From positions 1 to 28,273 of the IMG/VR virus record IMGVR_UViG_3300044568_002121: a stretch of 28,273 bases of DNA; one strand, written 5' to 3'. Below the pieces are notes generated by a model. It was not told the DNA's origin. It saw nothing but the letters and a program-made list of their open reading frames with translations, and searched no databases. A program made the position numbers and the translations under genes. Shown here piece after piece: positions 1 to 28,273 of the stretch. The number at the start of each line of letters is the position of its first letter. Positions within the stretch are counted from its first letter, which is position 1. The DNA comes from a virus.

Positions 1-233
1 GCAGATGGATGATTGATATGGGTGGCTTTATAAAGGATATCTTCGTAAGAATTTTCAAGTTTCCATCGTTTTATTTTTCTACCAGAAGATGCATCAATAT
101 ATTCTTTGCCATCAAGAACACGATGTGCAGTCGAAAGCAACTGCGCATATTCTAGGATCATTTTTACTGCATGTTTATCAACGTGCATTTCAGCACATTT
201 TTGTGTATTGTTATCAAGGTAAAATATGTTCAT
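1..233 (-). CDS. Conserved phage protein of unknown function, C-terminus cut by window edge
   Basis: Reading down from an ATG at 231-233, the frame stays open to the window edge (77 codons). It begins MNIFYLDNN and continues with CAEMHVDK, a helix ending in EYAQLLSTAHRVLDG, and THINHP near the edge. From memory this N-terminus matches a conserved protein of marine T4-like phages with no established function; that match is not verified. The start overlaps the stop of the upstream 74-residue gene as ATGA, so the two are probably translationally coupled. The C-terminal part lies outside the window, so full length is unknown. Conserved histidines near the N-terminus and in THINHP could be metal ligands or catalytic residues, but that is only a guess. 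Confidence 0.75.
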   Translation of the reverse strand, partial: MNIFYLDNNTQKCAEMHVDKHAVKMILEYAQLLSTAHRVLDGKEYIDASSGRKIKRWKLENSYEDILYKATHINHPS

Positions 234-454
234 TGAACGATATCCAATTGAATTTGATAACCAATCCAAGTGCCACCGATGCCATTGACAAAATGAACAT
301 CTTCAATAAGTTCTTTTAGAGCAGTTAATGCATTTAGAATGGCATCATTAAAAACAGAACTACTACCGACACCTTCTTGAATTTGTTTTACTGTAGTATA
401 AAAAGATATACCATTAGAATTAACACGGAGTTTCATTGATTTTTTAAGTTTCAT
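230..454 (-). CDS. Small conserved phage protein, unknown function (74 aa)
   Basis: Begins MKLKKSMKLRVNSNG and contains SFYTTVKQIQEGVGSS, a segment I recall from small hypothetical proteins of other phages. No catalytic motif, signal peptide or membrane segment is visible. The ATG sits behind a GAAAGAGAAAATATATT leader and a consensus promoter (487-515), which fixes the start. Its TGA overlaps the ATG of the next gene (ATGA), so the two form a short transcription unit. Function unknown; it is probably an early accessory protein, judging only from promoter type and size. Confidence 0.7.
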   Translation of the reverse strand: MKLKKSMKLRVNSNGISFYTTVKQIQEGVGSSSVFNDAILNALTALKELIEDVHFVNGIGGTWIGYQIQLDIVQ

Positions 455-486
455 AATATATTTTCTCTTTCAATTAATTAAGGCTT

Positions 487-515
487 ATTATAATGTATCT
501 AATTTCAGATGTCAA
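487..515 (-). promoter_or_regulatory. Sigma70-like early promoter cassette (P1)
   Basis: On the minus strand, TTGACA (510-515) and TATAAT (487-492) are separated by exactly 17 bp. The spacer contains AAATTAGATA, shared with other cassettes in the window. It drives the 74-aa gene at 454. Confidence 0.85.
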
Positions 516-523
516 CATTTATT

Positions 524-688
524 TTAAGGATCTATCTTATATCCTAAAGGAGAAAGGTAAGCAACACATTTACGTTTTGCTTCTGTTTTAGTGTAAGAGG
601 TGAAATATAACTTATCACCATTAAGATACACCTTAAAGGTATAAGTTCCGTATTGGGCAATTAGTTCACTTGGTAATATTGTTTTCAT
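524..688 (-). CDS. Small protein of unknown function (54 aa)
   Basis: A 54-codon frame starting MKTILPSELIAQYG and ending LSPLGYKIDP. It is short, basic and soluble-looking, with alternating Tyr/Phe-rich segments (TYTFKVYL, KLYFTSYT) suggesting a small beta-rich fold, and a helix TKTEAKRKCVAYL. The ATG follows the recurrent leader GAGAATATATT and promoter P2. The TAA lies a few bases before the -35 box of promoter P1. This tight stop-promoter spacing is repeated at other genes here and supports the call despite the small size. No family recognised. Confidence 0.7.
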   Translation of the reverse strand: MKTILPSELIAQYGTYTFKVYLNGDKLYFTSYTKTEAKRKCVAYLSPLGYKIDP

Positions 689-718
689 AATATATTCTCT
701 TTCAATTAATTAAGACTT

Positions 719-747
719 ATTATATTCTATCTGATTTTAGATGTCAA
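719..747 (-). promoter_or_regulatory. Sigma70-like early promoter cassette (P2)
   Basis: TTGACA (742-747), 17 bp, TATAAT (719-724) on the minus strand. The leader downstream is almost identical to that of P1 (AAGTCTTAATTAATTGAAAGAG against AAGCCTTAATTAATTGAAAGAG in shorter form), showing common origin. Drives the 54-aa gene at 688. Confidence 0.85.
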
Positions 748-755
748 GAACTATT

Positions 756-860
756 TTACAATATATCTAAAATAGTTATAACAGATGGGATGATTAATAG
801 GTTTACAACGGGAATGCTTAATAGCATATCAGTGATGGTTTTCAGTATTTCTTTGTTCAT
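756..860 (-). CDS. Small hydrophobic membrane peptide (34 aa)
   Basis: A 34-codon frame starting MNKEILKTITDMLL. The rest (from about residue 13) is nearly all hydrophobic with two prolines and no charge until the Asp near the C-terminus, so it is probably a single membrane-spanning peptide. It has its own consensus promoter P3, a GAGAA ribosome site 5 nt before the ATG, and its stop lies just before P2. Similar tiny membrane peptides in phages include host-membrane or exclusion effectors, but nothing here identifies its role. Real expression is likely from the signals; function unknown. Confidence 0.6.
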   Translation of the reverse strand: MNKEILKTITDMLLSIPVVNLLIIPSVITILDIL

Positions 861-889
861 TTAGTTCTCATTTATTTAATTTACACTTT

Positions 890-918
890 ATTATAAACTA
901 GATAAATGAGAAAGTCAA
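890..918 (-). promoter_or_regulatory. Sigma70-like early promoter cassette (P3)
   Basis: TTGACT (913-918), 17 bp, TATAAT (890-895), minus strand. Drives the 34-aa membrane peptide. It lies immediately after the stop of the DUF6321 gene. Confidence 0.8.
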
Positions 919-926
919 GATTTATT

Positions 927-1310
927 TTAGCAATTCCACTTTTTTAAGGCTAATGCTTTTCTTGTTGGTCTACCTTTTTCATCTTTCATTGGTCCTTTAA
1001 CACCCGACATTCTAGCACAAAATGATTTCCTACGATTTGCCGCTTTACTGCCTGCTTTCAATTCAGATGGTGGAGTTGTTACTGCCATTTGTAAATGACC
1101 GCCAGTTTCTCGATTATAAGCATCAACACCTTTCTGAGTTAATCCACCTTCTGAACTTTTATGCCCTTTAGCATCAATAGCATATTCTGTAAGTTCGTCT
1201 TCTTTTACACAACTTTTTTGTGCGCAAGGTTTAGTTCCTGGAACACGTTTGTAACCTTTCCAACAATCACAACTTTTCATTTCTGTTATAAATTCTTTAA
1301 ATGTTTTCAT
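927..1310 (-). CDS. DUF6321-like protein with internal-protein-type capsid-targeting N-terminus
   Basis: 127 aa. Residues 1-10 are MKTFKEFITE, closely matching the capsid-targeting start MKTYQEFIAE of T4 internal proteins and ending in the I-x-E motif cut by the T4 gp21 prohead protease. A cysteine cluster follows (CDCWKGYKRVPGTKPC, then C34). The C-terminal half carries SSEGGLTQKGVDAYNR, KRK/RRK-rich stretches and RKSFCARMSGVKGPM, ending KALALKKWNC; I recognise this as the DUF6321 domain of T4-like phages. Inference: it is packaged in the head after loss of the first 10 residues. The start follows AAGGAT, 11 bp below the HAD gene, so it is the third gene of the P4 operon. Biochemical function unknown; the cysteines may bind metal. 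Confidence 0.8.
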   Translation of the reverse strand: MKTFKEFITEMKSCDCWKGYKRVPGTKPCAQKSCVKEDELTEYAIDAKGHKSSEGGLTQKGVDAYNRETGGHLQMAVTTPPSELKAGSKAANRRKSFCARMSGVKGPMKDEKGRPTRKALALKKWNC

Positions 1311-1320
1311 CTTTATATCC

Positions 1321-1938
1321 TTATTTTATTAATTTAATGCCACCGTTTGCATCAGCAAAATATGCTTCAAACTTGACATTAGGAAACTCTTTTTGTAATT
1401 TAAGAAATTCCTTAAGATTACTCATAGCATCATCAAATAAACTACATCGGTCGAACTTTCCAGTCTTTAGATAGTTATGGATAATGACATACTTTTTGGT
1501 AGCTGTTGATTCGATATCATTGATATTGCCAGCACGTTCTACTCTAACTTTATCAACGTCAAAACGATGTTTTCTAAAAGTATTAAGGAACAGTTCTTTG
1601 TTATCAAAATCTGCTCTGGCAGTAACTACAATAACCCTGCTTAATGAATTCTTGAGTGAATGAGATAGAATTGCTTTTGCTCTATCCATCATTCTTGAGA
1701 TAGGTTTGGATTCTTTATTAAACTTTTCGGCACTTCTGAATTCACCAAAGTCAAATGATTCTTCATCTTTCAATTGATAGGTATTAAATTCTTGATTGGA
1801 TAATCTCTTTACGACTTTACCATCTTTCAATACAGCAATTTGAGCAGTAGTATGAAACAAGGTATCATCAATATCAAAGATACTAAGTCTACCTAGTTTT
1901 CCATCTTCTTCCGTGATATATTCTCTAAATGATTTCAT
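1321..1938 (-). CDS. HAD-superfamily hydrolase with capsid-targeting N-terminus
   Basis: 205 aa. Residues 1-10 (MKSFREYITE) repeat the T4 internal-protein targeting pattern, with I-T-E placed for gp21-type cleavage after E10. The HAD domain follows at once: motif I FDIDDTLF (nucleophile D22, acid D24, T26), motif II VVTAR around residue 105, and an acidic motif LFDDAMSNL near residue 170. A cap-like insertion lies between motifs I and II. This is a phosphatase-type HAD; the substrate (nucleotide, polynucleotide 3'-phosphate or sugar phosphate) cannot be read from sequence. The ATG overlaps the stop of the DnaJ-like gene (ATGA). Together with its neighbours it suggests an enzyme delivered with the virion. 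It could instead act in the cytoplasm if the N-terminal motif is only structural. Confidence 0.85.
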   Translation of the reverse strand: MKSFREYITEEDGKLGRLSIFDIDDTLFHTTAQIAVLKDGKVVKRLSNQEFNTYQLKDEESFDFGEFRSAEKFNKESKPISRMMDRAKAILSHSLKNSLSRVIVVTARADFDNKELFLNTFRKHRFDVDKVRVERAGNINDIESTATKKYVIIHNYLKTGKFDRCSLFDDAMSNLKEFLKLQKEFPNVKFEAYFADANGGIKLIK

Positions 1939-2927
1939 ATTCTTTCAAATGTTTTTAGAAAAGTTTCTGCTTGAACTTGTGTTAATCCATTCAACTTTTT
2001 AAACATATCAAGAGTTGATTTATTTTCAGGATATGAATGATAGATACGAATTTTAGTATCAAATGAATATGCACCTTTCTTTTCACCGATACCCATAAGT
2101 GACCAAGAAGGCATTCTCATAATAACACTTCTACGAATCATGGCAAATCCATCTTTTAGATTTACTAAATAAACATTATCTGGTTTGTTCCAATTAGTTA
2201 TTTCAACTTCTTTTTCTAATCCTAATATGAAGTCTGATTTAGTCATTTTCTTATCTGAAGCAACTGTCATCTTTTTTAGTTTTGCTTCTGGATAAATCAT
2301 TGATGGATCTGTAAACAAGGAATGGTCAACTTTAGAATTATAATCACGTTGAGCCATCTTTTGTTTTTTCATATTGGCATAACCATAAGCAGTTATACCC
2401 ATTGGATATGAAAGATTTTCGTTTGAAGATAATCCTTTTGTTGGTCTTTCTAAGTTTGGAAGATAAACTGAAATATCAAGGTCAAATGCTATTTTACCAT
2501 CTGATGTTTTAAATTCGGATGTAAATCCTGCAAATGATGGATTTGTAACCTTACTGTTATCTCTAAAGGTAGTTGTTACATTGAACTTTTGACCAAAAAG
2601 TTTTTCAAAATAATTGGCAAATATTTCAGGTTTAAATTTAGATTTTAAATCTTTCTCTACAAAATCAGCATGTTTCTTATATTTTTCAGCAATTGCATCC
2701 CAATCAACACCACCTTTACCTGAAGTTGATTTAAGCATCTTATAAGCAACATTGACCTTTTTCATCATTTCAACATCACCACCTTTATCAGGATGATGTT
2801 TATTTGATGCTACTTGATATGCTTTTTTAACATCATCAGCAGTATATGTTCCACTTAAACCAAGAACTTCTTTGGCTAATGGCAAAGTCATTGTGGTTTC
2901 TAGTAGATAATCTTTGAATGAATACAT
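1935..2927 (-). CDS. DnaJ-domain protein with capsid-targeting-like N-terminus
   Basis: 330 aa. Residues 1-10 (MYSFKDYLLE) follow the same pattern as the two downstream genes and end in L-L-E, a valid L-x-E prohead protease site. A J domain spans about residues 14-67, with the diagnostic HPD at 45-47 (KHHPDKGGD) and helix VNVAYKMLK. J domains stimulate the ATPase of DnaK-type chaperones. The remaining ~260 residues are not a Gly/Phe or zinc-finger DnaJ region and match no family I know; a lysine-rich central part and beta-rich C-terminus are visible. First gene of the P4 unit, translationally coupled to the HAD gene. Possible roles are recruiting host DnaK during head assembly or after injection; both are inference. 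Confidence 0.8.
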   Translation of the reverse strand: MYSFKDYLLETTMTLPLAKEVLGLSGTYTADDVKKAYQVASNKHHPDKGGDVEMMKKVNVAYKMLKSTSGKGGVDWDAIAEKYKKHADFVEKDLKSKFKPEIFANYFEKLFGQKFNVTTTFRDNSKVTNPSFAGFTSEFKTSDGKIAFDLDISVYLPNLERPTKGLSSNENLSYPMGITAYGYANMKKQKMAQRDYNSKVDHSLFTDPSMIYPEAKLKKMTVASDKKMTKSDFILGLEKEVEITNWNKPDNVYLVNLKDGFAMIRRSVIMRMPSWSLMGIGEKKGAYSFDTKIRIYHSYPENKSTLDMFKKLNGLTQVQAETFLKTFERI

Positions 2928-2956
2928 TATTAATCTCTTTATTTAATTTATGAGTT

Positions 2957-2985
2957 ATTATAACGTATTTATTAAAAGTTGTCAA
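2957..2985 (-). promoter_or_regulatory. Sigma70-like early promoter cassette (P4)
   Basis: TTGACA (2980-2985), 17 bp, TATAAT (2957-2962), minus strand. The -35 box begins 3 bp after the frd stop codon. Drives the DnaJ-HAD-DUF6321 unit. Confidence 0.85.
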
Positions 2986-2988
2986 TTA

Positions 2989-3477
2989 TTATTTTGCGTA
3001 ATCCCAAGGTCTCCATTTTCTTACTGTAAATTCTTCATATTCTATTTCTTCTATAATCTGAAACTTGTATCCATTACGTCTTGTGACTTCAGGCAAATAT
3101 ATATCACCTTCAACCCTAAAATTCATAGAAGAAATAATTGTACAATCTGTAAATGGTAAGAACAATTTGTAAATTTCTGCACCACCACAAACCATATACT
3201 TTTTCTCTGGATTTTGTTCATATTCATATATAAACTGATCCATAGAAAAAGTTTCAAATCCTTTTAGTTTGTAATTCTTGTTTCTTGACAAAACGATAGC
3301 ATCTCTACCTGGAAGTTTACCTACTTGTTCTGCAGTAGTTCTACCCATTATAAGGGTGTTACCCATCGTTTCATTTTTGAAAAACTTTAATTCTTCAGAA
3401 CAATGCCAAGGCATCTCATTCAGTTTAGAGTTTCCTATAACTCCATTAGATGACTTTGCTGCTATTAATGTAATCAT
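2989..3477 (-). CDS. frd: Dihydrofolate reductase
   Basis: 162 aa, normal length for bacterial-type DHFR. It reduces dihydrofolate to tetrahydrofolate with NADPH, renewing the cofactor used up by thymidylate synthase. Visible motifs: MITLIAAKSSNGVIG at the N-terminus, MPWH then the active-site acid in the first helix, NTLIMGRTTAEQVGKLPGR (NADPH-binding loop), IVLSRN, and VCGGAEIYKLFLP (the Gly-Gly nucleotide motif). The acid aligned with E. coli D27 is glutamate E29, as in vertebrate enzymes. The ATG overlaps the thyA stop as ATGA. T4 has the same pair in the opposite order (frd before td). Expressed from P5 at the end of a nine-gene unit. Confidence 0.95.
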   Translation of the reverse strand: MITLIAAKSSNGVIGNSKLNEMPWHCSEELKFFKNETMGNTLIMGRTTAEQVGKLPGRDAIVLSRNKNYKLKGFETFSMDQFIYEYEQNPEKKYMVCGGAEIYKLFLPFTDCTIISSMNFRVEGDIYLPEVTRRNGYKFQIIEEIEYEEFTVRKWRPWDYAK

Positions 3478-4430
3478 ATTGCTATCGGTGCTTTAATAGT
3501 TGGGTGATAACGGTATTCTTGTAAGTCATAAGATCCAATATGGAAATCATCAATTGAATGATACTTACGATCAATGACCAACTTAGGCAATTTGAATTCA
3601 TGTAAATTCCTACTCAATAATTCGTTCGCTTGTTCAATGTGATTCTTGTATAAATGCACATCTCCAAAAGATATATGTAGTTTATCAGGAATCATATCCA
3701 CAACATTAGCAATCATTTCTGTTAATAAAGCATAAGAAGCAATGTTAAATGGTAAACCTAAAAAGGTATCACAACTTCTTTGATATAAATGACAAGACAA
3801 CGCATACTTTGGCGTCTTCATATCATCCATGATCTTATGATATGCTTCTTCATAATATTCATTTGGAGATATATCAGTTGGACAATATTTAATTCTTTCT
3901 TGAAACGATAACTTCCTCACACCAAATTGAAAGAATGCATGACAAGGAGCTAATGCCATCCTACTATTCAATACATTCTGTTCTGGTGATACACCTTCAT
4001 CGGGAAGATCAGCAACATTCCAAGCAGATACAATATGTCTGCGACTAAATGGTCTTTCTATTAATCCTTCAATAAGGTTATCAATTTGGTCAACAGAAGA
4101 TTCGCCATCACACCACCAATTTCTCCATTGATATCCATAGATTGGTCCAAGGTCTCCATCTTCATCAGCCCATTCTTCCCAGATGGTTGGCTTATCATTA
4201 CCATTCATTCTTCTTAATTCTTCATTATCAGAAGAACCAGATAAGAACCAAAGTAATTCAGCAGCAACTAATTTGAATGGAGTAAACTTTCCTGGAAGTA
4301 ATGGAAATCCTTTCTTTAAATCAAACTCAAGATGTTTACCAAACAATGATAATGTTCCAGTGCCAGTTCTATCATCAGAATCATTACCATCTGCTAGGAT
4401 TTCTTCTAGTAAATCATAATAACAATCCAT
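3474..4430 (-). CDS. thyA: Thymidylate synthase (ThyA type)
   Basis: Converts dUMP to dTMP using methylene-tetrahydrofolate, in the cytoplasm. From the ATG at 4430 it is 318 aa and starts MDCYYDLLEEIL, then DDRTGTGTLSLFG, which lines up with the E. coli start. The catalytic Cys is C163 in ALAPCHAFFQF; LYQRSCDTFLGLPFN and DVHLYKNH follow as in ThyA. It exceeds the 264-residue E. coli enzyme mainly through insertions around residues 145-157 and 175-202. The frame is also open to an upstream TTG (4460) that overlaps the previous stop, but the family alignment and a GAGA site favour 4430. Coupled to frd downstream and to the tail-anchored membrane protein genes upstream. Confidence 0.95.
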   Translation of the reverse strand: MDCYYDLLEEILADGNDSDDRTGTGTLSLFGKHLEFDLKKGFPLLPGKFTPFKLVAAELLWFLSGSSDNEELRRMNGNDKPTIWEEWADEDGDLGPIYGYQWRNWWCDGESSVDQIDNLIEGLIERPFSRRHIVSAWNVADLPDEGVSPEQNVLNSRMALAPCHAFFQFGVRKLSFQERIKYCPTDISPNEYYEEAYHKIMDDMKTPKYALSCHLYQRSCDTFLGLPFNIASYALLTEMIANVVDMIPDKLHISFGDVHLYKNHIEQANELLSRNLHEFKLPKLVIDRKYHSIDDFHIGSYDLQEYRYHPTIKAPIAI

Positions 4431-4456
4431 TGGTCTATCTCTAGGTTCTATATTGT

Positions 4457-4651
4457 TCAATGAATACCACCATATGCATTTATTGTAGTAAATATTGTAA
4501 AGATGATATTCATAACTACCGAAAAGATAAACATATCCTGTTTAATATCTGAAAATTTATTTTTTCCTTTTAATTTATTATTAATTAATTGTAGGTTATA
4601 GATTGTATTATCTTTTATTTTTATAACTTCTTCTAACTCAGATTTTTTCAT
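4457..4651 (-). CDS. Short tail-anchored coiled-coil protein (family member 4)
   Basis: 64 aa: a short helix (MKKSELEEVIKIKDNTI), then NLQLINNKLK, then a hydrophobic C-terminal segment (about residues 40-58). It aligns with the C-terminal half of the next upstream paralogue (DNTI-NL-INKKLK, KF-D-K-D-FIFSVV), so it is an N-terminally shortened copy lacking the G-x-W-V-x-Y module. Start overlaps that paralogue's stop (TAATG). Most likely an inner-membrane protein with a cytoplasmic N-terminus. Function unknown. Confidence 0.75.
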   Translation of the reverse strand: MKKSELEEVIKIKDNTIYNLQLINNKLKGKNKFSDIKQDMFIFSVVMNIIFTIFTTINAYGGIH

Positions 4652-5100
4652 TAAATAAACCCCATCCTTTCACAAACAAAAGATATAATTGCATCAAAAC
4701 TAAATGCCACCATTGTTAATACTAAAATTAAATTTAACACAACAGAAAAGATAAAAATATCATGTTTCAAATCTGTAAATTTAGATTCTATTTTCAGCTT
4801 CTTATTAATTGCATCAAGGTTATTGATTGTGTTATCTTGTGCCTTTACAAAATTATTTAATGCATTATATTGAGTATTAATTCTATCAATTATTCCTTGA
4901 TTTTTTTTATAAGATTCCTCAGCAGTTTTTTTCATAACACTAATTTCTGAATTTCTTTCATGAATAATATGTAGTCTTTGTTTAGCAAGTTCATCATTTT
5001 CTAAACATTTTTCACGCAATAATTCAAATATAGGATACTGAACCCATTCTCCACTTTCAGATTCTTTCATACCTTGGAAACTACTTTTATATCTTTTCAT
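4651..5100 (-). CDS. Tail-anchored coiled-coil membrane protein (family member 3)
   Basis: 149 aa from the ATG at 5100 (a TTG one codon earlier is less likely; stop and start overlap as TGATG). Layout: MKRYKSS and SGEWVQYP at the N-terminus, a long charged helix with heptad-like spacing (about residues 25-105), then a C-terminal transmembrane segment (about 112-135) ending FVCERMGFI. The last nine residues are nearly identical to those of the 133-aa neighbour. Expected topology is a cytoplasmic coiled coil anchored by the C-terminus. No enzyme motif. Part of a four-gene paralogue array. Confidence 0.75.
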   Translation of the reverse strand: MKRYKSSFQGMKESESGEWVQYPIFELLREKCLENDELAKQRLHIIHERNSEISVMKKTAEESYKKNQGIIDRINTQYNALNNFVKAQDNTINNLDAINKKLKIESKFTDLKHDIFIFSVVLNLILVLTMVAFSFDAIISFVCERMGFI

Positions 5101-5501
5101 CAAATAAGACCCATCCTCTCACAAACAAAAAATATAATTGCACCAAAATTAAATGCTGTTGACAATATCAATAATAACATTAATTTAGAATTCCAAAGAT
5201 TAAGTTCTTGTAAATCATCACCAAGACGTTGAATATCTACAAAATTTTGCATAGAATCTTTTTGATGTTCTTTAAGGTCATCTTCTCTCCATCTATTAAC
5301 TTTACTAATCAATTCATTAAGTTCATCAATGCAGGTTTTATGTAATTGAATTTCTTCGTTGCGTTCTTTAATAACATCAAATAAAGCATCTTCATTTACT
5401 TTCATTAATGCCTTACACTCTTCGTATCTAACCCAATCACCATCATCAGATTTAATCAATGCTGCAAGTAAACCACTAAACTTTTTTTTGTATCTTTCCA
5501 T
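5100..5501 (-). CDS. Tail-anchored coiled-coil membrane protein (family member 2)
   Basis: 133 aa. N-terminal MERYKKKFSG, then DDGDWVRYEECKALM (the G/D-x-W-V-x-Y module), a helical charged middle rich in Glu/Lys/Asp, and a hydrophobic C-terminus (about residues 105-125) ending FVCERMGLI. The tail matches family member 3 in all but one residue. Tryptophan and tyrosine spacing in the N-terminal module matches the 84-aa and 149-aa paralogues. Starts from an ATG one base beyond the stop of the previous gene. Membrane-associated; function unknown. Confidence 0.75.
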   Translation of the reverse strand: MERYKKKFSGLLAALIKSDDGDWVRYEECKALMKVNEDALFDVIKERNEEIQLHKTCIDELNELISKVNRWREDDLKEHQKDSMQNFVDIQRLGDDLQELNLWNSKLMLLLILSTAFNFGAIIFFVCERMGLI

Positions 5502-5502
5502 A

Positions 5503-5757
5503 TTAACCTCGCATCCAAATAAACAATAAAGTAGATATTGTAATAAAACAAACTACCGACAAACCAACAACAATGTCTTGTAACTTTTCTAATTTTATTT
5601 CATCAGCAACTGCTAAGGTATCTCTTGCTCTCCAAGACTTTTCGACCAATTTGTTATTATCAAGCATACTTCGGTTATAGTCATCATAAGTTACCCAATA
5701 TCCATCAACTTCTTCAATCATATCAACAGGTCCATGTTTACAATTATATCTTTTCAT
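5503..5757 (-). CDS. Small tail-anchored membrane protein (family member 1)
   Basis: 84 aa. MKRYNCKHGPVDMIEEVDG, then YWVTYDDYNR (G-x-W-V-x-Y module), a short helix and a C-terminal membrane segment (about residues 62-81) ending WMRG. The N-terminal module resembles short phage proteins beginning M-K-R-Y with a later G-x-(Y/W)-V-x-Y. A strong GAGGAGG ribosome site lies inside the end of the upstream 49-aa gene, which overlaps this one by 14 nt. First of four tandem paralogues. Function unknown. Confidence 0.75.
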   Translation of the reverse strand: MKRYNCKHGPVDMIEEVDGYWVTYDDYNRSMLDNNKLVEKSWRARDTLAVADEIKLEKLQDIVVGLSVVCFITISTLLFIWMRG

Positions 5758-5893
5758 TTTTAACTTCCTCCTCTAATGATTTTTTCACTAATGCTTTTTG
5801 CTGGTCACTCATATTGCTCATATATTTTATCTTCCCTTTTTTATCTATCCAAGCAATGAGCATTTTGGAATGAGGTTTTATATGTGGTTTCAT
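5744..5893 (-). CDS. Small basic protein (49 aa), unknown function
   Basis: A 49-codon frame starting MKPHIKPHSKMLIAWIDKKG and ending EEEVKNEKI. Preceded by AAGGAAG at good distance from the ATG. Its last codons hold the ribosome site and start of the next gene (14-nt overlap), which supports it being translated. Basic first half, helical charged second half, no membrane segment. No family recognised. Confidence 0.65.
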   Translation of the reverse strand: MKPHIKPHSKMLIAWIDKKGKIKYMSNMSDQQKALVKKSLEEEVKNEKI

Positions 5894-5900
5894 TTCTTCC

Positions 5901-6110
5901 TTAATCTAATGATTTTAGTTCCGATAGGTTATATATTTTGTCTTTGACAAAAATCATAAGACCGATATTTGTTTTGTGTACCTTAAAATGATCTTCTATC
6001 AAATATTCATACATATATCCACCGCCTAAAATAGCACCTATTATGAAAGCAGATATAGAAGAAATTAAAGCACATTTTAAGTTGTTTATTGTTGATTTTT
6101 GAATAGCCAT
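5901..6110 (-). CDS. Small single-span membrane protein (69 aa)
   Basis: MAIQKSTINNLKCALISS at the N-terminus, then a hydrophobic glycine-containing span of about 22 residues (SAFIIGAILGGGYMYEYLI), then a 35-residue hydrophilic tail. The Lys-bearing N-terminus predicts N-in topology with the tail in the periplasm. Start and upstream stop overlap as TAATG. Function unknown; it lies in the same unit as the tail-anchored family but does not share their motifs. Confidence 0.7.
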   Translation of the reverse strand: MAIQKSTINNLKCALISSISAFIIGAILGGGYMYEYLIEDHFKVHKTNIGLMIFVKDKIYNLSELKSLD

Positions 6111-6535
6111 TATATAGTTCCTTTAGTTTGTTGATAAGGTTTATCCCATTGACCAACGTTGATATAGAAGTAATAAGCAGTATCAAAGTAATCAGTTTGA
6201 GCATCAGTATTGTTATAATAACCAGCACTTTGTAAGGCAGCAAAGGCTTCTTTGAAGAATTGAAGTTCAACGCCACTATAATAATCATCAACCCAACCAT
6301 GAGTCAATTTAAAATTTTCACGTTTAGTATAAGTTTCGTTTGGATAATTCAAAGTGGTTTGTTCTTCAAGATATTTGTTGTAGATTCCAACAAAATCAAA
6401 AGCACTTGATTTGATGTTTAGATTAATAGTAGAGTGATTGTCTACTGAAAGAGTTGCTTTTACTTTATACTTTTTTAAGATTGGTTGCATCTTAGCATTT
6501 ATAATTGCTTTCTTTTCTTGATTCATGTAAGCCAT
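6110..6535 (-). CDS. Conserved phage protein, unknown function (141 aa)
   Basis: Starts MAYMNQEKKAIINAKMQPILKK, followed by a beta-rich segment YKVKATLSVDNHSTINLNI, then an aromatic C-terminal half (HGWVDDYYSGV, FFKEAFAALQSAGYYNN, TDYFDTAYYFYINVGQW). I recall proteins with the MNQEKK start and the x-NHST-x-L-x-I strand from other phages and plasmids, without assigned function. First gene of the P5 unit, with the recurrent GAGAATATATT leader directly before the ATG. Soluble by sequence. Confidence 0.75.
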   Translation of the reverse strand: MAYMNQEKKAIINAKMQPILKKYKVKATLSVDNHSTINLNIKSSAFDFVGIYNKYLEEQTTLNYPNETYTKRENFKLTHGWVDDYYSGVELQFFKEAFAALQSAGYYNNTDAQTDYFDTAYYFYINVGQWDKPYQQTKGTI

Positions 6536-6568
6536 AATATATTCTCTCTTAATTTCAAATGATAAGTT

Positions 6569-6597
6569 ATTATAATCTATTCAATTCAAATTGTCAA
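6569..6597 (-). promoter_or_regulatory. Sigma70-like early promoter cassette (P5)
   Basis: TTGACA (6592-6597), 17 bp, TATAAT (6569-6574), minus strand, 3 bp after the preceding stop codon. Probable source of a nine-gene unit ending with thyA and frd. Confidence 0.85.
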
Positions 6598-6600
6598 CAC

Positions 6601-6906
6601 TTATTTTTTATAAAATGTTTTTACTTCTTCAACAATGTTTTCAACAACAGTTCCGATATGTTGTGATTCTATTAATTTCTGCGTAATCCGTTTAGGAGAA
6701 GAAGAATCAACGGTTTTACTATAATCTTGAAGCATTACATGGCTAACAAACATACCATTTTTAGTTCCAACACTAGCAGTAGTGGCTAATTGCCCACTTG
6801 CTCGTTTCATGGTAACTATTGTTAAAACTTTGTTATCTTCAAGGTCAACTTGAGTTTCTGCTTTCCAACCACAATATTGACTTTTGTAAATTTTGTATTC
6901 AATCAT
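6601..6906 (-). CDS. Protein of unknown function (101 aa)
   Basis: Start set at the ATG 6906 (MIEYKIYKSQYCGW), because the conserved GAGAATATATT leader lies directly before it. An upstream in-frame ATG at 6930 would place that leader inside the gene. The sequence alternates beta-strand-like segments (KVLTIVTMKRASG, MFVSHVMLQDYSK) and ends with a helix (VVENIVEEVKTFYKK). No recognised family. Single gene between promoters P6 and P5. Confidence 0.7.
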   Translation of the reverse strand: MIEYKIYKSQYCGWKAETQVDLEDNKVLTIVTMKRASGQLATTASVGTKNGMFVSHVMLQDYSKTVDSSSPKRITQKLIESQHIGTVVENIVEEVKTFYKK

Positions 6907-6940
6907 AATATATTCTCTTGTTGTTTTCAAAGTATGAGTA

Positions 6941-6969
6941 ATTATAACTTATCTAATTTCGAATGTCAA
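6941..6969 (-). promoter_or_regulatory. Sigma70-like early promoter cassette (P6)
   Basis: TTGACA (6964-6969), 17 bp containing AAATTAGATA, TATAAT (6941-6946), minus strand. Drives the 101-aa gene. The bases around the -35 box, AAGTGTTGACA, also occur at P5. Confidence 0.85.
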
Positions 6970-6972
6970 CAC

Positions 6973-7221
6973 TTATTTTCTTAATTGTTCCTCATAAGCA
7001 TCCATAAGATCATAATATTCATCATTAGGAACTCGTTTTAATGTTCTATGATAATCATCCAATTTAGATTTAATCATCTTCTCTTTACGTTGATGTGCTT
7101 CTTGTTTGATTGGATCATATAATGGATTGAATGCTTTAGGTGGATTTTCCCATTCATGTTTTAGTGCTTGTGACCAATTCCAAATATCTTTTTCCAATTT
7201 AGTCATTCTAGGTTTTGCCAT
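6973..7221 (-). CDS. Small charged protein, unknown function (82 aa)
   Basis: MAKPRMTKLEKDIWNWSQALK at the N-terminus, then HEWENPP and a highly charged helical remainder rich in Lys, Glu and Asp, ending DAYEEQLRK. Aromatic residues cluster in the first 30. Start overlaps the upstream stop as TAATG, indicating coupling. No motif or family recognised. Confidence 0.65.
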   Translation of the reverse strand: MAKPRMTKLEKDIWNWSQALKHEWENPPKAFNPLYDPIKQEAHQRKEKMIKSKLDDYHRTLKRVPNDEYYDLMDAYEEQLRK

Positions 7222-7502
7222 TATCTACTCCAAGTATGTTTGATATTCCATTTTTCGACAACTGGTTTACCTTCATCATCTTCATCAACAGCAACATAAG
7301 CAACTGTCTTCTTTACATTAGCAAACCGAATTGAACCATCACAAACAGCAATCTCATGAAGAAATCCATTCTTTAAACCCCAATCACCTTGACCAGGAGC
7401 AGTTCCCTCACTTAATCTATACTCAAAATAAGTACCGAATTCGGGTATTCTAAACTCACCGATTGCTTTATTTTCTTCATAACTACTTTGGAATATTGAC
7501 AT
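7221..7502 (-). CDS. Small protein of unknown function (93 aa)
   Basis: Starts MSIFQSSYEENKAIGEFRIPEFG. The sequence is beta-strand rich with glycine turns (GTYFEYRLSEGTAPGQGDWG, KKTVAYVAVDEDDEG) and ends KWNIKHTWSR. Soluble by sequence. First gene of the P7 unit, with ATG behind a GAGAG site. Not recognised. Confidence 0.65.
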   Translation of the reverse strand: MSIFQSSYEENKAIGEFRIPEFGTYFEYRLSEGTAPGQGDWGLKNGFLHEIAVCDGSIRFANVKKTVAYVAVDEDDEGKPVVEKWNIKHTWSR

Positions 7503-7534
7503 AATATATAAACTCTCTCAATTAACTAAGACTT

Positions 7535-7563
7535 ATTATAAATGATGTATATAAGAAAGTCAA
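7535..7563 (-). promoter_or_regulatory. Sigma70-like early promoter cassette (P7)
   Basis: TTGACT (7558-7563), 17 bp, TATAAT (7535-7540), minus strand. The TGA stop of the upstream gene (7560-7562) lies inside the -35 box. A 7-bp inverted repeat, AAGAAAG and CTTTCTT around GTTGA, also overlaps it. Confidence 0.8.
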
Positions 7564-7784
7564 CCTTTCTTTTTCTTTTTCTTTTTCTCTTTATACCATT
7601 TACTTAAGAATTTCTTTTTCCATTCTCCAAATGATTGTGTCTTTAAAGCATCAGGATTTTCTTCAAGATGTTTTCTCCAAGCATTGCCCATCGTAGTAAC
7701 CGAAGGTCTGCTTCTTCTTACTCCATTGTTGATATCCTTTGCAACCGCATTGGTAGGATTCACACCTTGGTTTTTAGCATTCAT
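7560..7784 (-). CDS. Small basic protein with poly-lysine tail (74 aa)
   Basis: Start set at the ATG 7784 (MNAKNQGVNPTNAV), which overlaps the stop of the hydrolase gene as ATGA; an in-frame GTG three codons earlier is less likely. Middle: RRSRPSVTTMGNAWRKHLEENPD, with FGEWKKKFLSKWY after it. The C-terminus is a run of lysines plus a final Gly. The strong positive charge suggests nucleic-acid or membrane contact; this is inference. Translationally coupled to the alarmone hydrolase, but any functional link is unknown. Confidence 0.65.
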   Translation of the reverse strand: MNAKNQGVNPTNAVAKDINNGVRRSRPSVTTMGNAWRKHLEENPDALKTQSFGEWKKKFLSKWYKEKKKKKKKG

Positions 7785-8308
7785 TTTATCCACTCTTTCT
7801 GATAATAAACATCATCAAACATTGCTTCTAAACTAGGATTGATACCTCGAAGACCTGCATCAACAACTTCTTTAGACCAATAAAAATATTCTAACTTTCG
7901 TTCTTTATCCCAATCGTTTGGTGGGTTGATAATAATATCGTTCATATTTGCAATCTTATCGGCTAACTTAACAATCTTTGCTTCATAAGATTTATATGGA
8001 ACATTCTGTATCTGAAGACGTTTTCGTTCTGCCTTTGGAAGACTTTTATCATCAGAACATTCCATCACAATATCAGCAATAATTTTACCAAACACATTCT
8101 TAACTTCTTCATAAGAAGTTGGAGTATCTTCAATAATATCGTGGAGAATTGCAGCAGACAAGATAACTTCATTTTGGATTCCACCAACTGAACTAATTAA
8201 CTCTGCAACTTGGATAGGGTGACAAATAAATGGTGTAATACCATCCTTTCTCATCTGAAACTTGTGAGCAATACTTGCGGTTCTTAATGCTTTCAAAAAC
8301 TTATTCAT
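7781..8308 (-). CDS. MESH1/SpoT-type HD hydrolase (small alarmone hydrolase)
   Basis: 175 aa, the size of stand-alone small alarmone hydrolases, with no synthetase, TGS or ACT domain. Motifs match metazoan MESH1 and the SpoT HD domain: MRKDGITPFICHP with H30, ILHDIIEDT with H56, D57, E60 and D61, the stretch SLPKAERKRLQ, then KLADKIANM with D117 and N121. The C-terminal EYFYWSKEVV also fits MESH1. All metal and catalytic residues I can align are present. Such enzymes remove the 3'-pyrophosphate from (p)ppGpp; human MESH1 also acts on NADPH. Inference: the phage erases the host stringent alarm. Expressed from repeat-copy promoter A, coupled to genes on both sides by ATGA overlaps. Confidence 0.88.
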   Translation of the reverse strand: MNKFLKALRTASIAHKFQMRKDGITPFICHPIQVAELISSVGGIQNEVILSAAILHDIIEDTPTSYEEVKNVFGKIIADIVMECSDDKSLPKAERKRLQIQNVPYKSYEAKIVKLADKIANMNDIIINPPNDWDKERKLEYFYWSKEVVDAGLRGINPSLEAMFDDVYYQKEWIK

Positions 8309-8478
8309 AATTTCTTCACTATTACCTTTTCAACGACTTGGTCAGTCCACTTCTTATTTCGATATGCAAGAACTAAAGCATTTGATTTGGCTTCATCTTT
8401 GTTAATTGCTTTTAGTTCAATAATATAACTAGGACTATCTTTAAATTGTATTTCAACTAGGTAGTTTAGGTAGTTCAT
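8305..8478 (-). CDS. Small protein, intact copy of a duplicated leader gene (57 aa)
   Basis: Starts MNYLNYLVEIQFKDSPSY, continuing IIELKAINKDEAKSNALVLAYRNKKW to a basic C-terminus KKL. The first 18 residues differ at a single position from the 28-aa frame at 9973-10059, because both lie in copies of the same repeat. This copy is the full-length one: a beta strand, a helix and a second strand look like a complete small fold. Its TGA overlaps the hydrolase ATG (ATGA). Function unknown. Confidence 0.75.
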   Translation of the reverse strand: MNYLNYLVEIQFKDSPSYIIELKAINKDEAKSNALVLAYRNKKWTDQVVEKVIVKKL

Positions 8479-8545
8479 AATTTCTCTCTTTTCTTAATTT
8501 ATAAGTTATTATAAACTACCTAATATCAAAAGTAAAGGTTTATTT
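8425..8545. repeat. Direct repeat copy A (about 121 bp)
   Basis: Matches copy B (10006-10127) over about 120 bp with roughly ten substitutions and one 1-bp gap, by eye. It holds a promoter, leader, ribosome site and the first 18 codons of the 57-aa gene. The two copies bracket the restriction-modification-like pair in direct orientation. Confidence 0.85.
8508..8536 (-). promoter_or_regulatory. Promoter A (TTTACT variant) before the alarmone hydrolase unit
   Basis: TTTACT (8531-8536), 17 bp, TATAAT (8508-8513), minus strand. A perfect 10-bp inverted repeat links the spacer/-10 edge (8514-8523) with the start of the coding region (8466-8475). Confidence 0.75.
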
Positions 8546-9344
8546 AAATTGGAGCATATTCGGCATAACCTTGAATGAGTTCTGATTTAGTCAACCAAGC
8601 CACACCCCCAGAAACGCTGGAGTTTGATATTAAATTCCAAGGAGTATTTTTAAAGTTTGATTTTACTAATTCCACATTTATATTAGATTTTATGTAATAC
8701 CCTCTGTTATTTTCATGGACATCTTCTATATTTCTAATTGTACTTGGGGATGCTCCAAGCACAAAAAAATCAGCCTCTTTTTTGTCAACAAATCTAAAGT
8801 CTGGGTGAAATATAAAATCATTCTCATACCTCCTATAATCTTTTGCCACATCATTTTTAGTCCAAATAAAGAATGAACAAGGTACATTATAATCATTTCC
8901 ATCAAGAGTAAAACTATAGACTTCTAATTTTACAACTCTTGCCAATGACCAATTTTTAGGAAATATTTTTTGATTAGTGTATTTATTAAACACATCAGGT
9001 AACACAAATGCTATAGTATCTACATTACTGAATGACAAGCTATGAGTTATGAATTTTTTAGATAAATTATTTCTTGAACCAAATGGAGGATTGCCCACAA
9101 CTATGACCGAGTTATAACAATTTGGAATATCATAATTAAACCAATCATGTTCTATAATATTATCATTCTCAGGACAAATATCCATAGACAATAAACATGA
9201 ATGAGTTATATTTCTTGAAAATGAACCATCACCAGCACTTGGTTCTATCACACAATCATATTTAGATAAATTTATGTTTAGAAGTAACTTTTTAGCAACT
9301 TCAAATTTAGTATAAAATTTGTCAAGAATATTCTTTTTCCCCAT
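8544..9344 (-). CDS. N6-adenine DNA methyltransferase-like protein
   Basis: 266 aa. N-terminal FYT (residues 10-12) fits motif X; EPSAGDGSF (34-42) is SAM-binding motif I; GNPPFGS around 85-89 is the catalytic NPPF motif IV of N6-adenine methyltransferases. Order X-I-IV suits a gamma-type enzyme. Residues beyond about 200 may include the target-recognition part. Strong GGAGGG site before the ATG. It overlaps the end of the upstream nuclease-like gene by 23 nt, so the pair is co-expressed. Likely role is methylating phage or host DNA at the partner nuclease's site. An orphan or decoy methyltransferase is possible if the neighbour is not a nuclease. Recognition sequence unknown. Confidence 0.85.
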   Translation of the reverse strand: MGKKNILDKFYTKFEVAKKLLLNINLSKYDCVIEPSAGDGSFSRNITHSCLLSMDICPENDNIIEHDWFNYDIPNCYNSVIVVGNPPFGSRNNLSKKFITHSLSFSNVDTIAFVLPDVFNKYTNQKIFPKNWSLARVVKLEVYSFTLDGNDYNVPCSFFIWTKNDVAKDYRRYENDFIFHPDFRFVDKKEADFFVLGASPSTIRNIEDVHENNRGYYIKSNINVELVKSNFKNTPWNLISNSSVSGGVAWLTKSELIQGYAEYAPI

Positions 9345-9927
9345 TATAACCCTCCAATTTATATATTAGCTGTTCTTCATAGCATATGTATCTGTTAAGT
9401 TCTTTCCAAAGGGCATCATTTATGTTAAACTTAGGACGTAAACAATATTCATAGTCATTATTTTCAATATTATCCTTTGTTATCAACCCCTGTTTTTTTA
9501 TAGTTCCATGAGCATATGAGCCATAATGTTCTATCAAAGTTTTCATTGATAAACTTGGTATCATGAAAAAATATAGAGTGTCAGAACTAACTCCGTAACA
9601 AACTAAAAGATAAACATCAACATCATAAGATGGGCGAATTTGAACAAAATTAAATCCTGAATTACACCCCTCTAAAGATACCTTAACTTCTATAGAAATA
9701 TTTTTATATAGAAGGTCTCCAGCTGTTTTTGAGGTTTCCTTAATAAAATCAAATCTTCTTTTAACCACACCTTCTAATAAAGGACCGTAACTTTGTGGGG
9801 TCAAATAACGTCTACTCAATAAACAACTCAAATGAATATCCTTAGTTGTTTTAAGGTATTTTTTCACCTCTATTTCAGACTTAGTATTTTTAATAATTTC
9901 TTCTAATATAGTTTTAGGATTAAACAT
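9322..9927 (-). CDS. Putative type II restriction endonuclease, PD-(D/E)xK-like
   Basis: 201 aa from the ATG at 9927 (a GTG one codon earlier is possible). Candidate catalytic core: D71 in AGDLLYK, then E80-V81-K82 in ISIEVKVS, the strand-embedded E-x-K of PD-(D/E)xK nucleases. It is followed by FNFVQIRP and a hydrophobic strand VDVYLLVCY, a layout common in type II restriction enzymes. Upstream, GPLLEGVVKRRFDF forms a helix as expected before the core. Immediate overlap with an adenine methyltransferase gene strengthens the reading. I cannot assign a specificity or named subfamily. The 28-aa frame and promoter B lie just upstream. Confidence 0.7.
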   Translation of the reverse strand: MFNPKTILEEIIKNTKSEIEVKKYLKTTKDIHLSCLLSRRYLTPQSYGPLLEGVVKRRFDFIKETSKTAGDLLYKNISIEVKVSLEGCNSGFNFVQIRPSYDVDVYLLVCYGVSSDTLYFFMIPSLSMKTLIEHYGSYAHGTIKKQGLITKDNIENNDYEYCLRPKFNINDALWKELNRYICYEEQLIYKLEGYNGEKEYS

Positions 9928-9972
9928 CACACTCTCACGATTAAGTTACAGCTCATTAATATATTCCAAATT

Positions 9973-10059
9973 TTATTTTCTAAATAATTGTTTTATTTTC
10001 AACCAATAACTAGGACTATCTTTAAATTGTATTTCAACTAGGTATGTTAGGTAGTTCAT
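9973..10059 (-). pseudogene. Truncated copy of the 57-aa leader gene (28 aa)
   Basis: Frame MNYLTYLVEIQFKDSPSY then WLKIKQLFRK and TAA. The first 18 residues copy the 57-aa gene at 8305-8478; past the repeat boundary near 10006 the sequence diverges and the frame ends early. It sits directly before the restriction-modification pair, behind promoter B. Best read as a gene fragment left by duplication, although it may still be translated as a short leader peptide. Confidence 0.7.
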
Positions 10060-10127
10060 AATATACTCTCTTTTCTTAATTTATAAGTTATTATAAACTA
10101 TCAAACACTAAAAGTAAAGACTTATTT
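10006..10127. repeat. Direct repeat copy B (about 122 bp)
   Basis: Partner of copy A (8425-8545), same orientation, about 1.46 kb apart between inner edges. Carries promoter B, leader and the 5' part of the truncated gene. Recombination between A and B would delete the restriction-modification pair and leave one intact 57-aa gene. Confidence 0.85.
10090..10118 (-). promoter_or_regulatory. Promoter B (TTTACT variant) before the restriction-modification pair
   Basis: TTTACT (10113-10118), 17 bp, TATAAT (10090-10095), minus strand, with the leader TAACTTATAAATTAAG shared with promoter A. Confidence 0.75.
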
Positions 10128-10133
10128 TTCTAA

Positions 10134-10697
10134 TTATGCTAATAATTCTGTCTTTTTTGGTCTTCCTCGGCTCTTCTTTACTTCTCCAGAGATTGGTTGG
10201 TTCAATACTACTTTTGGTTCCTTTGGGATTTTAACTTTCTTCACCTCTATCAAACTAGCACGATATTCCGCTTCATCAATTCCCCATGGCCAAATAAAGA
10301 ATCCAGCATCAACAATCTTATCTAATGTGATATTAGGATACAATTCTGTGATAGATTGGTCTTTAATAGCAAGAACTAATTTTGCTTCAGTAGGATGGAT
10401 ATTTTCCAATAACTGAATGAACATCAATTCTCTTTTTGTATTAGATAAATCAGTTCTAGTAAATCTTTCGAATGACCTAGTTTCAGACCAAAGATTACTT
10501 GGATTCATATTTTGTGGACCTGAATCTTCTTTATAAGGGGGAACACCTTCAGGCAATACCCATTTACCTTTTGGAATAAACCCATATCCAAACACCATCT
10601 TTAAGGCATCATTGGTAACATTTTCTTTTAGAAGTGCTAAGGTATCACCATCATTAAATCTTGTTAGCATTTCTGGTATTGTTTCTTTCTTTTGCAT
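10134..10697 (-). CDS. DUF6433-like conserved T4-type phage protein
   Basis: 187 aa. N-terminal IPEMLTRFNDGDTLALLKEN, then ALKMVFGYGFIPKGKW and VLPEGVPPYKE. A helical middle reads KRELMFIQLLENIHPTEAKLV and VLAIKDQSITELYPNIT. I recognise this pattern as DUF6433, widespread in T4-like phages and often near rnh. The C-terminus adds a proline/lysine-rich tail with RGRPKK, an AT-hook-like motif that could touch AT-rich DNA. Start follows GAGAAAATAAT, 34 bp below the RNase H stop. Function not established. Confidence 0.75.
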   Translation of the reverse strand: MQKKETIPEMLTRFNDGDTLALLKENVTNDALKMVFGYGFIPKGKWVLPEGVPPYKEDSGPQNMNPSNLWSETRSFERFTRTDLSNTKRELMFIQLLENIHPTEAKLVLAIKDQSITELYPNITLDKIVDAGFFIWPWGIDEAEYRASLIEVKKVKIPKEPKVVLNQPISGEVKKSRGRPKKTELLA

Positions 10698-10730
10698 ATT
10701 ATTTTCTCATTATTAAATGTATTTTATATA

Positions 10731-11624
10731 TTAGAAATCTTCCACATTGTCTAACAACAATCTCATTTTGTTCTTTACTAGATAGGTAAAGATATTGTTA
10801 CGGTTAAACTTAGGTCTTTCTATAAGGAACTCGTTAAGGATCTTATTTGATACTTCTTCAGGTATCTTTTCGAATGATATCAACAATTCATTTCTATGCC
10901 AATTTCTAATCTCGGTTTCGTTCTTACATGCAGCAATTCCTAATGTGGAAAACTCTTCAAGACGTTTCTTCATCATGGAGTTCTGTCTAATCTTATCAAC
11001 CAAACAAGAATCAACACTTAAGATATTTGGTATTCCATCTCCACTATCCCCTTTTGCAATATGTTCATTGATGAATTTTTGGATACTTGGTGGACTCTTT
11101 ACATATTTCTTAAACATTGGGCTATATTGCTTAATGTTAGAATACTTGTGAAGTTGAGCAAAATCCTTATCAGAACTAATAATAAGAGTTGACTTAGGTA
11201 TTTCTTCTATACCAAATTGATCAAAATCATTATCCTGAGTCCATTTACTTAAGACTGCTATGATATCATCTGCTTCGCAATTATCTACTTTAATAACTTT
11301 GTAAGGGAAAAACTTTATCAAGTCTTCACGAACACTGTCCATACATTCAAAGATAGTTTTCCAATCTATATCAGATGCTTCTCTGGCAGTTTTTCTACCT
11401 GCTTTATAATATTCGAACTTATCTCTTCTCCAATAATTTTTATCATCACATGCAATTACAACTTCACCATATTCTTGATGAAACTTTTTCTTATTGGAAA
11501 GGATACTAGACAAAATAGCATGTCTAATTAGATCTTTATTTTGTTCTAAAGTATTACTTTTTATTTCTTTGGTAAATATCAAAGTAGATGCTAATGCTAT
11601 TTGGCTATAATCAATAATGATCAT
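10731..11624 (-). CDS. rnh: T4-type RNase H (5'-3' flap/exonuclease)
   Basis: 297 aa, similar in size to T4 RNase H (305 aa). It removes RNA primers from Okazaki fragments. FEN/5'-nuclease signatures: N-terminal MIIIDYSQIALA with D5, NYWRRDKFEYYKAGRK (arch region), CEADDIIAVL (E117, D119, D120), SSDKDFAQL (D152, D154) and KGDSGDGIPNIL (D193, D196) of the helix-hairpin-helix region. The metal-binding acids are intact. Start overlaps the upstream stop as TAATG. It lies in the same unit as the 366-aa gene and close to dsbA and ligase, as in T4-like genomes. Confidence 0.93.
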   Translation of the reverse strand: MIIIDYSQIALASTLIFTKEIKSNTLEQNKDLIRHAILSSILSNKKKFHQEYGEVVIACDDKNYWRRDKFEYYKAGRKTAREASDIDWKTIFECMDSVREDLIKFFPYKVIKVDNCEADDIIAVLSKWTQDNDFDQFGIEEIPKSTLIISSDKDFAQLHKYSNIKQYSPMFKKYVKSPPSIQKFINEHIAKGDSGDGIPNILSVDSCLVDKIRQNSMMKKRLEEFSTLGIAACKNETEIRNWHRNELLISFEKIPEEVSNKILNEFLIERPKFNRNNIFTYLVKNKMRLLLDNVEDF

Positions 11625-12724
11625 TAAAATATCCTTAAAATGATTGTGTTTTCATTAGTTCTACCATTGGGAACATAACTTTTAGAAGTATTTTTATTAA
11701 ACTGTTCTAGTATTTGTTTCTTATTCAATAATGACCATTCCTTTATAAGTTCAGGTTTTCTAATAGTTTTAATCTTTGATAGATTAACATCATAACCCAT
11801 AATAGTAGTACCCTTAACAGTCATAGAGTCACCTGTAACAGCCTTATAGTATGATAGTTTACGTTTCACTGTATCATATAACCAAATCTCTTGTGAGTCG
11901 ATTAGCTTAACTGGTGGAACAGACTTCAATTCTAATTCAGGAAATGTTGGAAGATATTTCAATTTAGAAACAACAACACTTGGTGCTTTAGGTTTAACTA
12001 CTCTAACCTTCTTTGATGATACAACTTGTTGGGTACAAGATATAACAAGTTCTTTTAATAACTTTAAAAAGTTTTTAATCTGAACTGTTTTAATATGGGA
12101 ATATGAATCAATCAATTGTTCACATTTTCCCAAAAGAACTTCTTCAAGTTCTGCTATTTGATCTTTATACATTTCAGGAATAAGTTTTGCTGCTTGTCCA
12201 CTAATAGATTTAACAGAATTCTTAAAGACATAAGATTTAGGATATCCTAATTTTATAAAGTCATCAATTTCACCATCAATTTCATTAGCAAAGTTTATTG
12301 CAATTGTTTTAACTTTATCTTGAATTGATATAACATTTTTAGGTTTAGTTACTTCAACTTTTTCTTTTGGAGTTACTGCTATTGCATCTAAATCTTCAAT
12401 AGTTGTTTCAATAAAAGTTAATTCACGTTCATCTAGGTATTGATTTCTTGATTTCAATCTTAACAATATACCAATTTGTCTAAAGTAATTATCATCAAGT
12501 TTTGACAACAAGGACTTTTTTGATTTGTTATCAATAGAATCTAATGTCCACTTTTTCTTATCAGCAGGTGAAGCATAAACATTATACCAATTTAATGCTT
12601 GTATAAGGGTAACTTTATAATCTAAAGGATTGATAGTAGGTTCATCACTACCTTTCATTATTGCATCAATCTTTGCACGTCTTTCTTTAATTTTTGTATC
12701 AGAATCTTTCTTTAGTGCTGCCAT
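11624..12724 (-). CDS. Conserved phage protein between dsbA and rnh, unknown function (366 aa)
   Basis: A charged N-terminal helix (residues 1-30), INPLDYKVTLIQALNWYNVY, then a segment with ADKKKWTLD; a lysine/proline-rich linker near 115-130; a helical core (DKVKTIAINFANEI, IKLGYPKSYVFKN); a basic hinge (KKVRVVKPKAP); and a C-terminal beta domain with WLYDTVKRKLSYY, MTVKGTTIMGYD and KTIRKP. I recall the last element in DNA-metabolism-adjacent proteins of marine T4-like phages, without known role. Position beside dsbA and rnh suggests replication or transcription. First gene of the P8 unit, with GAGAGAATATT before the ATG. Confidence 0.75.
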   Translation of the reverse strand: MAALKKDSDTKIKERRAKIDAIMKGSDEPTINPLDYKVTLIQALNWYNVYASPADKKKWTLDSIDNKSKKSLLSKLDDNYFRQIGILLRLKSRNQYLDERELTFIETTIEDLDAIAVTPKEKVEVTKPKNVISIQDKVKTIAINFANEIDGEIDDFIKLGYPKSYVFKNSVKSISGQAAKLIPEMYKDQIAELEEVLLGKCEQLIDSYSHIKTVQIKNFLKLLKELVISCTQQVVSSKKVRVVKPKAPSVVVSKLKYLPTFPELELKSVPPVKLIDSQEIWLYDTVKRKLSYYKAVTGDSMTVKGTTIMGYDVNLSKIKTIRKPELIKEWSLLNKKQILEQFNKNTSKSYVPNGRTNENTIILRIF

Positions 12725-12754
12725 AATATTCTCTCATTAATTAGTTTATATAGT

Positions 12755-12783
12755 ATTATAACAACACTAAGGAAATTTGTCAA
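12755..12783 (-). promoter_or_regulatory. Sigma70-like early promoter cassette (P8)
   Basis: TTGACA (12778-12783), 17 bp, TATAAT (12755-12760), minus strand. It starts 1-2 bp after the dsbA stop codon. Drives the 366-aa gene, rnh and the DUF6433 gene. Confidence 0.85.
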
Positions 12784-12784
12784 C

Positions 12785-13042
12785 TTATACTATTCCAACT
12801 ACTGATTCATAAAGAAGTGCTAATTCTTCTTGTTCTGCTTCAACGGTTGAATAATTCTGTTTATGATAAATTTGAGCCATTTTACGGAGTATCTTTTTAT
12901 CAATATCAAAATCTTCAGATAATGCTTCAATTGTTTCTTTAATCAAATCTCTTTCAGCAGATATGCGGGTATATGAATCAGAGATTTCTGATAACATTTT
13001 TTTGATTTTAGTTTGGTCAACTGGATTGCTAATTGTAGTCAT
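12785..13042 (-). CDS. dsbA: DsbA-like dsDNA-binding protein (late transcription)
   Basis: 85 aa; T4 DsbA is 89 aa. The sequence follows T4 DsbA along its length: a first helix with ISDSYTRISAERDLIKE, then IDKKILRKMAQIYHKQN (T4 has KMFNRLLALYHKDN), then EAEQEELALLYESV (T4: EAETEEVVELYDTV). In T4, DsbA binds double-stranded DNA and aids late transcription. Gene order also agrees, since dsbA lies near rnh in T4. It follows the 57-aa gene and probably the ligase gene in one unit. Confidence 0.85.
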   Translation of the reverse strand: MTTISNPVDQTKIKKMLSEISDSYTRISAERDLIKETIEALSEDFDIDKKILRKMAQIYHKQNYSTVEAEQEELALLYESVVGIV

Positions 13043-13062
13043 AATATTCTCACTTGGTTAAA

Positions 13063-13236
13063 TTAATCTTCTAGGTTTTTTTCTTCAAATTCTTTTGAAT
13101 TTTCATATTTTAGTTTAGTTAATGACTTTTGTTCTCGTTTGTAATCAGTCTTCAATTTTACTACTTTGCTACGAAATTTGGGATCAGATAATTCTCCTTT
13201 CACCCAATCATGTTGATATTCTACATTTGAACTCAC
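13063..13236 (-). CDS. Small basic conserved phage protein (57 aa, GTG start)
   Basis: GTG start at 13236 behind AGAGGAAAAGAAA. Begins MSSNVEYQHDWVKGELSDPKF, then RSKVVKLKTDYKREQK. This resembles short phage proteins with W-V-x-x-E-L...P-K-(F/Y)-R and a following basic R-V-V-K-x-K-x-x-Y pattern, function unknown to me. The C-terminus is a charged helix ending EEKNLED. It sits where T4 has gene 33, next to dsbA, but I see no similarity to gp33. Confidence 0.65.
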   Translation of the reverse strand: MSSNVEYQHDWVKGELSDPKFRSKVVKLKTDYKREQKSLTKLKYENSKEFEEKNLED

Positions 13237-13260
13237 TTTCTTTTCCTCTTGGTTTAAAAA

Positions 13261-14589
13261 TTATTTAATTTTACTTGAATTATCCGCAACTTCTTTATCT
13301 TCACGAATTTCTAAAAATACTGGAAGAAATAAAGATTCATCACCACTTACATTTTTGATTCTAGCATTATACTTTACAGCAACAATCTTACCGATAACAT
13401 CACTGGTAATAGTTTTTCTTTGTTCATCAGTAAATCCAGATCCAACATTTACTTTTATTATACCATCATCAGATTCACACACTAAAGCACCCAACATGGA
13501 TTCATATTTTCCTGTTCCTTCTTGAATACTAACAACTTTTAAATCACAATCCAATTCTGCCTTAAACTTGATTTGACCTTTTGATCTTTTGTTTTCCCAT
13601 AATGAATTTGGATCTTTAAGGATAATACCTTCATCACCATCATCAAGATAGTTTTGGAATATTCTTTGAGTTTGCTCTAAAGAATGTACCTCAAATGTTT
13701 CTACTAATTCAATTTTCTTTAATTTAAAACTACTTAATTCATAAATAAGATATTTTAATCGCTCAAATCTATAACTGTAAGGTTGGTCACATTTACCAGA
13801 AATAAAATCTTCATAAGGTATTACATCCCAAAGAGTAGCAAAAACTCTATCTGCTTCTTCTTTAGATATAGTTCCCTTTACTGCTTTATTAAGGGTGCCA
13901 TTACCAGTTTGACGGTCACATATCTTGCCGTTTAAATCTGTTTCTACTGTATCATATACTAGAAGTTCACCATCAAATACAGTGTCCTTATGATCTGCTA
14001 AGTCAATAAATTCTTCTTCTAGACTTCCTAATAATATAATCTCTTTGCCACTTCTAGAACGAAACTCAACAGAACCATAAAATTCATCATCAAATTTAAC
14101 AATAGCATTAAATCTCATACCATCTTCTTTCTTTTGAACGATAGCTGGAAATACAATCTTATCAACTAACTTTTGTTCAAATGCAGAACATAGCATACAA
14201 GGAAATTCTGGAATTAGATCTTTCCAAATCTTATTAACAGTAGAGGTAGAAACACCACATTTTAAGTCTTTTTGAATAATACGTTCTATGACTTTGGCAT
14301 CATCAGCATTTACAGAAGATAATATCATTTGTAATTGAACAATTGCTGCATTACCAGTTAAAGTTCTGGTAGATAATATAGAAAGACCTTCTATAGCACT
14401 TTTCAAATCAAGTAAAACATTACCATTTGTATATTCTGGTATCTTACGTTGATAGAACTGGGTAAAAGGATCATTAGCAAGATGGCAAACTTCTTTTAGA
14501 AGTTCATTATCTTTATGTTTGGTAAGCAATTCAATCTTAAAGTTTCTAGAGTTATTTGCTTCAAGTTCATTTAGTATTTCTAATATCAT
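13261..14589 (-). CDS. 30: ATP-dependent DNA ligase (T4 gp30-like)
   Basis: 442 aa from the ATG at 14589. The frame extends four codons to a TTG, but the recurrent leader GAGAAATATA lies between the two, so ATG is right. Joins nicks during replication. The nucleotidyl-transfer motif is QKKEDGMRF, with adenylated lysine K154. Later motifs: FRSRSGKEI, VFDGELLVYD (motif III), DGDEGIILKDPNSLW (motif IV) and KFKAELDCDLKVV (motif V). The N-terminal ~130 residues form the helical DNA-binding domain, with CGVSTSTVNKIW typical of T4-type ligases. Driven by P9. Confidence 0.93.
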   Translation of the reverse strand: MILEILNELEANNSRNFKIELLTKHKDNELLKEVCHLANDPFTQFYQRKIPEYTNGNVLLDLKSAIEGLSILSTRTLTGNAAIVQLQMILSSVNADDAKVIERIIQKDLKCGVSTSTVNKIWKDLIPEFPCMLCSAFEQKLVDKIVFPAIVQKKEDGMRFNAIVKFDDEFYGSVEFRSRSGKEIILLGSLEEEFIDLADHKDTVFDGELLVYDTVETDLNGKICDRQTGNGTLNKAVKGTISKEEADRVFATLWDVIPYEDFISGKCDQPYSYRFERLKYLIYELSSFKLKKIELVETFEVHSLEQTQRIFQNYLDDGDEGIILKDPNSLWENKRSKGQIKFKAELDCDLKVVSIQEGTGKYESMLGALVCESDDGIIKVNVGSGFTDEQRKTITSDVIGKIVAVKYNARIKNVSGDESLFLPVFLEIREDKEVADNSSKIK

Positions 14590-14617
14590 TATATTTCTCA
14601 ATTTTTAAGTATGAATA

Positions 14618-14646
14618 ATTATAACACCATCCTTGGTATTAGTCAA
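14618..14646 (-). promoter_or_regulatory. Sigma70-like early promoter cassette (P9)
   Basis: TTGACT (14641-14646), 17 bp, TATAAT (14618-14623), minus strand. Drives the ligase gene and probably the 57-aa gene and dsbA. Confidence 0.8.
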
Positions 14647-14663
14647 CTATTATTTCAATAAAT

Positions 14664-14692
14664 TTTGAAGACTTTCTAAATTTGAATGTCAA
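14664..14692 (-). other. Probable decayed promoter cassette
   Basis: TTGACA (14687-14692) and a spacer beginning TTCAAATTTAGA resemble P6, but at the 17-bp position the -10 reads TTCAAA instead of TATAAT. It lies between the MazG-like stop and the working promoter P9, so it looks like an older copy that has been replaced. Confidence 0.5.
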
Positions 14693-14696
14693 CACT

Positions 14697-14963
14697 TTAT
14701 TCAAAAATAGTTGACCATTTCTTTAACTTTTCAATCTTATTTCTATTTGCAGTATCAATAGCATATTCATTTATCATACCTGTATCTACCATTATCTGAA
14801 TCATTGCTAAATAGTCTCCAACTTCTTCGGTAAGATGTTCTCTGTTAGTTTGACCATTCCATTCAGAATCCCAACCAAATCTAAACACTTTAGACACTGC
14901 TTGGATAACTTCAGCAGATTCTTCTTGTAAAATCAACAATATTTCACGTTCTCTTTCATTCAT
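14697..14963 (-). CDS. MazG-like nucleotide pyrophosphohydrolase, short form (88 aa)
   Basis: Near-minimal MazG-type domain: REILLILQEESAEVIQAVSKVFRFG carries the E-E-x-x-E metal site; LTEEVGDYLAMI carries E-x-x-D. A helix with NRNKIEKLKKW closes the domain. Such enzymes cleave nucleoside triphosphates, often non-canonical dNTPs, to monophosphate and pyrophosphate. A second, longer MazG lies at 20892. Start overlaps the upstream gene's stop (ATGA). Substrate unknown. Confidence 0.82.
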   Translation of the reverse strand: MNEREREILLILQEESAEVIQAVSKVFRFGWDSEWNGQTNREHLTEEVGDYLAMIQIMVDTGMINEYAIDTANRNKIEKLKKWSTIFE

Positions 14964-15310
14964 AATAATACCGAATACTCAAGATTATCGACAGATTCCA
15001 TTGAATCAATTGATGGTTCTTTAACACTACTAAGATAACTACCATCAAATTTTGAACCAAATACAAGTTCTTTGTAGTTCTCTACTAGGAAATTTGAAGC
15101 AAACTCAAGGAATTGCATTTCATGGTTTTCTTTGACATAGTATTCTTCAATACATCTTTCTATACGTTGAGCTTCACAATCAACTGATTCATTTGTAAAT
15201 GTTTTCTTTTTCATCTTTAATACATAGAAAGCAACGACATTAAGTGCTTCTGTTACTTGATCAATAGTGGGTTGTTTTGCGGTACTTACTTGACTTTTTG
15301 GTAATCTCAT
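14960..15310 (-). CDS. Protein of unknown function (116 aa)
   Basis: ATG at 15310 chosen because the GAGAAATATA leader lies directly upstream; an in-frame GTG four codons earlier precedes it. MRLPKSQVSTAKQPTIDQ, then a helix VTEALNVVAFYVLKMKK, CEAQRIERCIEEYYVKENHE, and an acidic serine-rich C-terminus (SLL-like end EYSVLL). Mostly helical; no motif recognised. Coupled to the MazG-like gene, so possibly related to nucleotide metabolism by context only. Confidence 0.65.
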   Translation of the reverse strand: MRLPKSQVSTAKQPTIDQVTEALNVVAFYVLKMKKKTFTNESVDCEAQRIERCIEEYYVKENHEMQFLEFASNFLVENYKELVFGSKFDGSYLSSVKEPSIDSMESVDNLEYSVLL

Positions 15311-15341
15311 TATATTTCTCACTTGTTTTAAATTATATGTA

Positions 15342-15370
15342 ATTATATCACGATATTATTAAGGTATCAA
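15342..15370 (-). promoter_or_regulatory. Sigma70-like early promoter cassette (P10)
   Basis: TTGATA (15365-15370), 17 bp, TATAAT (15342-15347), minus strand. Weaker -35 than its siblings. Drives the 116-aa and MazG-like genes. Confidence 0.7.
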
Positions 15371-15373
15371 CTT

Positions 15374-15577
15374 TTATTTCATTTTATTAACTAATTCATT
15401 CCACATTATCTTTTGTTCAAGATACTTATCAAATGATAAAGCAGGAATACCATTAGCACGACATTCAAAACTTGATTCTTCCCAACCCTTATAGAACGAA
15501 TCAATCTGTTCATTAGAAGAAGTGTTGATATCAAGTTGTGCCATTAGACGTTTTTGAGTAGAAGTAAATGTTTTCAT
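15374..15577 (-). CDS. Small protein of unknown function (67 aa)
   Basis: MKTFTSTQKRLMAQLDINTSS, then IDSFYKGWEESSFECRANG and SFDKYLEQKIMWNELVNKMK. Helical and polar. Although it begins MKTF, it lacks the L/I-x-E at residue 10 seen in the capsid-targeted proteins, so I do not group it with them. Own promoter P11 and a GAGAAAACTATATT leader. Not recognised. Confidence 0.65.
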   Translation of the reverse strand: MKTFTSTQKRLMAQLDINTSSNEQIDSFYKGWEESSFECRANGIPALSFDKYLEQKIMWNELVNKMK

Positions 15578-15612
15578 AATATAGTTTTCTCGTTAATTTC
15601 AAAGTATGAGTA

Positions 15613-15641
15613 ATTATAAACTACCTAATTTAACATGTCAA
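15613..15641 (-). promoter_or_regulatory. Sigma70-like early promoter cassette (P11)
   Basis: TTGACA (15636-15641), 17 bp, TATAAT (15613-15618), minus strand. The run ATTAGGTAGTTTATAAT is identical in promoter A, and TTACTCATACTTTGAAA after the -10 is identical in P6. Confidence 0.85.
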
Positions 15642-15649
15642 CCTTTATT

Positions 15650-16540
15650 TTAATTTATTTTTGTATGACCCATAGTAATGTTATCTTCAGCTTCAATATC
15701 ATCTTCTAAATAAATTTCATAAGTATTAGAGTTGTTTTCATCTTCTTCAAATATTGTTGTCTTTATAACTTTCTTCTTCTCTTTCTTTATATGATTACCT
15801 GTAACCGATATAAGAATCAATACAGCAAGTGGATCAAATACAAAAACAATCATTAATATGACTATTCTAACTGCCTTTTCTAATAAAGATACATCTAATG
15901 AATTGTCATAAATCAATGCTGCAATATATTTCAAAGGTCCAACTTCTGCATCAATTTTTCTTACCGAAGCAGCAATTGGTGACCTTTCTTCATTTAAACC
16001 AGTTATCTTTTTTTGTGAATCAAGTATCGTAGATTGCAATAAAGTGCGTTCTTTGGCTTGTGATTTTCTTACTTTAATGGATTTGTCTATGGATTTAGTA
16101 TCTTCAGACCTAGATACCAATTGTTCTACAGAATTATCCATTTGAGATAATATTTTTCTATTGTAAGCAATGGCATCTGTTTCAATTTGAATCTTATCAT
16201 CTATCATTGCTAATTTTGCTACAACATCACCCGCAGGAACATTCTGATCAAGATGTGTTTTAGATAAGAATCCAAAAATAGATAAAGATGTCATTAACAT
16301 TAGAACGACTAATGCTGTTGACATATAACCTTTAATCATAATAGAAATAGATTTCCAGTTACTATGAACCCAAACTGCTAACACAAGTTTGGTAACTTCC
16401 AGAATACCAATCATTGTTGGTATAATTATTTCAGACGTAGGAAAGATAGCCATCATTCCTTTTATTGCTATAATAACAGCAATAGAAGAAAGTGCTACAC
16501 CGCAAAGGAATAACAATTTGGATAGTGAATCTTTAGGCAT
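15650..16540 (-). CDS. Multi-span membrane protein with coiled coil (296 aa)
   Basis: Three hydrophobic segments near the N-terminus (about residues 8-32, 38-58, 74-94), a long charged helical region (about 105-200) with coiled-coil character, a fourth membrane segment (about 224-246), and an acidic C-terminal tail. FLSKTHLDQNVPAG follows the third span. The architecture matches a conserved membrane protein I know from T4-like marine phages, with no assigned function. The coiled coil would lie in the periplasm if the N-terminus is cytoplasmic. Last gene of the long unit that begins at primase. Confidence 0.75.
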   Translation of the reverse strand: MPKDSLSKLLFLCGVALSSIAVIIAIKGMMAIFPTSEIIIPTMIGILEVTKLVLAVWVHSNWKSISIMIKGYMSTALVVLMLMTSLSIFGFLSKTHLDQNVPAGDVVAKLAMIDDKIQIETDAIAYNRKILSQMDNSVEQLVSRSEDTKSIDKSIKVRKSQAKERTLLQSTILDSQKKITGLNEERSPIAASVRKIDAEVGPLKYIAALIYDNSLDVSLLEKAVRIVILMIVFVFDPLAVLILISVTGNHIKKEKKKVIKTTIFEEDENNSNTYEIYLEDDIEAEDNITMGHTKIN

Positions 16541-16566
16541 TTTATGACTTTACTTTTGTTGAAAGA

Positions 16567-17148
16567 TTATTTTATGAAGTGCATCCAAGGACTAGGAGAA
16601 AATCCAAAAGTGGCAACTCTTTCGTTACCATCAACATATCCTGCTAGTTTCCACCCAATCAAAATTCTAATACATTTGTCTGGATGATTTTTGTATTGTC
16701 TTATGTAATAATATTTGAATGCTATTAATTTTTTATTCTTATATAATTTAGCAACAGATAGACCTGATTTTCCAGAACCTGCTACACCAACAACTCCATT
16801 ACCAACACCATCATCACCTGAATTTATTAATATAAATGTATCTTCTGATGGGTTATATCTTACGCTTAATACTTTGTAAGAAAAATAATATAACTTATTT
16901 CTCCATAACCATGCTGTTCTATTTCTCCAACGTTGATATTTGTTTTTAACTGGAATGTAAGGAGCATAAAGTGTCTTAAATCCTTCATCTCCATCAATAG
17001 GATTATCTTGTGTTTGAAAATAGTAAAGATATTTTGGAAGCCATCCTTCATTATTTGCAAATAAAGCAACTATTGGCGACAAAGGCAACGATAGAAAGTT
17101 AGTTACTAGATTAAGGATAAGCAACAAGAACCATTTTATATAAACCAT
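16567..17148 (-). CDS. DUF7338-like membrane-associated phage protein (193 aa)
   Basis: N-terminal hydrophobic segment (residues 3-30), then LFANNEGWLPKYLYYFQTQ and DNPIDGDEGF, followed by RRxxWLWRN-type text (RWRNRTAWLWRN) and LIGWKLAGY near the C-terminus. These are the hallmarks of DUF7338, a phage family of unknown function, as I recall it. GVAGSGKSG in the middle resembles a P-loop but has no other NTPase motif. Ribosome site AAGGA. Probably anchored in the inner membrane. Confidence 0.75.
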   Translation of the reverse strand: MVYIKWFLLLILNLVTNFLSLPLSPIVALFANNEGWLPKYLYYFQTQDNPIDGDEGFKTLYAPYIPVKNKYQRWRNRTAWLWRNKLYYFSYKVLSVRYNPSEDTFILINSGDDGVGNGVVGVAGSGKSGLSVAKLYKNKKLIAFKYYYIRQYKNHPDKCIRILIGWKLAGYVDGNERVATFGFSPSPWMHFIK

Positions 17149-17160
17149 TGTTAAATCCTT

Positions 17161-17583
17161 TTATAATTTTACATGAGACCTATGAATTTTTGCTTGTATA
17201 ATACCGTTATACCAAAGAGTGGAATCTTCTAATACCTTATTAAGAATTTGTTCTCTTAATTCTATATAAGATAAATTTCCTTTTGACTGACAATAAAAAA
17301 GTATTTCTCGAATAAAGTTTTCTTCACCCAACTCTTTCACATCATTTTGTAGTTCAATTGAAGAACTCCAGTAAGTTCTCCAATCTGATTCAACTTGTTT
17401 TTTTACTTTCTTTTTCTTTTTAATACCAGATTTCAAGGTAACAGTTTTAATAGATGTTTTAGAAAAATGACTTAACTTTTTTCCAATATATCTTTTGTTG
17501 CTTTTAGTATTGGTTATCAAATATACGAATCCAACACATTCAGGGAGTTCTGTTACTTCAACTCCCTCAAATAACCAACTCAT
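17161..17583 (-). CDS. GIY-YIG-like putative endonuclease (140 aa)
   Basis: MSWLFEGVEVTELPECVGFVYLITN, then KSNKRYIGKKL: the V-Y-L-I-T-N ... R-Y-I-G pair resembles the GIY-YIG nuclease core. A lysine-rich insert (residues 50-64) and ESDWRTYWSSS follow; NFIREILFYC and NLSYIELREQ complete a pattern I know from a widespread T4-like phage family annotated as putative endonuclease. The Glu in IELRE may serve as the catalytic acid. It is not inserted in a conserved gene, so a homing role is not evident. Start overlaps the zinc-ribbon peptide's stop (ATGA). Confidence 0.72.
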   Translation of the reverse strand: MSWLFEGVEVTELPECVGFVYLITNTKSNKRYIGKKLSHFSKTSIKTVTLKSGIKKKKKVKKQVESDWRTYWSSSIELQNDVKELGEENFIREILFYCQSKGNLSYIELREQILNKVLEDSTLWYNGIIQAKIHRSHVKL

Positions 17584-17729
17584 TCTTCGTCTTCAAAATC
17601 ATCTTCTGCTAATAATGGTGCACCACATACTGGACAATGACAAATTTCTTCAACAGATACATCAGTTGAAGTTATAGAAATCATTCCTTGTGCTTCACAA
17701 ACATCACATACAAATAGTCTTTTAATCAT
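17580..17729 (-). CDS. Small zinc-ribbon-like protein (49 aa)
   Basis: MIKRLFVCDVCEAQG, a short strand-rich middle, then EICHCPVCGAP and an acidic tail (EDDFEDEE). Two C-x-x-C pairs (C8/C11 and C32/C35, plus C30) form a likely four-Cys zinc site. Good AGGAAGAG ribosome site before the ATG at 17729, and an ATGA overlap with the next gene. Could bind nucleic acid or act as a small regulator; its role is not known. Confidence 0.72.
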   Translation of the reverse strand: MIKRLFVCDVCEAQGMISITSTDVSVEEICHCPVCGAPLLAEDDFEDEE

Positions 17730-17741
17730 TTCTCTTCCTTG

Positions 17742-18179
17742 TTATTTTAATTTGCACCAAGATTCTTTCTTTTCACCAAAGTAAGCTCTTGCGTAACCTT
17801 TTTTAATTAATTCTTCTGATAAACTTTTACCATCAAGTATAACATCACCTAAAATTCGTCCACCATATTTATCCCAATCTTTAATAGATATCTGTTGTTT
17901 CTTGCTATCTTTAATCAATTGTTTAGTAAACTTTGTTGCTTCTTTACCTAATGTCAATTCTTCTGGACATTTTGCTCTAAAACTTTTTTCTGGCGTATCA
18001 ACTCCAAACACTCGAATTGATAGCACTTGTTTTAATGGAGGTGGTAGAAATGGTGCTTTAAATTCTACAGTATCTCCATCTATAACTCTTGTGATAGGAT
18101 AATCGTAAACTTCAGCAAATACTGAAGTTGACATTAGTAATAATATTAATAAGTATTTATTCTTTTTTATCCATGACAT
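17742..18179 (-). CDS. Exported thermonuclease (staphylococcal nuclease-like)
   Basis: 145 aa from the ATG at 18179 (an in-frame GTG three codons earlier lacks spacing to GGTGAG). Residues 1-22 form a signal peptide: MSWIKKNK, hydrophobic core, then SVFA before Glu23, a good signal peptidase I site with no lipobox Cys. The mature part is an SNase domain: VIDGDTVEF (D34, D36), R56, FGVDTPE (D61, E64) and DKYGGRILGD (R108), matching S. aureus D21, R35, D40, E43 and R87. Catalytic set intact; Ca2+-dependent DNA/RNA cleavage is expected. Cys71 and the C-terminal Cys could form a disulfide. Predicted to act in the periplasm or outside. The start overlaps nrdA by 13 nt. Confidence 0.88.
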   Translation of the reverse strand: MSWIKKNKYLLILLLMSTSVFAEVYDYPITRVIDGDTVEFKAPFLPPPLKQVLSIRVFGVDTPEKSFRAKCPEELTLGKEATKFTKQLIKDSKKQQISIKDWDKYGGRILGDVILDGKSLSEELIKKGYARAYFGEKKESWCKLK

Positions 18180-19870
18180 GCTATACACTCACCTTTACTC
18201 ACATTTACACCAGATTCAGATCTAATATAATAAAGACTCTTTATATATGGATCCTGAAATGCCATCTTATGGACTTCACTAATATAAGATTCATCTTCAT
18301 CAGCAGAAAAAAATAGATTAATACTTTGTGCTTGGTCTATATATCTTTGTCTAGATGATGCTAATCTGATAATTTGTTTTTGATCTATTTCAAATGCTGT
18401 TTTAAATACTGTTTTTTCTTCATCAGTTAGCCAATCAACATGTTGGACTGAACCATTATTAGAAATAATATCTTTAACAGTTTCTTCTGAGTATATTTTC
18501 TTTTCTTTCATTATCAATAACAATGAAGGATTAACTCTATCGACTTTACCAGCAGCAGTATTTTGTACATAAGCATTTTTATAAATTGGTTCAATACCTT
18601 GACTAACAGAACCACATATCAACGCTGAACTTAAGTTTGGTGCAATTGCAATTCTATGAGTATTTCTAACACCATAACCTTTACACCAAAATGGTTCACC
18701 CCATTCTTTAGCCATCCATTCACTTGCTCTTAATGTTTCGTCATGAAGGTGCTTAAATATTTCGATGTTTTTGTAATAAGCATCCATAGATTCAAAAGCA
18801 ATCATATGGTCTTGAAGATATGTATGAAATCCTAACATTCCTAAACCAAGTGCACGACTTTTTTTTGCAAATCTTACTACCTTTTCCATTCCTTGTGTTT
18901 TTTTACCAATCTCAATCAAATCTTGATTAACACAATCTAAGAATACTGTAGCAACAAATACTGCATCGGTATCTTTCCATTTATCATATAAAGAAGCATT
19001 CATTGAAGATAATACACAAGAAAAGGTATGGTCTTCATCGGACATTAATTGAATTTCTGAACAAAGATTACTTGCTTTTACTGTTAAATTTTTATCCTTA
19101 TACATTTGAGGATTTTGTCTATTGACTTTATCAATGAAATTGAAGTAACCTTTTCCAGTAATCATCTTTAACTTTAATGCTTTTTGGTATCTATCTATAG
19201 CATCTTTGTCGCCAGCATCTAATCTTGCTATAAAAGCATCAGAGATATTCCAACCGATATTAGCATCATCAGGATTTTTATTGATATAATTTACCAATTC
19301 AAAAAAATCGCCATGGTCAATTTCGATGTAACCAGCCCAAGCCCCACGTCTTTGACTACCTTGAGAAATATCTCTTGACATCTGAACAAAATCTTTGAAT
19401 ACAGGTAGAACTCCAGAAGCAGAACCTTTCATACCTGCAATCTTTGCACCTCTAGGTCTGATATCACCTAGATAACCTGAAGTTCCAAATCCATTTTTAG
19501 AAAGAACTGCAGCTTCTTGTTGTGAACCGTAAAATGAATATACAGAATCTTTTATAAAACCACCTGAACAACTTACTGGACAACCAACTCCTGTTCCCAT
19601 ATTAGAAAGAACTGGAGTAGATGCTGCAAGATAACCACACCAAAATAAATCGAAGAATCTTTTTTCCCAATACACTGGTGTAGGTGTATATTGAGAAGCA
19701 TGATTTGCTACTCTCTTATAAACAGATTTTAAATCAGGATAATCTTTTGTTAGATAGTTTTCTTTAAGCATTTGCCATGCAGCAGTTGTTACCCAATTTG
19801 GAAGTTTTCCTTCTTCTTGAAGTTTTTTTCTTTCTTCTCCAAGTTCATCATAAATACTTAGCTCTACCAT
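18167..19870 (-). CDS. nrdA: Ribonucleotide reductase class I alpha subunit
   Basis: 567 aa from the ATG at 19870 (the frame extends seven codons upstream to another ATG inside nrdB, but AGAAGGA precedes this one). Reduces ribonucleotides to deoxyribonucleotides. Redox pair C101 and C285; radical-site N268, C270 and E272 in SNLCSEI; paired tyrosines in SLYYIRSESG; C-terminal GECIACHG with the reducing C-x-x-C. The ~90-residue N-terminal ATP-cone found in E. coli NrdA is absent, so dATP feedback through that site is not expected. It overlaps nrdB by 7 nt, giving tight coupling. Confidence 0.95.
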   Translation of the reverse strand: MVELSIYDELGEERKKLQEEGKLPNWVTTAAWQMLKENYLTKDYPDLKSVYKRVANHASQYTPTPVYWEKRFFDLFWCGYLAASTPVLSNMGTGVGCPVSCSGGFIKDSVYSFYGSQQEAAVLSKNGFGTSGYLGDIRPRGAKIAGMKGSASGVLPVFKDFVQMSRDISQGSQRRGAWAGYIEIDHGDFFELVNYINKNPDDANIGWNISDAFIARLDAGDKDAIDRYQKALKLKMITGKGYFNFIDKVNRQNPQMYKDKNLTVKASNLCSEIQLMSDEDHTFSCVLSSMNASLYDKWKDTDAVFVATVFLDCVNQDLIEIGKKTQGMEKVVRFAKKSRALGLGMLGFHTYLQDHMIAFESMDAYYKNIEIFKHLHDETLRASEWMAKEWGEPFWCKGYGVRNTHRIAIAPNLSSALICGSVSQGIEPIYKNAYVQNTAAGKVDRVNPSLLLIMKEKKIYSEETVKDIISNNGSVQHVDWLTDEEKTVFKTAFEIDQKQIIRLASSRQRYIDQAQSINLFFSADEDESYISEVHKMAFQDPYIKSLYYIRSESGVNVSKGECIACHG

Positions 19871-20856
19871 ATAAATTTTCCTTCTGACCATGAACGATTG
19901 TAGTCACTTCCAGTTGCACTGAAAAAATCGTGCAAAGTAGAACTTTCTAGATCCTTATAGAACCAAGACTTAATTGGATTGTAAGATGGTTTAAATATAC
20001 CTTTAAATCCAAGATTCTCAAGACATATATCTAGTCTTGATTCAACAAAATGGGATAATTGTTTATCGGTAATACCTTTGATATGACCTTTTTCAAATAT
20101 CTTTTCAATAATAACTGTTTCATGTTCAAGAATTACCTTTGCAATATCTTCAAGTTCTTCTATTAGATGCATTTCATAATCTTCATCGACTTTACCATCA
20201 TCTTTTGCTTCTTGTAATAAAGTCCTAAACAACCATGCACCTGCTTGGCTATGTAAAGTTTCATCAATAGCAGAAAAGTTAATTCCTGCATTAATGTTTA
20301 TCAGTTTATTTTTACCAGCACTATTGAAGTGTTTAAGAAAGGCAAAACTTGAATACAGAATTGCTCCTTCAATCATACTAAAGATTCCAACTGATTTTAA
20401 GATATTGTAAACAGTATCTCGTTTTTCAGTTCTCTTTCCAATCCAAGCCATTCTGTTAGATAATACTTCATCTTCTTTATAAGAGTTATAAAATTCTTCA
20501 CTATCTAATCCAAGAACTTCATTAATTTTGTTATAGAATGGAGCATGAACTCCTAGTTCCATAAAAGAAAATGTAGAAGCCATTCTTTGGATATCTGGTC
20601 TTGGAAATACCTTAGAGATATAATTTTGCCAATAATCATTACCAACATTCAATTCATATAAAGTAAATAGTTTTAGAGTTGATATAACTCCGTGATATTC
20701 TGATTCAGTGCAATTTGTTTTAAGATCATGAAGATCTTTTTCTACTTCTATTTCATCTGGGAACCAGATAATTTCTGCTTGTTGTTTTGCAAATTCTATT
20801 GCGACTGGATAGTCTACAATATATTCGCTCTTTGGTTGCAATAATCTAATTGCCAT
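19864..20856 (-). CDS. nrdB: Ribonucleotide reductase class I beta subunit
   Basis: 330 aa. Supplies the radical to NrdA from a dimetal site. Candidate ligands: E68, E100, H104, E163, E199 and H202; radical tyrosine candidate Y108, in MELGVHAPFYNKINE. SMIEGAILYSSFAF and FSAIDETLHS are typical class I beta. The first ligand pair is spaced E-x3-H, against E-x2-H in E. coli (E115/H118), although H-to-Tyr spacing is kept. The C-terminal tail (SEGKFIW) may dock on NrdA. RBS AGGGAT. Part of the primase-mazG-nrdB-nrdA unit. Confidence 0.94.
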   Translation of the reverse strand: MAIRLLQPKSEYIVDYPVAIEFAKQQAEIIWFPDEIEVEKDLHDLKTNCTESEYHGVISTLKLFTLYELNVGNDYWQNYISKVFPRPDIQRMASTFSFMELGVHAPFYNKINEVLGLDSEEFYNSYKEDEVLSNRMAWIGKRTEKRDTVYNILKSVGIFSMIEGAILYSSFAFLKHFNSAGKNKLININAGINFSAIDETLHSQAGAWLFRTLLQEAKDDGKVDEDYEMHLIEELEDIAKVILEHETVIIEKIFEKGHIKGITDKQLSHFVESRLDICLENLGFKGIFKPSYNPIKSWFYKDLESSTLHDFFSATGSDYNRSWSEGKFIW

Positions 20857-20891
20857 ATTAAATCCCTGTTAAATGTTATATTATATGTATA

Positions 20892-21302
20892 TTAGATATC
20901 GTTTTCTGCTCTGTTTTCTGAGGAATATGAATTAAACTTACCGCCTGGATATCTGGCTTCAAGTTTTCTAACATTTTCAGCAAACATTTCATTAGGATCG
21001 ATACCTAATGCTCTACAAGCATTGATTAGATACCAACATACATCACCAAGTTCCCGATACATATGAAAGTGGTTATCGTCATTATATGGTTTACCTTGGA
21101 ATACAATTTTCTTTACAACTTCTGTAAACTCACCAGATTCAGCAGATAATCCAAATGCTGCAGTCATCAATAAGGAAATATTACATCCTTCTTCTTTTAG
21201 AAAGTTAATTCGTTCGATAAAGGCATTATGTTCATTTGATTCTTTAGAAGTAACTGCTTCTACGAAATCAGAATATTTGTGTAGATCTATTTGTTGCATC
21301 AT
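20892..21302 (-). CDS. mazG: MazG-type nucleotide pyrophosphohydrolase
   Basis: 136 aa from the ATG at 21302, which overlaps the primase TGA (ATGA); ATGs at 21314 and 21299 are alternatives. MTAAFGLSAESGEFTEVVKK holds the E-x-x-E metal site, MYRELGDVCWYLINACRALG the E-x-x-D site, and NVRKLEARYPGGKF the conserved tail. Hydrolyses nucleoside triphosphates to monophosphates. In phages it is proposed to alter nucleotide pools or spare building blocks; older suggestions of a ppGpp role are not proven. It sits between primase and RNR, which supports a nucleotide-pool function. Confidence 0.9.
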   Translation of the reverse strand: MMQQIDLHKYSDFVEAVTSKESNEHNAFIERINFLKEEGCNISLLMTAAFGLSAESGEFTEVVKKIVFQGKPYNDDNHFHMYRELGDVCWYLINACRALGIDPNEMFAENVRKLEARYPGGKFNSYSSENRAENDI

Positions 21303-22324
21303 ATTTTTTTCCATTGTGTAAGTAATAAGGTAGCAGCAATACCTGAAGCGGTATTGTTACTTATAAGCATTTCAATTTCATTTTTTGTGTGACCTGATTG
21401 AGCTAATTCATTGATATCTTTCTCAAGAATAGTTTCAGGTAATAAACATATATTATAATTCTTTTTTATATATTTGTCAACTGATTTAACAATGGCAATA
21501 TTTCTAGGTTCATTATCTACAATAAGAACAATCTTATCCTTATGAGTTTGCATAAACTCTGAATCAAATGCAGATACACCTGAGGCAGCAATACAATTAT
21601 CGATAAACAAAGAATCTAATTGTCCTTCTGTTACATAGATAGTTTTGGTAACATCTACTCTTTCCAACCCATAAAGAAGTTGTTCATTTCCTAACTTGAC
21701 ATTATGATATCGTAACATTTCATTACCAAATGCTCTACCAGCCCAACCTGTTAATTCACCAGATTGATTAAAATGCGGTATAACCAATCTAGGTATATCT
21801 TCATTAGTATTCATATCTGCTTTGTAATGAGTTTTTACCCATTGTTTATACTTAGGACAGAAGTATAATAGATTCCATTTATCTTTAGGGATTTTTCTAT
21901 TCTTTACATAAAGTAAAGCAGGATGATTTTCATTCAAATCAGATATTTTATATAGTTCATCTAATGGAGAAGTTTTCTTTGGAATAGAAAACTTTGGTGT
22001 TGAATCTGGAAACACAAATGCTGGTGTATGATTATGATTACAATTAGATTTGTATTTTTCTAGGACATATTCTGAATACAGATTATGATCCAGATGTTCT
22101 AGAAGTTTAGAAAAGGTTGTTCCAATATTACAATTATGACATCTATACAAAAGTGTACCTTTTTTGGAATAGATGTATCCCCTTGCTTTTGTTTTATTTT
22201 TAGTTGAGTCATTACAATAAGGACAAGAAAAGTTCCAAGTCTTATTGTTTTGTCTTTTGAAATTTCTAACTCTAGTTGATATCATTGATGCAAATTTTAC
22301 ATCAACATAATATGATAAACTCAT
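21299..22324 (-). CDS. 61: DNA primase (T4 gp61-like)
   Basis: 341 aa, close to T4 gp61 (342 aa). Synthesises RNA primers for lagging-strand replication with the replicative helicase. N-terminal zinc-binding domain with C34, C37, C62 and C65 (SCPYCNDS and RCHNCN). The TOPRIM core follows: VTEGQLDSLF with catalytic E233, and LIVDNEPRN with D270. PRLVIPHFNQSGELTGWAGR is the conserved strand before it. AGGAG precedes the ATG, and promoter P12 lies just upstream. First gene of the replication and dNTP unit. Confidence 0.93.
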   Translation of the reverse strand: MSLSYYVDVKFASMISTRVRNFKRQNNKTWNFSCPYCNDSTKNKTKARGYIYSKKGTLLYRCHNCNIGTTFSKLLEHLDHNLYSEYVLEKYKSNCNHNHTPAFVFPDSTPKFSIPKKTSPLDELYKISDLNENHPALLYVKNRKIPKDKWNLLYFCPKYKQWVKTHYKADMNTNEDIPRLVIPHFNQSGELTGWAGRAFGNEMLRYHNVKLGNEQLLYGLERVDVTKTIYVTEGQLDSLFIDNCIAASGVSAFDSEFMQTHKDKIVLIVDNEPRNIAIVKSVDKYIKKNYNICLLPETILEKDINELAQSGHTKNEIEMLISNNTASGIAATLLLTQWKKI

Positions 22325-22348
22325 TAATTACTCCTATAATATTTAACT

Positions 22349-22377
22349 ATTATATTATAGAATATTAAATTTGTAAA
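22349..22377 (-). promoter_or_regulatory. Promoter of the primase unit (P12, TTTACA variant)
   Basis: TTTACA (22372-22377), 17 bp, TATAAT (22349-22354), minus strand, preceded by AAATAAACC as in promoter A. AGGAGTAATTA follows before the primase ATG. Confidence 0.75.
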
Positions 22378-22480
22378 GGTTTATTTTTGTGTTTTTATTG
22401 TCTTATATTTCAATAAGATATAAACACTATTTTTCATTAAATTGATGAATTAGTATAAAGATACTGGTTTATGAATTAAA

Positions 22481-22520
22481 ACAACTTATTATTTAAAGTG
22501 TTTAAAAAACAATAAGTTGT
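22481..22520 (-). terminator. Hairpin terminator ending the virion/lysis block
   Basis: Perfect 10-bp inverted repeat, ACAACTTATT (22481-22490) and AATAAGTTGT (22511-22520), with an inner TTTAAA-GTG-TTTAAA palindrome. On the minus strand the stem is followed by TTTTAATT, as in a rho-independent terminator. GC content of the stem is low, which limits confidence. Confidence 0.55.
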
Positions 22521-22526
22521 ATAATG

Positions 22527-22555
22527 TTGACTTTTGATGATTTTGATGATATACT
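22527..22555 (+). promoter_or_regulatory. Plus-strand promoter-like sequence facing the late block
   Basis: TTGACT (22527-22532), 17 bp, TATACT (22550-22555) on the plus strand: the only strong promoter-like match I found opposing the genes. Transcripts would be antisense to the 133-aa membrane protein gene and the spanins. No plus-strand gene follows. Confidence 0.45.
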
Positions 22556-22588
22556 TTATCTGTAGTTCGGTTAAGTAGATTGATGTTC

Positions 22589-22990
22589 TTACTTAAATAG
22601 TTCTAGATGGTTTAAAAGAAAACCTATAACTACACTTGCTCCTACTACTATCCAACGCCAATTCTCTAGGACGTTTAATCTTTCAGATATAACTTTATGT
22701 TGAGCAGAAGATTTATCTGTATGTTCCTTAAGTTTATCCTCGATACGACCTTCCATATCGTCTATTTTATTAAGTATTTCTTTTGTATTATCACTCATTT
22801 TTTTATATAGATCCCTTACATCTGTAATAGTTTCCCTACTGCCAGATTCCAAATTATTAATTCTGGAATCATGAACAGCTAGTAATCTTGTTATTTCGGC
22901 AGATGACCTTGCTATTTCAGCGACGGTATTATCTATTTTATAAACAACTGATTGAAGCACAGCTACTTCAATAGATAAATTATTTTCCAT
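22589..22990 (-). CDS. DUF7201-like coiled-coil protein with C-terminal membrane anchor
   Basis: 133 aa from the ATG at 22990 (GTG one codon earlier is possible). N-terminal LSIEVAVLQSVVYKIDNTV, long amphipathic helices to about residue 108 (VHDSRINNLE, EDKLKEHTDK), then LENWRWIVVGASVVIGFLL, one transmembrane helix. This is a common marine T4-like phage architecture that I associate with DUF7201. Position next to the spanins suggests a lysis role such as holin or regulator, but it has only one membrane segment and the link is by context. Last gene before the terminator. Confidence 0.75.
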   Translation of the reverse strand: MENNLSIEVAVLQSVVYKIDNTVAEIARSSAEITRLLAVHDSRINNLESGSRETITDVRDLYKKMSDNTKEILNKIDDMEGRIEDKLKEHTDKSSAQHKVISERLNVLENWRWIVVGASVVIGFLLNHLELFK

Positions 22991-23573
22991 CACTCAATTC
23001 CTTTTGTTCTAAAATCCATTTCTGTAATGATTTCAACTGTTCACTTACTTGATAATAAGTTCCATAATTTTGACTTACGGTTGTTGCAACATCAGAGAGT
23101 TTAATTTTGGAGGCTGCTTCATTAACATCTCCGGTGGAGTCGGAAAGTTTTGTTTGACTGGCACTACTGTCGTGCAAGCTGACAAACCCATTATTAATAA
23201 TGCACTTATCATCAGATTCTTTAGTGATATAAACTGGCACTTTCTTAATAATTTCACGGGTCTTTCCTTCAACAATTTTAACTCGGTCTACATATTTAGT
23301 AATAACTTCATTTGTAATCTTTTCTGCAGCAAGTTCTTGTTTTGCTACAACTGCTTCCATTTCTTTAACTTTCAATTGCCATTTAGTTTCATTGGTTATT
23401 CCACCAATAAAAAATGAACCGCAAATCAATAAGAATAAAGATAATATTTGTATTGCTGATTTATATTGTATAGGTATTAATCCACCTAATGTCATTACAA
23501 CAATTGTTCCTAAACATCCAACAAAAAATGAGATATAGAATACCCATTCTGGAAGCAAAGATATAAGTATCAT
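22980..23573 (-). CDS. Inner-membrane spanin (Rz-like)
   Basis: 197 aa. Two hydrophobic segments (about residues 4-29 and 39-60), then a charged coiled-coil region (TKWQLKVKEMEAVVAKQEL, VITKYVDRVKIVEGKTREI) and a polar C-terminal domain. Classical i-spanins have a single N-terminal span; the extra span here is unusual but seen in some myoviruses. The strongest evidence is the Rz1-type lipoprotein encoded wholly inside it in another frame. Spanins fuse inner and outer membranes in the last step of lysis. Start overlaps the upstream stop (ATGA). It overlaps the downstream gene by about 11 nt. Confidence 0.8.
   Translation of the reverse strand: MILISLLPEWVFYISFFVGCLGTIVVMTLGGLIPIQYKSAIQILSLFLLICGSFFIGGITNETKWQLKVKEMEAVVAKQELAAEKITNEVITKYVDRVKIVEGKTREIIKKVPVYITKESDDKCIINNGFVSLHDSSASQTKLSDSTGDVNEAASKIKLSDVATTVSQNYGTYYQVSEQLKSLQKWILEQKELSDGK
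23075..23257 (-). CDS. Outer-membrane spanin lipoprotein (Rz1-like), nested in the i-spanin gene
   Basis: 60 aa from a GTG at 23257 with GGAAAG just upstream; an ATG at residue 16 is an alternative but would lose the basic n-region. N-terminal MKLLRKCQFISLKN, hydrophobic core ISALLIMGLSA, then C28 as the lipobox cysteine (L-S-A-C). The mature part is 33 residues and proline-rich (FPTPPE, KQPPK). This is the exact form of Rz1: a short lipoprotein in an alternate frame of Rz. The residue after the cysteine is Thr, not Asp, so outer-membrane sorting is expected. The frame is fully embedded (22980-23573). Confidence 0.82.
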   Translation of the reverse strand: MKLLRKCQFISLKNLMISALLIMGLSACTTVVPVKQNFPTPPEMLMKQPPKLNSLMLQQP

Positions 23574-24052
23574 TTGACTTTTTTCTTTGTTTTCTTTTTA
23601 ACAAGAGGTAAGATTGGATTAGCAATTCCTGTAGTATTATTAACAGGTAATCCTTCTTCTTCTACAAATCGTTTTACTATAATTTCTTCTTCAACTAAAA
23701 TTATATTATTTTCATTAATAGTTTCTAGAAGAGCATGGAACCTTTCATCAATATCAATGGTATTATAAGTTTCATAAGATTCTTTAACAAGGAAATATGC
23801 AGCCACCAAATTTTTGGTATAGGTATCTCCTCCTGGCAATTTATTTAAAAGTCGTTTAAGATTAAAAACTAACCTATGCAGATAATCATGAGAAGATTTT
23901 TCCTCTTCAGTTTTAAGATCTTTGGATAACTTTAGGACTTTACCTGAAGCATCTATAATTCCTAATCTAAATGCATCAGTTTTATCAAATGGTGTTACCA
24001 ACATTGAAAGAACTCTATAAGCAATTAAATTATCAACAATTCTACTGGACAT
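23570..24052 (-). CDS. Conserved T4-like myovirus protein, unknown function (160 aa)
   Basis: MSSRIVDNLIAYRVLSMLVTPF, then AFRLGIIDASGKVLK, LHRLVFNLKRLLNKLPGG, and NLVAAYFLVKESYE. A long helical protein ending in a lysine-rich tail (KKKTKKKVK). I recall this pattern as a conserved protein of marine T4-like phages near head and structural genes; no function is established. Coupled to the neighbours by TAATG and ATGA overlaps. Its position suggests a virion or assembly role. Confidence 0.75.
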   Translation of the reverse strand: MSSRIVDNLIAYRVLSMLVTPFDKTDAFRLGIIDASGKVLKLSKDLKTEEEKSSHDYLHRLVFNLKRLLNKLPGGDTYTKNLVAAYFLVKESYETYNTIDIDERFHALLETINENNIILVEEEIIVKRFVEEEGLPVNNTTGIANPILPLVKKKTKKKVK

Positions 24053-24417
24053 TATAACTTCCTAAGTACATCTATTATATTTTGATCAAGAGATATATCT
24101 ACTTGATTTATCCCATTAACTTTTTCTGGCATATGATTAAGGTATATTAAAAATGTTGTTAATTGACTCCAATATGCAGAGTCAATTTTATGAAACAACA
24201 TATAAGTGGCATTAGTACCAAACACATTATAAAGGATTATAATATGATTTAGTATTAACCTTTCTCTTAATACAGCACCATTTCCATACTTTGTAAACAA
24301 TGAATTAAGAAATTTGAACCTTTTAATATCAGATTCAAATTCCTTAACATTAACACACTGAGGATTATCGTAACAGTTCATAGCAAACTGTATAAAGTTC
24401 TCAGAGGTTAAAATCAT
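24052..24417 (-). CDS. DUF7207-like conserved phage protein (121 aa)
   Basis: MILTSENFIQFAMNCYDNPQC, VKEFESDIKRFKFLNSLF, RERLILNHIIILYNVFG and YWSQLTTFLIYLNHMP. The N-H-I-I-I-L-Y-N-V-F-G core and D-NPQC start correspond to the DUF7207 family of T4-like phages as I remember it. Helical, soluble, no enzyme motif. Lies in the late block between a virion protein and a conserved assembly-type gene. Confidence 0.75.
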   Translation of the reverse strand: MILTSENFIQFAMNCYDNPQCVNVKEFESDIKRFKFLNSLFTKYGNGAVLRERLILNHIIILYNVFGTNATYMLFHKIDSAYWSQLTTFLIYLNHMPEKVNGINQVDISLDQNIIDVLRKL

Positions 24418-24420
24418 ACT

Positions 24421-24987
24421 TTAAGAAACGAAAGTAAGAATCACTGCATTAGATGTAACTTTTGGTGCACCAGTTGTAGATGTAATAACAACACGGTATC
24501 TATCACCAGTATTAGCTGCTGTTTGACCAGAAAGAATAATAGATGCAGCAGTTTGTCCGATAACATCAGAAAATTTAGTATTTTTAGATGCCAATGCTTT
24601 TTGCCATTGATAAGTAACAGTTCCAGATGGAGCAACTGTAGCAACAACTGCAAAGGTAGCAGCACCAGCAGAAGTATTTTGTGCAGTTGGTTGAGTACCA
24701 ATTGTAACGATTGCTTCAATATCGGCTACTGTTGCATCATCACTAGCATCGCCAGAAGTGGCAAATGGAGTTGTCATAGCAACTAATAAGATAGTTTTAT
24801 AACGTGGAGTTCCATCACTATCTTTATATTCTCTGATATCCCACCAACCAGCACCATTAATACCTTTATCTTTGTTTGCTTTCTTTTGTGCTTCAGCTTC
24901 GTCTACAAAAAAAGTAAATGGTAAATCCGCATCTTTTACGAATTTAGGTTTACTTTCAGTTGCATCTGTATTTCCCCATAGTGCCAT
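24421..24987 (-). CDS. Virion structural protein with Ig-like domain (188 aa)
   Basis: N-terminal MALWGNTDATESKPKFV is a start I recall from structural proteins of T4-like cyanophages. A central GINGAGWWDIREYKDSDG follows. From about residue 97 (TQPTAQNTSAGAATFAV) comes an Ig-like domain: VTYQWQKALASK, then GDRYRVVITSTTGAP and SNAVILTFVS, the Q-W-Q and Y-R-V patterns of bacterial/phage Ig folds. Such domains decorate capsids or tails and may bind host or environmental glycans. A late-type promoter candidate precedes it. Confidence 0.8.
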   Translation of the reverse strand: MALWGNTDATESKPKFVKDADLPFTFFVDEAEAQKKANKDKGINGAGWWDIREYKDSDGTPRYKTILLVAMTTPFATSGDASDDATVADIEAIVTIGTQPTAQNTSAGAATFAVVATVAPSGTVTYQWQKALASKNTKFSDVIGQTAASIILSGQTAANTGDRYRVVITSTTGAPKVTSNAVILTFVS

Positions 24988-25017
24988 TTCTTTATTCCTT
25001 ATTTTAAGTTTATTAGT

Positions 25018-25025
25018 TATTTATT
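25018..25025 (-). promoter_or_regulatory. Possible T4-type late promoter box
   Basis: Minus strand AATAAATA, one mismatch from the T4 late consensus TATAAATA, about 30 nt before the Ig-protein ATG. It is part of a tandem AACTAATAAA repeat. AT richness makes chance matches common. Confidence 0.3.
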
Positions 25026-26112
25026 AGTTTATATAACTATTCAGTTCATATGAATTTTTGTCAGTTTGACGATCATGAACTTGTATAGCCAATGCTTTCT
25101 TTGTTGGTTTTCCATCTTTATGTAATGGAATAACGTGTCTAGTTGTTTTACCGCCACTAGGTTTTCCTGGACCAGAATTTACATGATGGAACCAATCATC
25201 ATCAGAAACAGTATAACCTTGTTTTTCAGCATTTGCTCTAGCGTGTTGTACAGCAGAAGAATATGTTGGGTGATAAACTTGCATAGGTTCTTTCTTGGCT
25301 CTTGCTTCATCTAATTCAACTTCTTCTTTAACACCCCTACGATAAGGCATAACATGTTTTTTTGCTCTTGCAACTGCTTTTGCTCTAGTATCTTCTATAC
25401 CACTATGTAAAACTTTTTCGCCTTGACCATAAGTAAAAGAATGCACATTCCATTTATGTCCTTCAGGAGTTTTAGTAGTTCTCCAACCATAAGTATCTGC
25501 TTCTTCTAATTCTTCAACTTCTTCTTGTTGCATTTTAGCAGCAAGTGATTTCTTTGCTCTTTCTTTTTTAATTAAATCAGCAATTGCACTTAATTTATTT
25601 TTATCAGAATCGCCTATTGGTTTAGAACGACTATCAGGAATAAATGCTTCTTCAACATCTTGAATTTCATCTTCTGATTCAACTTCTTCTGGTAATTTTT
25701 TATGTTCTTTATTTTGTTTTTTAAGTTTTTGAAGTTCTGTATTTGCTGCTGCTTTTGCCATCATTCTATCTAAAGAAGCACCAATTTCTTTAAATTTCTT
25801 TGATCTTTCAGATTCTAAAACTTGTTCAGTTTCTTCAACAGAATCGCCCATATAACGACCTTTTCCATATCCTCTAGAAGTATCAACTTTTACATCTGAT
25901 TTTGTAGAAGTTTTAGGTTTTTCTGCATCACGTTTAGCAATCATTTCTGCTCTTGCTTTCTTTTGATCTTCAACAGAACCACGAGGTTTTGCACCTTTAA
26001 TGAAAGATAAATCCATTTCTTCTAAAGTTTCAACTTCTTCTTGTCTTTTATGTACCATCTCAAGATATGCATCTTGAATTGCTTTTAATTCTTCAAATTG
26101 TTCTGTGGTCAT
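25024..26112 (-). CDS. Modular, prohead-protease-type virion polyprotein (362 aa)
   Basis: Highly charged. N-terminal helix 1-33, low-complexity Lys/Glu linkers, a helical segment near 105-135, then two compact modules: about 205-262 (TYGWRTTKTPEGHKWNVHSF, RAKAVARAKKHV) and about 270-362 (VYHPTYSSAVQHARANAEK, DDDWFHHV, KPTKKALAIQVHDRQ). The last module is one I know from T4-like phage proteins. L-x-E motifs, which T4 gp21 protease cuts, sit between parts: after E32, E204 and E269, and possibly E142. Inference: cleaved in the prohead, leaving packaged fragments. No enzyme motif. Between a Dps-like gene and the Ig protein gene. Confidence 0.7.
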   Translation of the reverse strand: MTTEQFEELKAIQDAYLEMVHKRQEEVETLEEMDLSFIKGAKPRGSVEDQKKARAEMIAKRDAEKPKTSTKSDVKVDTSRGYGKGRYMGDSVEETEQVLESERSKKFKEIGASLDRMMAKAAANTELQKLKKQNKEHKKLPEEVESEDEIQDVEEAFIPDSRSKPIGDSDKNKLSAIADLIKKERAKKSLAAKMQQEEVEELEEADTYGWRTTKTPEGHKWNVHSFTYGQGEKVLHSGIEDTRAKAVARAKKHVMPYRRGVKEEVELDEARAKKEPMQVYHPTYSSAVQHARANAEKQGYTVSDDDWFHHVNSGPGKPSGGKTTRHVIPLHKDGKPTKKALAIQVHDRQTDKNSYELNSYIN

Positions 26113-26122
26113 ATCTTGATTC

Positions 26123-26560
26123 CTATTTAATCATTGAACGCAATTTCCATGCGTGTTTTTTGTGAGCTGCAAGTCTTTCTGCAATAAAATTGGCAAATCC
26201 CTGTTCATTGTTATCTGTTGCTTCTTTAAATGTTGTATTTAAAGTGTCAATAACTATTTCGTTATCTCTATACAAATTATTAAGCATTTCTTCAACAAAA
26301 TTAGGTTTAATGATATCTTCTGCTATGGATTTATATTTATTTATTTCCATTAAACTTATTGGAGTATAAGCATCCAATGCTCTAATATATTCGGCAAAAT
26401 CATCAATAGAACCATATATTTCTGCATACATATCTCCAAAGAAATCATGATATTGTTGAAAATCTGAAGATTCAACATTCCAATGATAAGATGCTGTTTT
26501 AAAATATAATGTAAAAGTGTTTGCAAATGCTATATTCGATACTGCTGTTAATCTATCCAT
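26123..26560 (-). CDS. Dps-like miniferritin (145 aa)
   Basis: Four-helix ferritin-like protein. Ligand pattern of Dps: H26 and H38 (12 apart, in SYHWNV and QQYHDFF), then D53 and E57 (in SIDDFAEYIRAL). E. coli Dps numbering H51/H63/D78/E82 and Listeria H31/H43/D58/E62 have identical spacings (12, 15, 4). The C-terminal AAHKKHAWKLRSMI fits the last helix. Dps oxidises and stores iron at dimer interfaces and protects DNA. The N-terminal DNA-binding Lys tail of E. coli Dps is missing. Next to virion genes, so it might be packaged or act late. Overlaps the upstream stop (TAATG). Confidence 0.82.
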   Translation of the reverse strand: MDRLTAVSNIAFANTFTLYFKTASYHWNVESSDFQQYHDFFGDMYAEIYGSIDDFAEYIRALDAYTPISLMEINKYKSIAEDIIKPNFVEEMLNNLYRDNEIVIDTLNTTFKEATDNNEQGFANFIAERLAAHKKHAWKLRSMIK

Positions 26561-28273
26561 TATTTTTTCTCAATTGGGTGAAGTCTAGTATTTTCTATTT
26601 TTCTAATTTTTGGTGCTAATTTCATAGACATTCTACTTAATACTTTTCCTTTACGTTTAATGATTCTTTCAATACGTTCTTTTTCTTGTATAGAAAGTTG
26701 GCTTAAAGGTTTTTTAGCAAGTTTTTGTTTCATTAACTTAACAGCCATAACTCTTGCTCTATGATTTATCTTAGCAGAAGAAGATCTTGTATGCAAAGCA
26801 AGTTTAAGTTTACGTTCTCTTTTAGAAGCAGATTGTTTGAATCTAATTGAAGCACGAATACGTTCCATTCTAGATAAAACTTCAGTGATATAATCTTCTT
26901 TAAGATGACCAACGTGAGTTCCTTCATCATCTACAATATGAAGTTCATCATCTTCATAAGCATCAACGATATCTTCAAGATTATCGATATGTTTAATCAT
27001 TGCCTCAATTTCATCTTCAGATTCATCTTCAGGCATTTCTTCTTCTTCTTTTTGTTCCTCTACTTCTTCTTTTTTATAATGTATTTTTTGTCTACGGAGA
27101 TAATCTTTGTTAGCATTTGGTTCAATACCAGCACCTACTCTTGTTTGAGGGCCATGTTTATCATCTTTAGTTGTATCAAAATCACTATCATTAGTTGGAA
27201 TATCATCTGAATCATAATCGGATGGACCGCCTCTATCATCAGCATCTTTATCAGAAACTCCAGGTTTACCTAAGGTAAATACATTCTTTCCTTTATTGAC
27301 TTTTGCTGCTTCTTCAATTTTAGGAGCAATCAATTTCTTATCATATTTGATACCTGCTTGATCCGCAGTCGATAACATATTTTTAATAGTATCGATGTAT
27401 TCTGAGTGCATAGGTTTATTTCTAATTTTTCTAAGTGCCATATTTATCAATTCTTCTGGTGAAGATTTAACAGCCTCAATACCTAATGCACCAGCAATAA
27501 TGCGTGCAACTTTTATTTTATCTGCACTTGAATATTTTATTTTTTTAGATTCTTCTTCGTTTGTCATAGTTTCTTCCGATATAGGAGTTACATCTTGTAA
27601 CCATTTTTTAGTAGTATAACCTAATTTATCTTCTAAGAAAAGGTAATTTGTTCCTCTACTTAAAATTGTATACAGTATTTTATCTGATTCTACAAGGTCA
27701 CCAATATTAAATATCTTACCTTGAAAATATTGTTCTCTAACTGAATAACTTTCTGTTATTGATTCTTTACCCATACCTACTCTTATATCATTCATTAATT
27801 GTTTACCATCACTATCTTTTACCGTGTGAGGTAATCCTTTTTTAAATTCTGCATAATTACCCTCTAAAGCAACAGTTCTCATTTTAGTTCCAGACATACC
27901 AGAAGCATCATCAGCATCAGGATCTCTTTCACCAGCAGATATTACTTGAATAGAATCGTAATTGAAATCAATACCGTTATATTGATTTAGAAGTTTTTCA
28001 AAGGCTACAACTCTATCAGAACCAGCAACCATAATAAGATTTTTATATTTCTTATTAAGTTCTTTAGCGACTTCCATAAAAGTTCTTTCTTGGTCGTTGG
28101 CTGCTTTGAAGTTTGAATGAGGAAACAATAACTTCAGATAATGAATCTTTCGGTCTACTGTTAAAGGATTTTTCTTTTTGTCTTGAGTTTTAGATGCATA
28201 GATAATAGCATCTGCATTATGAGATTTAGCAGTTTTCTCAACAGCAGAAACTAATAAAGCATGACCAGTTGTT
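26560..28273 (-). CDS. Nucleotidyltransferase-containing head polyprotein, N-terminus beyond window
   Basis: At least 570 aa; the frame is open to the window edge, so the TTG at 28128 is not the start. At the edge, PTTGHALLV-like text (TTGHALL) is the (H/T)-x-G-H motif of NMN/cytidylyl nucleotidyltransferases; GMSGTKMR near 27890 is the second motif. Then come SH3-like KIFNIGDLVES...GTNYLFL...KKWLQDV, a helical module with KIKVARIIAGALG, an acidic linker, and a basic helical C-terminal module (ERIRASIRFKQSASKRERK...) after DYITE. I-x-E protease-type sites lie after ESITE (about 27751), KIEE and DYITE (about 26881). Inference: an NAD- or nucleotide-forming enzyme fused to head-targeted modules. 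Confidence 0.8.
   Translation of the reverse strand, partial: TTGHALLVSAVEKTAKSHNADAIIYASKTQDKKKNPLTVDRKIHYLKLLFPHSNFKAANDQERTFMEVAKELNKKYKNLIMVAGSDRVVAFEKLLNQYNGIDFNYDSIQVISAGERDPDADDASGMSGTKMRTVALEGNYAEFKKGLPHTVKDSDGKQLMNDIRVGMGKESITESYSVREQYFQGKIFNIGDLVESDKILYTILSRGTNYLFLEDKLGYTTKKWLQDVTPISEETMTNEEESKKIKYSSADKIKVARIIAGALGIEAVKSSPEELINMALRKIRNKPMHSEYIDTIKNMLSTADQAGIKYDKKLIAPKIEEAAKVNKGKNVFTLGKPGVSDKDADDRGGPSDYDSDDIPTNDSDFDTTKDDKHGPQTRVGAGIEPNANKDYLRRQKIHYKKEEVEEQKEEEEMPEDESEDEIEAMIKHIDNLEDIVDAYEDDELHIVDDEGTHVGHLKEDYITEVLSRMERIRASIRFKQSASKRERKLKLALHTRSSSAKINHRARVMAVKLMKQKLAKKPLSQLSIQEKERIERIIKRKGKVLSRMSMKLAPKIRKIENTRLHPIEKK

Follow-up and report, generated by a model that had tools for sequence, protein, structure and literature searches.

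A T4-type capsid-targeting tag on three consecutive phage proteins, one of them a J-domain co-chaperone, probably marks cargo injected with the viral DNA

The window, i.e., the whole stretch of DNA analysed here, is a 28,273-bp IMG/VR fragment with a GC content of 30 % and nearly all of its genes on the minus strand. Next to genes for DHFR and thymidylate synthase lies a compact set of three genes, in which the J and HAD genes overlap by 4 nt and the HAD and DUF6321 genes are separated by a gap of 10 nt. The features that matter for what follows are:

2957..2985, minus strand: sigma-70-type promoter TTGACA-17-TATAAT at the head of the three-gene set (12/12 match)
1935..2927, minus strand: J-domain protein, 330 aa, HPD motif intact at residues 45-47 (PF00226, E=7e-9, over the cut-off)
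2898..2927, minus strand: tag of the J protein, MYSFKDYLLE (ORF start; residue conservation; low pLDDT outside the fold)
1321..1938, minus strand: HAD-superfamily phosphatase-like protein, 205 aa (catalytic motifs and fold search)
1909..1938, minus strand: tag of the HAD protein, MKSFREYITE (positions 4, 7, 8 and 10 kept in 25/25 homologues)
927..1310, minus strand: DUF6321 protein, 127 aa, basic and Cys-rich (PF19846, E=1e-25)
1281..1310, minus strand: tag of the DUF6321 protein, MKTFKEFITE (ORF start; the DUF6321 group has 17 tagged members)
26560..28272, minus strand: cytidylyltransferase-like protein, its N-terminus beyond the window end (PHROG 3041)
487-515, 719-747, 6569-6597, 6941-6969, 12755-12783, 15613-15641 and 21452-21480, minus strand: other perfect promoters (TTGACA-N17-TATAAT)

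The window thus has eight perfect TTGACA-N17-TATAAT promoters where 0.07 would be expected. All of them lie on the coding strand, and they are likely strong early promoters read by the host RNA polymerase.

An earlier note on this DNA had named the three products a J-domain protein, a HAD phosphatase-type enzyme and a Cys-rich DUF6321 protein, and these assignments hold. The first and the last rest on the Pfam matches listed above. The HPD motif of the J protein is invariant in the homologue alignment and, being intact, should enable the protein to engage host DnaK; for its C-terminal part no convincing match was obtained among solved folds. The DUF6321 protein contains six Cys after residue 10 and has a pI of 9.7. 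The HAD protein gave neither a Pfam match nor a convincing PDB sequence match, but its DxDxT, T, K and DD motifs are invariant in 26 homologues and its structure model matches HAD phosphatases, with the class B phosphatase AphA as best hit and the Lem4 HAD domain and T4 Pnkp ranking lower. Since the model resembles AphA and, more weakly, T4 Pnkp, it suggests a nucleotide or nucleic-acid phosphatase.

What unites these proteins is their N-terminus. The earlier note had also pointed out that the three consecutive ORFs start with the ten residues given above and that an I/L-x-E falls at residues 8-10 of each, in register with T4; the ORFs are indeed found at that place on the minus strand and their translations confirm the register. 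The T4 start with which they had been compared, MKTYQEFIAE, is that of the internal proteins IPII and IPIII. In T4, the N-terminal ten residues of IPIII are enough for import, and mutagenesis has assigned residues 4 and 7 to capsid targeting and residues 8 and 10 to processing by gp21 (reviewed in PMC9026906). The window tags carry an aromatic residue at 4 and 7, I/L at 8 and E at 10, precisely the four positions mapped in T4. Written as a strict motif, M..[FYW]..[FYW][IL].E at an ORF start, this pattern has a probability of 1.1e-4 per start, based on residue frequencies at ORF starts; among the 48 window genes it is seen three times against 0.005 expected (P about 2e-8). As a positive control, the motif was searched as a DNA pattern in T4, where it matches only ipII, ipIII and gene 61.1, while no match was found in T7 or in the podovirus HTVC031P.

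Gene 61.1 of T4 (L230:667-831, equivalent to NC_000866 18966-19130, minus strand) encodes 54 aa that start MKTFKEFIKE and continue into a Lys-rich tail. It is absent from the internal proteins listed in PMC9026906, and its sequence suggests that the product may be an unrecognised internal protein.

The functional positions of the tag are conserved at the amino-acid level in divergent homologues. Of the HAD homologues, 25 are aligned from residue 1 on, and all of these have F at position 4, F/Y at 7, I/L/V at 8 and E at 10 (25/25 in each case), while positions 2, 3, 5, 9 and 11 vary widely; the tag is kept on homologues down to about 30 % identity. The conserved positions are encoded by several codons, and the tag is thus not a nucleotide signal. 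In the J-domain homologues (n=9, 23-76 % identity) M1 and E10 are invariant, and exact tags are present on the J proteins of Desulfovibrio phage SRB7757 (MKSFKEYISE), Variovorax phage V45v66 (MNRYESYLRE) and several metagenomic contigs. Both phage genomes also encode a Peptidase_S77. In SRB7757 (PV062637, 3493-5046, minus strand) several hundred residues, which may be an intein, split the S77 match without interrupting the open frame.

The tag also behaves as a module that is separable from the folded cargo. In the structure models it lies outside the confident fold, with a pLDDT of 53 against a mean of 91 for the HAD protein and of 46 against 82 for the J protein. Untagged versions of the same cargoes exist among HAD homologues of other phage groups and among DUF6321 homologues. 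The J homologues of Lw1 and POP12 and the cytidyltransferase of HTVC008M also lack the tag, and the HAD protein of G003 has no clear one despite the presence of gp21 in that record; these cases count against a packaging role. Across cargoes, 112 unique ORFs with the strict motif were counted in 224 loci, compared with a median of 0 and a mean of 0.65 for 1,512 permuted arrangements of the residue classes, a count that is enriched because the loci were fetched largely by homology to the HAD, DUF6321 and J proteins. They are spread over about 30 cargo groups, a few singletons of which may be chance, and include HAD, DUF6321, DUF6267 and J-domain proteins, cytidylyltransferases and unknowns. Tagged genes often stand in tandem, as with five consecutive ones in G009.

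By sequence, the source phage is T4-like. Its primase has high-coverage matches in 2,331 phage records, many Escherichia, Klebsiella and Synechococcus phages among them, the best being those of Methylophilales phage Melnitz (45 %) and Pelagibacter phage HTVC008M (41 %). Melnitz, the cultured phage with the primase closest to that of the window, has a tandem island of one exact tag and three variants at genes 15-18 (L333:3215-7878), which start MQGFKTFLSE (gene 15, exact), MLTLINFSKYITE (gene 16), MKKFSELTSE (gene 17) and MKKFSEIIEA (gene 18, whose product is cytidylyltransferase-like). Among the other records, G008 is collinear with the window over most of its length, and G007 shares with it the HAD and DNA ligase proteins at 74-78 %. 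The window cytidylyltransferase is 74 % identical to its counterpart in the syntenic G008, which starts MKSYKYFLKE, and is on this comparison a probable fourth member of the tagged set. Directly downstream of its gene lies a ferritin/Dps-like gene (PF00210; 26123-26560, minus strand).

A T4-type tag calls for a prohead protease. The 28-kb window fragment is too short to show gp21, which was sought in the relatives instead. Where a long record contains head genes together with a strictly tagged HAD gene, it also encodes a gp21-type protease and gp23; the combination of tagged HAD gene, gp21-type Peptidase_S77 and gp23 is present in G001, G005, G007 and G009, and a gp21-type S77 protease is also found in G003. 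Since the gp23 proteins of the four records retain an L-x-E in the N-terminal region, near the T4 propeptide site, the I/L-x-E specificity of the protease is plausibly the same as in T4. G002, which has neither an S77 or gp23 match nor strict tags, was considered as a negative control and dropped; its contig stops just after portal and scaffold-like genes, so the absence of gp21 means little.

Virion proteomes published for T4-like cyanophages include enzymes for which no route into the particle is known. For S-CREM2, 52 of 219 proteins were detected in virions (PMC10665884, Table 3). All three of its annotated genes with the strict tag are represented there, namely the SAM hydrolase gp6 (MKDFDSFLEE), the APH/ChoK-like kinase gp14 (MKRFDAFLTE, with a GTG start) and the cytidylyltransferase gp154 (MKNFSSFLTE), which corresponds to P=0.013, or P=0.003 if only non-structural proteins are counted. 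When the motif is relaxed, five of the six proteins that carry it are detected (P=0.003, or 0.0002 for non-structural proteins), values that are indicative only because this set was drawn up with the N-termini already in view. The virion NMNAT of S-SCSM1 (ORF91) starts MKSFLQFLKE and the virion cytidylyltransferase of S-SZBM1 MRFRQFIIE, a tag one residue shorter. Against this, three small proteins are missing from the virion lists given for these phages: S-SZBM1_191 and _192, which bear the strict tag, and SSCSM1_30, which bears a near-tag. For S-CREM1, the proteome (14 proteins) was too shallow for use. The cyanophage authors offered either carriage in the virion, with no stated route, or contamination, and those of the S-CREM2 (PMC10665884) and S-SCSM1 studies mention that incomplete purification could also explain the enzymes. 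Because tagged enzymes of related phages occur in purified virus particles, the label shared with the window proteins is probably that of proteins injected together with the viral DNA.

The S-CREM2 virion protein gp12 (OR473000, 10313..7704, minus strand), annotated as Cas9-like, has a tag-like RFASFMAE at residues 18-25 and sits in a run of MS-detected genes, gp12-gp15.

Sequence comparison thus supports a T4-type capsid-targeting interpretation of the tags, and we consider it quite likely that the three window proteins are T4-like internal (ejection) proteins whose residues 1-10 form a cleaved propeptide of the IPII/IPIII type. In such a scheme, the aromatic residues 4 and 7 would bind the prohead core and a gp21-type protease would cut after the I/L-x-E at 8-10, i.e., after residue 10. 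The freed basic cargo, consisting of the J-domain co-chaperone, the HAD phosphatase, the DUF6321 protein and probably the cytidylyltransferase, would be retained in the head with the DNA and then ejected into the host. The predicted mature forms of the three proteins have a pI of 9.2-9.7, while a pI of at least 9 is reached by 29 % of the window ORFs; their basic character lends weak support to this reading. Packaging, cleavage and injection of these proteins are what we infer from the tag, and proteins delivered in this way would act before any phage gene is expressed. Among the ejected proteins of T4, IPI disarms restriction, IPIII is needed on a particular host and Alt modifies RNA polymerase (PMC9026906), and by analogy the window proteins may have a similar early role. 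The most likely one, still speculative, would be takeover of the cell in the first minute or counter-defence. PADLOC returned no match for the three window proteins or for three other tagged proteins. Speculatively, the J protein could recruit host DnaK and thereby refold co-injected cargo or remodel a host target.

The same tag could import the proteins into the prohead for a task in head assembly, with J for example as an assembly chaperone, after which they would be degraded or remain inert. Such a role agrees with the effect of T4 IPIII on head morphogenesis (PMC9026906) and with the occurrence of DUF6321 domains elsewhere in structural proteins and beside capsid genes. However, most of the tagged cargo resembles enzymes and is exchanged freely between phages, and no part in assembly is obvious for the SAM hydrolase, kinase and cytidylyltransferase, which are present in finished virions. 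We judge an assembly role to be unlikely.

Readings in which the motif is not a capsid tag fare worse. That it serves as another N-terminal signal, for example a feature of the translation start or a short helix with a host or phage protein as its cytoplasmic partner, would account for the few strictly tagged proteins missing from virion proteomes, but targeting and cleavage have been mapped in T4 to just the four positions that are fixed here, tagged proteins are enriched in S-CREM2 virions, and the varied codons at the conserved positions rule against a nucleotide signal; such a signal is very improbable. Chance resemblance, or a recently copied start sequence that has no function, has hardly any probability at all. 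Two of the three window tags do share 25/30 nucleotides, and one may therefore be a copy of the other. Against this stand the permutation control and the P value for the window, as well as the conservation of amino acids at positions 4, 7, 8 and 10 over divergent codons. The internal-protein reading is thus the one we retain.

A second class of tag may exist in another phage group, where HAD, nucleotidyltransferase and Cys-rich proteins start M.[AILV].[DEKQ]L[FL]E, which likewise ends in L-x-E (examples at L038:7443 and 9980, L041:8136 and 9685, L042:2618 and 6227, L046:8902, L194:1496 and L211:6260). It gave 23 matches against a permuted mean of 0.9, a contrast that is indicative only because the motif was defined from these examples. 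S77 was not found on the contigs examined, which are mostly fragments, and a search of these records for Peptidase S78 gave none. Taken to its widest, the T4 capsid-targeting sequence might serve T4-like phages in general as the address under which exchangeable sets of enzymes are delivered in the virion (NAD-pathway transferases, SAM hydrolase, kinases, HAD phosphatases), with the second tag class as its counterpart in another lineage. A delivered J co-chaperone would then enlist host DnaK, allowing cargo that has been threaded through the tail to refold and to act ahead of phage transcription. We put this forward tentatively and regard it, as a whole, as rather doubtful.

At a more modest level, phage proteins that enter the virion and are injected appear to be predictable from a ten-residue sequence motif. 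The motif provides one explanation for the enzymes repeatedly found in cyanophage virions and predicts many more virion proteins, including a co-chaperone and possibly the T4 gene 61.1 product. In the non-subscription literature searched, no survey of capsid-targeting sequences beyond T4 was found, and the use of the tag is much wider than that literature describes.

The closest known system is the capsid-targeting sequence of T4 IPII and IPIII (Mullaney and Black 1996, as reviewed in PMC9026906 and PMC9958956), said to be conserved only in these two among the T4 core proteins (PMC9958956). The window proteins share with it an N-terminal decamer that is aromatic at positions 4 and 7 and has I/L at 8 and E at 10, as well as a basic cargo in a T4-like phage, with a gp21-type protease known from the relatives; they differ in that the cargo consists of J-domain, HAD and DUF6321 proteins that are not IP-like. 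T4 Alt, an ADP-ribosyltransferase, parallels the proposed route as an enzyme that is packaged into the head, undergoes trimming by gp21 and is injected, but its propeptide is a different one of 7 residues and its C-terminus is cut as well (PMC9026906). Alt and the window cargoes showed no relation in sequence. The J-domain proteins of pseudotevens (Lw1, POP12 and RB43 relatives) are homologous to the window J protein over about 300 aa, and in Lw1 and POP12 their genes lie near frd and td as in the window, but unlike it they have no clear IP-type tag. The virion cytidylyltransferase/NMNAT, SAM hydrolase and APH/ChoK kinase of S-CREM2, S-SCSM1 and S-SZBM1, seen by mass spectrometry, carry the same tag on a cargo that differs from the first three window genes, and their source papers propose no targeting signal. 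The window thus probably presents a known targeting mechanism with a new cargo, which includes a J-domain co-chaperone.
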